DNA of 41,747 nucleotides from a virus, in the IMG/VR virus record IMGVR_UViG_3300025645_000154, positions 1 to 41,747 of that record. One strand, 5' to 3'. Positions within the stretch are counted from its first letter, which is position 1. Every line of letters starts with the position of its first letter. The notes under the pieces were generated by a model. The model did no database searches and had not been told where the DNA came from. It saw only the letters and a program-made list of their open reading frames with translations. The position numbers and the translations under genes are program-made. Shown piece by piece: positions 1 through 41,747 of this stretch.

Positions 1-536
1 CCTTGGACAAAGCCTTGGAACAAATGAACCTAGGTAACGGCTTATACAAGCAAGCACCTCACATCGGCTTAGATCAAGGTAAAGATTCATATATGAGTCA
101 CGATCAACTAACAGCAATAATCTGCTATCTACATCTTACAGGTCGTAAAGATAAGATCAAAGAGATACTAGCAGCTTTTAAATATGGGATAAGCTATAAC
201 AATGTAGATAACAAGTTTAGACCTTATCACCCTAGAGATTTAATCTTCTATGGTATTATTAAGGGTTCATTTATTGCTTATCTATTCTTACCACTACTGT
301 ACTTGATAACGTTGTTTACTTTCGCTAGAGAGACTAAGGAGAGAAACGGTATTGAGTTTAAAAAGACAGACAGTGAGATACTATATTATATAAGTAGAGA
401 ATGCACTAGTGTATTTAAACCTATTAATTTCATATGTGAGAAACGTGTGAAACAAAGGTTTGGTAGTTGGGACAATCTATTTGATACATATTTTAAGGAT
501 GATAACCATCCAATTAATAATATAACTAATAAATAG
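1..536 (+). CDS. Conserved phage protein of unknown function (3' part; 5' part at 41472)
   Basis: This is the C-terminal part of a gene cut by the window edge. Joined to 41472-41604 across the circle, it gives an uninterrupted 222-residue protein. The part here starts in mid-gene and ends in TAG. A strongly hydrophobic stretch (GSFIAYLFLPLLYLITLF, about residues 88-105 of this part) looks like one membrane segment, followed by a charged, Lys/Asp-rich C-terminus. I recognise no catalytic motif. It lies between the tail fibre gene and a probable virion gene, so a role in the particle or in lysis is possible but unproven. The TTG at position 3 is not the real start: the true ATG is at 41472 behind an AGGAG site. 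Confidence 0.75.
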   Translation, partial: LDKALEQMNLGNGLYKQAPHIGLDQGKDSYMSHDQLTAIICYLHLTGRKDKIKEILAAFKYGISYNNVDNKFRPYHPRDLIFYGIIKGSFIAYLFLPLLYLITLFTFARETKERNGIEFKKTDSEILYYISRECTSVFKPINFICEKRVKQRFGSWDNLFDTYFKDDNHPINNITNK

Positions 537-544
537 GAGGCAGT

Positions 545-1324
545 ATGCCAGAATTTTCAAATGACTTTTTACATAAAGTATCTGCCGGAAAGGTTAAAGG
601 TGCTTCTAATGTTTACAAGTTTGGACAAGCAGAAGTAGGTGGTACTTTCACTACTGTTTCACAAGACTTAACATATAAGACACCTATAGCACCAGTTAGT
701 CTAGAGATAGTCTCAGATAATGCAGGTGACACTGCGTTAGGTCTAGGTGCAAGACAAATGGCTGTATCAGGTATAGCAGCTGATTATACAGAACTTACAG
801 AGATAGTAGAGCTTAATGGTACTACTGCTGTGCCACTACTAAATCAATTTCTTAGAGTATACAGGGTTGCCGTGTGTTGTTCAGGTACATATGCTACAGA
901 AGCAGCCTCTTCACATTTAGGTAACATTACTGTACAAGAGACAGGTGGTGGTGCTGTGTGGGGTAGTTGTCAGACATTCGGTGGTATGGGTATGGGTAGT
1001 TCTCTTATAGGAGCTTTCACTATACCTAAAGATCATACAGCTCATTTAATTAGAATGGTTTTACATTCTGAAACAGCTAAGGCAGTAGATATAGCATATT
1101 TTGTACGTGAAGGTATTGACCAAGTGGTTGCACCTTTTACACCTATGAAAATGTCTAGTCTAGATAGATCACCCGAAGGTGGTACAGTAAGTGTACCTAA
1201 AGGATTATCAAGAGAATTAACAGGACCATGTGACATAGGTTATATGGCTAAGACAGCATCAGGAGCAGGTAATGCAACGGTGTCAGTAGCTTTCGATCTA
1301 TTATTACTTAATAGACACGGATAG
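545..1324 (+). CDS. Hypothetical protein, probable virion component (259 aa)
   Basis: The protein is rich in Gly, Ala, Thr and Val with alternating hydrophobic residues, which suggests a mostly beta-strand fold. There is no signal peptide or membrane segment. ATG 545 follows an AGGAGGCAGT site, 8 bp after the previous stop. Its place after the tail fibre gene and before the holin and terminase genes is where late structural genes lie in T7-like phages. A head or tail decoration role is therefore my inference. I do not recognise the family and see no enzyme motif. Confidence 0.7.
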   Translation: MPEFSNDFLHKVSAGKVKGASNVYKFGQAEVGGTFTTVSQDLTYKTPIAPVSLEIVSDNAGDTALGLGARQMAVSGIAADYTELTEIVELNGTTAVPLLNQFLRVYRVAVCCSGTYATEAASSHLGNITVQETGGGAVWGSCQTFGGMGMGSSLIGAFTIPKDHTAHLIRMVLHSETAKAVDIAYFVREGIDQVVAPFTPMKMSSLDRSPEGGTVSVPKGLSRELTGPCDIGYMAKTASGAGNATVSVAFDLLLLNRHG

Positions 1325-1333
1325 GAGGAGATT

Positions 1334-1546
1334 ATGAGTGGAGACAACCATGATAAGATAATGGATAAACTAGGTGCTATACATACAGATGTAGCAGTAC
1401 TTAAAGAGAAGTTTAAGAAAGTAGATCAATTAGAGACAAGGGTTAACAAGGTAGAAACTAAATTAACATTCCATGATAAGGTAGTAGGTGCTGTTGCATT
1501 AGCATCAGGTATTCTAGTTGCTTTAATTAAATATGGAAAACTATAG
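1334..1546 (+). CDS. Small coiled-coil membrane protein, holin/haemolysin XhlA-like
   Basis: The 70-residue protein has a charged, heptad-like N-terminal half (about residues 5-45) and one hydrophobic segment near residues 50-66 (VVGAVALASGILVALIK), ending in a short basic tail. A coiled coil plus a single C-terminal membrane span is the layout of XhlA-type lysis accessory proteins. ATG follows AGGAGGAGATT. It precedes another membrane protein (1888-2262) and the terminase genes, the usual place of the T7 holin gene. The lysis role is inferred from topology and position only. Confidence 0.6.
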   Translation: MSGDNHDKIMDKLGAIHTDVAVLKEKFKKVDQLETRVNKVETKLTFHDKVVGAVALASGILVALIKYGKL

Positions 1547-1555
1547 GGGGTAATT

Positions 1556-1876
1556 ATGTTACAGAAAGAAACAACATTAGCAATTGCAGTATCAACAACT
1601 GAGACTGAAGCACATGCTATCGACTTCGATGGTGAGAGACTAGAAACTACCAAAGCAGGTGAGAGAGACTTTGCTTTCTCTGTAAATGGTACAGCAGCTA
1701 CATACACAGTACAAACATCATTAGATGGTACTAATTGGGTAGACTTCGATGCAGGTACAGCTATTGGTTTAGGTGTGTACACTATCATCAGAGCAAATGA
1801 TGTACTAGCTAATTACATTAGACTTAAATCTAGTGTAGCAACTACAGCAGTAGTAACCTTTATTGCAAGAAAATAA
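1556..1876 (+). CDS. Hypothetical beta-rich protein (106 aa)
   Basis: This is a short, Thr/Ala/Val-rich protein with regular alternation of polar and hydrophobic residues. A segment reading YTVQTSLDGTNWVDFD resembles the sandwich-fold repeat seen in many phage decoration and fibre proteins. It has no signal peptide or catalytic motif. Start is the ATG after an AGGGGGTAATT site that overlaps the previous stop region. It sits between two membrane-protein genes in the late cluster. Capsid decoration or a tail accessory role is possible; function is unknown. Confidence 0.65.
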   Translation: MLQKETTLAIAVSTTETEAHAIDFDGERLETTKAGERDFAFSVNGTAATYTVQTSLDGTNWVDFDAGTAIGLGVYTIIRANDVLANYIRLKSSVATTAVVTFIARK

Positions 1877-1887
1877 TAGGAGTTAAA

Positions 1888-2262
1888 ATGTTAAATTCTA
1901 TTCTAGGAATTATTAACAAGTTTATTCCAGATCAAGATGAAGCAGGTAGAGTTGCTGTCAGTCTGGAAAAAGAGTTTACAAAACAGATGGAAATGCAACA
2001 CAGTATTATCCAAGCAGAGACAGCTAATGGTTCTGGTAAGTGGAGAGTACGACTAATGTATATGTGTATGATAATGGTATCTGCACATTTCATTATGTAT
2101 GATGTAATACCATATATAAGAACAGCATTTGATTTAAACTTTTATACACCTCAAGCACCAGAATCAGCAGAGCTATGGTCTTTTCTAAAGATTGGAGTCG
2201 GTGGTTACATAGGGTCACGTGGTGTTGAGAAATCAATTGCATGGTTCAAAGGGAAGAAGTAA
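1888..2262 (+). CDS. Probable holin, three-TM gene-transfer-agent type
   Basis: A 124-residue membrane protein with hydrophobic segments near residues 53-71 (LMYMCMIMVSAHFIMYDVI) and 97-112, and a Lys-rich C-terminus (GVEKSIAWFKGKK). The N-terminal helix, central membrane spans and basic tail fit the phage 3TM holin family, which lets endolysin or virion hydrolases reach the wall. AGGAGTTAAA precedes ATG 1888. Its TAA overlaps the ATG of the small terminase gene (TAATG), so the two are translationally coupled. This matches T7, where holin 17.5 precedes terminase small subunit 18. Confidence 0.72.
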   Translation: MLNSILGIINKFIPDQDEAGRVAVSLEKEFTKQMEMQHSIIQAETANGSGKWRVRLMYMCMIMVSAHFIMYDVIPYIRTAFDLNFYTPQAPESAELWSFLKIGVGGYIGSRGVEKSIAWFKGKK

Positions 2263-2510
2263 TGAGTAAATCAAACAAAGCTAATGAAGATATACTTAAT
2301 AGTCTTCACTTGATGACAGCGGAAGTCATCGCAAAGATGTTTAAAGAAGCACAAGGTGAACCTGAGTTAATGCTTAAGGTCATCAGAGAGGCACGAGGTT
2401 TCCTCAAGGATAACAACGTGTCAGCAGATATAACAAGTAACAGACCAATGCAACAGATAGAGCAAGAGGTCAAAGTTGCTGAACTACCTTTCGAGGTTGA
2501 AGAGGATTAA
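2262..2510 (+). CDS. Terminase small subunit (DNA maturase A)
   Basis: The 82-residue acidic protein lies directly before the large terminase gene, the position of T7 gene 18. It would recognise the concatemer and regulate the ATPase/nuclease of the large subunit. I chose ATG 2262 because it overlaps the preceding stop (TAATG); an earlier in-frame ATG at 2241 lies deep inside the holin gene. A helical region (about residues 8-50) and an acidic C-terminal tail (EVEED) can be seen. The call rests mainly on size and position. Confidence 0.75.
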   Translation: MSKSNKANEDILNSLHLMTAEVIAKMFKEAQGEPELMLKVIREARGFLKDNNVSADITSNRPMQQIEQEVKVAELPFEVEED

Positions 2511-2512
2511 TT

Positions 2513-4222
2513 ATGTACTCAGAAAAATACATAGAAGCGTTAAAGAAAGATTTTAGGAACTTTGCTGCACATATTTGGATGGAGCTAGACCTACCACCCT
2601 TAACACCTGTACAGAATAGTATGGCTGAATATATACAACATGGTCCAAAGAGATTACAGATTTCGGCATTTAGAGGCTGTGGTAAGTCTTACTTAACTGC
2701 AGCATTTGTCTGTTGGTTATTGTGGAGAGACAATGAGTTAAAGATAATGGTTATATCAGCAGGTAAAGATAGAGCTGATGCTTTTGCTATATTTGTTAGG
2801 AACATGATTAAGGATATTGATTTACTTAAACACATGGAACCTGATAAATCAAAAGGTGAAAGAGCTACTCAGAACATCTTTGATATCAGAGGTTGTAAAG
2901 CATCTGGTTCTCCCTCACTTAAATCTGTCGGGATTAGTGGGCAGTTAACAGGTAGTCGTGCAGATGTTATTATTGCTGATGATATTGAAGTAGTATCAAA
3001 CTCAGCAACGCATGATCTTCGGGAGAAGTTAGCTCGGCTTGTAACAGAGTTTGATGCTGTACTCACACCAAGAGGTCGTATTATTTACTTAGGAACACCT
3101 CAGACAGAGTTGAGTCTCTACAACACGTTATATCAACGTGGTTATGATATGAAGATATGGACAGCTCTAATACCTACAGAGAAAGAAGCTGCAGGTTATG
3201 GTGCTAAGTTGTCTCAGTTTATTAGGGATTTAATGTTAACTATACCTAGTGGTACTACCACAGACCCCAAACGATTCTCGGACTCTGATTTAGCTGAAAG
3301 GAAATTATCCTATGGTCGATCTGGTTTTGCATTACAATTTATGCTAGATACAAGTTTGTCAGATGGTGACAAGTTCCCACTAAAGATAAATGATTTAGTC
3401 ATATCTAATGTAAGTCAAAAATTACCTACTGAAATATATTGGTCTAATAATCCTTTACTTAAATTAAAGGAGCTACCAAATGTTGCAATGGGTGGTCAAA
3501 ACTACTTTGCCCCTGAGACGCTCGATAAGGTGTCTCTAAGCTCTCCTGAGATGTCGGTGATGTCAATAGACCCTTCGGGGCGTGGGAAGGACGAGACAGC
3601 CTATTCTGTGGCTCTCATGCTACATGGTAATATCTTTGTCCCTAAGATTGGTGGATTTAAGGGTGGCTATGAAGATGAGACACTGATAGAGATTTGTAAC
3701 ATAGCGAAAAGATATAAAGTCAATAAGCTTATAGTCGAATCAAACTTTGGTGATGGTATGTTTTCTCAACTACTTAAGCCTCATCTAGGTAGAATATACC
3801 CCTGTGAGATAGAAGAAGTCCGGCAGAACATGCAGAAAGAACTCCGTATTATTGATACCTTAGAACCATTGATGAACCAACATAGACTGATAGTTGACCC
3901 AAGTGTTATACAGGATGACTATGATTCAGCAATGAAGAACTTTGAAACAGATAAGGCATTACAATATATGCTATTCTATCAAATGTCTAGATTATCGAAA
4001 GAACGTGGTTCACTGAAACATGATGATAGATTAGATTCACTTGCTATAGCATGTAAGTACTTTCTAGATATCTTAGACGTAGATCAGTCACTTAGAGCTA
4101 ACCAGTTGAAAGAAGAACAACTCGATGCCTCACTAGATAAATTCGTAGCTGAATGGTATGAAGATAATGGTGGTACGCAAAATCGGGGACTTAAGCTATG
4201 GGATAGATCACGAAAAAGCTAA
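2513..4222 (+). CDS. Terminase large subunit (DNA maturase B, gp19-like)
   Basis: This is the packaging motor: an N-terminal ATPase pumps DNA into the prohead and a C-terminal RNase H-like nuclease cuts the concatemer. Walker A is FRGCGKS (residues 53-59) and Walker B VIIADDIE (about 152-159). The nuclease acids are visible as MSIDPSG (D353), LIVESNFGDG and HDDRLDS (503-509). At 569 residues it is close to T7 gp19. It follows the small subunit with a 2-bp gap. Its stop codon overlaps the conserved upstream part of a phage promoter, so transcription restarts exactly here. Confidence 0.97.
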   Translation: MYSEKYIEALKKDFRNFAAHIWMELDLPPLTPVQNSMAEYIQHGPKRLQISAFRGCGKSYLTAAFVCWLLWRDNELKIMVISAGKDRADAFAIFVRNMIKDIDLLKHMEPDKSKGERATQNIFDIRGCKASGSPSLKSVGISGQLTGSRADVIIADDIEVVSNSATHDLREKLARLVTEFDAVLTPRGRIIYLGTPQTELSLYNTLYQRGYDMKIWTALIPTEKEAAGYGAKLSQFIRDLMLTIPSGTTTDPKRFSDSDLAERKLSYGRSGFALQFMLDTSLSDGDKFPLKINDLVISNVSQKLPTEIYWSNNPLLKLKELPNVAMGGQNYFAPETLDKVSLSSPEMSVMSIDPSGRGKDETAYSVALMLHGNIFVPKIGGFKGGYEDETLIEICNIAKRYKVNKLIVESNFGDGMFSQLLKPHLGRIYPCEIEEVRQNMQKELRIIDTLEPLMNQHRLIVDPSVIQDDYDSAMKNFETDKALQYMLFYQMSRLSKERGSLKHDDRLDSLAIACKYFLDILDVDQSLRANQLKEEQLDASLDKFVAEWYEDNGGTQNRGLKLWDRSRKS

Positions 4223-4260
4223 TGATTACAAACACTTCCAATAGGGTGGACTATAGAAGA
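4221..4260 (+). promoter_or_regulatory. Phage RNA polymerase promoter (right/left-end type)
   Basis: This stretch shares the core AGGGTGGACTATAGAAG and an upstream AATGATT block with the two identical copies at 14290 and 14351. The ACTATAG part recalls the initiation end of T7 promoters. It lies at the end of the terminase gene. By analogy with T7 phiOR/phiOL it may serve the genome ends and secondary origin. It has one extra base between the upstream block and core compared with the other copies. Confidence 0.85.
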
Positions 4261-4458
4261 AAGAAAAATGTTACTCTATATACTACCTAGTATATACCTA
4301 GTATACCTAGTAACACCTAGTTATAGCTAGATACTATTCAGTATCCATACTATATACTACCTTCTATATTCCCCCTCTTATTATCATACTGTAATATTAC
4401 GTATATATACATAATATTAGACTACAGTATTACGTATATATACCTAAAAGGAGATATA
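4261..4458. other. AT-rich leader with CTAG repeats and a 16-bp direct repeat
   Basis: No gene is seen here. The first part is a run of CCTAG/ACCTAG units (about 4285-4332). The second holds a perfect direct repeat, TATTACGTATATATAC, at 4395-4410 and 4428-4443, 33 bp apart, just before the ribosome site of the zincin gene. The repeats could bind a regulator or reflect an origin/end region. Confidence 0.7.
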
Positions 4459-4740
4459 ATGTATACAACACCACTTAAAGACCATGTGTATATCATGGGT
4501 ACCCGTATAAAGATCACAATTAGTGACACAGAGTGTTCTGATGCAGAAGCCGATGGTTTGTATGCCTCAGAAGAAATAACGCTTAGAAGCCACTACAAGA
4601 GCTTAGAAGAGTATAGAAGAATATATACCCATGAATGCTTTCATGCTCTCCATGAGTTACTAGGTGTTCAACTGAATACTACAGTAGAGGAGATTATAGC
4701 TCATAGGGTTAGTCATATGATTGCTTATGAGATATTCTAG
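4459..4740 (+). CDS. Small zincin-type metallopeptidase-like protein
   Basis: The 93-residue protein contains HECFH (residues 58-62), a match to the HExxH zinc-binding motif of zincin peptidases, in the helical setting YTHECFHALHELLG. Glu78 or Glu79 downstream could be the third zinc ligand. It lacks a signal peptide, so would act in the host cytoplasm, perhaps cleaving a host or phage protein early in infection. AAAAGGAG precedes ATG 4459. It lies after the end-region promoter and away from other genes, as accessory early genes do. Substrate is unknown. Confidence 0.75.
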   Translation: MYTTPLKDHVYIMGTRIKITISDTECSDAEADGLYASEEITLRSHYKSLEEYRRIYTHECFHALHELLGVQLNTTVEEIIAHRVSHMIAYEIF

Positions 4741-4774
4741 TTTCACTTACTTAGTTCGCTTAATATCCTAGAAC

Positions 4775-4783
4775 TGGTATAAT
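4775..4783 (+). promoter_or_regulatory. Candidate host promoter, extended -10 (TGGTATAAT)
   Basis: A perfect TATAAT preceded by TG one base upstream forms an extended -10 element, with only a poor -35 (TTCGCT) 17 bp upstream. It would drive the micro-peptide genes at 4835 and 4957. This is a sequence match only. Confidence 0.45.
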
Positions 4784-4834
4784 CAAGTGTTATATTAATG
4801 ATTTATACTATATAGGGTATACTCAGGAGGTTAC

Positions 4835-4915
4835 ATGAGATTACTACTATTCTTATTTACATACATATCAGCATTGCTGCTACTAGTTAGTGTATACCTA
4901 AGTATGCTTAATTAG
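4835..4915 (+). CDS. Micro-peptide, single membrane helix (26 aa)
   Basis: A tiny open frame with a strong AGGAGG site 7 bp before its ATG. The peptide is one hydrophobic helix (LLLFLFTYISALLLLVSVYL) with almost nothing else. It would insert in the inner membrane. Function is unknown; small membrane peptides of this kind occur in phage early regions. The strong ribosome site and a neighbouring gene of the same design support it being real. Confidence 0.5.
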   Translation: MRLLLFLFTYISALLLLVSVYLSMLN

Positions 4916-4956
4916 TTCGCTCAATATCCACACCTAGTAACAACAGGAGGTTACAG

Positions 4957-5055
4957 ATGAAATCAAGAGAATCTATTATAGATGCAATATTAACTATCAT
5001 ATTCACTAGCAGCCTGTGCTACTTTGTGGATTCGATATACCATTGTGTTGCATAA
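4957..5055 (+). CDS. Micro-peptide with membrane helix (32 aa)
   Basis: ATG follows the same AGGAGGTTAC ribosome site used by the gene at 4835. After a short charged start (MKSRES) the peptide has a hydrophobic stretch (IIDAILTIIFTSSLCYFV), then ends in Cys-Val-Ala. A single-pass membrane peptide is likely. No family is recognised. A TAGTTCGCT(T/C)AATATCC repeat lies upstream of both this gene region and the -10 element at 4775, suggesting local duplication. Confidence 0.45.
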   Translation: MKSRESIIDAILTIIFTSSLCYFVDSIYHCVA

Positions 5056-5836
5056 TGCAATAATCTCCCTACAGTGAGAACTCGGTGTCACAAAGTGCCA
5101 CTTTCAGGTACTTAGAGAAATCACTCTCACTACAGGGAGAATTTATAAAAATTTCCAACAGGGAGTATATTAAACAAACCCGAGCGAGTTTCCCCCATCG
5201 AACACTTATTTGAAGACCCTAACACCTAGTACCCCCCTCAAACAATTAGTAACACCAAGCAACACCTGTCACCCTACTCTAACAACTGGTGCCACAAGGT
5301 AACACTCGGTGTAGTGGTATGACATTTGTTGTATTAGGTTGACCTACTATGGTTTATTAGTGTTGCAAGGTGCAATCTGGTGTTGCTTGGTGCAACTCTG
5401 TGTCATAATGACATAGCACTATCTTTTTTCAATTGAACACCTAGAACACCTAGGACACCACGTAACACCACGACTACATCAAGTGACACCAATACAAGCA
5501 GCATCTATATAGAGTAGCTTAGAGGTGGTACTGAGAGGCTTAGAGGTGCATACCTAGTGTTACCTAGTGTACATGTAGTAGATACACGTTCCTTTATATA
5601 CATTATTATCAGCAGTGGTACCTAGTGACTACCGCTAACCGCTTGATATCAGACCTGTCAACCACCTAGCACTATGTTTTTTCACCTTTAAGTTACTGAT
5701 ATTATAGGAATAAGTGAAGAAAGTATGTACTAGGGCTAAATATTATTTGACAGCGGTCGATAGGTCTGTTAGTATGATTGTAGACCTTGACTAGCAAATA
5801 GCTACTCATTAAAACACACTAACTAAGGAGTTAAAC
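5056..5836. other. Long repeat-rich non-coding region, candidate site of the genome ends
   Basis: I see no convincing gene. The stretch holds a 16-bp imperfect inverted repeat (TCTCCCTACAGTGAGA at 5064-5079; TCTCACTACAGGGAGA at 5125-5140), many copies of AACACC, ACACCTAG and their complements, a 13-bp palindrome TGTCATAATGACA (near 5402), and a repeated GCACTATSTTTTTTCA (near 5417 and 5680). A host promoter closes it at 5747. In T7 the terminal repeat lies between the terminase and early-promoter regions, so the physical ends are probably here. No terminal repeat can be proved from a collapsed assembly. Confidence 0.6.
5747..5775 (+). promoter_or_regulatory. Strong host sigma70 early promoter
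   Basis: A perfect -35 TTGACA (5747-5752) is followed after 17 bp by TAGTAT (5770-5775), preceded by TG at 5767-5768 as in extended -10 elements. It stands 62 bp before the first well-spaced early gene (5837). It is the best candidate for the equivalent of the T7 A1-A3 promoters, read by host RNA polymerase until the phage enzyme is made. Confidence 0.75.
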
Positions 5837-5998
5837 ATGTGTCATAAATCTTTGAAACTACACCAGACAATCAATAAGGTGGACGTTAGAGGGAAGTTGC
5901 GAGAGAAATCAGCACCTAAACAAAAAGTAACTATTAAACAAATTAAGGTTACTGATGCTGAACGATTTTTCTTGAAACATGAAGATGTATTAAACTAA
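5837..5998 (+). CDS. Small basic early protein (53 aa)
   Basis: This is the first gene after the host promoter. ATG follows AAGGAG at 7 bp spacing. The product is Lys/Gln-rich and soluble (begins MCHKSLKLHQT, ends HEDVLN) without a recognised domain. First-expressed T7-like genes often encode small inhibitors of host defence or takeover factors, and this position invites the same guess. Nothing in the sequence identifies its target. Confidence 0.55.
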   Translation: MCHKSLKLHQTINKVDVRGKLREKSAPKQKVTIKQIKVTDAERFFLKHEDVLN

Positions 5999-6011
5999 AA
6001 CAGGGGTATTT

Positions 6012-6122
6012 ATGAAGAAATTACTATTACTATGTGCCATGCTATTAATATGTGAGGCAATGATATGCGAAACTAACCAAACAGGTGAGCATACGTATAC
6101 CAAAATTGAACGAAACAAGTAA
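6012..6122 (+). CDS. Small protein with hydrophobic N-terminus (36 aa)
   Basis: The ATG stands behind CAGGGGTATTT, a modest ribosome site. The N-terminus (MKKLLLLCAMLLICEAM) is like a signal peptide or membrane anchor with Cys residues; the rest is polar. Its stop codon is followed within two bases by hammerhead ribozyme candidate 1, so self-cleavage would trim its message just after the coding part. Function is unknown. Confidence 0.45.
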   Translation: MKKLLLLCAMLLICEAMICETNQTGEHTYTKIERNK

Positions 6123-6124
6123 GC

Positions 6125-6179
6125 CGAAACGACTCAAATAGGGTCGTCTACACCTAGCGATTAGGGGTGTACTGATGAG
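6125..6179 (+). ncRNA. Hammerhead ribozyme candidate 1 (type II)
   Basis: The core reads GAA (6126-6128), stem III ACGAC/GTCGT (6129-6133/6143-6147), C at the cleavage position (6148), stem I TACACC/GGTGTA (6149-6154/6166-6171), CTGATGA (6172-6178). All conserved core bases of the hammerhead are in the right order, with stem II open. Predicted cleavage is between 6148 and 6149. The weak point is stem II: only C6125-G6179 pairs next to the core. I therefore trust it less than the other two candidates. Confidence 0.75.
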
Positions 6180-6199
6180 TATCGCACTACATTCTAAAA

Positions 6200-6252
6200 C
6201 CTGTCTCGTACACTTGGTAGTCAATCCGTGTACAAGATAAAAGACAGGCGGC
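6200..6252 (+). ncRNA. Structured RNA element A (nested hairpins, GATAAAA loop)
   Basis: CCTGTC (6200-6205) pairs with GACAGG (6243-6248), and inside it GTACAC (6208-6213) with GTGTAC (6228-6233). An asymmetric AAGATAAAA bulge and a following CGGC complete it. The segment AAGATAAAA, then CAGGCGGC, recurs in element B. I cannot assign a known RNA family. The bulge recalls the AUAAAA internal loop of twister ribozymes, but the other twister parts are not convincing. Confidence 0.4.
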
Positions 6253-6322
6253 TTAAGCTCCGAACATGGCTAGATAATGTAACTATCCACGGCTAGTCTA
6301 TGCTTAAGATAAAACAGGCGGC
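6252..6322 (+). ncRNA. Structured RNA element B (long hairpin, repeat of element A tail)
   Basis: CTTAAGC (6252-6258) pairs with GCTTAAG (6302-6308). The loop of about 43 nt contains GATA/TATC and repeated GGCTAG words. It is followed by AAGATAAAACAGGCGGC (6306-6322), the same tail as in element A but lacking GA. Tandem, related structures of this kind suggest duplication of a functional RNA. There is no family match that I know. Confidence 0.35.
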
Positions 6323-6415
6323 ATACTGCATATTCAAACTAATGTTTGAGGTGTAAAACTGCGTTATTGTATGTACGGTATTACTAGGTATAAACTAGCT
6401 AGTGAAAAAAGCAGG

Positions 6416-6595
6416 GGTTTTCCATATGTCACTGATACAATTGAACTCAAACAGGAAAATCGCTGTACAAACAAAAACAGGCGTACTCTATACCACTGAT
6501 AGAAATGAACTCAAGTAGGGGTATGTCTTAGAACAATTAATAACACCTAGTGTTAAGTGGTGCCAACACCATTACTTCAAGTAGGCACTAGGTGT
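6416..6595 (+). ncRNA. Three further hairpins sharing a TCAANYAGG motif
   Basis: Hairpin D pairs GGTTTTCC (6416-6423) with GGAAAATC (6454-6461). Hairpin E pairs ATACC (6491-6494 region) with GGTAT near 6520. Hairpin F pairs ACACCTAGTG (6543-6552) with CACTAGGTGT (6586-6595) around an inner TGGTG/CACCA stem. D and E both contain CACTGATA, five bases, GAACTCAA; D, E and F all have TCAANYAGG just before or at the 3' stem. No gene is seen here. Confidence 0.5.
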
Positions 6596-6601
6596 ATTTA
6601 T

Positions 6602-6653
6602 AACCGAAATACCAACAGGGTATCTTAGTCAATACAGGCTAACTGATGAGGTT
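6602..6653 (+). ncRNA. Hammerhead ribozyme candidate 2 (type II), overlaps a ribosome site
   Basis: Stem II AACC/GGTT (6602-6605/6650-6653), GAA (6606-6608), stem III ATACC/GGTAT (6609-6613/6619-6623), C at 6624, stem I TTAGTC/GGCTAA (6625-6630/6637-6642, one G-U pair), CTGATGA (6643-6649). All conserved core bases fit, with predicted cleavage between 6624 and 6625. The GAGG at 6648-6651, made of the core end and stem II, is also the Shine-Dalgarno of the gene starting at 6658. Folding and translation should therefore exclude each other. Confidence 0.85.
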
Positions 6654-6657
6654 TATT

Positions 6658-6762
6658 ATGGTACAATTTATAATAGGACTAATACTTATGTATTGGTCAG
6701 CTGCTATAGGGTGGTTCTTACTATGTCATACCGTTAGAATAGTAGGTAAACTATGCAAGTAA
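6658..6762 (+). CDS. Micro-protein with one membrane helix (34 aa)
   Basis: The ATG lies 6 bp after GAGG, which is part of the hammerhead at 6602-6653. The product begins MVQFIIGLILMYWSAAIGWF and is mostly a membrane helix, followed by a basic tail (RIVGKLCK). It overlaps the next gene by 10 bp. Function unknown. The ribozyme-borne ribosome site suggests that its synthesis is tied to RNA folding or cleavage. Confidence 0.5.
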   Translation: MVQFIIGLILMYWSAAIGWFLLCHTVRIVGKLCK

Positions 6763-6923
6763 TACGTATTCAGAAAGTAACAAAGAAATCTAAGCTTAAA
6801 AAACAGGAGTTACGTGATAGAAAACAGAATAACAGACTGTTCAATCGCAGCTTTCAAGGTGGACTGTCACGTAAGTTAATAAGAGAACACGAGGAGGCAA
6901 CTAATGCTAAAAGAATGGTATAA
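6753..6923 (+). CDS. Small highly basic protein (56 aa)
   Basis: Lys, Arg and Gln dominate (for example KKSKLKKQELRDRKQNN), so nucleic acid binding is likely. The ATG follows AGTAGGTAAACT and overlaps the end of the previous gene; its own 3' end overlaps the next gene by 20 bp. No family recognised. The tight overlaps indicate one translationally coupled early operon. Confidence 0.5.
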   Translation: MQVIRIQKVTKKSKLKKQELRDRKQNNRLFNRSFQGGLSRKLIREHEEATNAKRMV

Positions 6924-7080
6924 GAAAAGAACAACAGGGCAACTATTTGATGCTAAAAAGCAATTCATTAAAGACTTGAACTGTACTAAAATACACCTAA
7001 GTGAAATAAACATAGGGCTTATCTATACTAACTTAGATTACATAGATCAAGAGCTACATAGGAGATATATAAATGGGTAG
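6904..7080 (+). CDS. Small hypothetical early protein (58 aa)
   Basis: The start is supported by GAGGAGG 7 bp before the ATG. The sequence begins MLKEWYKKRTTG, looks helical and soluble, and has no recognised motif. It overlaps both neighbours, as expected for compact early phage genes. No function can be proposed. Confidence 0.55.
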   Translation: MLKEWYKKRTTGQLFDAKKQFIKDLNCTKIHLSEINIGLIYTNLDYIDQELHRRYING

Positions 7081-7198
7081 ATTAATCAATTTTCCAGAAA
7101 GAAACACAATAAGAATATGGCTTGTAATGCTTAGAGAAAGTAAGAACTTCCATGCTTTCAATGCAAGTCCAATAATCAAACCAAGAAGCGTAGCTTAA
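7073..7198 (+). CDS. Small hypothetical early protein (41 aa)
   Basis: The ATG overlaps the end of the previous gene and follows TAGGAG. The product is short and basic (MGRLINFPERNTIRIW at the start). No motif recognised. It is the last coding sequence before hammerhead candidate 3, so cleavage there would set its mRNA 3' end. Confidence 0.5.
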   Translation: MGRLINFPERNTIRIWLVMLRESKNFHAFNASPIIKPRSVA

Positions 7199-7235
7199 TC
7201 AAAGTATCTAAATACATGGTGGTATCCCACTAACC

Positions 7236-7298
7236 TAACGAAAATGCCTCAATCGAGGCGTTCTAGTGCAAGGTTTAATATGCACTACTGATGAGTTA
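7236..7298 (+). ncRNA. Hammerhead ribozyme candidate 3 (type II), best match
   Basis: Stem II TAAC/GTTA (7236-7239/7295-7298), GAA (7240-7242), stem III AATGCCTC/GAGGCGTT (7243-7250/7255-7262, 8 bp with one G-U), C at the cleavage position 7263, stem I TAGTGCA/TGCACTA (7264-7270/7281-7287, 7 bp) and CTGATGA (7288-7294). All conserved core bases and pairs fit a hammerhead with stem II open. Predicted cleavage is between 7263 and 7264, 66 nt before the ATG at 7330. Confidence 0.93.
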
Positions 7299-7329
7299 AC
7301 AGGCGATTATGCCTCAATAGGAGATTACA

Positions 7330-7656
7330 ATGACTAAAGTTACAACAACACCTAAAAAGAAAGCAGCAACAAAGAAGACAACAACACCTAAAAAAGCCGT
7401 GAAACTAACTATGAATCAATATGACATTCCAATGTTAGAAATTCCTACTAATACTAGACCTGTATTTATCTCAGTAAAGAAAGCCTTAGCTATCTTAGAA
7501 ACTGAAAACGATGCAAGCTTAATCACTACAGTTGAGAAGTATGGTAGAGAGCTTACTAATATCTCTTATGGTGATGGTAAGTCATTCAATGTAGGGCTTG
7601 TTAAGATTGAGGCTGTATTAGCAGCTAAGAAACTGATTGTTAAAGCAGTAGCATAG
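7330..7656 (+). CDS. Hypothetical protein with Lys/Thr-rich histone-like tail (108 aa)
   Basis: The first 27 residues are a repeated Thr-Pro-Lys-Lys tail (TTTPKKKAATKKTTTPKKAV) like that of histone H1-like proteins, so non-specific DNA binding is likely. The remaining 80 residues form an unrecognised compact domain (EIPTNTRPVFISVKKALAIL, later KKLIVKAVA). AGGAG stands 6 bp before the ATG, downstream of the hammerhead at 7236. It may be a capsid- or nucleoid-associated early factor, but this is a guess from the tail. Confidence 0.7.
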   Translation: MTKVTTTPKKKAATKKTTTPKKAVKLTMNQYDIPMLEIPTNTRPVFISVKKALAILETENDASLITTVEKYGRELTNISYGDGKSFNVGLVKIEAVLAAKKLIVKAVA

Positions 7657-7657
7657 T

Positions 7658-7747
7658 ATGAAAACCAATGAGAAACTAGAATACTTTATAATACTAATAC
7701 ATACAGGGATTTTCCTCTGTATGCTTTGCTTCCTAGGAGAACTATAA
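7658..7747 (+). CDS. Possible micro-peptide with membrane helix (29 aa)
   Basis: An open frame starting two bases after the previous stop, ending in a TAATG overlap with the next gene. The middle is hydrophobic (YFIILIHTGIFLCMLCFL). No good ribosome site precedes it, so it would depend on translational coupling with the upstream gene. It may be real, or only a spacer between two genes. Confidence 0.3.
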   Translation: MKTNEKLEYFIILIHTGIFLCMLCFLGEL

Positions 7748-7953
7748 TGAATGCAAACTTTAGAAAAGGCAGAAAATACCAATTTACATTAGCTGACGAT
7801 GCTGAGTGTTATATAAGTGATAAACCTTTAGTGTATATCGGTGTTATAGGTGGTATTTACAGGTTTGACTGGCTAGATGGTAGTGGTAATGGTCAGGGCT
7901 GTGCTAAACACTGGTTAAAAGATGGTCTAGTATCCTTTAAGGAGGTGAAATAA
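7747..7953 (+). CDS. Hypothetical protein, paralogue of the gene at 8355 (68 aa)
   Basis: The start ATG 7747 follows TAGGAG; an upstream in-frame TTG at 7726 has no such site. The N-terminus MNANFRKGRKYQFT is nearly repeated in the product at 8355 (MNANFRIGRKYKFT), so the two genes are duplicates flanking a third gene. The rest is short beta strands with Trp and Gly, similar to small SH3-like folds. No function known. Confidence 0.7.
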   Translation: MNANFRKGRKYQFTLADDAECYISDKPLVYIGVIGGIYRFDWLDGSGNGQGCAKHWLKDGLVSFKEVK

Positions 7954-8342
7954 TGAGAAGTCGTTACAACCCAATTATTATTCTAACACCGCAACAATCA
8001 GGTGTCCCACAAGCTACCAACAGTAAAAACCACTTGGTACTATCAACAGCATTTAAAGCAGCAGGTGTCAAGTTTAGACACTGTACAGGAGTATATAAAG
8101 GCGAAAAGGAGCCTAGTTATATGATTGAACTGACAGATGAGAATCTAGAAGTAGCTTTAAAGATTGGTAGAGAGTTTAGCCAAGAAAGCATCTTAGTTAT
8201 GGACGAAGACGGTAAGGGCGAGCTTAGATATCTCAGAAAAGAAGGTATTAAGAAGCTAGGCTTTCTTAAGCTTACTAAGAGTAAACCAGAGGGTGACTAC
8301 ACTTTCGTAAATGATACTAATGAGTATATAACTTTTTCTTAA
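7953..8342 (+). CDS. DUF3293-like protein (129 aa)
   Basis: The pattern IIILTPQQSG, N-x-x-x-x-x-L near residue 25, a Gly-Tyr-Lys-Gly region followed by E-x-S-Y-M-I, then a Gly-Arg-x-F-x-Q-E-S-I-L segment resembles the DUF3293 family found in bacteria and phages, whose role is unknown. The match is from memory of the motif order. The ATG overlaps the preceding stop (TAATG). It sits between two paralogous small genes. Confidence 0.5.
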   Translation: MRSRYNPIIILTPQQSGVPQATNSKNHLVLSTAFKAAGVKFRHCTGVYKGEKEPSYMIELTDENLEVALKIGREFSQESILVMDEDGKGELRYLRKEGIKKLGFLKLTKSKPEGDYTFVNDTNEYITFS

Positions 8343-8354
8343 GGAGAAATTAAC

Positions 8355-8576
8355 ATGAATGCAAATTTTAGAATAGGAAGAAAATACAAGTTTACAGGTC
8401 TTACACCGTTTGCAGTTAAAGACAGTGAGATGTTATATGAGGGTTATGATAAAATTAATAAGAAGTATCTATTCAGGGATAGCTTTGGTAGTAGACAAGT
8501 TACTAGTTCTTCATGGCTTCTAAGAGGTTCTTGGAAAGATACTTTACACATTAAAATGGAGCTGTACAATGGATAA
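8355..8576 (+). CDS. Hypothetical protein, paralogue of the gene at 7747 (73 aa)
   Basis: ATG follows AAGGAGAAATTAAC. The first 14 residues match the 7747 product except for two positions, then the sequences diverge. It contains a GSRQVTSSSWLLRGSW segment rich in Ser and Trp. Function unknown. It overlaps the next gene by 8 bp. Confidence 0.7.
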   Translation: MNANFRIGRKYKFTGLTPFAVKDSEMLYEGYDKINKKYLFRDSFGSRQVTSSSWLLRGSWKDTLHIKMELYNG

Positions 8577-8748
8577 CACCACAACACTAGGTGAAATACC
8601 TACTAAAAGATTAGAAGAGGTAGCTGCGGAGGCACTGCGTGACGCTAGGTGCTATAAGACTTGTAAGGACGGGTCTTATGAGGCTTGCCTTGCTTCTTAT
8701 AACTATAAAGCTGTAATGGCTGAATTACATAGGAGAATTAAATGCTGA
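8569..8748 (+). CDS. Small Cys-containing helical protein (59 aa)
   Basis: The open frame starts within the end of the previous gene. It has an acidic helical N-terminus (IPTKRLEEVAAEALRDA) and four Cys residues in the second half. The spacing (C-x4-C, C-x6-C, final C) does not match a standard zinc motif. No convincing ribosome site of its own, so coupling is likely. Function unknown. Confidence 0.45.
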   Translation: MDNTTTLGEIPTKRLEEVAAEALRDARCYKTCKDGSYEACLASYNYKAVMAELHRRIKC

Positions 8749-8858
8749 CTTGTAATGCATGTGGTATGGAAGATACCTATAAAAGTAATGGAGATTGTGA
8801 TTGGTGTACCGAGTGTGGTAGTGTAGAGCAGGGTTTTACGGAGGAAGATGATGAATAA
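8742..8858 (+). CDS. Zinc-ribbon micro-protein (38 aa)
   Basis: The product has two CxxC knuckles (C4/C7 and C22/C25) separated by 14 residues, the form of a minimal zinc ribbon, with an acidic tail (TEEDDE). AGGAG lies 6 bp before the ATG. Such small ribbons in phages often bind RNA polymerase or nucleic acid. The target is unknown. It overlaps its neighbours on both sides. Confidence 0.6.
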   Translation: MLTCNACGMEDTYKSNGDCDWCTECGSVEQGFTEEDDE

Positions 8859-9405
8859 CTTACAACAACTTAAATACATGATTACTGAGCATTTCAGTAA
8901 ATCAGATAGTCACAACATGAGCGTAGGGCTTACTTGGTATCACAGGGCACACAACGAGTGTCTTCTATTATCTCAAGTCTTTGAAATTGAATTAAACAAG
9001 GTGGTGGGAGTAGTAGCGGCTCTCTCACCTAATAACAAGTGGAGTCGCAACTTGCACGATGCATGGAACTTCTTAGATGAACCTAGCTTAGATACTAAAG
9101 TATGTACCTTTATGAACCAACGTAAAAAGGCGTTAGCTATACTGGAAGCATCAAGTGATGAGGAGATACTTAGTATCTTAAATGGTGATAAGACTAAGAA
9201 CTTCTTCGGTAATATACTGTACTATAATAGCTCAGAAAGAGTTACTGTAGACTTATGGGCGTACCGATCTGTTAAACTTAAACCCAGTAAAAAGAACTTT
9301 AGGATAACTGAGCTTGCCTACAAAGAAGTAGCTCAAGATTTAAACTTACAACCTCACCAGTTACAAGCGGTGGTATGGGGTGTAGTTAGAGGAGCAGCCT
9401 CGTGA
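8851..9405 (+). CDS. Conserved phage protein, HhH-GPD DNA glycosylase-like (184 aa)
   Basis: Conserved-looking blocks are AALSPNNKWSRNL (about 56-68), KTKNFFGNI (115-123) and VTVDLWAYR (131-139). The last block resembles the Asp-containing signature of HhH-GPD base-excision glycosylases, where the Asp activates the nucleophile, and the middle block could be the hairpin-helix-hairpin. The protein is shorter than true glycosylases. I chose the second of two adjacent ATGs because it is 6 bp from GGAGG; the first is 3 bp away. This type of protein is common in phages but has no proven role known to me. Confidence 0.6.
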   Translation: MNNLQQLKYMITEHFSKSDSHNMSVGLTWYHRAHNECLLLSQVFEIELNKVVGVVAALSPNNKWSRNLHDAWNFLDEPSLDTKVCTFMNQRKKALAILEASSDEEILSILNGDKTKNFFGNILYYNSSERVTVDLWAYRSVKLKPSKKNFRITELAYKEVAQDLNLQPHQLQAVVWGVVRGAAS

Positions 9406-9611
9406 CACTGGCTCAATATTTATATGATAAGTGTTTTGATAAAAGATTACAGGTATACTATGGTACTAATAATAATGAGCAAGATATCATAGCAGAAATA
9501 TATCTTGCTAAATCAAGGGGTGAGATGATATATTGGAGACCTAGGGATAGGTTTTGGGGTTATGAATTAGCTAATGGAACTAGATTCCTCTTTAAAAGGA
9601 GAGAAAAATGA
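9402..9611 (+). CDS. Hypothetical protein (69 aa), GTG start
   Basis: A GTG start overlaps the TGA of the previous gene (GTGA), with AGAGGAG upstream. The product is aromatic and basic (YWRPRDRFWGYEL, ending FKRREK). No family recognised. Overlap on both ends places it in the coupled early operon. Confidence 0.6.
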   Translation: MTLAQYLYDKCFDKRLQVYYGTNNNEQDIIAEIYLAKSRGEMIYWRPRDRFWGYELANGTRFLFKRREK

Positions 9612-9796
9612 CTAAAGAACAAGTAGAGTTTATATGTGGAGTACTAGATGGTATTAAACATACATTAGACCTAAAGAAAACTAATGAAGAACTAGTCAAG
9701 TATGCAGCTTACAACGTAGGTATTGAAGACTGTCAGAAGATTATAGCAGCTTATGCTAATGGTGATCTTGATACTATAGTTAATAGGGAGGAATAA
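9608..9796 (+). CDS. Hypothetical helical protein (62 aa)
   Basis: ATGA overlap with the previous gene and an AGGAG site in front. The sequence is helical and acidic, with EFICGVLDGIKHTLDL near the N-terminus. No motif recognised and no function proposed. Confidence 0.6.
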   Translation: MTKEQVEFICGVLDGIKHTLDLKKTNEELVKYAAYNVGIEDCQKIIAAYANGDLDTIVNREE

Positions 9797-10095
9797 TGAA
9801 AGAATTAACACTAGGTAATGGTCAGGTGTTTATGCGTTACAAACAATCTATTGATAAGTTTCCTGTGATAACATTTGGTAACTTCATAGATACTAGTAAG
9901 TCTCGTAAGATAGGTACTAATGTTTCAAATGATGAAACTATTATAGAACATTTAGCCTTAAATTTCACTAAAACAGATAGTTTAGTTGTACTTAAAAAAT
10001 ATATTAAACAGATAGAGGAATTTCTCCTATCTGAGGAAGATTATCTACAGAGTTTAGTACTTATGGATTATTATTTAACACTGATGGGGGAATAA
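9796..10095 (+). CDS. Hypothetical protein (99 aa)
   Basis: TAATG overlap and GGGAGG ribosome site support the start. The N-terminal half looks beta-rich, the C-terminal half is an acidic helix pair (KYIKQIEEFLLSEEDYLQSL). I do not recognise it. It is coupled to its neighbours. Confidence 0.65.
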   Translation: MKELTLGNGQVFMRYKQSIDKFPVITFGNFIDTSKSRKIGTNVSNDETIIEHLALNFTKTDSLVVLKKYIKQIEEFLLSEEDYLQSLVLMDYYLTLMGE

Positions 10096-10289
10096 TGGGA
10101 CAAGAAACAGAAATGCTTGTTTGGAAAGCTATACTAGAAGTATTAAATGAAGCTAGTGTACAAGATCAGGAAGAAATATTCCAAGAACTAAGAAAGCAAG
10201 AAGAATATATGGTTACAAAAGGTTTTACATTTACATTTGAAAAGGTAATATCACCTACAGGAGAAGTTTTATGGCAGCGATCACATTAA
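10095..10289 (+). CDS. Hypothetical acidic helical protein (64 aa)
   Basis: TAATG overlap with the previous gene and GGGGG ribosome site. Mostly one acidic helical region (AILEVLNEASVQDQEEIFQE) and a short strand-forming tail. No motif recognised. It overlaps the next gene by 19 bp. Confidence 0.6.
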   Translation: MGQETEMLVWKAILEVLNEASVQDQEEIFQELRKQEEYMVTKGFTFTFEKVISPTGEVLWQRSH

Positions 10290-10744
10290 CATTTTTAGCA
10301 TTAGTATTTATTTTATTAGCAGTAGCATTATTAATCGAAAAAGTCCTTAAGGAGGATAGAATGATTTTAGCACCAATTGGCATTTATAGAACCAAGTACA
10401 ACGACTTTGACCTAAGACAGTACTTTGTAGACAGCTCAGGTGGTCTATACTCAGCTAACTTAGATACATGGGAGTTAAACCATAGAAAGAATCAAGACTT
10501 ACTTAAGTGCTCTGATTCAGCTCTTAATAACGAGAAGCTTATTGTTAATTCACTAAGAGATATTAAAGGTAAGAAGGCTACTATACCGAGAATGAATCTT
10601 AACTTTAGTAGTTTAGTTAGAAAGAATGGCTTTGTAGCACTTAAAGTAGAACCTACAACTAGTCGTCACTTTAAGATTCACAGTATCGAAGATAAGCGTT
10701 CTGAGACTGTTAAGACTTACCTATACAGTGATAAAGCTGAATAG
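10271..10744 (+). CDS. Membrane-anchored hypothetical protein with a second internal start
   Basis: The long form starts at ATG 10271 behind AGGAGAAG and begins with a membrane helix (ITLTFLALVFILLAVALLI). In the same frame a second ATG at 10361 has an even stronger AAGGAGG (10349-10355), giving a 127-residue soluble form starting MILAPIGIYRTK. The soluble part is basic (KGKKATIPRMNL) with no known domain. Two good starts suggest anchored and free versions of one protein. Alternatively the upstream start is spurious. Confidence 0.6.
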   Translation: MAAITLTFLALVFILLAVALLIEKVLKEDRMILAPIGIYRTKYNDFDLRQYFVDSSGGLYSANLDTWELNHRKNQDLLKCSDSALNNEKLIVNSLRDIKGKKATIPRMNLNFSSLVRKNGFVALKVEPTTSRHFKIHSIEDKRSETVKTYLYSDKAE

Positions 10745-10846
10745 TTCACAGAGGTTTTTAGTAGTAGTCATTCTGTGGCTACTATTTATATTATGTTTTA
10801 AATTAGGTATATAACAAAGTCTTATCTATCAAGAGAGGGTAACTAT
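10745..10846 (+). other. Intergenic stretch with possible H-type pseudoknot
   Basis: CACAGA (10747-10752) can pair with TCTGTG (10772-10777), and TAGTAG in its loop (10762-10767) with CTACTA (10779-10784). Together these form an H-type pseudoknot just after the stop codon. No T-run follows, so it is not a typical terminator. Confidence 0.35.
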
Positions 10847-11059
10847 ATGAAAAAAGAAGTAGCTATTGAAGAGCTGGAAATGTTTCTAATTGAACTTTTA
10901 GAGAAAGAAAGGTTTGAATTTTTAGAACCATACATGAGCGCAGGTGAAGGTTGTCCGGCTAATACATTAATTGGGAGTCCATCAAAAGAGATACTGGATT
11001 TTTTGGAAACAAAAAACTTGGTTCGATATGGTAATAACAAAACTAGGAGTTTAAAATGA
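10847..11059 (+). CDS. Hypothetical acidic protein (70 aa)
   Basis: ATG follows GAGAGGGTAACTAT. The product has an acidic helical start (VAIEELEMFLIELLEKERFEF) and a basic end. No recognised motif. Its end overlaps the next gene by 4 bp (ATGA). Confidence 0.6.
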   Translation: MKKEVAIEELEMFLIELLEKERFEFLEPYMSAGEGCPANTLIGSPSKEILDFLETKNLVRYGNNKTRSLK

Positions 11060-11325
11060 TACTAACACTATTAGCAGCAGCAGTTATCACAACGAGTAAC
11101 CCTGTAAAACAATGTGATGCAGTGTTGTTCTACAACAGCACAAGCTTACCATTCAATGAGTTTGACCAGAAAATGTATGACTTTAATAAGAAAAGGTGTG
11201 GTAAGGGTGCTTATATGGGGCTACCTTGTGTTAAATACTTTAGAAAAGTAGGTGAAAGAGATTACCACCTAGTATGTACAACAACAGAAGCCTCTAAATG
11301 GGAGTTTTCAAGTGAAAGAAAATGA
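11056..11325 (+). CDS. Small exported or membrane-anchored Cys protein (89 aa)
   Basis: The N-terminus (MILTLLAAAVITTSNPVK) looks like a short signal peptide. The mature part has four Cys residues, which would suit disulphides outside the cytoplasm, and ends in a basic helix. Start has TAGGAG upstream and overlaps the prior stop. A cell-surface role such as superinfection exclusion is possible, but nothing specific supports it. Confidence 0.55.
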   Translation: MILTLLAAAVITTSNPVKQCDAVLFYNSTSLPFNEFDQKMYDFNKKRCGKGAYMGLPCVKYFRKVGERDYHLVCTTTEASKWEFSSERK

Positions 11326-11524
11326 TATAGATGAAATTGATCTATTGATACAGGAAGCTAAGGAAGCTAAACAACGTGAGCGTGATTATAAACAACGGTT
11401 AAATCTTATTTGTCGTATGGCAGGTAATATGTATGACCTTAAGACTATGACTCATGCACAGGCTGTTATGGACGCTATTAAGTTATATAATAGTGCCTTG
11501 GTATTGATACAGGAAGAAGAATAA
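11312..11524 (+). CDS. Hypothetical protein (70 aa), GTG start
   Basis: The frame opens with GTG 11312 behind GGGAG within the end of the previous gene. The product is a charged helix (LIQEAKEAKQRERDYKQRLN) followed by a helical C-terminus. No family recognised. It is the last gene before RNA polymerase. Confidence 0.55.
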   Translation: MKENDIDEIDLLIQEAKEAKQRERDYKQRLNLICRMAGNMYDLKTMTHAQAVMDAIKLYNSALVLIQEEE

Positions 11525-11536
11525 TTAGGAGCTATA

Positions 11537-13972
11537 ATGTTAAAAACACAACTAGAAATTGAACAAGAGAACTTACAGATTATGATTACAAAGGGTGTCA
11601 ACGAGTTACAACAGGCGAAACAATCTGGCACAGTATCAGACCTTAAGCACAGCGGTGCTGTAGTACCTTACTACGTAGGTGGTCTAGCTAACAGTCTTAA
11701 GTTATACTCAGATCAAGTACTTATGGGTAAGGCTAAGATTAAAGCTTTACCTGCTAAGATGCTTACTGTGTTAGACCCTCTAGTTGTAGCACATTATACC
11801 GTGAAAGCACTTGTTGACTCAGCAGGTAAGAAGCATACAAATATTGTAGCCATAGGACAGAAGTTAGCTAACTATTTACAGACTGAATACAAGGTATCTC
11901 TTATGGATGAAGAATCTCACAAGAGTTTTGTAGGGTTTATACAAGGTACTAGCTATAAGAATGACAGACAGTTCAAAGTAACTAATGGTATCCTACTTAA
12001 GTATCACGCTGCTATCTCTAAGAATACACTAAGCTTTTACAAGTTAGCAACCAAAGCACTAGTAGCTTTATCTGATATAAGACCTATTGTTAAGAATCAG
12101 ATTATGCCACCTATTTGTTTCATTAAAGAAAAGAAAGGTATTGAAACTAAAGTTGAAGTAGCTACATGGTTTAAAGAATGGTTAGCTGAAATGATTACAC
12201 AGAATGAAGGTATGATTTTACCTGAGTACCATACACCTCTAGTTGAGAAACCAATTGATTGGGATTGTACTTATGGTGGGGGTTTTCATAGTCCTCGTTT
12301 TAAATACAGACTAATCAAGACACAGGTTGACAAGGAAGTGTTCGGTACTAAACCCGTTAAGACATTAGAAGCTGTCAATAGATTACAAGGTACTAAATGG
12401 AGAGTCAATAAGAAGGTACTAGAAGTAATGCTTGCATCTAGTGAGAATGATCTTGGTTGGGGTGAGTTACCAACACCTTATATAGCTAAGGATTATTTAA
12501 CACCATGCCCACATTCAGATATTGATAATGAGTTTCTTACAGCGGAACAAAAGGAAGCTAGGAGAATATGGCGTATGCAATCTGCACCTCATTACTCAGA
12601 ACAAGAGGCTAGAAACTCTAAGGTACTAGCTTCTAAGAGAGTGTTAATTGAGGCTAATAGGTTTAAAGATTATGAAGAGATTTACTTTGCTTATTTTTGT
12701 GACTTTAGAGGGCGTATATATCCCAAGGCTAGTAATCTGCATCCACAAGGTACAGACTATGTTAAAAGTTTGTTAGAGTTTAGCGAAGGTAAGGCTATAG
12801 TTAGTCGAACTGCAGAAATGTATTTTTTCATGCAAGGGGCTAATAGTTTTGGACACGGTTTAGACAAATGTACATTACAGGAGAAAGAAGCTTGGGTAAT
12901 AGAGAATGAGTCTAGGATAATATCAAGTGCAGATAATCCTTATAATTTAGACTCATTGTGGCATGAATCAGATGAAGACCCTTGGTTATTTCTAGCATTT
13001 TGTTTTGAATTTAGAGACTATATTAATAGTGATTTAAATGAGGATTTTGTATCTCACCTACCAATTGCATTTGATGGTAGCTGTAATGGATTACAACATC
13101 TGAGTGCTATGCTACTAGATGAGGTCGGAGGAGAAGCCGTTAACCTAGCCTCTAAGCCTTCCAAACAGGATATCTATGATACGGTAAGGGTTAAGGCTGT
13201 AAAGCTCTTAGAAGACGACTCAGAGCCTCTGGCAGCAGAGTTACTTAAGTTCGGGATAACACGTAAGGCATGTAAAAGACCTGTTATGATCGTACCATAC
13301 GCAGGTACACAGAGAGCATGTAGGAGATACATAATAGAACAGGTACTTAAGGAAGGTGGTCAAGATTTCTTTGGAGATAACCTACAAGAAGCTATTACAA
13401 TGTACACAGCAGCAGTATGGGAAGCAATTAACCAAACTATTGTAAAAGGTAGAGAAGTTATGAGCTTACTTAAGGATATTGCACGAGAGTGTCTAGAGAA
13501 TACAGGTGGTAATACTATTACTTGGATAACACCTAATGGCTTCGAGGTGAAACAGAAGATCACCAGAGTACATAACATAGCTGTTAAGACACCAATTGGT
13601 AACAGTATAAAGGAACGTGGATATATCCAGAACCTTGTACAAGAAGCCACAGAGGAGCCTAATAGACGTAAGCATGGTACTGCTATAGCACCTAACTTAG
13701 TACACAGCTTAGATGCATGTCATTTACAGGATACTGTATTGAGTATGCCGATTGGAACTAGCTTTGCCATGATACATGATTCTTTTGGCTGTCACGCTGC
13801 AGATGCAGAGCTTCTTAGTAAGAATATCAGAGAGATATTTGTTGAGATGTATAAAGATGGTGATTATATAAAGGGTTTTATGGGTGCACTAGGTGTTACC
13901 AGTATAGAGATACCAGAGAAAGGAACATTAGACTTGAGTTTAGTGTTAACAGATGAATTTTTCTTTTCATAA
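11537..13972 (+). CDS. Phage single-subunit RNA polymerase (T7 gp1-like)
   Basis: This enzyme transcribes the middle and late genes from the phage promoters and primes replication. DFRGR (389-393), motif A with Asp513 (DGSCNGLQH), motif B with Arg576, Lys580 and Tyr588, and motif C HDSFG with catalytic Asp748 are all present. At 811 residues it is about 70 shorter than T7 RNA polymerase, mainly before motif A, so the promoter-contact parts may differ. AGGAG precedes the ATG. The cognate promoters are those at 4221, 14290 and 14351. Confidence 0.97.
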   Translation: MLKTQLEIEQENLQIMITKGVNELQQAKQSGTVSDLKHSGAVVPYYVGGLANSLKLYSDQVLMGKAKIKALPAKMLTVLDPLVVAHYTVKALVDSAGKKHTNIVAIGQKLANYLQTEYKVSLMDEESHKSFVGFIQGTSYKNDRQFKVTNGILLKYHAAISKNTLSFYKLATKALVALSDIRPIVKNQIMPPICFIKEKKGIETKVEVATWFKEWLAEMITQNEGMILPEYHTPLVEKPIDWDCTYGGGFHSPRFKYRLIKTQVDKEVFGTKPVKTLEAVNRLQGTKWRVNKKVLEVMLASSENDLGWGELPTPYIAKDYLTPCPHSDIDNEFLTAEQKEARRIWRMQSAPHYSEQEARNSKVLASKRVLIEANRFKDYEEIYFAYFCDFRGRIYPKASNLHPQGTDYVKSLLEFSEGKAIVSRTAEMYFFMQGANSFGHGLDKCTLQEKEAWVIENESRIISSADNPYNLDSLWHESDEDPWLFLAFCFEFRDYINSDLNEDFVSHLPIAFDGSCNGLQHLSAMLLDEVGGEAVNLASKPSKQDIYDTVRVKAVKLLEDDSEPLAAELLKFGITRKACKRPVMIVPYAGTQRACRRYIIEQVLKEGGQDFFGDNLQEAITMYTAAVWEAINQTIVKGREVMSLLKDIARECLENTGGNTITWITPNGFEVKQKITRVHNIAVKTPIGNSIKERGYIQNLVQEATEEPNRRKHGTAIAPNLVHSLDACHLQDTVLSMPIGTSFAMIHDSFGCHAADAELLSKNIREIFVEMYKDGDYIKGFMGALGVTSIEIPEKGTLDLSLVLTDEFFFS

Positions 13973-13981
13973 GGGTTAGAT

Positions 13982-14215
13982 ATGAACATTAAAGATAAAA
14001 TAGATCAAATTAAATTAGCTAAGGTTAAAGTGGCTGTATATAGTGATAACATTGTGATATTAGGTGAGGAAGGACAGTTCCCAGAACCACTGGTACCTAA
14101 TTACATAGACATAGGTGATGTATTGGATGAGATGCTAGAGGATATTGCAGAATTTGGTCTTTACAATGATATGTACTCACACCTTGAAGCTTTAAAAGAT
14201 AAGTATAACTTATAA
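13982..14215 (+). CDS. Hypothetical acidic protein (77 aa)
   Basis: ATG follows AAGGG, 9 bp after the polymerase gene. The sequence has a basic start and an acidic C-terminal helix (DVLDEMLEDIAEFGLY). The position matches T7 gene 1.1 region or the gp2-type inhibitors, but I see no similarity to either. Function unknown. Confidence 0.6.
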   Translation: MNIKDKIDQIKLAKVKVAVYSDNIVILGEEGQFPEPLVPNYIDIGDVLDEMLEDIAEFGLYNDMYSHLEALKDKYNL

Positions 14216-14289
14216 TAAGTATTAGATTAGACTAATATAAGGCATTACCTAATTATAATACCTTACACAAAGAAGCCACAAGAAAACCC

Positions 14290-14330
14290 CAATGATTTCA
14301 AGTACTTCAATAGGGTGGACTATAGAAGGA
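14290..14330 (+). promoter_or_regulatory. Phage RNA polymerase promoter, copy 1 of tandem pair
   Basis: This 41-bp block is identical to 14351-14391 and shares its core AGGGTGGACTATAGAAG with 4221-4260. It stands in the gap after the RNA polymerase gene, as phi1.1A does in T7. The perfect identity of the two copies suggests recent duplication or concerted maintenance. Confidence 0.88.
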
Positions 14331-14350
14331 AGTTGCCCCGATTGTGACTT

Positions 14351-14391
14351 CAATGATTTCAAGTACTTCAATAGGGTGGACTATAGAAGGA
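14351..14391 (+). promoter_or_regulatory. Phage RNA polymerase promoter, copy 2 of tandem pair
   Basis: Identical to 14290-14330 and 61 bp downstream of it. It points toward the replication genes and would drive the middle transcript. It would also produce the primer RNA at the adjoining AT-rich stretch, as phi1.1B does in T7. Confidence 0.88.
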
Positions 14392-14533
14392 AAAACAAAG
14401 TGAATACTAATTGTTATACTGTACTATATAGTATAACACTGAATAACACAGTATATTCTCTTTATTTATCTCTTTATAACACCTACTAAAGAACCTATAT
14501 GATACTATATAGGTAACTAAAACAGGATAAGAC
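14392..14533 (+). other. AT-rich leader with hairpins; candidate primary replication origin
   Basis: Directly after the promoter pair lies an AT-rich segment with two clean hairpins: GTTATACT/AGTATAAC (14413-14420/14430-14437) and CCTATAT/ATATAGG (14494-14500/14507-14513). In T7 the primary origin is exactly two promoters plus an AT-rich stretch behind gene 1. The origin call rests on this parallel. An open frame across the promoters (14292-14489) is judged chance. Confidence 0.65.
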
Positions 14534-14668
14534 ATGGAAAAAGAATACAAAGTGAATCCAGATGGTACTATTACATGGGTAAATAAATTAACACTAAAAC
14601 CTCTAGAGGTTGATGTGGAGCTATCCGAGGACTTCATGGAATATGATGATCATAAATTATTTAAATAA
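14534..14668 (+). CDS. Small hypothetical acidic protein (44 aa)
   Basis: ATG is preceded by CAGGATAAGAC, a moderate ribosome site. It is the first gene after the tandem promoters. The product has a strand-forming start (MEKEYKVNPDGTITWV) and an acidic end (LSEDFMEYDDH). No family recognised. Small acidic proteins here in T7-like phages can inhibit host enzymes, as T7 gp2 does, but no similarity can be claimed. Confidence 0.5.
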   Translation: MEKEYKVNPDGTITWVNKLTLKPLEVDVELSEDFMEYDDHKLFK

Positions 14669-14722
14669 AATTTAACCTGAGTACAGAGTATTGAGGAGGT
14701 GATCTTTTCTAAACTAAATTAT

Positions 14723-14797
14723 CTAGGTGCCGCTCAATTGGTAGAGCAGCGAGATATAAATCGTGTGTTGTAGGTTCGATTCCTATCACCTAGACCA
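14723..14797 (+). tRNA. tRNA-like gene with an irregular anticodon arm
   Basis: Acceptor CTAGGTG/CACCTAG (14723-14729/14787-14793), D arm GCTC/GAGC (14732-14735/14744-14747), T arm GTAGG/CCTAT with loop TTCGATT (14770-14786), discriminator A and an encoded CCA (14795-14797) are all standard. The anticodon arm is not: GCGA pairs with TCGT (14749-14752/14761-14764), leaving GATATAAA, an 8-nt loop on a 4-bp stem (or a 6-nt loop closed by G-A). The gene is one base short of usual. No anticodon can be read with confidence. It may be a damaged tRNA or one with an altered role. Confidence 0.8.
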
Positions 14798-14824
14798 TAA
14801 CTAACATTGAATAATGGAGTTAAC

Positions 14825-15025
14825 ATGATTAATACAGTGTTTCAAGGTGACAATGGGTGGGTGCTAAACCATCTTAAGAATAAGAATGCAAAATTTGTAA
14901 GAAGAATTTATGAACATAACGTATACTACTTTGCAGCTAATAGAGTTGCACGTAGGTATTTAAGATCAACAAAATTAAAAAATCTAGGTGTAAAAATTAA
15001 CCTAGAGCTAAACGCTTTTTCGTAG
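14825..15025 (+). CDS. Small basic hypothetical protein (66 aa)
   Basis: ATG 14825 follows TGGAG; an in-frame TTG at 14807 lacks a site. The product is basic and aromatic (VRRIYEHNVYYFAANRVARR). No family recognised. It lies 9 bp before the SSB gene and may bind nucleic acid. Confidence 0.6.
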   Translation: MINTVFQGDNGWVLNHLKNKNAKFVRRIYEHNVYYFAANRVARRYLRSTKLKNLGVKINLELNAFS

Positions 15026-15034
15026 GAGAAAAAC

Positions 15035-15568
15035 ATGAGCAAGATTTCAGTAGTAACACCAATTGGTAAAGCAGAATGGTTCTCACTTAACAAGGTAGAC
15101 AAGTTTGGTAATTATACTTGTACACTACAGCTTGAGGATGCACCAGAAACACACAAGTTAATCTCTAAGATTGATGAGTTAGGAGAGGGTGCTAAACCAT
15201 ATGCTAAACAAGAAGATGGTAGTTTTAAATTGAAACTAAAATTAAAATCCAACGGTCAGAAGAAAACAGGAGAGTTCTATAAAATTAACCCACCTGCAAT
15301 CTACAACGCACTAGGCAAAAGACTAGAAGGCAAAGCTCTTGAAGAGTTAAACGTAGGGAACGGAAGTGAAATCCGTGCAAAGATTGATCTATCTGCATAT
15401 GAGTTCCAAGGTAAGACAGGAGTATCATGTAAAGTTAAATCAGTACAGATTGCTAAAGTTGTAGAGTTCAGTTCAAGTGACTCAGGCTTTGGTGCATTAG
15501 AATCAGAAGAGATTGATGAAGGTGAAGCACAAGGTGCAAGTGAGCCTAAGTCTGATTATGATTTCTAA
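15035..15568 (+). CDS. Single-stranded DNA-binding protein (T7 gp2.5-like)
   Basis: The 177-residue protein has the pattern of gp2.5/DUF2815-type SSBs: an OB-like core, a GKAEWFSLNKVDKFGNYTC start, INPPAIYNALGK in the middle and an acidic tail ending SDYDF. The final aromatic residue after acidic ones is needed in gp2.5 for contact with the polymerase and helicase. It coats single-stranded DNA at the fork. AGGAG precedes the ATG. Gene order SSB, junction nuclease, primase-helicase, polymerase matches T7. Confidence 0.9.
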   Translation: MSKISVVTPIGKAEWFSLNKVDKFGNYTCTLQLEDAPETHKLISKIDELGEGAKPYAKQEDGSFKLKLKLKSNGQKKTGEFYKINPPAIYNALGKRLEGKALEELNVGNGSEIRAKIDLSAYEFQGKTGVSCKVKSVQIAKVVEFSSSDSGFGALESEEIDEGEAQGASEPKSDYDF

Positions 15569-15953
15569 TATATTTATACCAGTAGCTCCCACACCCGCTA
15601 GTCGTCCAAGGATTAGTAGGTATGGGAATTATTATCCTAAGAATTATACAGAGTTTAGGAAACAACTTTATATGCACCTTAAGAAATTACAAGGTAAACA
15701 TAAAGCTGTAGAGAAAGCAGAGTTCAGTGTTGAGCTAGAGTTAATATGTAAGAAACCTAAGAAGCCAAGTAATCCATACCCAAGAGGTGATGTAGATAAT
15801 TATGCTAAAGGTTATCTTGATGGTATTACCTATGCTCAACTCTTTTGGGACGATGATATACAGGTTGTAAAATTAAATATTACTAAACGATATCAAGAAG
15901 AAGGTGAAGATTATGGTGCCAAAATTACAATCGAACAGCTTACGTGCATTTGA
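15558..15953 (+). CDS. RusA-like Holliday junction endonuclease
   Basis: The acidic pattern GDVDN (77-81), K84, D88 and WDDD (97-100) is that of RusA resolvases, which cut four-way junctions as dimers. At 131 residues it has the usual RusA size. I place the start at ATG 15558 inside the SSB stop; the earlier ATG 15513 would add residues from the SSB tail frame. T7 uses the unrelated endonuclease I (gp3) at this place in the gene order, so this is a functional replacement that would resolve branched DNA before packaging. Confidence 0.88.
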   Translation: MISNIFIPVAPTPASRPRISRYGNYYPKNYTEFRKQLYMHLKKLQGKHKAVEKAEFSVELELICKKPKKPSNPYPRGDVDNYAKGYLDGITYAQLFWDDDIQVVKLNITKRYQEEGEDYGAKITIEQLTCI

Positions 15954-16296
15954 TATGTTACTACAAGCAGCTAAGGAATATAGTGGTGCAGAGTATAAAT
16001 TCTATTCCACTGGTTTCTTTAGGTATGTTAGAGAGGGACACAGTACATTCCTAATTGAAGATATGTATATAGAAAGAGACTTCCGTGGGACACCAGTTGC
16101 TTCCATAATAGTCTCAGACTTTAATGACTTCCTAATTACAGAAGATATTATATTTGTATATGGGTATGTTATGAAAAACTCAGATCAATGTAAGAAGAGA
16201 CTTGCTATCTTTGATAGGTGGGGTCTTAAAATAACAAATGAAACTGATGATTGGTATGTACTAAGTTCATTGGTTAAGGACTTGAAAGGTAAATAA
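15913..16296 (+). CDS. GNAT-like N-acetyltransferase domain protein
   Basis: The segment LIEDMYIERDFRGTPVASII is like the motif A strand-loop-helix of GNAT enzymes, where Arg-Gly-x-x holds acetyl-CoA, although the second Gly is replaced. The full length (127 residues) fits a small GNAT. The start is uncertain: ATG 15913 behind AAGGTGAAG is my choice, with GTG 15904 and ATG 15955 possible. Substrate unknown; acetylation of a host protein or a degenerate fold are both possible. Confidence 0.6.
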   Translation: MVPKLQSNSLRAFDMLLQAAKEYSGAEYKFYSTGFFRYVREGHSTFLIEDMYIERDFRGTPVASIIVSDFNDFLITEDIIFVYGYVMKNSDQCKKRLAIFDRWGLKITNETDDWYVLSSLVKDLKGK

Positions 16297-16742
16297 TGTT
16301 ATATGAAAGAATAGATAAGAATGGTAATGTAATACGATTCCGTTTTTCTAAAGAGGATATTAGTATTATAGATAAGCATAAATGGTTTATAGATAATGTA
16401 GGTTATGCTACAACTATAATAGATAGACTACCTATTAGGTTACATAAAATATTAATAACTTCGGGTATAGTAGACCATATATCTGGTGACAAGTTAGATA
16501 ATACCAGAGCTAACCTTAGAGTTGTTACTAAATCACAAAATTCTATGAATGTAGGTTTACGATTGAGTAATAAATCAGGTGCTACAGGTGTATTCAAGGT
16601 TAAAAATAGACTTAAATGGATAGCTTATATAAATATTTTAGGTAAGAGAAAAAATCTAGGTACTTTTAAATGCCCTATATTAGCTATACATGCTAGAAAA
16701 GTGGCAGAGAAAAAATACTTTGGTGACTATAGGAGACTGTAA
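16296..16742 (+). CDS. HNH homing endonuclease with AP2 DNA-binding domain
   Basis: The N-terminal half holds an HNH nuclease core (VDHISGDKLDNTRANLRVVT, His61, Asn69, Asn73). Residues about 93-148 form an AP2-like DNA-binding domain (SGATGVFKVKNRLKWIAYI...). This combination is typical of free-standing phage homing endonucleases. It overlaps its neighbours by one base on each side, between an accessory gene and the primase-helicase gene, as an intergenic invader would. An ACTATAGGAGA near 16728 resembles part of a phage promoter. Confidence 0.92.
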   Translation: MLYERIDKNGNVIRFRFSKEDISIIDKHKWFIDNVGYATTIIDRLPIRLHKILITSGIVDHISGDKLDNTRANLRVVTKSQNSMNVGLRLSNKSGATGVFKVKNRLKWIAYINILGKRKNLGTFKCPILAIHARKVAEKKYFGDYRRL

Positions 16743-18361
16743 TGAGTACTGCAGGTATTTATCAATATAAAGGACCGTGTGATAACTGTGGTAGTTCTGA
16801 TGCTAACGCACACTACACAGATGGCAATACATTCTGCTTTAGTTGCGGTATAGTTAATAAGGGTGATAAAACTGATTCTACAGAGGTTACAATGGAGAAA
16901 GAATATAAACCAACTTACATTGAGTACCCACAGAATATACGTGGTGTCAATGATATAACACTTAAGAAGTTTTCCTATGGTGTAGCTAATGCTAAACATG
17001 TAACACACTACTTTGATAGTAAGGGTGAGCTTGTAGCGGAGAAATACCGTGGTAAGGATAAAGCATTTTCTTGGTCAGGTAACGCTAAACAGGCTGTACT
17101 ATTTGGACAGCAGTTATGGAAACCACACAAGAAGATTAGTATTACAATTACAGAAGGTGAGATAGATGCTATGTCTATCTCTCAATTACAGAATAATAAA
17201 TACCCAGTAGTGTCAGTACCTAATGGTGCTAACTCTGCTAAGAAAGATATTAAGAGACAGCTAGAATGGCTGCTAGGGTTTAAAGAGGTTGTACTTTGCT
17301 TCGATAATGACAAAGTAGGGCAAGAAGCAGCAGAAGAAGTTGCTAGTCTATTTCCACCTAAGTTTGTACGGATTGCACACTTACCCCTTAAAGATGCGAA
17401 TGATATGCTTAAGAATGGCAAGTCGTTTGAATTATCTACCGCATTAAGAGATGCTAAACAATACACACCTGATGGTATACTTCAAGGAGCTGCTATTGTT
17501 GAAGCTCTAATGAAAGAAGATAAAACTGTCTCATTTCCTTTCCCAGATTTCATGCCAGTTTCAACCAAGATGCTAGGTGGTATACGTACCAGTGAGCTTA
17601 TGGTTATAACAGCCGGAACAGGGTCAGGTAAGACTACAATGATTAAACAGATGCAATACCATTACTTCAAAGAAACACAGCTTAATCAAGCTCTGATACA
17701 CTTAGAGGAGCCATTAAAGACTACAGCTAAAGACTTAGTTGGAATCTCAATGGAAACAAGGATACATCTAAATGATTCCGTAGACCGTGATGAATATAAG
17801 AAGAGAGCAGAAGAGATTTTCCTATCTGTGGATACAGAAGGGCAATCAAGACTGAACTTATATGATACATTTGGTTCAATGGACAGCGCAGACCTTTACA
17901 ATAAGATTAGATTCATGGTTAAAGGTTTAGACTGTAAGATCATTTGGTTAGATCACTTAAGTATATTGGTATCTGATTTAGGACAAGAGGGTGATGAACG
18001 TAGAGCTATTGATTCTATTATGCATCAACTTAAATCTCTAACAGTAGAACTAGATTGCTTTATAGGTTTAGTAGTACACTTGAATAACAATACTCAGACA
18101 CCGTTTGAAGAAGGTGGTTCAATTACTATTAATAATCTAAGAGGAAGCGGAGGTATCAAACAATTAAGCGACAGCGTAATGGCTATCTCTAGAAACCAAC
18201 AAGCAGAAGATGAAACTGAAAGGAACACTGTGAAGGTATCTATATTAAAAAATAGATTCTCAGGTGAAACAGGCACATCAGATAAGGTTACATATAATGG
18301 CTTTACTGGTAAGTTTGAACCTTACGTTGAATCAGATGGTGGAGGTTCCGGTGACTTCTAA
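16742..18361 (+). CDS. Primase-helicase (T7 gp4-like)
   Basis: The zinc-binding domain has C13/C16 and C32/C35. The TOPRIM primase part has Glu138 in ITEGEIDAM and the later CFDNDKVGQEA. The RecA-like helicase has Walker A GTGSGKTT (about 292-299) and a DnaB-type core. It unwinds the fork and makes RNA primers for the polymerase. At 539 residues it is close to T7 gp4 (566). The start overlaps the stop of the homing nuclease gene (TAATG). Confidence 0.96.
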   Translation: MSTAGIYQYKGPCDNCGSSDANAHYTDGNTFCFSCGIVNKGDKTDSTEVTMEKEYKPTYIEYPQNIRGVNDITLKKFSYGVANAKHVTHYFDSKGELVAEKYRGKDKAFSWSGNAKQAVLFGQQLWKPHKKISITITEGEIDAMSISQLQNNKYPVVSVPNGANSAKKDIKRQLEWLLGFKEVVLCFDNDKVGQEAAEEVASLFPPKFVRIAHLPLKDANDMLKNGKSFELSTALRDAKQYTPDGILQGAAIVEALMKEDKTVSFPFPDFMPVSTKMLGGIRTSELMVITAGTGSGKTTMIKQMQYHYFKETQLNQALIHLEEPLKTTAKDLVGISMETRIHLNDSVDRDEYKKRAEEIFLSVDTEGQSRLNLYDTFGSMDSADLYNKIRFMVKGLDCKIIWLDHLSILVSDLGQEGDERRAIDSIMHQLKSLTVELDCFIGLVVHLNNNTQTPFEEGGSITINNLRGSGGIKQLSDSVMAISRNQQAEDETERNTVKVSILKNRFSGETGTSDKVTYNGFTGKFEPYVESDGGGSGDF

Positions 18362-18378
18362 ACCAAAGGATTTGGACA

Positions 18379-18933
18379 ATGACTGAAATTAGACAACAAT
18401 GTAGTGTCTGTAATACGTTTAAAACGTATAGGAGCTACAGTAAGAAATGTGATACAAAAAGTGGCTATAGTTTAAAGTGTAAGGAGTGTGTAAAAAAAGA
18501 GTCTAAGGAGTATAGATTATCTAATCAGCCTAGTATTGTAAAAGAGAGACATGCTAGGAAGCGTTTAAATATGGAATTAGGTGATAGTTACATACGTAGA
18601 GCTATATCTAGTGCTATATCTAGAGCTAAATCGAAAGGGTATTCTAACTATGATACCAAGGAAGAACTTTTTAAATACTTGAAAAGTATAGGCGGTGTCC
18701 CTAGGTATTGTCCCATATTAGATATAGAACTAATATATGGTGGTGGTAGTATAGGAAACTCACCATCCCTAGATAGGATAGATGTAAGGAAAGGGTATAC
18801 CCGAGGTAATGTTTGGTTCATATCAGCCAGAGCAAATATGATGAAGAATGATGCCTCCTTCAAAGAATTGCAAAGATTCAGTAAGTACTTCATAAACAAC
18901 TTCACATCGTGGGGTAAGAAGAGGAAGAAATGA
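18379..18933 (+). CDS. HNH-type homing endonuclease, paralogue of the gene at 38069
   Basis: Near the N-terminus are zinc-type Cys pairs (CSVCNTF and CKECVKK). The C-terminal half has GGVPRYCPILD, then SPSLDRIDVRKGYTRGNVWF and SARANMMKN. This is the motif set of a phage HNH family. Nearly the same block is in the 38069 product. It is lodged between primase-helicase and polymerase genes, and overlaps the polymerase start by 4 bp, so it is likely a mobile insertion that spares both genes. Confidence 0.88.
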   Translation: MTEIRQQCSVCNTFKTYRSYSKKCDTKSGYSLKCKECVKKESKEYRLSNQPSIVKERHARKRLNMELGDSYIRRAISSAISRAKSKGYSNYDTKEELFKYLKSIGGVPRYCPILDIELIYGGGSIGNSPSLDRIDVRKGYTRGNVWFISARANMMKNDASFKELQRFSKYFINNFTSWGKKRKK

Positions 18934-20774
18934 GATTAATATTCGACATAGAGACAGACAATTATCTAGAGTTATGTACCAAGATACATTGTATTGTAGC
19001 AGAGAGTTACGATACTGGTCAGGTCTGGAAATTTAAACCAGATGAAATCAAGGAAGGATTAAAACTATTACAAGATGCAGATGTACTTATAGGACATAAC
19101 ATTCTCGACTTTGATATCAGAGCTATTAAAAAGTTCTATCCTAAATGGGATACCAAAGCTAAGTTATATGACACATTAGTTGCTGCCAAGTTTGCATTCC
19201 CTGACATTAAAGAAAAAGATTTCAAACGTCTAGGTAATGTAATGCGTAAGCCTAAGAGCCATCAGACTGATCTAGATAAGCTTAAGTTACGTAACATAGG
19301 TAAGCATTCACTTGAAGCTTATGGTGTTAGGTTAGGGCTACACAAAGGAACATTTGGTAAAGAAGTAGGGTTTGAAACCTATTCAGAAGAAATGTTAGAG
19401 TACTGTGCACAAGATGTATCTGTGAATGCAAGGTTGTATCACAAGTTATTAAGCATGGAACTAGATGAAGAAATTTTAGAAAAAGAATTTGAAGCTCAAC
19501 TTATATGCTTAGAACAATCCACATTTGGATTTAGATTCGACCATGAGGCAGCTTTAAAATTAGAGAAACAATTTAAAGAAGAACAAGAGAAGTTACAAGA
19601 CGAGATAAAGTCTAAGCTCGGTGGTGTGTTTATTATACCACTTGAGATTGTTACACCTAAACGTAGTATTAACTATAAAGATGTAACACAAGCGTCTAGA
19701 ACAGTAGGTTGTCCCTTTACGAAGATAATGGTAAAGGACTTTAATCCTACATCTAGACACGATGTAACAACTAGAATGATCGAGAGATACAATTGGAAAC
19801 CTAGAGAGTTTGGTAAGGACGGTAAGCCCACACTGAGTGAAGAGGTGTTGGTTCATTGTAAACTTGAAGTAGCTGAACCACTCAGGAAACTGTTTACGTT
19901 ACAGAAACGTATGGGAATGTTATCTGAGGGTAGGAATGCATGGCTTAAACTTTATAATGAAGATACTAAAGCTATACATGGTAGGGTAGATATACTAGGA
20001 ACAGCGACACACCGTTGTACACATAGTAGACCTAACTTAGGTCAGATACCTTCTGTTAGATCACCTTATGGTAAGGAATGTAGATCATTATTTACAGTAC
20101 CAGATGGGTGGAAACTCTTTGGTACAGATGCAGCAGGTCTAGAGTTAAGAATGTTAGCACATTACATGGCTCCATTTGACGGTGGTGCTTATGCTGATAT
20201 TATTCTCAATGGAGATATCCACACAACTAACCAAGAAGCAGCAGGTCTAGAAAGTAGAGACATGGCTAAGACATTTATCTATGCTAAGATTTATGGTTCT
20301 GGTATTGGTGGGTTAGCTGAGACATGTAAGACAACAACTGAAGAGATGCATGGTATTGTTAAAAGTTTTAACGAGAACACACCTGCATTAAAGCAATTGA
20401 CTGATGCTGTTAAAGCAGCCTCAACCTTTCGTGGATATGTTAAGTCTTTAGATGGTAGAAGAATACCAGTTAAGTCACAGCATTCTGCTTTGAATTATTT
20501 ATTACAGTCATCAGGTGCTATCGTTTGTAAATATTGGATGGTAGAGTTTCATAGATTAGTTAAGAAAGCAGGTTATGTATCTGGTGTTGATTATAAACAA
20601 TCAGCCTTCGTGCACGACGAACTCCAGTGGGCTTTCAATCCTAAGACTATTGAGGGTGAACTACTAGGTAAACTTTCTAGGCAAGCTATGGTAAGTACAG
20701 GTGAAAAACTAGGTGTAAGAATACCTCTAGATATCGGTTATGATATTGGAGATACTTATGCTGATACACACTAA
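18930..20774 (+). CDS. DNA polymerase, family A (T7 gp5-like)
   Basis: The 3'-5' exonuclease motifs FDIETD (Asp6, Glu8), HNILDFDI and YCAQDVSVNARLY, then polymerase motif A GTDAAGLELR (Asp400), motif B AKTFIYAKIYGSG and motif C VHDELQW (Asp563) are all present, so both activities should be intact. At 614 residues it is about 90 shorter than T7 gp5 (704); the thumb with its thioredoxin-binding loop may be reduced. ATGA overlap with the homing nuclease gene gives its start. Confidence 0.97.
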   Translation: MRLIFDIETDNYLELCTKIHCIVAESYDTGQVWKFKPDEIKEGLKLLQDADVLIGHNILDFDIRAIKKFYPKWDTKAKLYDTLVAAKFAFPDIKEKDFKRLGNVMRKPKSHQTDLDKLKLRNIGKHSLEAYGVRLGLHKGTFGKEVGFETYSEEMLEYCAQDVSVNARLYHKLLSMELDEEILEKEFEAQLICLEQSTFGFRFDHEAALKLEKQFKEEQEKLQDEIKSKLGGVFIIPLEIVTPKRSINYKDVTQASRTVGCPFTKIMVKDFNPTSRHDVTTRMIERYNWKPREFGKDGKPTLSEEVLVHCKLEVAEPLRKLFTLQKRMGMLSEGRNAWLKLYNEDTKAIHGRVDILGTATHRCTHSRPNLGQIPSVRSPYGKECRSLFTVPDGWKLFGTDAAGLELRMLAHYMAPFDGGAYADIILNGDIHTTNQEAAGLESRDMAKTFIYAKIYGSGIGGLAETCKTTTEEMHGIVKSFNENTPALKQLTDAVKAASTFRGYVKSLDGRRIPVKSQHSALNYLLQSSGAIVCKYWMVEFHRLVKKAGYVSGVDYKQSAFVHDELQWAFNPKTIEGELLGKLSRQAMVSTGEKLGVRIPLDIGYDIGDTYADTH

Positions 20775-20783
20775 GGATTAATT

Positions 20784-21011
20784 ATGACTAATGAAAAACT
20801 GGTTGAGATTTTATTCAAGAATATGGAAAAGGATGATTCCAATAATATCTTCACTAATTATAATAACTTTACTAGGGATGAACATGTGTTTGAGCAGACT
20901 GTTAAACACTGCTTGTTCTTAGTAGACACTTTATTTTCAGAGAATGATAGATTACAGCGAACAGTACATAGGCTTTTAGAGATTAATTCAAATCTAAAAG
21001 GTAAGGATTAG
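20784..21011 (+). CDS. Hypothetical helical protein (75 aa)
   Basis: ATG after AAGGATTAATT, 9 bp after the polymerase gene. Acidic, helical (VEILFKNMEKDD...RLLEINSNLKGKD). No family recognised. It may be a small replication-associated factor given its place, without direct evidence. Confidence 0.6.
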   Translation: MTNEKLVEILFKNMEKDDSNNIFTNYNNFTRDEHVFEQTVKHCLFLVDTLFSENDRLQRTVHRLLEINSNLKGKD

Positions 21012-21012
21012 T

Positions 21013-21201
21013 ATGGGCGTATTAATAAGTTTCAGTAAATATAAAGCTAAGATGAACCAAGCTAGGTTCTATTGGAGAATGACATTGTGTAGCTACCAAG
21101 ATTTAGCAAGACACTCAGGCATTACTGCAGAGAGAGCAGAGCGTTGGCAATTAGTTTTTCTAAAAGAAAAGAAAAAGGAAGAGGTAAATAATGGCAAGTG
21201 A
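21013..21201 (+). CDS. Small HTH-like DNA-binding protein (62 aa)
   Basis: Residues about 27-45 (SYQDLARHSGITAERAERW) resemble a helix-turn-helix, followed by a basic tail (KEKKKEEVNN). It could bind DNA near the replication genes or act as a small regulator. ATG lies two bases behind the previous stop, with AAGGATTAGT as ribosome site. It overlaps the next gene by 11 bp. Confidence 0.55.
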   Translation: MGVLISFSKYKAKMNQARFYWRMTLCSYQDLARHSGITAERAERWQLVFLKEKKKEEVNNGK

Positions 21202-21403
21202 CCACGAAGAGTTTTTAACAGAATTGATTAGGCATATAGGTGCAACACTAGAACAGTATGAATATGATAATAATATTCTACTAAAGTTCGATAGTGAGAT
21301 TGATTTAGAATATGATAGAACATTATCTTTTAAACTGGCTGACTCTCTACCTGATTCGGAGAGAGAAGAATTTGAAACTAAGGAAATTAAAGATGAACGG
21401 TAA
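21191..21403 (+). CDS. Hypothetical acidic protein (70 aa)
   Basis: The ATG follows AGAGGTAAATA inside the end of the previous gene. The product is strongly acidic (EYEYDNNI..., DSEIDLEYD). No motif recognised. Its 3' end overlaps the kinase gene by 11 bp. Confidence 0.55.
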   Translation: MASDHEEFLTELIRHIGATLEQYEYDNNILLKFDSEIDLEYDRTLSFKLADSLPDSEREEFETKEIKDER

Positions 21404-21950
21404 GGTATACTTAGGAATTTCAGGTAAGATGGGTAGTGGTAAAACTACTCTATCTGATGGTATTATTACAGCACTTGGTAGTCTCAAGGTAGTCAGAGTA
21501 TCTCTAGCTAAACCTATCAAAGATTTACAAGATATGATATATAAAGATTTAAACCTAACTATGCATGGTGATAAAGACCGTGAACTTTTAATAGCATTAG
21601 GAATGTGGGGGCGTAGTAAGTCTCCTGATTTCTGGTTAGAGAAAGCTGTTGAGAAGATGGAACTTATTGATGCAGATATTATTATCTGTGATGATGTGAG
21701 ATTCTTGAATGAAGCAGAGTGGTTTAATAAGAATGGATTACTAATGAGAATAGAAGGTGAACAACGTGGAGACAATGTAGACCCATCAAGAGCTGATGAC
21801 CCGACTGAGACAACACTTGATAACTTTGATTTTAAATACTATATAAACAATACTACTACTGCAGAAGCATCTCTAATGAGTGCTTTATATACAGTAGCTC
21901 AACACATTAACGTGTCGGAGGAGCTTATTAAAGAACTAGGAGGGGCATGA
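21393..21950 (+). CDS. Deoxynucleoside monophosphate kinase
   Basis: Walker A GKMGSGKTT (11-19) begins the 185-residue protein, as in T4 gp1-type dNMP kinases. DIIICDDVRFLNEAEW is the likely Walker B/lid region. These enzymes phosphorylate dNMPs from degraded host DNA to supply replication. ATG 21393 with AAGGA upstream is chosen; an earlier ATG at 21312 lies far inside the preceding gene. The product of the FEN-type exonuclease nearby would supply its substrates. Confidence 0.85.
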   Translation: MNGKVYLGISGKMGSGKTTLSDGIITALGSLKVVRVSLAKPIKDLQDMIYKDLNLTMHGDKDRELLIALGMWGRSKSPDFWLEKAVEKMELIDADIIICDDVRFLNEAEWFNKNGLLMRIEGEQRGDNVDPSRADDPTETTLDNFDFKYYINNTTTAEASLMSALYTVAQHINVSEELIKELGGA

Positions 21951-22105
21951 TGGCAGAGAAAAAGAAGGAGCCTACATTAGCTGAGAAGATTAATTTCTCA
22001 GGAAAAGGTAAATCTAAGAAGAGAAAGAAGAAACGTAAGTCCCAATGGAAAGCAATTGGTAGCGCACTTGGTTTCAATATGGATGACGATAAAAAGAAAA
22101 AGTAA
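21947..22105 (+). CDS. Very basic small protein (52 aa)
   Basis: Tandem ATGs follow AGGAGGGG and overlap the kinase stop. About 40% of residues are Lys or Arg, with a run KSKKRKKKRKSQW in the centre, and the end is acid-basic (MDDDKKKK). Non-specific DNA or RNA binding is likely. It may resemble the basic gp5.5-5.7 type factors of T7 only by position. Confidence 0.65.
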   Translation: MMAEKKKEPTLAEKINFSGKGKSKKRKKKRKSQWKAIGSALGFNMDDDKKKK

Positions 22106-22118
22106 CTGAGGATAAATT

Positions 22119-22925
22119 ATGAATCGTACTTTAATGATAGATGGTGACATTGTATTATTCCAAGTAGGTAGAGTAACAGAAGATGTAACACAGTTTGGAG
22201 ACATGCTGTGTGAATCTTATGACGAAGAAGCATGTATTAGATTACTTGATAATGAGCTTGATAAGATAGCTGATAAGACAGGTTACTCTAAGGAAGAAAT
22301 GGTATTTGCTATTTCATGTACTAAGAACTTTAGAAAAAGATTCTTTCCAACTTACAAGAACAATCGTAAGAATGTGAAGAAACCTATTGGACTTAAGTTC
22401 CTAAGACAGTACACATTAGATAATGCAGAGAAGTTTAATACATTAATGATTGAAGAATTAGAAGCAGATGATGCAATGGGTATCTATGGTACAGCACCTA
22501 GTGAAGCCAGTGGTACAGAGATTGCTATCTATTCACAAGATAAAGACCTAAAGACTATACCTTGTAAACAATGGGATTTTAAACTGAATAAGTTTATTAC
22601 ACCTACACCTATGGAAGCTTGTAAGTTTCTATATACACAGGTGTTAATGGGTGATGCTGTTGATGGTTACAAAGGTTGCCCTAAGATTGGTAAGGTAAAA
22701 GCTGCTAAAGCATTGCTTGAATGTGAGACAGAACTTGAGATGCTTAAGGCTGCTCATGCTTTGTTTGAGAAAGTATATGGTGATGAAGCTAAAGAGAAAC
22801 TGAAAGAACAGATGGGTCAAGCTAGGATTTTACATCATAGTGATTCAATACTTCTATTCGGTTATGATACTTTATATAATCCTTATGAAATGTTGGAGGG
22901 TGTACATGAAATGTTCAAAGTGTAA
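22119..22925 (+). CDS. 5'-3' exonuclease, FEN type (T7 gp6-like)
   Basis: Metal-binding acids in MIDGD (8, 10), EELEADDAM (Asp117, Asp118), YSQDKDL and the helix-3-turn-helix GYKGCPKIGKVKA are all in the order of phage flap nucleases. It removes RNA primers and degrades host DNA. At 268 residues it is of normal size (T7 gp6, 300). TGAGGATAAATT precedes ATG 22119. Confidence 0.93.
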   Translation: MNRTLMIDGDIVLFQVGRVTEDVTQFGDMLCESYDEEACIRLLDNELDKIADKTGYSKEEMVFAISCTKNFRKRFFPTYKNNRKNVKKPIGLKFLRQYTLDNAEKFNTLMIEELEADDAMGIYGTAPSEASGTEIAIYSQDKDLKTIPCKQWDFKLNKFITPTPMEACKFLYTQVLMGDAVDGYKGCPKIGKVKAAKALLECETELEMLKAAHALFEKVYGDEAKEKLKEQMGQARILHHSDSILLFGYDTLYNPYEMLEGVHEMFKV

Positions 22926-23058
22926 GACACCTCAAGAGGAAGTAACATACCTCTCTGAGTACAGTCGTAATAGACTAGGTGTTAAAGATACTAAAGATTA
23001 TTGCACCTCGTGCTTTGATGAGAAGTATCCACAGCTAATAAGGAAAGAAGATGATTAA
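22906..23058 (+). CDS. Zinc-ribbon protein (50 aa)
   Basis: CSKC at residues 3-6 and CTSC at 33-36 form two CxxC pairs of a zinc ribbon, with an acidic tail. ATG 22906 follows GGAGGG; the earlier ATG in frame lies within the exonuclease gene. Same design as the 38-residue ribbon protein at 8742. Function unknown. Confidence 0.65.
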   Translation: MKCSKCKTPQEEVTYLSEYSRNRLGVKDTKDYCTSCFDEKYPQLIRKEDD

Positions 23059-23272
23059 GAAAGCAACAACTAAACGAGAAAGGAAGTATGGAAAGAAAAA
23101 GGAAGATATTGAGGCTGAGAAACCTAAACCTGAGAAAATAGTCAGAGTTGTGGTTGATGGTGCATCTATACTGAACTTCAAGAATAAGTATCAAGCAGAT
23201 GCTTATATTAAGAAACAGAGGGATGAAGCAAAAGCTAAAAATAGAATGCCTACTTCTTATGTCTTCTTATAG
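23051..23272 (+). CDS. Basic hypothetical protein (73 aa)
   Basis: ATG overlaps the previous gene by 8 bp, with AAGGAAAG upstream. The N-terminal half is basic (TTKRERKYGKKKEDIEAEK), followed by a small strand-helix part (VVVDGASILNFKNKYQADAY). No family known. It lies at the boundary between replication and virion genes. Confidence 0.6.
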   Translation: MIKKATTKRERKYGKKKEDIEAEKPKPEKIVRVVVDGASILNFKNKYQADAYIKKQRDEAKAKNRMPTSYVFL

Positions 23273-23314
23273 GAGGAATATTATGTTTAATGATAATATA
23301 ACAGGAGGTGGTTT

Positions 23315-23590
23315 ATCGGAGGATTTCTAGGAATTGGAAAAAGCTCGGAAGAGAAGGAAATGGAAAGGCAAGCTGCTTTAAAACAACAAGAAGCAGAAGC
23401 CGCACGTAGAGAGGCTGAGGTCCGTCTAGCTGAGAAAAAAGCTAAGAAGGGTCAAGAGTCAGCTACAGTTAAGTTAGGTACATCAGAGGTAGCAGAAGCA
23501 GCCCCTGAGCCTAAGAAAAAGAGAAGTGGATTAACACAGGTATCTAATTCTCTAGGTATTGGTGCCCCTAAAACAGGAGTACAAATATGA
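23315..23590 (+). CDS. Head-associated small protein with apparent ATC start
   Basis: The frame ending at 23590 can be extended upstream to 23297 and has no ATG, GTG or TTG before 23360. ATC at 23315, 6 bp from AGGAGG, would give a product starting (M)GGFLGIGKSSEEKEM. A Met-Gly-Gly-Phe start is common for the small protein before the portal in marine T7-like phages, as I recall. The rest is a charged helix (AARREAEVRLAEKKAKK). A separate ATG (23283) behind AGGAGG opens only a 15-codon frame. A sequence error, frameshift or true ATC start are all possible. Confidence 0.5.
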   Translation: MGGFLGIGKSSEEKEMERQAALKQQEAEAARREAEVRLAEKKAKKGQESATVKLGTSEVAEAAPEPKKKRSGLTQVSNSLGIGAPKTGVQI

Positions 23591-25119
23591 TAGACATTAC
23601 TAAAGTAAGTGCTCGTGCTGAGTACAACAGAATGGATAGTAAGCGTAGACCTTTCGTTACAAGGGCTGAAGATGCAAGTAAGTTAACCTTACCACAACTT
23701 TACCCTACAACAGAAGAGACTTCGACTACAACATATCCAACACCGTATCAATCACTTGGTGCAAGAGGTGTGAACAATCTAGCTAATAAGATTATTCTAT
23801 CTCTATTCCCACCTGCAACAGCATTCTTTAAATTAGGATTGAACCCACTAGCTGCGGAACAATCTAAGGTTTCAGAAGGTGATATGCAGAACGCTATGTA
23901 TAAAATAGAGAAAGGTATTGTTAATGAAATGGAAACTTCACAGTTACGTGCAGTACTTGTTGATGTAATTAAACAAGGTATTGTTGGTGGTAGTTCAGTT
24001 TTATATATACCAGAAGAGGGAAAACCTAAGTTCTTTAACCTTAAGCAATTTGGTGTTAAACGGAGTAAAGCAGGTAAAGTTATTAAGATGGTCTTAAAAG
24101 AGCAAGTTAATTTCTTAGAGCTAGACCCTGAAACACAGAGTCAAATCACAGAGGCTACAGAGAAAGAACGTGATGGTACTAATGATATGGACCTATACAC
24201 CTTGATAATGCTAGGTGAAGGTGGAATGTACGAGGTAGTACAGGAAATCAAAGGTGCACAGATCGCAGGTACACAGGCTTCTTATAAGTCTAAAGAATTA
24301 CCATATATCTTTATCCCATTTGTGGATAGGGGTGAAGACTTCGGAAGAAGTTATGTTGAAGATTATATTGGTGACTTACAATCGTATGAAGGATTGAGAC
24401 AGTCAATACTAGAAGCTGCTGCAGAATCAGCAAGACTTGTTTATCTAGTAAAACCTAATGCAATTATTACACCTCGTAAGCTAGAGAAAGCTAAGAGTGG
24501 CGATGTAATACTTGGTAATCCTGATGATGTATCTACACTACAAGCAGATAAAAGACTTGATGTAGGTATGGCACAACAAGAATCTGAAATACTTAGAACA
24601 GACCTAGCTACTATATTTCTATTAGATAGTGCTGTTAGAAGAAATGCAGAAAGAGTTACAGCAGAAGAAATTCGTAGAGTATCACAGGAGCTAGAAGTAG
24701 CACTAGGTGGTATCTATAGTACACTGGCAAATGTTTTACAGGAACCATTAGTAAGATTATATTTAAAGAGATTGGTTAGAAAGGGATATATAAAAGATAT
24801 TCTTAAAGAAGCAGTTGATTTAGAAATCACTACAGGTTCAGCAGCACTAGGTAGAGGTACAGAATTTAGAGCTATACAATCATTCATGCAGACAGCTACA
24901 GAACTTCTAGGACCAGAGGCAGGTAAGTATCTCAATATTTCTGAGGCACTTAGTAGAATTGCTTACTCACTAGATGTTAATACTGGAGACTTAGTTAAGA
25001 GTGATGAACAGCTACAAGCTGAGCAACAACAGGCTCAGGCAGAACAAATGCAACAGAATGCAGTAGCACCAACTATTAATGCAGCTAATCAACAAGAGTT
25101 AGCTAAACAAGGAAAATAA
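23587..25119 (+). CDS. Portal protein (head-tail connector, T7 gp8-like)
   Basis: The 510-residue protein has the T7-type portal features, with conserved-looking PTPYQSLGARGVNNLANKI near residue 50 and RRNAERVTAEEIRRVSQELE in the second half. It forms the dodecameric ring through which DNA enters and leaves. The C-terminus is a Gln/Ala-rich helix. T7 gp8 is 536 residues. The ATG overlaps the previous stop by 4 bp, just as gp8 follows gp7.3 in T7. Confidence 0.95.
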   Translation: MIDITKVSARAEYNRMDSKRRPFVTRAEDASKLTLPQLYPTTEETSTTTYPTPYQSLGARGVNNLANKIILSLFPPATAFFKLGLNPLAAEQSKVSEGDMQNAMYKIEKGIVNEMETSQLRAVLVDVIKQGIVGGSSVLYIPEEGKPKFFNLKQFGVKRSKAGKVIKMVLKEQVNFLELDPETQSQITEATEKERDGTNDMDLYTLIMLGEGGMYEVVQEIKGAQIAGTQASYKSKELPYIFIPFVDRGEDFGRSYVEDYIGDLQSYEGLRQSILEAAAESARLVYLVKPNAIITPRKLEKAKSGDVILGNPDDVSTLQADKRLDVGMAQQESEILRTDLATIFLLDSAVRRNAERVTAEEIRRVSQELEVALGGIYSTLANVLQEPLVRLYLKRLVRKGYIKDILKEAVDLEITTGSAALGRGTEFRAIQSFMQTATELLGPEAGKYLNISEALSRIAYSLDVNTGDLVKSDEQLQAEQQQAQAEQMQQNAVAPTINAANQQELAKQGK

Positions 25120-25120
25120 A

Positions 25121-25786
25121 ATGGCAGAAGAAAACGCAACAAGTAATGCAGACAGTACACCAGAACAGACCGCAGTAGAAACTCAGGAAGTAGCTCCTCA
25201 AGCTGATATCCAAGCAGATACTACACCGCAAGACGATCAGGTAACACAATCAATGGCAATTGAAGAGGCAGCACCAGTGGAGACTGTTGAAGAATCTCAA
25301 CCAACTATTGATGACATTGTAGCAGAAGCATTAAGTGGAGAACTTACAGAAGAAACTCAGAAACTTATTGATGATAATGGTTTAGGAAAGCATATTGATA
25401 TGTTAGTAGCAGGTCACACGGCTATTCAAGAAAAGAATAACCAAGAAATATTCTCAGTAGTAGGTGGACAAGAATCTTATAGTGAGTTGCAAGAGTGGGG
25501 TAAGAGTAACATGAGTAAAGATGAGCAAGAAGCATTTAATGAAGCTCTCTTTTCAGGTAACTTAAACCTAGCAAAACTTGCCGTACAAGGTCTTAATGCT
25601 CAGTACGTAGCTAAGAACGGAAGATCACCTGATAAAGTAATTGAAGGTGGTGGTTCAGCTAATGCAGACAACAGACCATTTAGTAGTCAGATGGAATACA
25701 TCAAAGCTACACAATCATTAGAATATAAACAAAATCCAGAAGTACGCAGGTCCGTAGAGGCTAAAAGAAATGCGTCTGGATTCTAA
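25121..25786 (+). CDS. Capsid assembly scaffold protein (T7 gp9-like)
   Basis: An acidic, Gln/Ala/Thr-rich 221-residue protein between portal and capsid genes, with a disordered-looking first 60 residues and a helical second half. This is the standard appearance of T7-type scaffold proteins, which guide assembly and leave the prohead. T7 gp9 is longer (307). Confidence 0.87.
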   Translation: MAEENATSNADSTPEQTAVETQEVAPQADIQADTTPQDDQVTQSMAIEEAAPVETVEESQPTIDDIVAEALSGELTEETQKLIDDNGLGKHIDMLVAGHTAIQEKNNQEIFSVVGGQESYSELQEWGKSNMSKDEQEAFNEALFSGNLNLAKLAVQGLNAQYVAKNGRSPDKVIEGGGSANADNRPFSSQMEYIKATQSLEYKQNPEVRRSVEAKRNASGF

Positions 25787-25802
25787 CAAACAGGAGGCTT
25801 AA

Positions 25803-26753
25803 ATGGCTTATTCACCTATTGGTTCTAACAACGGAACTGGAACAGGAGCACTACCAACGGCAACGATTGATAGAGAACTGTTCGCAACTAAATTTTCCAC
25901 TGATGTACTAAGGTACTTCATGGACACAAATATTATGAAAGCACTTATCACTAATAGAAGTATTGACTCAGGTAAATCTGAATCTTTCCCTATTGTTGGT
26001 AATGCTACAGCAGTTGACGTAGCTAACGATGGTTCTGAGCTTGCAGTTCAGTCATTGAAAGCAACAGAACGTGAACTTGCTATCGGTGACTTAACAGTTG
26101 CTCACGCATGGATTACAGACCTTGATAAAGCAATGGCACACTATGATTCACAGAGTGCACAAGCTGAGTCAATCGGTAGAGCACTTGCTAAGAAAGTAGA
26201 TCAAGATGTTCTTACAGAAGTAATTGCTGCAGGTGCCATTGATGATGCTGCTGCATCACTTGCTTATGGTCTTAAAGTATTCGCTGATGACGTATTTACA
26301 GATGAAATTTCTGAAGATGTAACTACTGGTGCAGGTGTTTATGCTGCTGCTGTAGCTGCTGTTTCAGAAGAAGCTGATAAAGATACTGTTGGGGAATCAT
26401 CTTTTGTATTCCGTCCTAAGCAGTATTTCATGCTTTTAAACAATCCTGCTCAGACAGGGCTTACTTGGGTTAATGATCCAAACGCTCAATCTGGTAAGGT
26501 ACCTATGCTACTTGGTAAAAAAGTACATTACTCACCACATTTCCCTGCTCTTGCAGGTGCGTCAATCGCAATTAATGAAATCGGTGGAGTACTTTTCTCT
26601 AAAGAGGCAGTAGGTTGTCTTGAACTTATGAGTGTTACAACTCGTATTGATTACATTCCACAGAGACTTTCTAACTTAGTTGTTGGTAAGATGGCTGTTG
26701 GTTATGGCGTATTAAATCACGCTTGTGCAATCAATATTGTTCAATCAGTATAA
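25803..26753 (+). CDS. Major capsid protein (T7 gp10-like)
   Basis: The 316-residue protein has the HK97-type order seen in T7-like capsids: a disordered start, RSIDSGKSESFPIVG, later a region ending LSNLVVGKMAVGYGVL. Length compares with 345 for T7 gp10A. It is followed by a factor-independent terminator, as T7 gene 10 is, giving a high-level transcript. AGGAGGCTTAA precedes the ATG. No ribosomal frameshift product (10B) is evident. Confidence 0.96.
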   Translation: MAYSPIGSNNGTGTGALPTATIDRELFATKFSTDVLRYFMDTNIMKALITNRSIDSGKSESFPIVGNATAVDVANDGSELAVQSLKATERELAIGDLTVAHAWITDLDKAMAHYDSQSAQAESIGRALAKKVDQDVLTEVIAAGAIDDAAASLAYGLKVFADDVFTDEISEDVTTGAGVYAAAVAAVSEEADKDTVGESSFVFRPKQYFMLLNNPAQTGLTWVNDPNAQSGKVPMLLGKKVHYSPHFPALAGASIAINEIGGVLFSKEAVGCLELMSVTTRIDYIPQRLSNLVVGKMAVGYGVLNHACAINIVQSV

Positions 26754-26761
26754 TATTAATT

Positions 26762-26794
26762 GGGGTGGCTATATTGCTGCCCCTCTTTTTTCTT
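26762..26794 (+). terminator. Factor-independent terminator after the capsid gene
   Basis: GGGGTGGC (26762-26769) pairs with GCTGCCCC (26776-26783), eight pairs with two G-U, around TATATT, followed by a T-rich run (26784-26794). Position matches T-phi of T7 behind gene 10. Confidence 0.9.
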
Positions 26795-26805
26795 AAGGGG
26801 GACAC

Positions 26806-27390
26806 ATGGCTAGAACAATTGGATTAATTACAGAACTAGAAGTGATTAACAGTGTTTTAAGTACAGTTGGAGACAATCCTGTACAATCATTAGATGATGG
26901 ATATCAACCAGTTTTTATTATAAAATCTATGTTGAATAATCTTTCAAGAGATATGCAAACAAAGAAGTATTGGTTTAATACAGAGTATGACGTAGTTCTA
27001 ACTCCCAATACATTGACAGATAAAATTATATTACCTTTTAACATACTACATTTTGAACCATTAGATACAGAGTATGTTGCTAGAGGACTTACTGTATATG
27101 ATAGAGTAGGTAGAACATCAACAATAACATCTGATATTACAGCAGATATATGCTTGATGTTAGAGTTTGAAGAGTTACCACAGGTAGCTAGAAAGTATAT
27201 TCAGGCACAATGTAAAGCTCAGTACAACGATGAATATCTTGGAGAAGAATCTCTTAAAGGTACGTTGGCACAGGAGATTAATATGGCAAAGATAGAACTC
27301 GACAGAGCACATATGGAAAATGAAGATATAAACATGCTCAATTCAGCTAGAGCTAATAGCGTAGCGTTCAAGAATAGAAGGAGGTCGTAA
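26806..27390 (+). CDS. Tail tubular protein A (adaptor, T7 gp11-like)
   Basis: The 194-residue protein has the ring-forming gp11 pattern: LEVINSVLSTVGDNPV at the start and a helical C-terminus. It connects the portal to the nozzle protein. AAGGGGGACAC precedes the ATG, after the terminator. The next gene starts inside its stop codon (TAATG). Confidence 0.93.
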   Translation: MARTIGLITELEVINSVLSTVGDNPVQSLDDGYQPVFIIKSMLNNLSRDMQTKKYWFNTEYDVVLTPNTLTDKIILPFNILHFEPLDTEYVARGLTVYDRVGRTSTITSDITADICLMLEFEELPQVARKYIQAQCKAQYNDEYLGEESLKGTLAQEINMAKIELDRAHMENEDINMLNSARANSVAFKNRRRS

Positions 27391-30300
27391 TGTCTAATTT
27401 GGTAAACCATTCGGTTACTAATCTAATCAATGGTGTATCACAACAGCCAACATCTGTTAGATTAGATAACCAACTAGAAGAACAAATAAATGCTTTTTCA
27501 GATATTACTAAAGGTTTAACTATTAGAAATGGTCTGGAGATAAAGAATAAAGTAGCAGTAGATATCTCAAGTAGATATAACTTTGAATTTAATATTGATG
27601 GTGTAAGATACCTGATGGCATTAGATACAGCAGAAGCTACACAGTTAGTACATGTACCTTTAACTGCTGATGTAACAGCCTTAACAGCCTCTATAACATC
27701 TTCGGATTACTTTGATGGTGTTGTTGCAGGTGATCTTAAAGTTGTTGAGAACAAGGACAAGGTATATATATTAAATAGAAACCAGAAAGTAGGTGTATCA
27801 ACACTTAAATCTACATTCTATGATATAAATATAAGAAATCAGACTACACAATTAAATGATGCTAATTGGTCATCAGGTGATTACACACTTACTATAACAA
27901 GTGTTGTTGACCCTGACACTGGGTTTGTCTCAGTTGAGGCACCTGCAGTATTTACTATTGACTCTACAATGACTGTACAGGATATAGTAGCTGATATCAA
28001 TGCATCTAGTATTATTAATGAAGTGGGACTATGTGAAGGTATTGGAGATAGAGGTCAGTATAGACTTTTCTTTGAAGATATTCCTTTAGACTTTTATGCA
28101 CCAACTATTGTTATAGCAGAAACTACAGCTATAGAGAATACTGTATACACTACTATAAATGAACCTGCATCTGGATTCACAGCTAGTGCAGATTATTACG
28201 TTAGTGAAGTCAGGACAGCTTATGGATATGATTACATAGTAAGATATGCTGCTGTTGATGTATTCACAGTATCTAGTACAACTAAGTTATCCTCGTTTGT
28301 AAGTGGTATATATACTTACTTTAGTGGTAATGTAACTTCAACTACAGGGTCAGGTATTGGTACAACTGTAATAAAACAGGTACGTAGAGAATCTGTTGTA
28401 ACATCAGTTGATTCATATGATGATTTCATAAGTCAACCAAGTATTGTAACAGGAGCAGAGTTTTCTGCAGATAAGTTTGCTGATGAAGGTATGATCTGGG
28501 TAACAGGTGTAGCTTCTAATCAAACATATGATGTTACAATCTCTTATGAGGATGCAGCAGGTACACCACAGGCTGACCTAGTATTAACCACTATAAGTGT
28601 AGGTACTACAGTAGGTAATATAAAATTAAATTGGGTAGCAGATCAGATAAGAAGTCAGATAGATGCTTCGACACATTTCTCGTCAGCAGCAGCAGACCTA
28701 TACAGCAATGCGTTACGCTTCTATTCTACTACAGGATATGCATATAAAGTGACAGGTATTAAAGTTGATAATAACTTCGATCAGTCCTCTATTAGTGCAG
28801 CTATTAAAGCAGCAGAAGATAATACATCTGGTGTCACTGATATCTCAGACTTACCACCAACTTTTTCAGATGGTTTTAAGGTTAGAGTAGGTGATATTTC
28901 AGTAGTAGGTTCTAATTATTATCTTAAATATGATGCAGAGTTTGAGGGTTGGAAAGAGAGTGGTTTAGATGAATCACGTTCTATTGATACACTCACTATG
29001 CCTTATGTTATTGATAAAGAGAAAGTACGTAGAGATGGTGTTATTGTTTTAGAGCCTACAGAGTGGGCTGATTCAAGAGCCGGAGATCAACTATCTAATA
29101 AAGAACCTTCATTCATTGAGAAGAACATAAAAGATATATTCTTTTACAGCTCAAGATTAGGTTTAGCAACAGATGATACACTTGTTATGAGTGAGATAGA
29201 TGATACGACTAACTTCTTTAGATCAACAACTAGTAGGTCAAAGACCTCAGATAGAGTTGATATTAAATTAGATAGTTCTAAGATTGGTTATGATGCTATA
29301 AACAGTGTTAGTATTTATGATGGTAAGTTACTTGTTAACACAGGTTCAACACAGTCAGTACTAATGGTTAACACATCATTTGATCTATCTACAGCTAGAT
29401 TATCAGAAGTAAGTTCATATACATTAGGTAGCCAAACACCTTTAGCAGTTAGTGGTGGTTTATATTTTACAGTACCTAATGGTGGTAGAACTAATGTTTA
29501 TAATTACTTTGCTACAGGCAGTAGTACTTTTGAAGCTGAGAATCTGACTAAACATATACCTACTTATATAAATGGTACAGTTGATAGAATGTCTTATGCA
29601 GATAATTTAACAGTAATGACAGTTGCAGAAGATAAGAGAACTATGTATGTACAGAATAGATATAGTACAGGTAATCAATTATTACAGAATGCTTGGCATA
29701 AATGGACGTTACCTTATGATGTAGAACATTTCTATTTCCAAGATAATAATCTCTATTTACTAATGACAGCAGTTGATGATAATACAGATACCTATACATT
29801 TGTTGCTAAGTATGACTTGACTCCACAGATTGTTACTGAGAGTTTAGAGAATGCCTACATCGGGTGGACACCTTATCTAGATTGTTATACTAAAGATAAA
29901 GCACTTATTGAAGACTTTTCAGCATTCGGTGGTATTAATGATAAGTATGGTACTACATATGATACAGTTGCAGAAGCTTATGCCTCAACAGCGGTAACAC
30001 AGGTAGATGCAGGTGTAGCAAGTGGTCCTTTCTATTCAGCAACTTCTGTTGCATATTACTGGGAAGTAGATGGTAACTTAAATAGGATTGTGTGGAATGA
30101 TGGTACTGCCATATTAATTGGTAACACTGAGTTAACACAATTTGATCTAGGTGGGTTTAGATATTATAAAGGTGATGAGTCAGTTGATTCAGGTTTCTTT
30201 GAAATATCAAGAGCTGCAATCACATCTCAAACTTATTACAATGATGATATAGTTTACGGACTTAAGTTCACAGCCTCAGTTACTCTCAGTGAGATTATAC

Positions 30301-30629
30301 CGAGAAAACAAGGTGCTGATGGATTTGTTGTAATGAACTACGCACAGCTTATGCTAAGACGCATGAGGTTGTACCTAGGGAATACAGGTGTCTTTACAGT
30401 AAGTATTGATTTTAAAGATAGACAAGATTACACAGTCACATATACTGGTGAACCACTTGGTAGAATACTACTAGGTCGTAACAGTGTTTCTGATATTAAC
30501 TTCAAGTTTCCTATTAATGGGAAATCTGATAATGTTACAATAACTATTAGTACAGATTCTTCTGCACCATTTAGTCTATTGTCATCAGAGTGGCAAGGTA
30601 AATTAACAGTAAGAGGGCGTAACATATAG
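27390..30629 (+). CDS. Tail tubular protein B (nozzle, T7 gp12-like)
   Basis: The N-terminus (TNLINGVSQQPTSVRLDNQLE) is the hallmark of gp12-type nozzle proteins. The middle and end are beta-rich with many Thr and Asp. At 1079 residues it is longer than T7 gp12 (794), with an extra region rich in short repeats between about residues 120 and 460 that may carry side domains touching the fibres or host surface. TAATG overlap couples it to tube protein A. Confidence 0.94.
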   Translation: MSNLVNHSVTNLINGVSQQPTSVRLDNQLEEQINAFSDITKGLTIRNGLEIKNKVAVDISSRYNFEFNIDGVRYLMALDTAEATQLVHVPLTADVTALTASITSSDYFDGVVAGDLKVVENKDKVYILNRNQKVGVSTLKSTFYDINIRNQTTQLNDANWSSGDYTLTITSVVDPDTGFVSVEAPAVFTIDSTMTVQDIVADINASSIINEVGLCEGIGDRGQYRLFFEDIPLDFYAPTIVIAETTAIENTVYTTINEPASGFTASADYYVSEVRTAYGYDYIVRYAAVDVFTVSSTTKLSSFVSGIYTYFSGNVTSTTGSGIGTTVIKQVRRESVVTSVDSYDDFISQPSIVTGAEFSADKFADEGMIWVTGVASNQTYDVTISYEDAAGTPQADLVLTTISVGTTVGNIKLNWVADQIRSQIDASTHFSSAAADLYSNALRFYSTTGYAYKVTGIKVDNNFDQSSISAAIKAAEDNTSGVTDISDLPPTFSDGFKVRVGDISVVGSNYYLKYDAEFEGWKESGLDESRSIDTLTMPYVIDKEKVRRDGVIVLEPTEWADSRAGDQLSNKEPSFIEKNIKDIFFYSSRLGLATDDTLVMSEIDDTTNFFRSTTSRSKTSDRVDIKLDSSKIGYDAINSVSIYDGKLLVNTGSTQSVLMVNTSFDLSTARLSEVSSYTLGSQTPLAVSGGLYFTVPNGGRTNVYNYFATGSSTFEAENLTKHIPTYINGTVDRMSYADNLTVMTVAEDKRTMYVQNRYSTGNQLLQNAWHKWTLPYDVEHFYFQDNNLYLLMTAVDDNTDTYTFVAKYDLTPQIVTESLENAYIGWTPYLDCYTKDKALIEDFSAFGGINDKYGTTYDTVAEAYASTAVTQVDAGVASGPFYSATSVAYYWEVDGNLNRIVWNDGTAILIGNTELTQFDLGGFRYYKGDESVDSGFFEISRAAITSQTYYNDDIVYGLKFTASVTLSEIIPRKQGADGFVVMNYAQLMLRRMRLYLGNTGVFTVSIDFKDRQDYTVTYTGEPLGRILLGRNSVSDINFKFPINGKSDNVTITISTDSSAPFSLLSSEWQGKLTVRGRNI

Positions 30630-30658
30630 TTACGTTCCTTTTTATAAAGGAGAACTAT

Positions 30659-31270
30659 ATGGTTATGGTTATGGCGGCAATGGCTGCTGCCTCCCTCCTC
30701 TCTTCTCATTCCGCAAGGAAGAAGCAGATGAAGGCTAAGGCGGCAGATGCTAGATTGCAGAGAGCTAGACTAGAACGTGCCAGAGTAAGTGCTACAGAAG
30801 ATTATGTAGCTAACTCACAGCGGGCTAGAGAAGCTACTCAAAAGAGAGAAGTGCAGATAGAAGAAAATAGAATTGATGCTGAATCAAAGATTGCGGAGAC
30901 ATTTGCAGGTTCAGGTATCTCAGGTACATCAGTCAGCGAGATTGATACTGAATTAAATGCATCGGTTCAAAGAAATAAGTTAGATAATAAAGCTGCTTTA
31001 GATGACCAGTTAAGTGGTATCTCTAGGAACTTTGGTAATCAAATGGAAGAAAGTGCATTAGCTGCACAGTCTATTGATACTACATCAATTAAGGCAAACC
31101 CTATTGGTGATCTAACTCAAGCAGCAGGTGCAGCAGCACAAGGTGCAAGTATGGCTTCAAGCTTATCAGGAATGTTAGGTGGTGGTGGAGGTAGAGCTTT
31201 AACTAAAGCACCTAACAGTACACCAATGTTAGCTACGTCATCAGTTGGTCAAGGACTTAAAATAGGATAG
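30659..31270 (+). CDS. Internal virion protein (T7 gp14-like)
   Basis: The 203-residue Ala/Arg/Ser-rich helical protein, with a hydrophobic N-terminus (MVMVMAAMAAASLL) and Gly-rich C-terminus, matches gp14 in size (196) and position. gp14 forms an outer-membrane pore on injection. AAAGGAGAACT precedes ATG 30659. Confidence 0.83.
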   Translation: MVMVMAAMAAASLLSSHSARKKQMKAKAADARLQRARLERARVSATEDYVANSQRAREATQKREVQIEENRIDAESKIAETFAGSGISGTSVSEIDTELNASVQRNKLDNKAALDDQLSGISRNFGNQMEESALAAQSIDTTSIKANPIGDLTQAAGAAAQGASMASSLSGMLGGGGGRALTKAPNSTPMLATSSVGQGLKIG

Positions 31271-31278
31271 GAGGTAAC

Positions 31279-33357
31279 ATGTCAAAATATTTTCAAAAGG
31301 TTGCCACACCTGAACAACAGGGGCAGCAAACGGCTGCACCAAGTGGTCCTACTAAAGATGTGAATGCACATGCAGAAGCAGAGCAAGGTACTAATTTAGG
31401 AAGTGCTATTATGGATTTAATCGGTGGAACTGCTAAGATTGGTAGTGCGATTAAGACCTATGATGCAGCAGAACTAGCTAGAATGAAAGCTGAAAATCAA
31501 TTGGATGCGGATACTGACCTAGCAGATTTAGGTTCTTATATGAATGCATTTATTGATGAGAAAGAAGAAGGTAAGGGTATATCTGATTATGAGCCAGAAG
31601 AACTCAGAACAGCTATGGACGAAGCTACTTCATCATTTATTAAAAGTAAGAATCTTGGTGATAAGGATTACTTCGAGTTACTACAAGCGGATATCAAAGA
31701 GAAAAGTGGTATGTTCTTTAGTAAACAAACAGTAGCTAATCAGAAGAAACAACAAGAGAAAAGATATGGTTCACTAATGAACTCTGTTAAAGGATTATTC
31801 TCAGCGAGTAATGACCCTAAAGAGATTATAGCTGAACTAGAGACTAAGATAGAAGAGAGTGTTGGTTTAGAACCTAAGACTATTCTTGTAGATGGTAAGG
31901 AAGTAATTGTAAATCCATCTATTAGAGATACAGCAGAGAATGCTAAACTTAGAATGGTACAACCTATACTAGAATCTATCATGGAAAAGCGTGACCCTAA
32001 TGCATTAAAGTTATTAGAGAGTCAAGAGTTTAAAGACTTCTTTGACTTCCCAGATTATGATAATGTTATTGGTTCAGCTAAACAACAGGTACAATCAACT
32101 ATAAATAAGAAGAGACAACTGAGCTTTGATAGTATTGAAGAACAAGGTTTCTTTGGTATTGATAGTGGTATGTTTAAATCATCTAAAGATATTAAATCTT
32201 TCTTTAAAGAGAAAGTTGATACAATGTCTAAAGAAGATAGACCAGATACAAGACAACTTATGAAACTTGAAAGCAGTATGCTTAAGGCTGTTGAGACTGA
32301 AGATTCATTTACTCAACTTTACCCTTTAATTAAAAGTGGTGACTACACAGCTTTAGACAGATCAGGTCTTAAGAAGAAAGAAGTTGAGACTATGAAAAAT
32401 AAGTTCTTTACAGTTGAAACAGGTATTGACGACCTATCACCTCAAGGTATCTCAGATGCTATTAAGAGTGGTACGTATGATACACAGCTTAAGAGTTATT
32501 TTGAATCAGGTTATGCATTACCACCACACCTAGAGTCATGGGCTAACACACCTCCGTCAGGTGGTATTAAAGGTGTTAGAGAGAAGTATGAGACTTTCAT
32601 ACAGCTTAATACATTGACTCAGGATACAAGTACGACTACACTAGATTTATTCAAACCTAAAGAGTATGGACGTATGATGTTTGCAGGTAATCTTATTGAT
32701 AATATCGACAGTGGTGTTATGGATGATAAAGAAGCACAGCAAGTTTATGCAACATTCAATAATGATTTGAATAAGAATACAGATTCATTTGGTACTTATG
32801 TATCACCTAAAGCTGAAGCTGCATTAAGTAGTGAAGATGTTACCAAGTGGTTAGCAGATCAAACAACAGATGCACCTTGGACTTATGATGATTTCAGTAG
32901 TCAAGCTTACATGGGTAGACAATTTAAAAACTACTTTAGTTATGCTATGGAGACAACTGATGACCCTGAGCAAGCACAGGAGTTAGCTGAGAAAATGTTT
33001 TATTCTAGACATACAGCCTTTGAGAATCCAGATGGTTCAGAAGGTGTATTGACACATGAGTTTAAACAGTTTGATGTTAATGACTTTGTTGAGTTAGCTG
33101 AGAATCTACCTGAGTTTAGGGAGATTAAAGCAGTAGCAGGTTATCTAGGTTTTGCTAAGGATTTTGATTTCAAAGGTAATCTGGCTTTTAGACCAGACCC
33201 TAGTTATGAAAAGACAAAGCTAATGCATATGTACTATGATGATAAGTTCATTACATCAACTTCGGCTGATCTTATGAGAAGTAATCTGAATAAGATTAAT
33301 GCTAAAAAGATTAGAACTGCAGAGGAAAGAAATGTTCAAACAACACAAAACAAATAA
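31279..33357 (+). CDS. Internal virion protein (T7 gp15-like)
   Basis: The 692-residue acidic helical protein comes between the gp14-like and gp16-like genes; T7 gp15 is 747. It would be part of the ejected core that spans the periplasm. The sequence is poorly conserved and the call is mainly on order and size. AGGAGGTAAC precedes the ATG. Confidence 0.8.
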   Translation: MSKYFQKVATPEQQGQQTAAPSGPTKDVNAHAEAEQGTNLGSAIMDLIGGTAKIGSAIKTYDAAELARMKAENQLDADTDLADLGSYMNAFIDEKEEGKGISDYEPEELRTAMDEATSSFIKSKNLGDKDYFELLQADIKEKSGMFFSKQTVANQKKQQEKRYGSLMNSVKGLFSASNDPKEIIAELETKIEESVGLEPKTILVDGKEVIVNPSIRDTAENAKLRMVQPILESIMEKRDPNALKLLESQEFKDFFDFPDYDNVIGSAKQQVQSTINKKRQLSFDSIEEQGFFGIDSGMFKSSKDIKSFFKEKVDTMSKEDRPDTRQLMKLESSMLKAVETEDSFTQLYPLIKSGDYTALDRSGLKKKEVETMKNKFFTVETGIDDLSPQGISDAIKSGTYDTQLKSYFESGYALPPHLESWANTPPSGGIKGVREKYETFIQLNTLTQDTSTTTLDLFKPKEYGRMMFAGNLIDNIDSGVMDDKEAQQVYATFNNDLNKNTDSFGTYVSPKAEAALSSEDVTKWLADQTTDAPWTYDDFSSQAYMGRQFKNYFSYAMETTDDPEQAQELAEKMFYSRHTAFENPDGSEGVLTHEFKQFDVNDFVELAENLPEFREIKAVAGYLGFAKDFDFKGNLAFRPDPSYEKTKLMHMYYDDKFITSTSADLMRSNLNKINAKKIRTAEERNVQTTQNK

Positions 33358-33366
33358 GGAGGGTAT

Positions 33367-36300
33367 ATGGATACTAAGGCTGCAAGACGCGACCGCATAA
33401 AGCTATTACAAGACTTAGTAGCTAAAGGTGAAGCTAATAGGGGTTACAACTCTTATAATAAATTCAATGGTAAGAAGCTTCACAAACCCTCAGACTTAGG
33501 GGATATTGACTTCTCAGGTTTATCTGTTAAAGATGTTATGAAAGGTCAAACTAAAGGTATTACTGGTAGAGACTACTTTGCAGTAGGAAGATATCAGTTT
33601 ATACCTGACACATTAAAAGAAGCTGTCGCATGGGCAGAGAAGAAGAAGCTTATTACTAAGGATTCTAAGTTTGATGAGACTACTCAGAACCATTTATTTG
33701 GATACCTGATAGCTAAACGTAAGAACCTTAGTAAGTTTATAGATGGTAAGAAAGTAGATACTAAAGATGTTTCTAAAGACTTAGCTATGGAATGGGCTTC
33801 TATACCAAACATGGAAGACTATGATTATAAAGGTGAGAGCAAGAAGAAAGGCTCAAGCTTTTATGATGATGGTATTAATAAGGCACACACAAGTGTATCC
33901 AGTGTTCAGAAGTTTTTAGATGCTGCTACTAAGGTAGATTATAAACCTTTTCCAGTTCAATATTTGGATGAAGAAGAAGTTTCTACAGCAGACCTGAGAA
34001 AAGCAGATGATACTAATGATACTGGTGCTGATGTAAATGCTGCTCCACCTAAACGTGGGGAAGGTTTTGGGGTTGATATGTTAGCTAAGATATATAGTCT
34101 AGCTGAGTTAAATCCAGAGGATGAAAATGTATCAGATCAAATTGCTGATATTGATAAATCTATAGAAGATAAACCTTTAGACTTTAGTGCTAAGCTTGCC
34201 TCTACACAGGATGAATTTGATAGACCAGTGACACCAGAACAGTCAGTTGGTAAACAAATAGAACCCTTAGAGACACTACCAGAGGAAGAACTAGAATCTT
34301 TCCCTACAGCAGACCTAGGAGCTAAGAAGCAAGACTACACTAACTTTAGAAAGCAAATGTCTGAGGTTACGTTCGAAGGTATGGGAGATGATCTTGTTAA
34401 TAAGTTCACTGACCATAACAGTATAGGACACCTTGCTACAGCAGGTATATCTAGTGCATTACAGACTAATGAAGTAGACCCTAACTTTAATATAAAGAAA
34501 CAGGATGCTGAATTATATGGTCAAATGACCGATGGATTGGAAGCTGATGACATTGTAGAAGTACTAGATAACTCTCACAATAGAACTGACTTTATTAAGA
34601 ATGCTAGTTTAGCTAAAGGTAAAGCAGATCGTAAGAAAGAAATGGAGGACTATACACAAAAACACCCAGTGTTCTCTGGTGTCAATACAGTCGGTAACAT
34701 ACTCACAGAAGGTGCAGCCTTCATGCCAATTGGTACACTCGTTGCCGGAGCCGCTAGAGCTACAAAGATCAAGACACTTGCAGATATCACTAAATCTAGT
34801 GTTGGTGCTTTTGTTCTTGGTGAAACTGTGGAACAAGGGTTACAGGAAATAATCTGGTCTAAGTATGATAAAGACTATGAGTTTGACCCATTACTATTTG
34901 CTACAAGCATTGGTATCGGTGTTGGTCTTAAGTCTATCGTAGGAACACCAGAAGCAGATAAGTTATTCAGAGATTTCATGGGTAATGAAAATGGGTTTAT
35001 TAATATTGCCACTAAAGAAGGTAAGAAATTAGTAGATGAAGTAGCTTCTAAAGTTACTGATAACCAAGCTATTGCATTAGCTAGAAGAATAACAAAGCTT
35101 AAGGTTAAAGCAGCAAATACTTTACGTAAGAATCTAGTAGCTAAAAGAAGCTCACTAGCTAAACGTCTAGCTATTGTTGAAAGTAATATAAAGGATGTTG
35201 GAAGTACCAAGAAACTTAAAGGTTTAAAGCAGAAGCTAACTAGGCAGATAAAGAAGTTTGATAAGAACTTACCTAATGAACTAGATATGCTTGCTAGAGG
35301 TACACACCCTAAATTAGCAGCAAGTGTTAATCCAGACTTTAAGATGAGTAAGATTGCAGAAGAATTAGGTATACCTAAAGATGCTGTTAACTCATTAGAG
35401 AAGACTAGGAGATTCCTAGGATTAGACGGTGTTGATGTAGACCCAGACTTTATATTAGAAGGTGAGAAAGCTTACTCTAATGTTGCTAGACAACAGTTAT
35501 TAGAGATGGCAGATAACCGCAGAATAAATATGAATGAGACATTAAGGTATGCCTCTGGTACTGACTTTGTAAAGAAGTTAGATGAAATGCCAGTACTAGG
35601 TAAGTTACAAGTAGGTAATGCACTTAGAAACCTTGCAGACACAGATGGACCTGTGACAAGATTCTTATTCAATAAAGGTAACTTAGTTAATTCTAAAAAC
35701 CCAAGAGTAGCAGCATTCTATAACTTCTTCTCACCAGATGGTGCAGGTCGTACAGGAGCTTCTAAGATGAGAGCAATTGATTCTCAACAGAAGTATGCTA
35801 ACATCTATGGTGGTGAATTAATGAATATGTACCACACACACGGAAGTAAACTATATGATAAGATCAATGATTCTAAGTTTGGAACTACCTTAAAAGGTAT
35901 CTTCTCACCAGATGATTATGAACTTACTGTTGAACCTTTATTTAAAGAACGCATGTTAGACGCTACAGGAGAAGCTTTCAGAACTAAGTATGGTGATGAG
36001 TTAGCTGATGTTGCTGATGGTTTCTATAATGATATGAATAAGCTCAATCAAAGGATTGTTAAGAGAGCTAAAGAACTAGGTGTTGAGGGTGTCGATTTTG
36101 ATACTGTTGATGGTTGGTTTCATAGATCATGGGACTTTAGAAAAGCTAGAGCTGTTGATACAGATGATTTATCTGAGACAGTTTATAGAGCAATGAAGGG
36201 ACACGCTGAGACACTTGGTGTCAAGAATATAGATGATGCTATGTTACAGAAACATGCTAAGAAGTTTGCATTTGGATTAAAGAATGCCGATCTATCAACC

Positions 36301-38058
36301 ATTGAAGGTTTACAGTCAGATCACATTAAACTACTTGAGAAACTATTAGGTAAAGCTGATGGTACTGAGGGTAAGGTTATTAAGACTGAACTAACTAGAT
36401 TGAAAACACTTAAGGCTAAAGCTGATGCAGGTGATCTTGCTAATAGAGTACAGATGGATGTTACACAGAAATTATCAGATGGTAGACCATTATCTGATTT
36501 ATTTGAGGATAACATAATTCATACTCAGAAAAGATATACCTCTAGAATGTCAGCACGTATTGCTGCAGCAGAGCATGGAATTAAAAACATTGATGATATC
36601 GAAGATTGGATTATAGATGCAGTTGATGATGAAGTTAAAAGGTTTGCAAAGCAAGGTCATAAACAACCACAGCAAGCAGCTAAACACGTTGAGGCAGCCA
36701 TGAGACAAGACTTTATGTCTTTTAAACATGGTGGCATGGTAGGTCTACATGATCTACCTGATGACACAGCGAGTGACTTTATTAGATTAGTAAAGAAATA
36801 TAACTTTGCTAGACTGATGCAGATGACAGGTATATCCTCTATTGCCGAGTTCGGTGGTACACTTGTGGAAGCAGGTGTATCTAATACACTTGGTGAAATG
36901 AGTAGGTATATGCGTAATCATTTGAATGATCTTTATCTAGATAATCCGGCTAAATTTACTGATAGATTATATGATGAACTTAGAACAATTACTGGTGTAG
37001 GTATGGAAGACTTTTCTTTCACCTCTAAAGGTATGTCTAAAGCTTCAAGAGTATTTGACTCAGGTGTAGCTAATCAGATTGAGAAAGGTGTTGATGTTCT
37101 TGGAAGAACTACTCAATTACCATTCGCAGGTATAGAAAAAGTTGGACGTAGAATTACAGCTAATGCACTTGCTATTAAATGGGGAAACCACTTTAATGGT
37201 ACAGAGACAGGTGGAGTACTCTCAGCATTCTTTGGAAGTAACGGTGTTACTAATAGAGTACTTGAGAACTCAGGATTTGGATTTATAGATGATGCAGGTA
37301 AGTTTGTTGCAAATAAGAACTATAATAATATCAAGAAAGCTATGACTAAGTTTGCTACCTTTGATGATAGTGGACGTTTAGTTAAACTTAACTTAGATAA
37401 GTGGGATACTAAAACAGCCCATGCTTTTGGTGATGCAATACAGATGCAATCTAATCATATCATGGTTAATCCAGATTCAACTACTATGGCATTATGGCAA
37501 TCAACTACTGTTGGTCAGATATTAAACCAGTTTAGAACATTTACAGTTAACGCTACTACGAAAGTATTTGGTGCTACTGTTGGGAATGCAGCTATCTCTA
37601 GTAATAGAGGAGATCATTCTGAAATGATTAAAGCAGGTCAAAAGATATTCTGGGGAACTGCACTTGGTGTTCTAAGTGTTGCCACGAGACAAGGTATTCA
37701 ACGTGCAGGTGGGGATAAAGAGGTAGATTTATTTGATGATGGCTTAATGAAAGCTGCAGCAATTGGATTCTCTAGATCATCAGTTGCAGGTAACTTACCT
37801 ACTATATCAGATTCAATGAGTGGTTTCTTTGGTTATGACCCTATATTTGAGAAAGCCTCAAGTACTGGTCGATCTAAGAACTTCTTTAATCTAGCTACAA
37901 CACCTACTGGACAAGCTGTTGGTGGTGGTTTACAAGGTTTAGAAAAGGCGGCACAAGGAGACTTAAAAGGTTCTGGAATGCAATTATTAAAAGTATCTCC
38001 TCTATATCGCCAAATTGGTTTACAGCAGATATTTAACTTTGTTGATGATGAAAAGTAA
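33367..38058 (+). CDS. Internal core protein with muramidase/transglycosylase domain (gp16-like)
   Basis: The largest protein (1563 residues; T7 gp16 is 1318). The first 150 residues form a lysozyme-like domain: GEANRGYNSYN with likely catalytic Glu22, and FAVGRYQFIPDT (71-82). It would open the murein for DNA entry. A hydrophobic segment near 450-480 (VGNILTEGAAFMPIGTLVAG) could be membrane active, and the rest is long helices. AGGAGGGT precedes the ATG. It is the only recognisable wall hydrolase in the genome. Confidence 0.9.
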   Translation: MDTKAARRDRIKLLQDLVAKGEANRGYNSYNKFNGKKLHKPSDLGDIDFSGLSVKDVMKGQTKGITGRDYFAVGRYQFIPDTLKEAVAWAEKKKLITKDSKFDETTQNHLFGYLIAKRKNLSKFIDGKKVDTKDVSKDLAMEWASIPNMEDYDYKGESKKKGSSFYDDGINKAHTSVSSVQKFLDAATKVDYKPFPVQYLDEEEVSTADLRKADDTNDTGADVNAAPPKRGEGFGVDMLAKIYSLAELNPEDENVSDQIADIDKSIEDKPLDFSAKLASTQDEFDRPVTPEQSVGKQIEPLETLPEEELESFPTADLGAKKQDYTNFRKQMSEVTFEGMGDDLVNKFTDHNSIGHLATAGISSALQTNEVDPNFNIKKQDAELYGQMTDGLEADDIVEVLDNSHNRTDFIKNASLAKGKADRKKEMEDYTQKHPVFSGVNTVGNILTEGAAFMPIGTLVAGAARATKIKTLADITKSSVGAFVLGETVEQGLQEIIWSKYDKDYEFDPLLFATSIGIGVGLKSIVGTPEADKLFRDFMGNENGFINIATKEGKKLVDEVASKVTDNQAIALARRITKLKVKAANTLRKNLVAKRSSLAKRLAIVESNIKDVGSTKKLKGLKQKLTRQIKKFDKNLPNELDMLARGTHPKLAASVNPDFKMSKIAEELGIPKDAVNSLEKTRRFLGLDGVDVDPDFILEGEKAYSNVARQQLLEMADNRRINMNETLRYASGTDFVKKLDEMPVLGKLQVGNALRNLADTDGPVTRFLFNKGNLVNSKNPRVAAFYNFFSPDGAGRTGASKMRAIDSQQKYANIYGGELMNMYHTHGSKLYDKINDSKFGTTLKGIFSPDDYELTVEPLFKERMLDATGEAFRTKYGDELADVADGFYNDMNKLNQRIVKRAKELGVEGVDFDTVDGWFHRSWDFRKARAVDTDDLSETVYRAMKGHAETLGVKNIDDAMLQKHAKKFAFGLKNADLSTIEGLQSDHIKLLEKLLGKADGTEGKVIKTELTRLKTLKAKADAGDLANRVQMDVTQKLSDGRPLSDLFEDNIIHTQKRYTSRMSARIAAAEHGIKNIDDIEDWIIDAVDDEVKRFAKQGHKQPQQAAKHVEAAMRQDFMSFKHGGMVGLHDLPDDTASDFIRLVKKYNFARLMQMTGISSIAEFGGTLVEAGVSNTLGEMSRYMRNHLNDLYLDNPAKFTDRLYDELRTITGVGMEDFSFTSKGMSKASRVFDSGVANQIEKGVDVLGRTTQLPFAGIEKVGRRITANALAIKWGNHFNGTETGGVLSAFFGSNGVTNRVLENSGFGFIDDAGKFVANKNYNNIKKAMTKFATFDDSGRLVKLNLDKWDTKTAHAFGDAIQMQSNHIMVNPDSTTMALWQSTTVGQILNQFRTFTVNATTKVFGATVGNAAISSNRGDHSEMIKAGQKIFWGTALGVLSVATRQGIQRAGGDKEVDLFDDGLMKAAAIGFSRSSVAGNLPTISDSMSGFFGYDPIFEKASSTGRSKNFFNLATTPTGQAVGGGLQGLEKAAQGDLKGSGMQLLKVSPLYRQIGLQQIFNFVDDEK

Positions 38059-38068
38059 GGAGGCATAA

Positions 38069-38485
38069 ATGATATGTAATACATGTAATGAGGATAAACC
38101 AGATTCAAAATTCTACGCCAGAGCTAAACGCTGTACTGAATGTAGAGCTATACAACTCAGGGAAAAGAAATCAGAAATGGGTGAGTTCTATATAAGCTAT
38201 GCGATGCTAGGTAAGGCATTATCTAGATGTAAACTAGAGTCTGATAGTAAATCAACATTATTAAAACACCTGATGGATTTGGGTGGTGTTCCAAAAAGAT
38301 GCCCTGTACTTGGTTTACTGATATCATATGATAGTGGTGGTAACTCACCATCACTAGATAGGATAGATAGTTCATTAGGTTATATTGTTGGTAATGTAGA
38401 GATCATAAGCTATAGAGCTAATGTTCTTAAAAATAGCAGTACACAAGAAGAGAGGGAGTTACTAGCTTCCTACTATAGGAAATAA
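38069..38485 (+). CDS. HNH-type homing endonuclease, paralogue of the gene at 18379
   Basis: N-terminal Cys pairs (CNTCNED, CTECRA) suggest a zinc knuckle. The C-terminal half has GGVPKRCPVLG and SPSLDRIDSSLGYIVGN, then SYRANVLKN, nearly the motif set of the 18379 product. It is inserted between the gp16-like and tail fibre genes with its own AAGGAGG. ACTATAGGAA at its end resembles part of a phage promoter but is not a full match. Confidence 0.87.
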   Translation: MICNTCNEDKPDSKFYARAKRCTECRAIQLREKKSEMGEFYISYAMLGKALSRCKLESDSKSTLLKHLMDLGGVPKRCPVLGLLISYDSGGNSPSLDRIDSSLGYIVGNVEIISYRANVLKNSSTQEERELLASYYRK

Positions 38486-38498
38486 CAAGGAGAAAATT

Positions 38499-41333
38499 AT
38501 GGCTAATACACCAGTTGCAATTACTGGAGCTGTAACAATCGTAGGGTATTCAGTTACTCTACCTTTCGTTACAACTGATTCGTATACGTTTAGTTTTCCA
38601 TATTTAAGCCAAGATGATTTTGAAATAGAAGTTAAATCAGAGACTATACTGGATGCTGCAGATTACACATTCACTTCTGATTACTTAATTCAACTGACAA
38701 CTACAGGTGTAAATAAGCTTAATGCTTTATATGGGACACTGACTGACGTACCAGTTACAATAAGAAGAAGAACACAAGTTACCACTAGATTGGTAGATTA
38801 CCAAGATGGTGCAACACTTACAGAAGCTGATTTAGACCTACAAGCTAATCAGTTATTTTATCTAGTACAGGAAGTATATGATAATTCTGAACTAGGTAAT
38901 ATCAACTTTAACCCTGTTGATGGGGCTATTGATATTGGTGGAGCTGAGTTAGCAGATGTTGGGGCACCTACTGGTGAAACTTCGGCAGCTACTCTAGGTA
39001 CAGTTTTAGATAATTCTGTGACACCAGAATATACAACAGCAGAGAACTACAGACAGTACCGTATGGTATTTGAAAGTGGAAACCTATACAGAGCAAATGT
39101 AGCAGTTACATCCGCACCTGCAATTATTGATTTAGGTGATTGGGATTTAGTATTATCAGCAGCACAAGTGGCGGCTATCGGTACTAACACTACTGCTATT
39201 GGTACTAACACTACAGATATTGGTACTAATACTACAGACATTGGAACTAATGCTACGGATATTGGAACTAATGCTACTAACCTTACAGACCATGAAGCAG
39301 AGAATGAGACAGCGCATACTGAGAGAGACACGAAGGCTAACTTGGACACATGGGCACTCACTGCGACAAACGGTGCTATGGCTTATGCTACGGATGAAAA
39401 GTTACCATACATTGTTAAAGATACTTTACTGGAAGCAGTAGGTGCAGGTGGTGGTGGTGGTTCTTTAGAAATCTATCATCAAGAAACATTTGAAGATACT
39501 GTAGCAGCAGACTTTGTTACAGGTAATAATGCAGCACCAGTTGCAGCAGGTACAGGTACTTTGGATGGTACTTTATCTGATGATACTACTACACCACTTT
39601 CGGCTTTATCAAGTCTTAAGTATGTAATGGGTGCTACTTCTACTAATGATTTCTTCCTAAGTCCAGCTATCACAGTTGATGAACTGCAGACTGACAAAGA
39701 CAGTGGTATAAAGAAGTACTACGATTACAATGGTGCTGATGGTGATATCAAAGTTATTGTATTAGATCAAGCTGATAATATTCTTACAAGTACATTAGAC
39801 CTATTAGATGGGACAAGTGCTAACAAGAGATTTGAAGTTGGGTTCTTTATTGGACCTAGTGTTACTTCGATACGATATGGTGTTCAAGTTGTTACTGGTA
39901 ATTCTGGTAAAATACTTAGAATGGATAATGTAGAGTTTTCAACTAATCCTTTTGTTTATAAGAATTTAGTGGAGATGACTGATTGGGAGAGTTTTACCCC
40001 GACATATAGTGCTGGTTTCGGAACGGTTACAAGTAATGTAGCAAAATATAGAAGAGTCGGAGACACATTAGAAATTGAAGCAACATTTACCTCTGGAACT
40101 GTTGCCGCTAGTGCTGGAACAATGACCTTACCCACAGGTCTGTCTATAGATGCGGATAAACTTTCTTTAGCATCTACAACTGGAAACGCAGGGGTTGATA
40201 TTGGGAAGTATTTATCTGACCAAACGTCACCAAATGTTAACGGCTCCCTACTTGCATTCACTTCAACAAGCACTTCTTTGGTTTATTTTGGACAAATATT
40301 TAATCTATCTGTTAATCATTCAATTGCTTCCACAAGTGTATCTACACAAGTTATGGCATCTAGCGACCCAATGACTCTTTCTATTAGAGTCCCCATCGAA
40401 GGTTGGTCAGCATCCTCCGAGCACGTAGTAACTCCAGCGAAGAGTAATATGACGGACTGGACAGCATACACTCCGACTACTCAAGGGTTTGGGACTATAA
40501 CCTCCCCGAGTTTTATATACAAACAAGTAGGAGACACTTACTTAATACAAGGCTCTTTTACAACAGGTACAGTATCGGGGTCAGAGGCTCAAATTAGTTT
40601 ACCTAATGGGTACTCTGTAAAGTCGGGTTATTCGCAAAAGTCGTCGGGCATTTGGTTTAGAGGAGCTAGTACAACGGAACACGGAGGCGGTGTAATTTCT
40701 ACATCTGGTGACACTTATATAAACTTTTCTACTGCTAGTACTTTTTCAGGTACATCCTCTAACGCTACATCTGTAGCAAATGGTAATCAGACAGCAGGTT
40801 CGTCACAGGGATTTCACTTTAGTGCCACAATACCTATTGAAGAACTTTCCTCGGACGCAACCTTCCTAGCAGCTATACCCGTGCAAAAGGTGGCTATAGT
40901 ATCTCAAAAAGAAACATCGGGGACCGCTGGAGGAAGCTCTACCGCTAACACTGTTCAGACAAGAACCCTAAACACGGTGGAAGGTGATGCCGAGATAGTG
41001 AGTCTAAGCAGTAATATATTTACGTTACAAGCAGGAAAGTATTTAATCGAAGCTTCAGCCCCCTCCTATGAGAATAGTAGACATCAGGCTTTCTTGCACG
41101 ATGGCAGTTCTTACGTGGCAGATGGGTCAAGTGAATACGCTCCATCGGCAGGACAAACAAGGTCGGTAATTGACTATCACGTAACATTAACAACTTCTAA
41201 ATCATATACGCTTAGGCACTGGACACAAGCGACAAAAGCCTCTACAGGTCTAGGTTTTGCTGCAGATAATCACGCATCTAACCCACAGTCCCAAGAAGTT
41301 TACGGAATAGTGAAAATAACCAAGCTTAGATAG
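38499..41333 (+). CDS. Tail fibre protein with T7-type N-terminal domain
   Basis: The N-terminal 130 residues match the T7 tail fibre base (TVTLPF-type start, RRRTQVTTRLVDYQDG, LTEADLDLQANQLFYL). Residues 226-260 are five 7-residue repeats of (A/D)IGTN(T/A)T, then a short coiled region. From about residue 490 come two related blocks, MTDWESFTPTYSAGFGTVT (492) and MTDWTAYTPTTQGFGTIT (650). The final 140 residues look like a jelly-roll head domain. At 944 residues it exceeds T7 gp17 (553). The C-terminal half uses more TCG and CCC codons than the rest. Confidence 0.92.
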   Translation: MANTPVAITGAVTIVGYSVTLPFVTTDSYTFSFPYLSQDDFEIEVKSETILDAADYTFTSDYLIQLTTTGVNKLNALYGTLTDVPVTIRRRTQVTTRLVDYQDGATLTEADLDLQANQLFYLVQEVYDNSELGNINFNPVDGAIDIGGAELADVGAPTGETSAATLGTVLDNSVTPEYTTAENYRQYRMVFESGNLYRANVAVTSAPAIIDLGDWDLVLSAAQVAAIGTNTTAIGTNTTDIGTNTTDIGTNATDIGTNATNLTDHEAENETAHTERDTKANLDTWALTATNGAMAYATDEKLPYIVKDTLLEAVGAGGGGGSLEIYHQETFEDTVAADFVTGNNAAPVAAGTGTLDGTLSDDTTTPLSALSSLKYVMGATSTNDFFLSPAITVDELQTDKDSGIKKYYDYNGADGDIKVIVLDQADNILTSTLDLLDGTSANKRFEVGFFIGPSVTSIRYGVQVVTGNSGKILRMDNVEFSTNPFVYKNLVEMTDWESFTPTYSAGFGTVTSNVAKYRRVGDTLEIEATFTSGTVAASAGTMTLPTGLSIDADKLSLASTTGNAGVDIGKYLSDQTSPNVNGSLLAFTSTSTSLVYFGQIFNLSVNHSIASTSVSTQVMASSDPMTLSIRVPIEGWSASSEHVVTPAKSNMTDWTAYTPTTQGFGTITSPSFIYKQVGDTYLIQGSFTTGTVSGSEAQISLPNGYSVKSGYSQKSSGIWFRGASTTEHGGGVISTSGDTYINFSTASTFSGTSSNATSVANGNQTAGSSQGFHFSATIPIEELSSDATFLAAIPVQKVAIVSQKETSGTAGGSSTANTVQTRTLNTVEGDAEIVSLSSNIFTLQAGKYLIEASAPSYENSRHQAFLHDGSSYVADGSSEYAPSAGQTRSVIDYHVTLTTSKSYTLRHWTQATKASTGLGFAADNHASNPQSQEVYGIVKITKLR
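39174..39278 (+). repeat. Five tandem 21-bp repeats in the tail fibre gene
   Basis: The gene encodes five copies of the heptad (A/D)IGTN(T/A)T (residues 226-260). They probably make a regular triple-helix or spacer in the fibre shaft, and their number could vary between strains. Confidence 0.9.
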
Positions 41334-41471
41334 CACTTATTGGTTCACCAAGTAACATACCAACGAAACAGTTAAATCTGTAGTAAGGGGGTGATCTAAT
41401 CTAATTTTACAAATGGGGTTATCGAGATGAATTTCTCATAGCCCCTTTTTAACAACTAACAGGAGTATTAA
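41334..41471 (+). other. Intergenic stretch with extended anti-SD match and terminator
   Basis: Contains AAGGGGGTGATCT (41385-41397), close to the complement of the 16S rRNA 3' end, but no start codon at a normal distance; it may be a non-translating ribosome site. A terminator follows at 41415-41450. The next gene starts at 41472 behind AGGAG. Confidence 0.55.
41415..41450 (+). terminator. Factor-independent terminator after the tail fibre gene
   Basis: GGGGTTAT, a bulged C and GAGA (41415-41427) pair with TCTC plus ATAGCCCC (41434-41445 region), closed by a T run at 41446-41450. It would separate the tail fibre transcript from the following late genes. Confidence 0.85.
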
Positions 41472-41747
41472 ATGTATAGAGATAAAAATGGTTTAATAAC
41501 TACAGATGCCGATGGTACTTCTGGTGAAAACTCTTTCCTATGGACAGTGGAACTTTATGTTGCGTGTCTTAAGAAAGGGCAGAATGTATCGGCACTTGGT
41601 TTCACCTTGGACAAAGCCCTAGAACAAATGAACCTAGGTAACGGCTTATACAAGCAAGCACCTCACATCGGCTTAGATCAAGGTAAAGATTCATATATGA
41701 GTCACGATCAACTAACAGCAATAATCTGCTATCTACATCTTACAGGT
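41472..41747 (+). CDS. 5' part of the unknown gene that continues at position 1
   Basis: ATG 41472 follows AGGAG by 6 bp. The part here (92 residues, no stop) has an N-terminus MYRDKNGLITTDADGTSG and a Trp/Leu-rich helix, then the stretch also encoded at position 3 onward. Joined across the circle (41604 to 1) the frame stays open to 536. The overlap bases 41605-41747 repeat 1-143. Function unknown, see the 1-536 entry. Confidence 0.75.
   Translation, partial: MYRDKNGLITTDADGTSGENSFLWTVELYVACLKKGQNVSALGFTLDKALEQMNLGNGLYKQAPHIGLDQGKDSYMSHDQLTAIICYLHLTG

Follow-up and report, generated by a model that had tools for sequence, protein, structure and literature searches.

A type II hammerhead as one of three candidate RNA-processing sites in the early region of a T7-like phage

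What could a hammerhead ribozyme be doing between two short reading frames in the early region of a T7-like phage? The question is raised by positions 7236-7298 (+ strand) of an IMG/VR virus record that was analysed over its full 41,747 nucleotides, hereafter the window. The most likely answer, to which we give a probability of roughly three in four, is that this element is a type II hammerhead and one of three sites at which an early transcript is processed, the other two releasing a 476-nt phage RNA. The motif can be read directly in the DNA; cleavage, co-transcription, the stability of the products and a function for the released RNA are what we infer from it.

Hammerheads in the early region

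The record describes a 41.7-kb virus with a gene for a T7-type RNA polymerase (RNAP) at 11537-13972 and a gp19-like large terminase gene at 2513-4222. It also has genes for a gp2.5-like SSB, a primase/helicase, a family A DNA polymerase, an exonuclease, a head-tail connector, a scaffold, a capsid and tail proteins. This is a T7-like (autographivirus) gene set, all of it on one strand. Among annotated phages, the best relatives are for the most part autographiviruses that infect Pelagibacter and Roseobacter, with about 40-50% protein identity for the DNA polymerase and the terminase, and none of the annotated phages gave a near DNA match to the window. A tRNA is called at 14723-14794 by Rfam (41.6 bits) and not by ARAGORN.

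An earlier, sequence-only reading had picked out the element at 7236-7298, here HHR-C, as a near-perfect type II hammerhead. Both direct reading and an explicit descriptor of the hammerhead core bear out the order of its parts: a 5' stem II strand (TAAC, 7236-7239), GAA (7240-7242), stem III (AATGCCTC-AATC-GAGGCGTT, 7243-7262), the cut-site C (7263), stem I (TAGTGCA...TGCACTA, 7264-7287), CTGATGA (7288-7294) and a 3' stem II strand (GTTA, 7295-7298). The predicted lengths of stems III, I and II (8, 7 and 4 bp, the last being TAAC/GTTA) and the cut between 7263 and 7264 agree with the descriptor to the base. The element is intergenic, flanked by reading frames at 7073-7198 and 7330-7656, and its MFE fold contains stems I and III.

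HHR-C does not stand alone. The same descriptor finds two further hammerheads on the + strand that had been overlooked, HHR-A (6125-6185) and HHR-B (6602-6653). HHR-A has its GAA at 6126, stems III, I and II of 7, 7 and 1 bp and a cut after C6148; a stem II of 1 bp is active in a published hammerhead example. Five nucleotides of its loop I (GCGAT, 6157-6161) are complementary to the tail (ATCGC, 6181-6185), which makes it a pseudoknot-type type II element. HHR-B has its GAA at 6606, stems of 5, 6 and 4 bp (stem II AACC/GGTT), a stem I loop of the form GTCA...AGGC, CTGATGA at 6643-6649 and a cut after C6624. The criterion that we used for a pseudoknot, the majority form described by Perreault et al. 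in 2011, is at least 4 bp between loop I and the tail past stem II. For HHR-B the complementarity consists of AATA/TATT only, and for HHR-C of TTAA/TTAA only, at best four A-U pairs and no clear pseudoknot, so the speed of HHR-C at physiological Mg2+ is uncertain. All three sites have the invariant core (GAA, A15.1-U16.1, H17 and CUGANGA, in the right order) and the type II topology, with stems I and III closed by loops and stem II open. The MFE structure of HHR-B is the full hammerhead and that of HHR-A is a different fold; the folding z-scores of A, B and C (-0.76, -0.23 and -1.80) are unremarkable.

The three hammerheads lie about 1.9-3.1 kb past the terminase gene and 4-5.4 kb ahead of the RNAP gene. 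The core, the topology, an independent covariance model (see below) and the gene content thus uphold the idea of a type II hammerhead in a T7-like early region; HHR-C is no single isolated element, being the third of three.

How often would such a layout arise by chance? We shuffled the whole window 1000 times, preserving dinucleotides, and searched both strands with the descriptor restricted to type II topology. The shuffles gave 18 matches with a stem II of at least 1 bp and 4 with at least 3 bp, which amounts to 0.018 and 0.004 matches per window; the window itself holds three and two.

The check proposed in the earlier reading, a score above the threshold of the Rfam Hammerhead_II model (RF02276), goes against HHR-C, which would count as refuted by that criterion. 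The sole match in the window is HHR-A (6122-6188, 37.8 bits, where the cut-off is 37), and neither HHR-B nor HHR-C is matched even at E<=10. Rfam fares no better on other contigs. With fast filters it reported one hammerhead in 15 contigs, nearly all of which carry sibling hammerheads, and when the filters were relaxed, on eight of these contigs, it reported three, only one of them above the cut-off. A different search path gave 41.3 bits for the first hammerhead of one related contig, L003, so the filters also lose some. Since Rfam misses nearly all of the siblings, its miss of HHR-C is not decisive.

For the same reason we built a covariance model of our own, R1, from 26 hammerheads of other contigs, none of them from the window. 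R1 finds HHR-B at 49.7 bits (E 1.4e-13), HHR-A at 23.2 (4.6e-5) and HHR-C at 22.6 (7.2e-5), with no further matches in the window; the score of HHR-B is favoured, and those of A and C less affected, because the pattern by which most of the 26 were collected took HHR-B and its relatives as its template. In the underlying alignment 95% of cells are paired and 9 of 13 pairs show changes on both sides, a covariation that is partly built in because a pattern and a pairing descriptor had served to gather the hammerheads. Changes at core position 7 among the siblings were excluded as evidence, as pattern and descriptor let only that position vary.

A structured RNA between two predicted cut sites

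The segment between the cut sites of HHR-A and HHR-B (6149-6624, + strand, 476 nt) is predicted to be an excised, structured non-coding RNA (ncRNA), on the grounds of its conservation, its folding z-score and its compensatory helices. A coding role was considered and rejected: the segment holds short reading frames (42 and 38 amino acids, at 6371-6518), none of which is kept in relatives. It belongs to no Rfam 15 family; Hammerhead_II is matched at its edge, and the other low-scoring matches are at chance level.

In IMG/VR the terminase as a query leads to three contigs of the same lineage, L003 (84%), L004 (77%) and G004 (69%, also listed as L005). The RNAP and the protein encoded at 7330 led to no relatives there. 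A fifth genome, L104, was reached through a motif of the ncRNA. In GTDB genomes the motif used for the ncRNA has no match, and a second ncRNA pattern finds, besides the four relatives, 11 IMG/VR contigs of unrelated sequence. In the region past the large terminase L003, L004 and L104 have two hammerheads each and G004 has one, and the ncRNA is kept in all four. It lies between two hammerheads in the window, in L003 (514 nt) and in L104 (495 nt). The L004 copy has a 3' hammerhead only, with a promoter-like site directly upstream of the ncRNA, and the G004 copy has a 5' hammerhead only, so double excision is not universal. Among about 70 other, more distant terminase-related contigs R1 found no hammerhead; many of these are short contigs that may end before the region.

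Several other features of the neighbourhood are worth recording. A small basic protein of the form MC(H/R/S/K)...LH...FFL..ED(V/I)L is encoded at 5837-5998 of the window and adjoins the ncRNA in all five genomes (in L003 at 3619, in L004 at 4092, and likewise in G004 and L104); it is a possible partner of the ncRNA. Pentapeptide-repeat-like proteins are encoded in the early regions of L004 (5246-6037) and of another contig, L080 (reverse strand, ~1224-1718), and are absent from that place in the window. The heptamer ACAGGCG occurs at 6244, 6314, 6477 and 7299, i.e. four times in 1.1 kb against five on the whole + strand; most of these copies precede ncRNA hairpins, one lies in the tail of HHR-C, and similar ACAGGC copies occur in L003.

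All five ncRNAs share a conserved sequence framework. The MFE of the whole ncRNA is lower than that of 100 out of 100 shuffles in the window (z -3.15) and in L003 (z -3.70), and is weaker in L104 (z -1.82). MAFFT and RNAalifold gave a poor global consensus on the five full sequences, so the helices were examined one by one. For each helix, with arms picked by eye, we compared the pairing of a genome's own arms with that of arms swapped between genomes. A 5' hairpin (6200-6248) contains helix a (32/35 pairs with own arms against 75/140 with swapped arms) and helix b (29/34 against 48/132), and ends in a UUGG loop (6214-6217). Two hairpins follow, HP1 (6411-6466), whose inner helix pairs at 26/26 against 51/74, and HP2 (6478-6530), at 36/38 against 55/104. 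Finally a three-way junction (6542-6596), with a CCAA loop at 6563-6566, abuts HHR-B. Its outer helix pairs at 36/36 against 39/90 and its inner helix at 26/26 against 45/74, and it has the same MFE shape in four genomes despite diverged stems. Judged from these counts, the ncRNA helices carry compensatory changes between genomes.

HP1 and HP2 have different stems and the same apical motif, UAC-CAC-UGA-(11 nt ending UGAAC)-UCA-A-GUA, which in HP1 of the window is closed by UGU...ACA. This motif sits on two or three hairpins of each ncRNA. Across 11 copies (A2) four of its six pairs change on both sides, e.g. from UGA/UCA to UAG/CUA and UGG/CCA. UUGG is present in the 5' hairpin loop of all five genomes and CCAA in the junction loop of four, so that a loop-loop contact between the two is possible.

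The ncRNA has a real chance of being a new family. A fuller proposal, which we rate at somewhat under an even chance, is that there is a phage family of early, multi-domain ncRNAs of about 480 nt, each end of which is cut by a hammerhead of its own (5', a pseudoknotted type II; 3', a type II with a GTCANNNAGGC loop), and whose UAC-CAC-UGA/UGAAC hairpins would titrate or recruit some factor of the host or the phage as infection starts. The released RNA may act as a binding platform because one hairpin motif is repeated two or three times.

If the ends are made in this way, could they also be rejoined? The bracketed segment might be circularised or the flanking mRNA rejoined, either by ligation at a hammerhead made of mixed A and B halves or by host RtcB, which would join the 5'-OH to the cyclic phosphate. 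The upstream half of HHR-A (6117-6125) and the downstream half of HHR-B (6650-6657) can form a mixed stem II of 8 bp, longer than either native one, and between the two ends of the ncRNA itself 1-3 bp could form with the loop/tail pseudoknot of HHR-A kept. The mixed outer stem is not conserved, however, at 8 bp in the window, 5 in L003 and 2 in L104, and Perreault et al. sought spliced or circular products of clustered hammerheads and detected none (PMC3088659). We regard rejoining as very unlikely.

A last doubt is whether these motifs are active at all. They could be decayed or fortuitous hammerheads, relics of a mobile element, in a non-coding block that has a role at the DNA level, e.g. 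as a genome end or a replication start. The block does adjoin the genome-end side of the terminase, and the ncRNA module is placed differently among its neighbours in L004, where it lies ahead of the gene for the MCHK-like protein and elsewhere behind it. Yet the cores are intact while the stems of the ncRNA and the hammerheads change in a compensatory manner, which neither decay nor a DNA function would preserve, and three hammerheads stand where chance would supply about 0.02. We consider this explanation highly improbable, and return to that of active processing sites.

Ribozymes, neighbouring genes and the early transcript

Where hammerheads sit relative to genes is informative. Among 29 distinct type II hammerheads, 22 have a Shine-Dalgarno-like sequence and the start codon of a reading frame 8-50 nt past the core. 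The four that open an ncRNA (HHR-A, the first of L003, that of G004 and the first of L104) all lack a nearby ribosome-binding site and reading frame, so the rule holds for 22 of the remaining 25 and is missed by three. The two sets at the ncRNA ends also differ in their loops. At the 5' end, loop I is complementary to the tail in the window (GCGAT/ATCGC), L104 (TGACC/GGTCA) and G004 (GACC/GGTC), and by eye, with a bulge, in L003; at the 3' end the stem I loop is GTCANNNAGGC or, in the window, GTCAATACAGGC. HHR-C shows neither feature clearly.

HHR-C has the appearance of a processing site and lies 35 nt 5' of the gene at 7330-7656 (+ strand), which is preceded by AGGAG at 7319-7323 and encodes a protein of 108 amino acids that has no PHROG match and, by reading, homologues in all four relatives. 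No hammerhead precedes the homologous gene in any of these four; HHR-C is the least conserved of the three and specific to this genome. The sequence ATGCCTCAAT is present at just two places in the window, at 7244-7253 (the 5' strand of HHR-C stem III) and at 7309-7318, just before the ribosome-binding site. An alternative pairing with GAGGC is possible.

Such pairing would suit a different view, that the hammerheads are mainly cis regulators of the next gene and that excision is secondary. Before cleavage the ribosome-binding site would be masked within stem II or close to it; cutting, or some ligand or protein that alters cutting, would expose it. That most hammerheads lie 8-50 nt ahead of a start codon fits this view, as does the ATGCCTCAAT direct repeat (7244, 7309) beside the ribosome-binding site of the next gene. 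So does HHR-B, whose GAGG (6648-6651) lies partly inside stem II and at the Shine-Dalgarno position for the ATG at 6658, 8 nt past the core. In most siblings, however, the Shine-Dalgarno sequence is downstream of stem II and not inside it, and the 5' ncRNA hammerheads have no gene behind them. Cis regulation and processing are not mutually exclusive; as the main role, cis regulation strikes us as unlikely.

Processing of the early transcript, the reading we prefer, would begin at a probable host sigma-70 promoter at 5747-5775 (+ strand; TTGACA-17-TAGTAT, with an extended -10). This is the best of nine consensus matches in a region that has fewer such matches than its shuffles, and promoter-like sites are seen by eye at the equivalent place in relatives. 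A different sequence, GGTGGACTATAGAA, is probably a promoter of the phage RNAP and has three exact copies (4245, 14314 and 14375), none of them among the hammerheads. It is also seen after the terminase in L003 and, slightly altered, in L004 and L104.

We propose that host RNA polymerase starts near 5780 and places HHR-A, HHR-B and HHR-C in one RNA, in which each hammerhead would cut itself. The cuts of A (6148/6149) and B (6624/6625) would free the 476-nt RNA, and that of C (7263/7264) would detach the 7330 gene from those that precede it. When a hammerhead cleaves, one product is left with a 2',3'-cyclic phosphate and the other with a 5'-OH. Each upstream product would thus end in the stem III hairpin with the cyclic phosphate, and each downstream product would begin with the stem I hairpin and its 5'-OH. 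As the type II topology would cap both new ends with hairpins, exonucleases and RNase E should be slowed, and this would explain why hammerheads are found at the two ends of the ncRNA and shortly ahead of ribosome-binding sites.

How widespread is this arrangement? The pattern GTCANNNAGGCNNACTGANGAG finds 23 stretches in IMG/VR, most of them with one to four complete hammerheads. In the contigs L082-L100 (e.g. L097, L088, L085, L086, L090 and L096) one to four hammerheads stand right before start codons, and in L096 each of the types I, II and III is represented once. Four cultured pelagiphages carry early-region arrays: HTVC031P (MH598800; type III at two sites, II and I), HTVC168P (OR420735; III, I and II), HTVC142P (OR420754; III and I) and EXVC025P (MT375521; I, II and I). 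These arrays (loci L162-L168) were found with R1, with RF00008, whose matches are below the Rfam cut-off, and with the descriptor. Hammerheads of types I, II and III in cultured Pelagibacter phages are in and beside the early region and, where tested, not above the Rfam cut-off. The type I copies were found by the descriptor only; Rfam Hammerhead_1 had no match in 20 reference phages, where the control was silent as well. HTVC019P, HTVC021P, Syn5 and others tested gave no hammerhead with the models used.

The sequence-only reading had thought a hammerhead in an early region unusual. In the light of these cultured phages and of related IMG/VR contigs with similar early-region arrays the location is not unique, and clustered hammerheads around prophage genes were described as early as 2011 (PMC3088659). 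A phage form of the hammerhead that is widespread escapes the current Rfam model. Since HTVC031P, HTVC168P, HTVC142P and EXVC025P have similar arrays, our proposal can be tested in an existing cultured infection. In a literature search limited to non-subscription papers we came across nothing relevant on T7-like early processing, pelagiphage ribozymes or autographivirus hammerheads. For HHR-C, the motif had been read correctly and its setting incompletely.

Comparison with known systems

The three elements share their core, topology, frequent phage or prophage setting and short stem II with known type II hammerheads (PMC3088659, RF02276). HHR-A shares with them, in addition, the loop I/3'-tail pseudoknot, and it scores above the Rfam cut-off. 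HHR-B and HHR-C fail the Rfam model, and HHR-B falls in the set with a GTCANNNAGGC stem I loop and no evident pseudoknot.

Prophages of Clostridium scindens, Azorhizobium caulinodans and Agrobacterium tumefaciens likewise have several hammerheads per operon (PMC3088659). Cleavage in vitro has been shown for the clustered hammerheads of the three bacteria, and for those of A. tumefaciens in E. coli as well. Perreault et al. proposed in 2011 that such clusters cut long phage transcripts into gene-sized mRNAs (PMC3088659). The window differs from them in its T7-like early region and in that two hammerheads flank a conserved structured ncRNA and not genes. While clusters in prophages were already known (PMC3088659), a structured RNA bracketed by hammerheads appears to be new.

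The vrRNA arrays of VIPR (preprint PMC13142463) also consist of small phage RNAs separated by hammerheads. Compared by RNA alone, they differ in having 9-16 tandem YNNGG repeats; positions 6149-6624 contain no YNNGG run of two or more, and form one structured RNA of 476 nt. The large ornate RNAs GOLLD, ROOL and OLE (PMC12286853) are likewise conserved multi-hairpin ncRNAs, some of them in phages, and the possible UUGG/CCAA contact adds to the likeness. The ncRNA described here is without an Rfam match, smaller than these and flanked by hammerheads.

The purpose of bacterial and phage hammerheads has been an open question since 2011. A conserved pair of them placed exactly where a conserved RNA begins and ends, and others just before ribosome-binding sites, point to a concrete job, namely making RNA ends in early phage transcripts. 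A functional parallel is T7 itself, whose early RNA is cut between genes by host RNase III. In both cases an early polycistronic RNA is, or would be, cut between genes to give products with hairpins at their ends. The ribozymes would do for this early transcript what host RNase III does for the early mRNA of T7, with the difference that here the RNA would cut itself, independently of the host enzyme.
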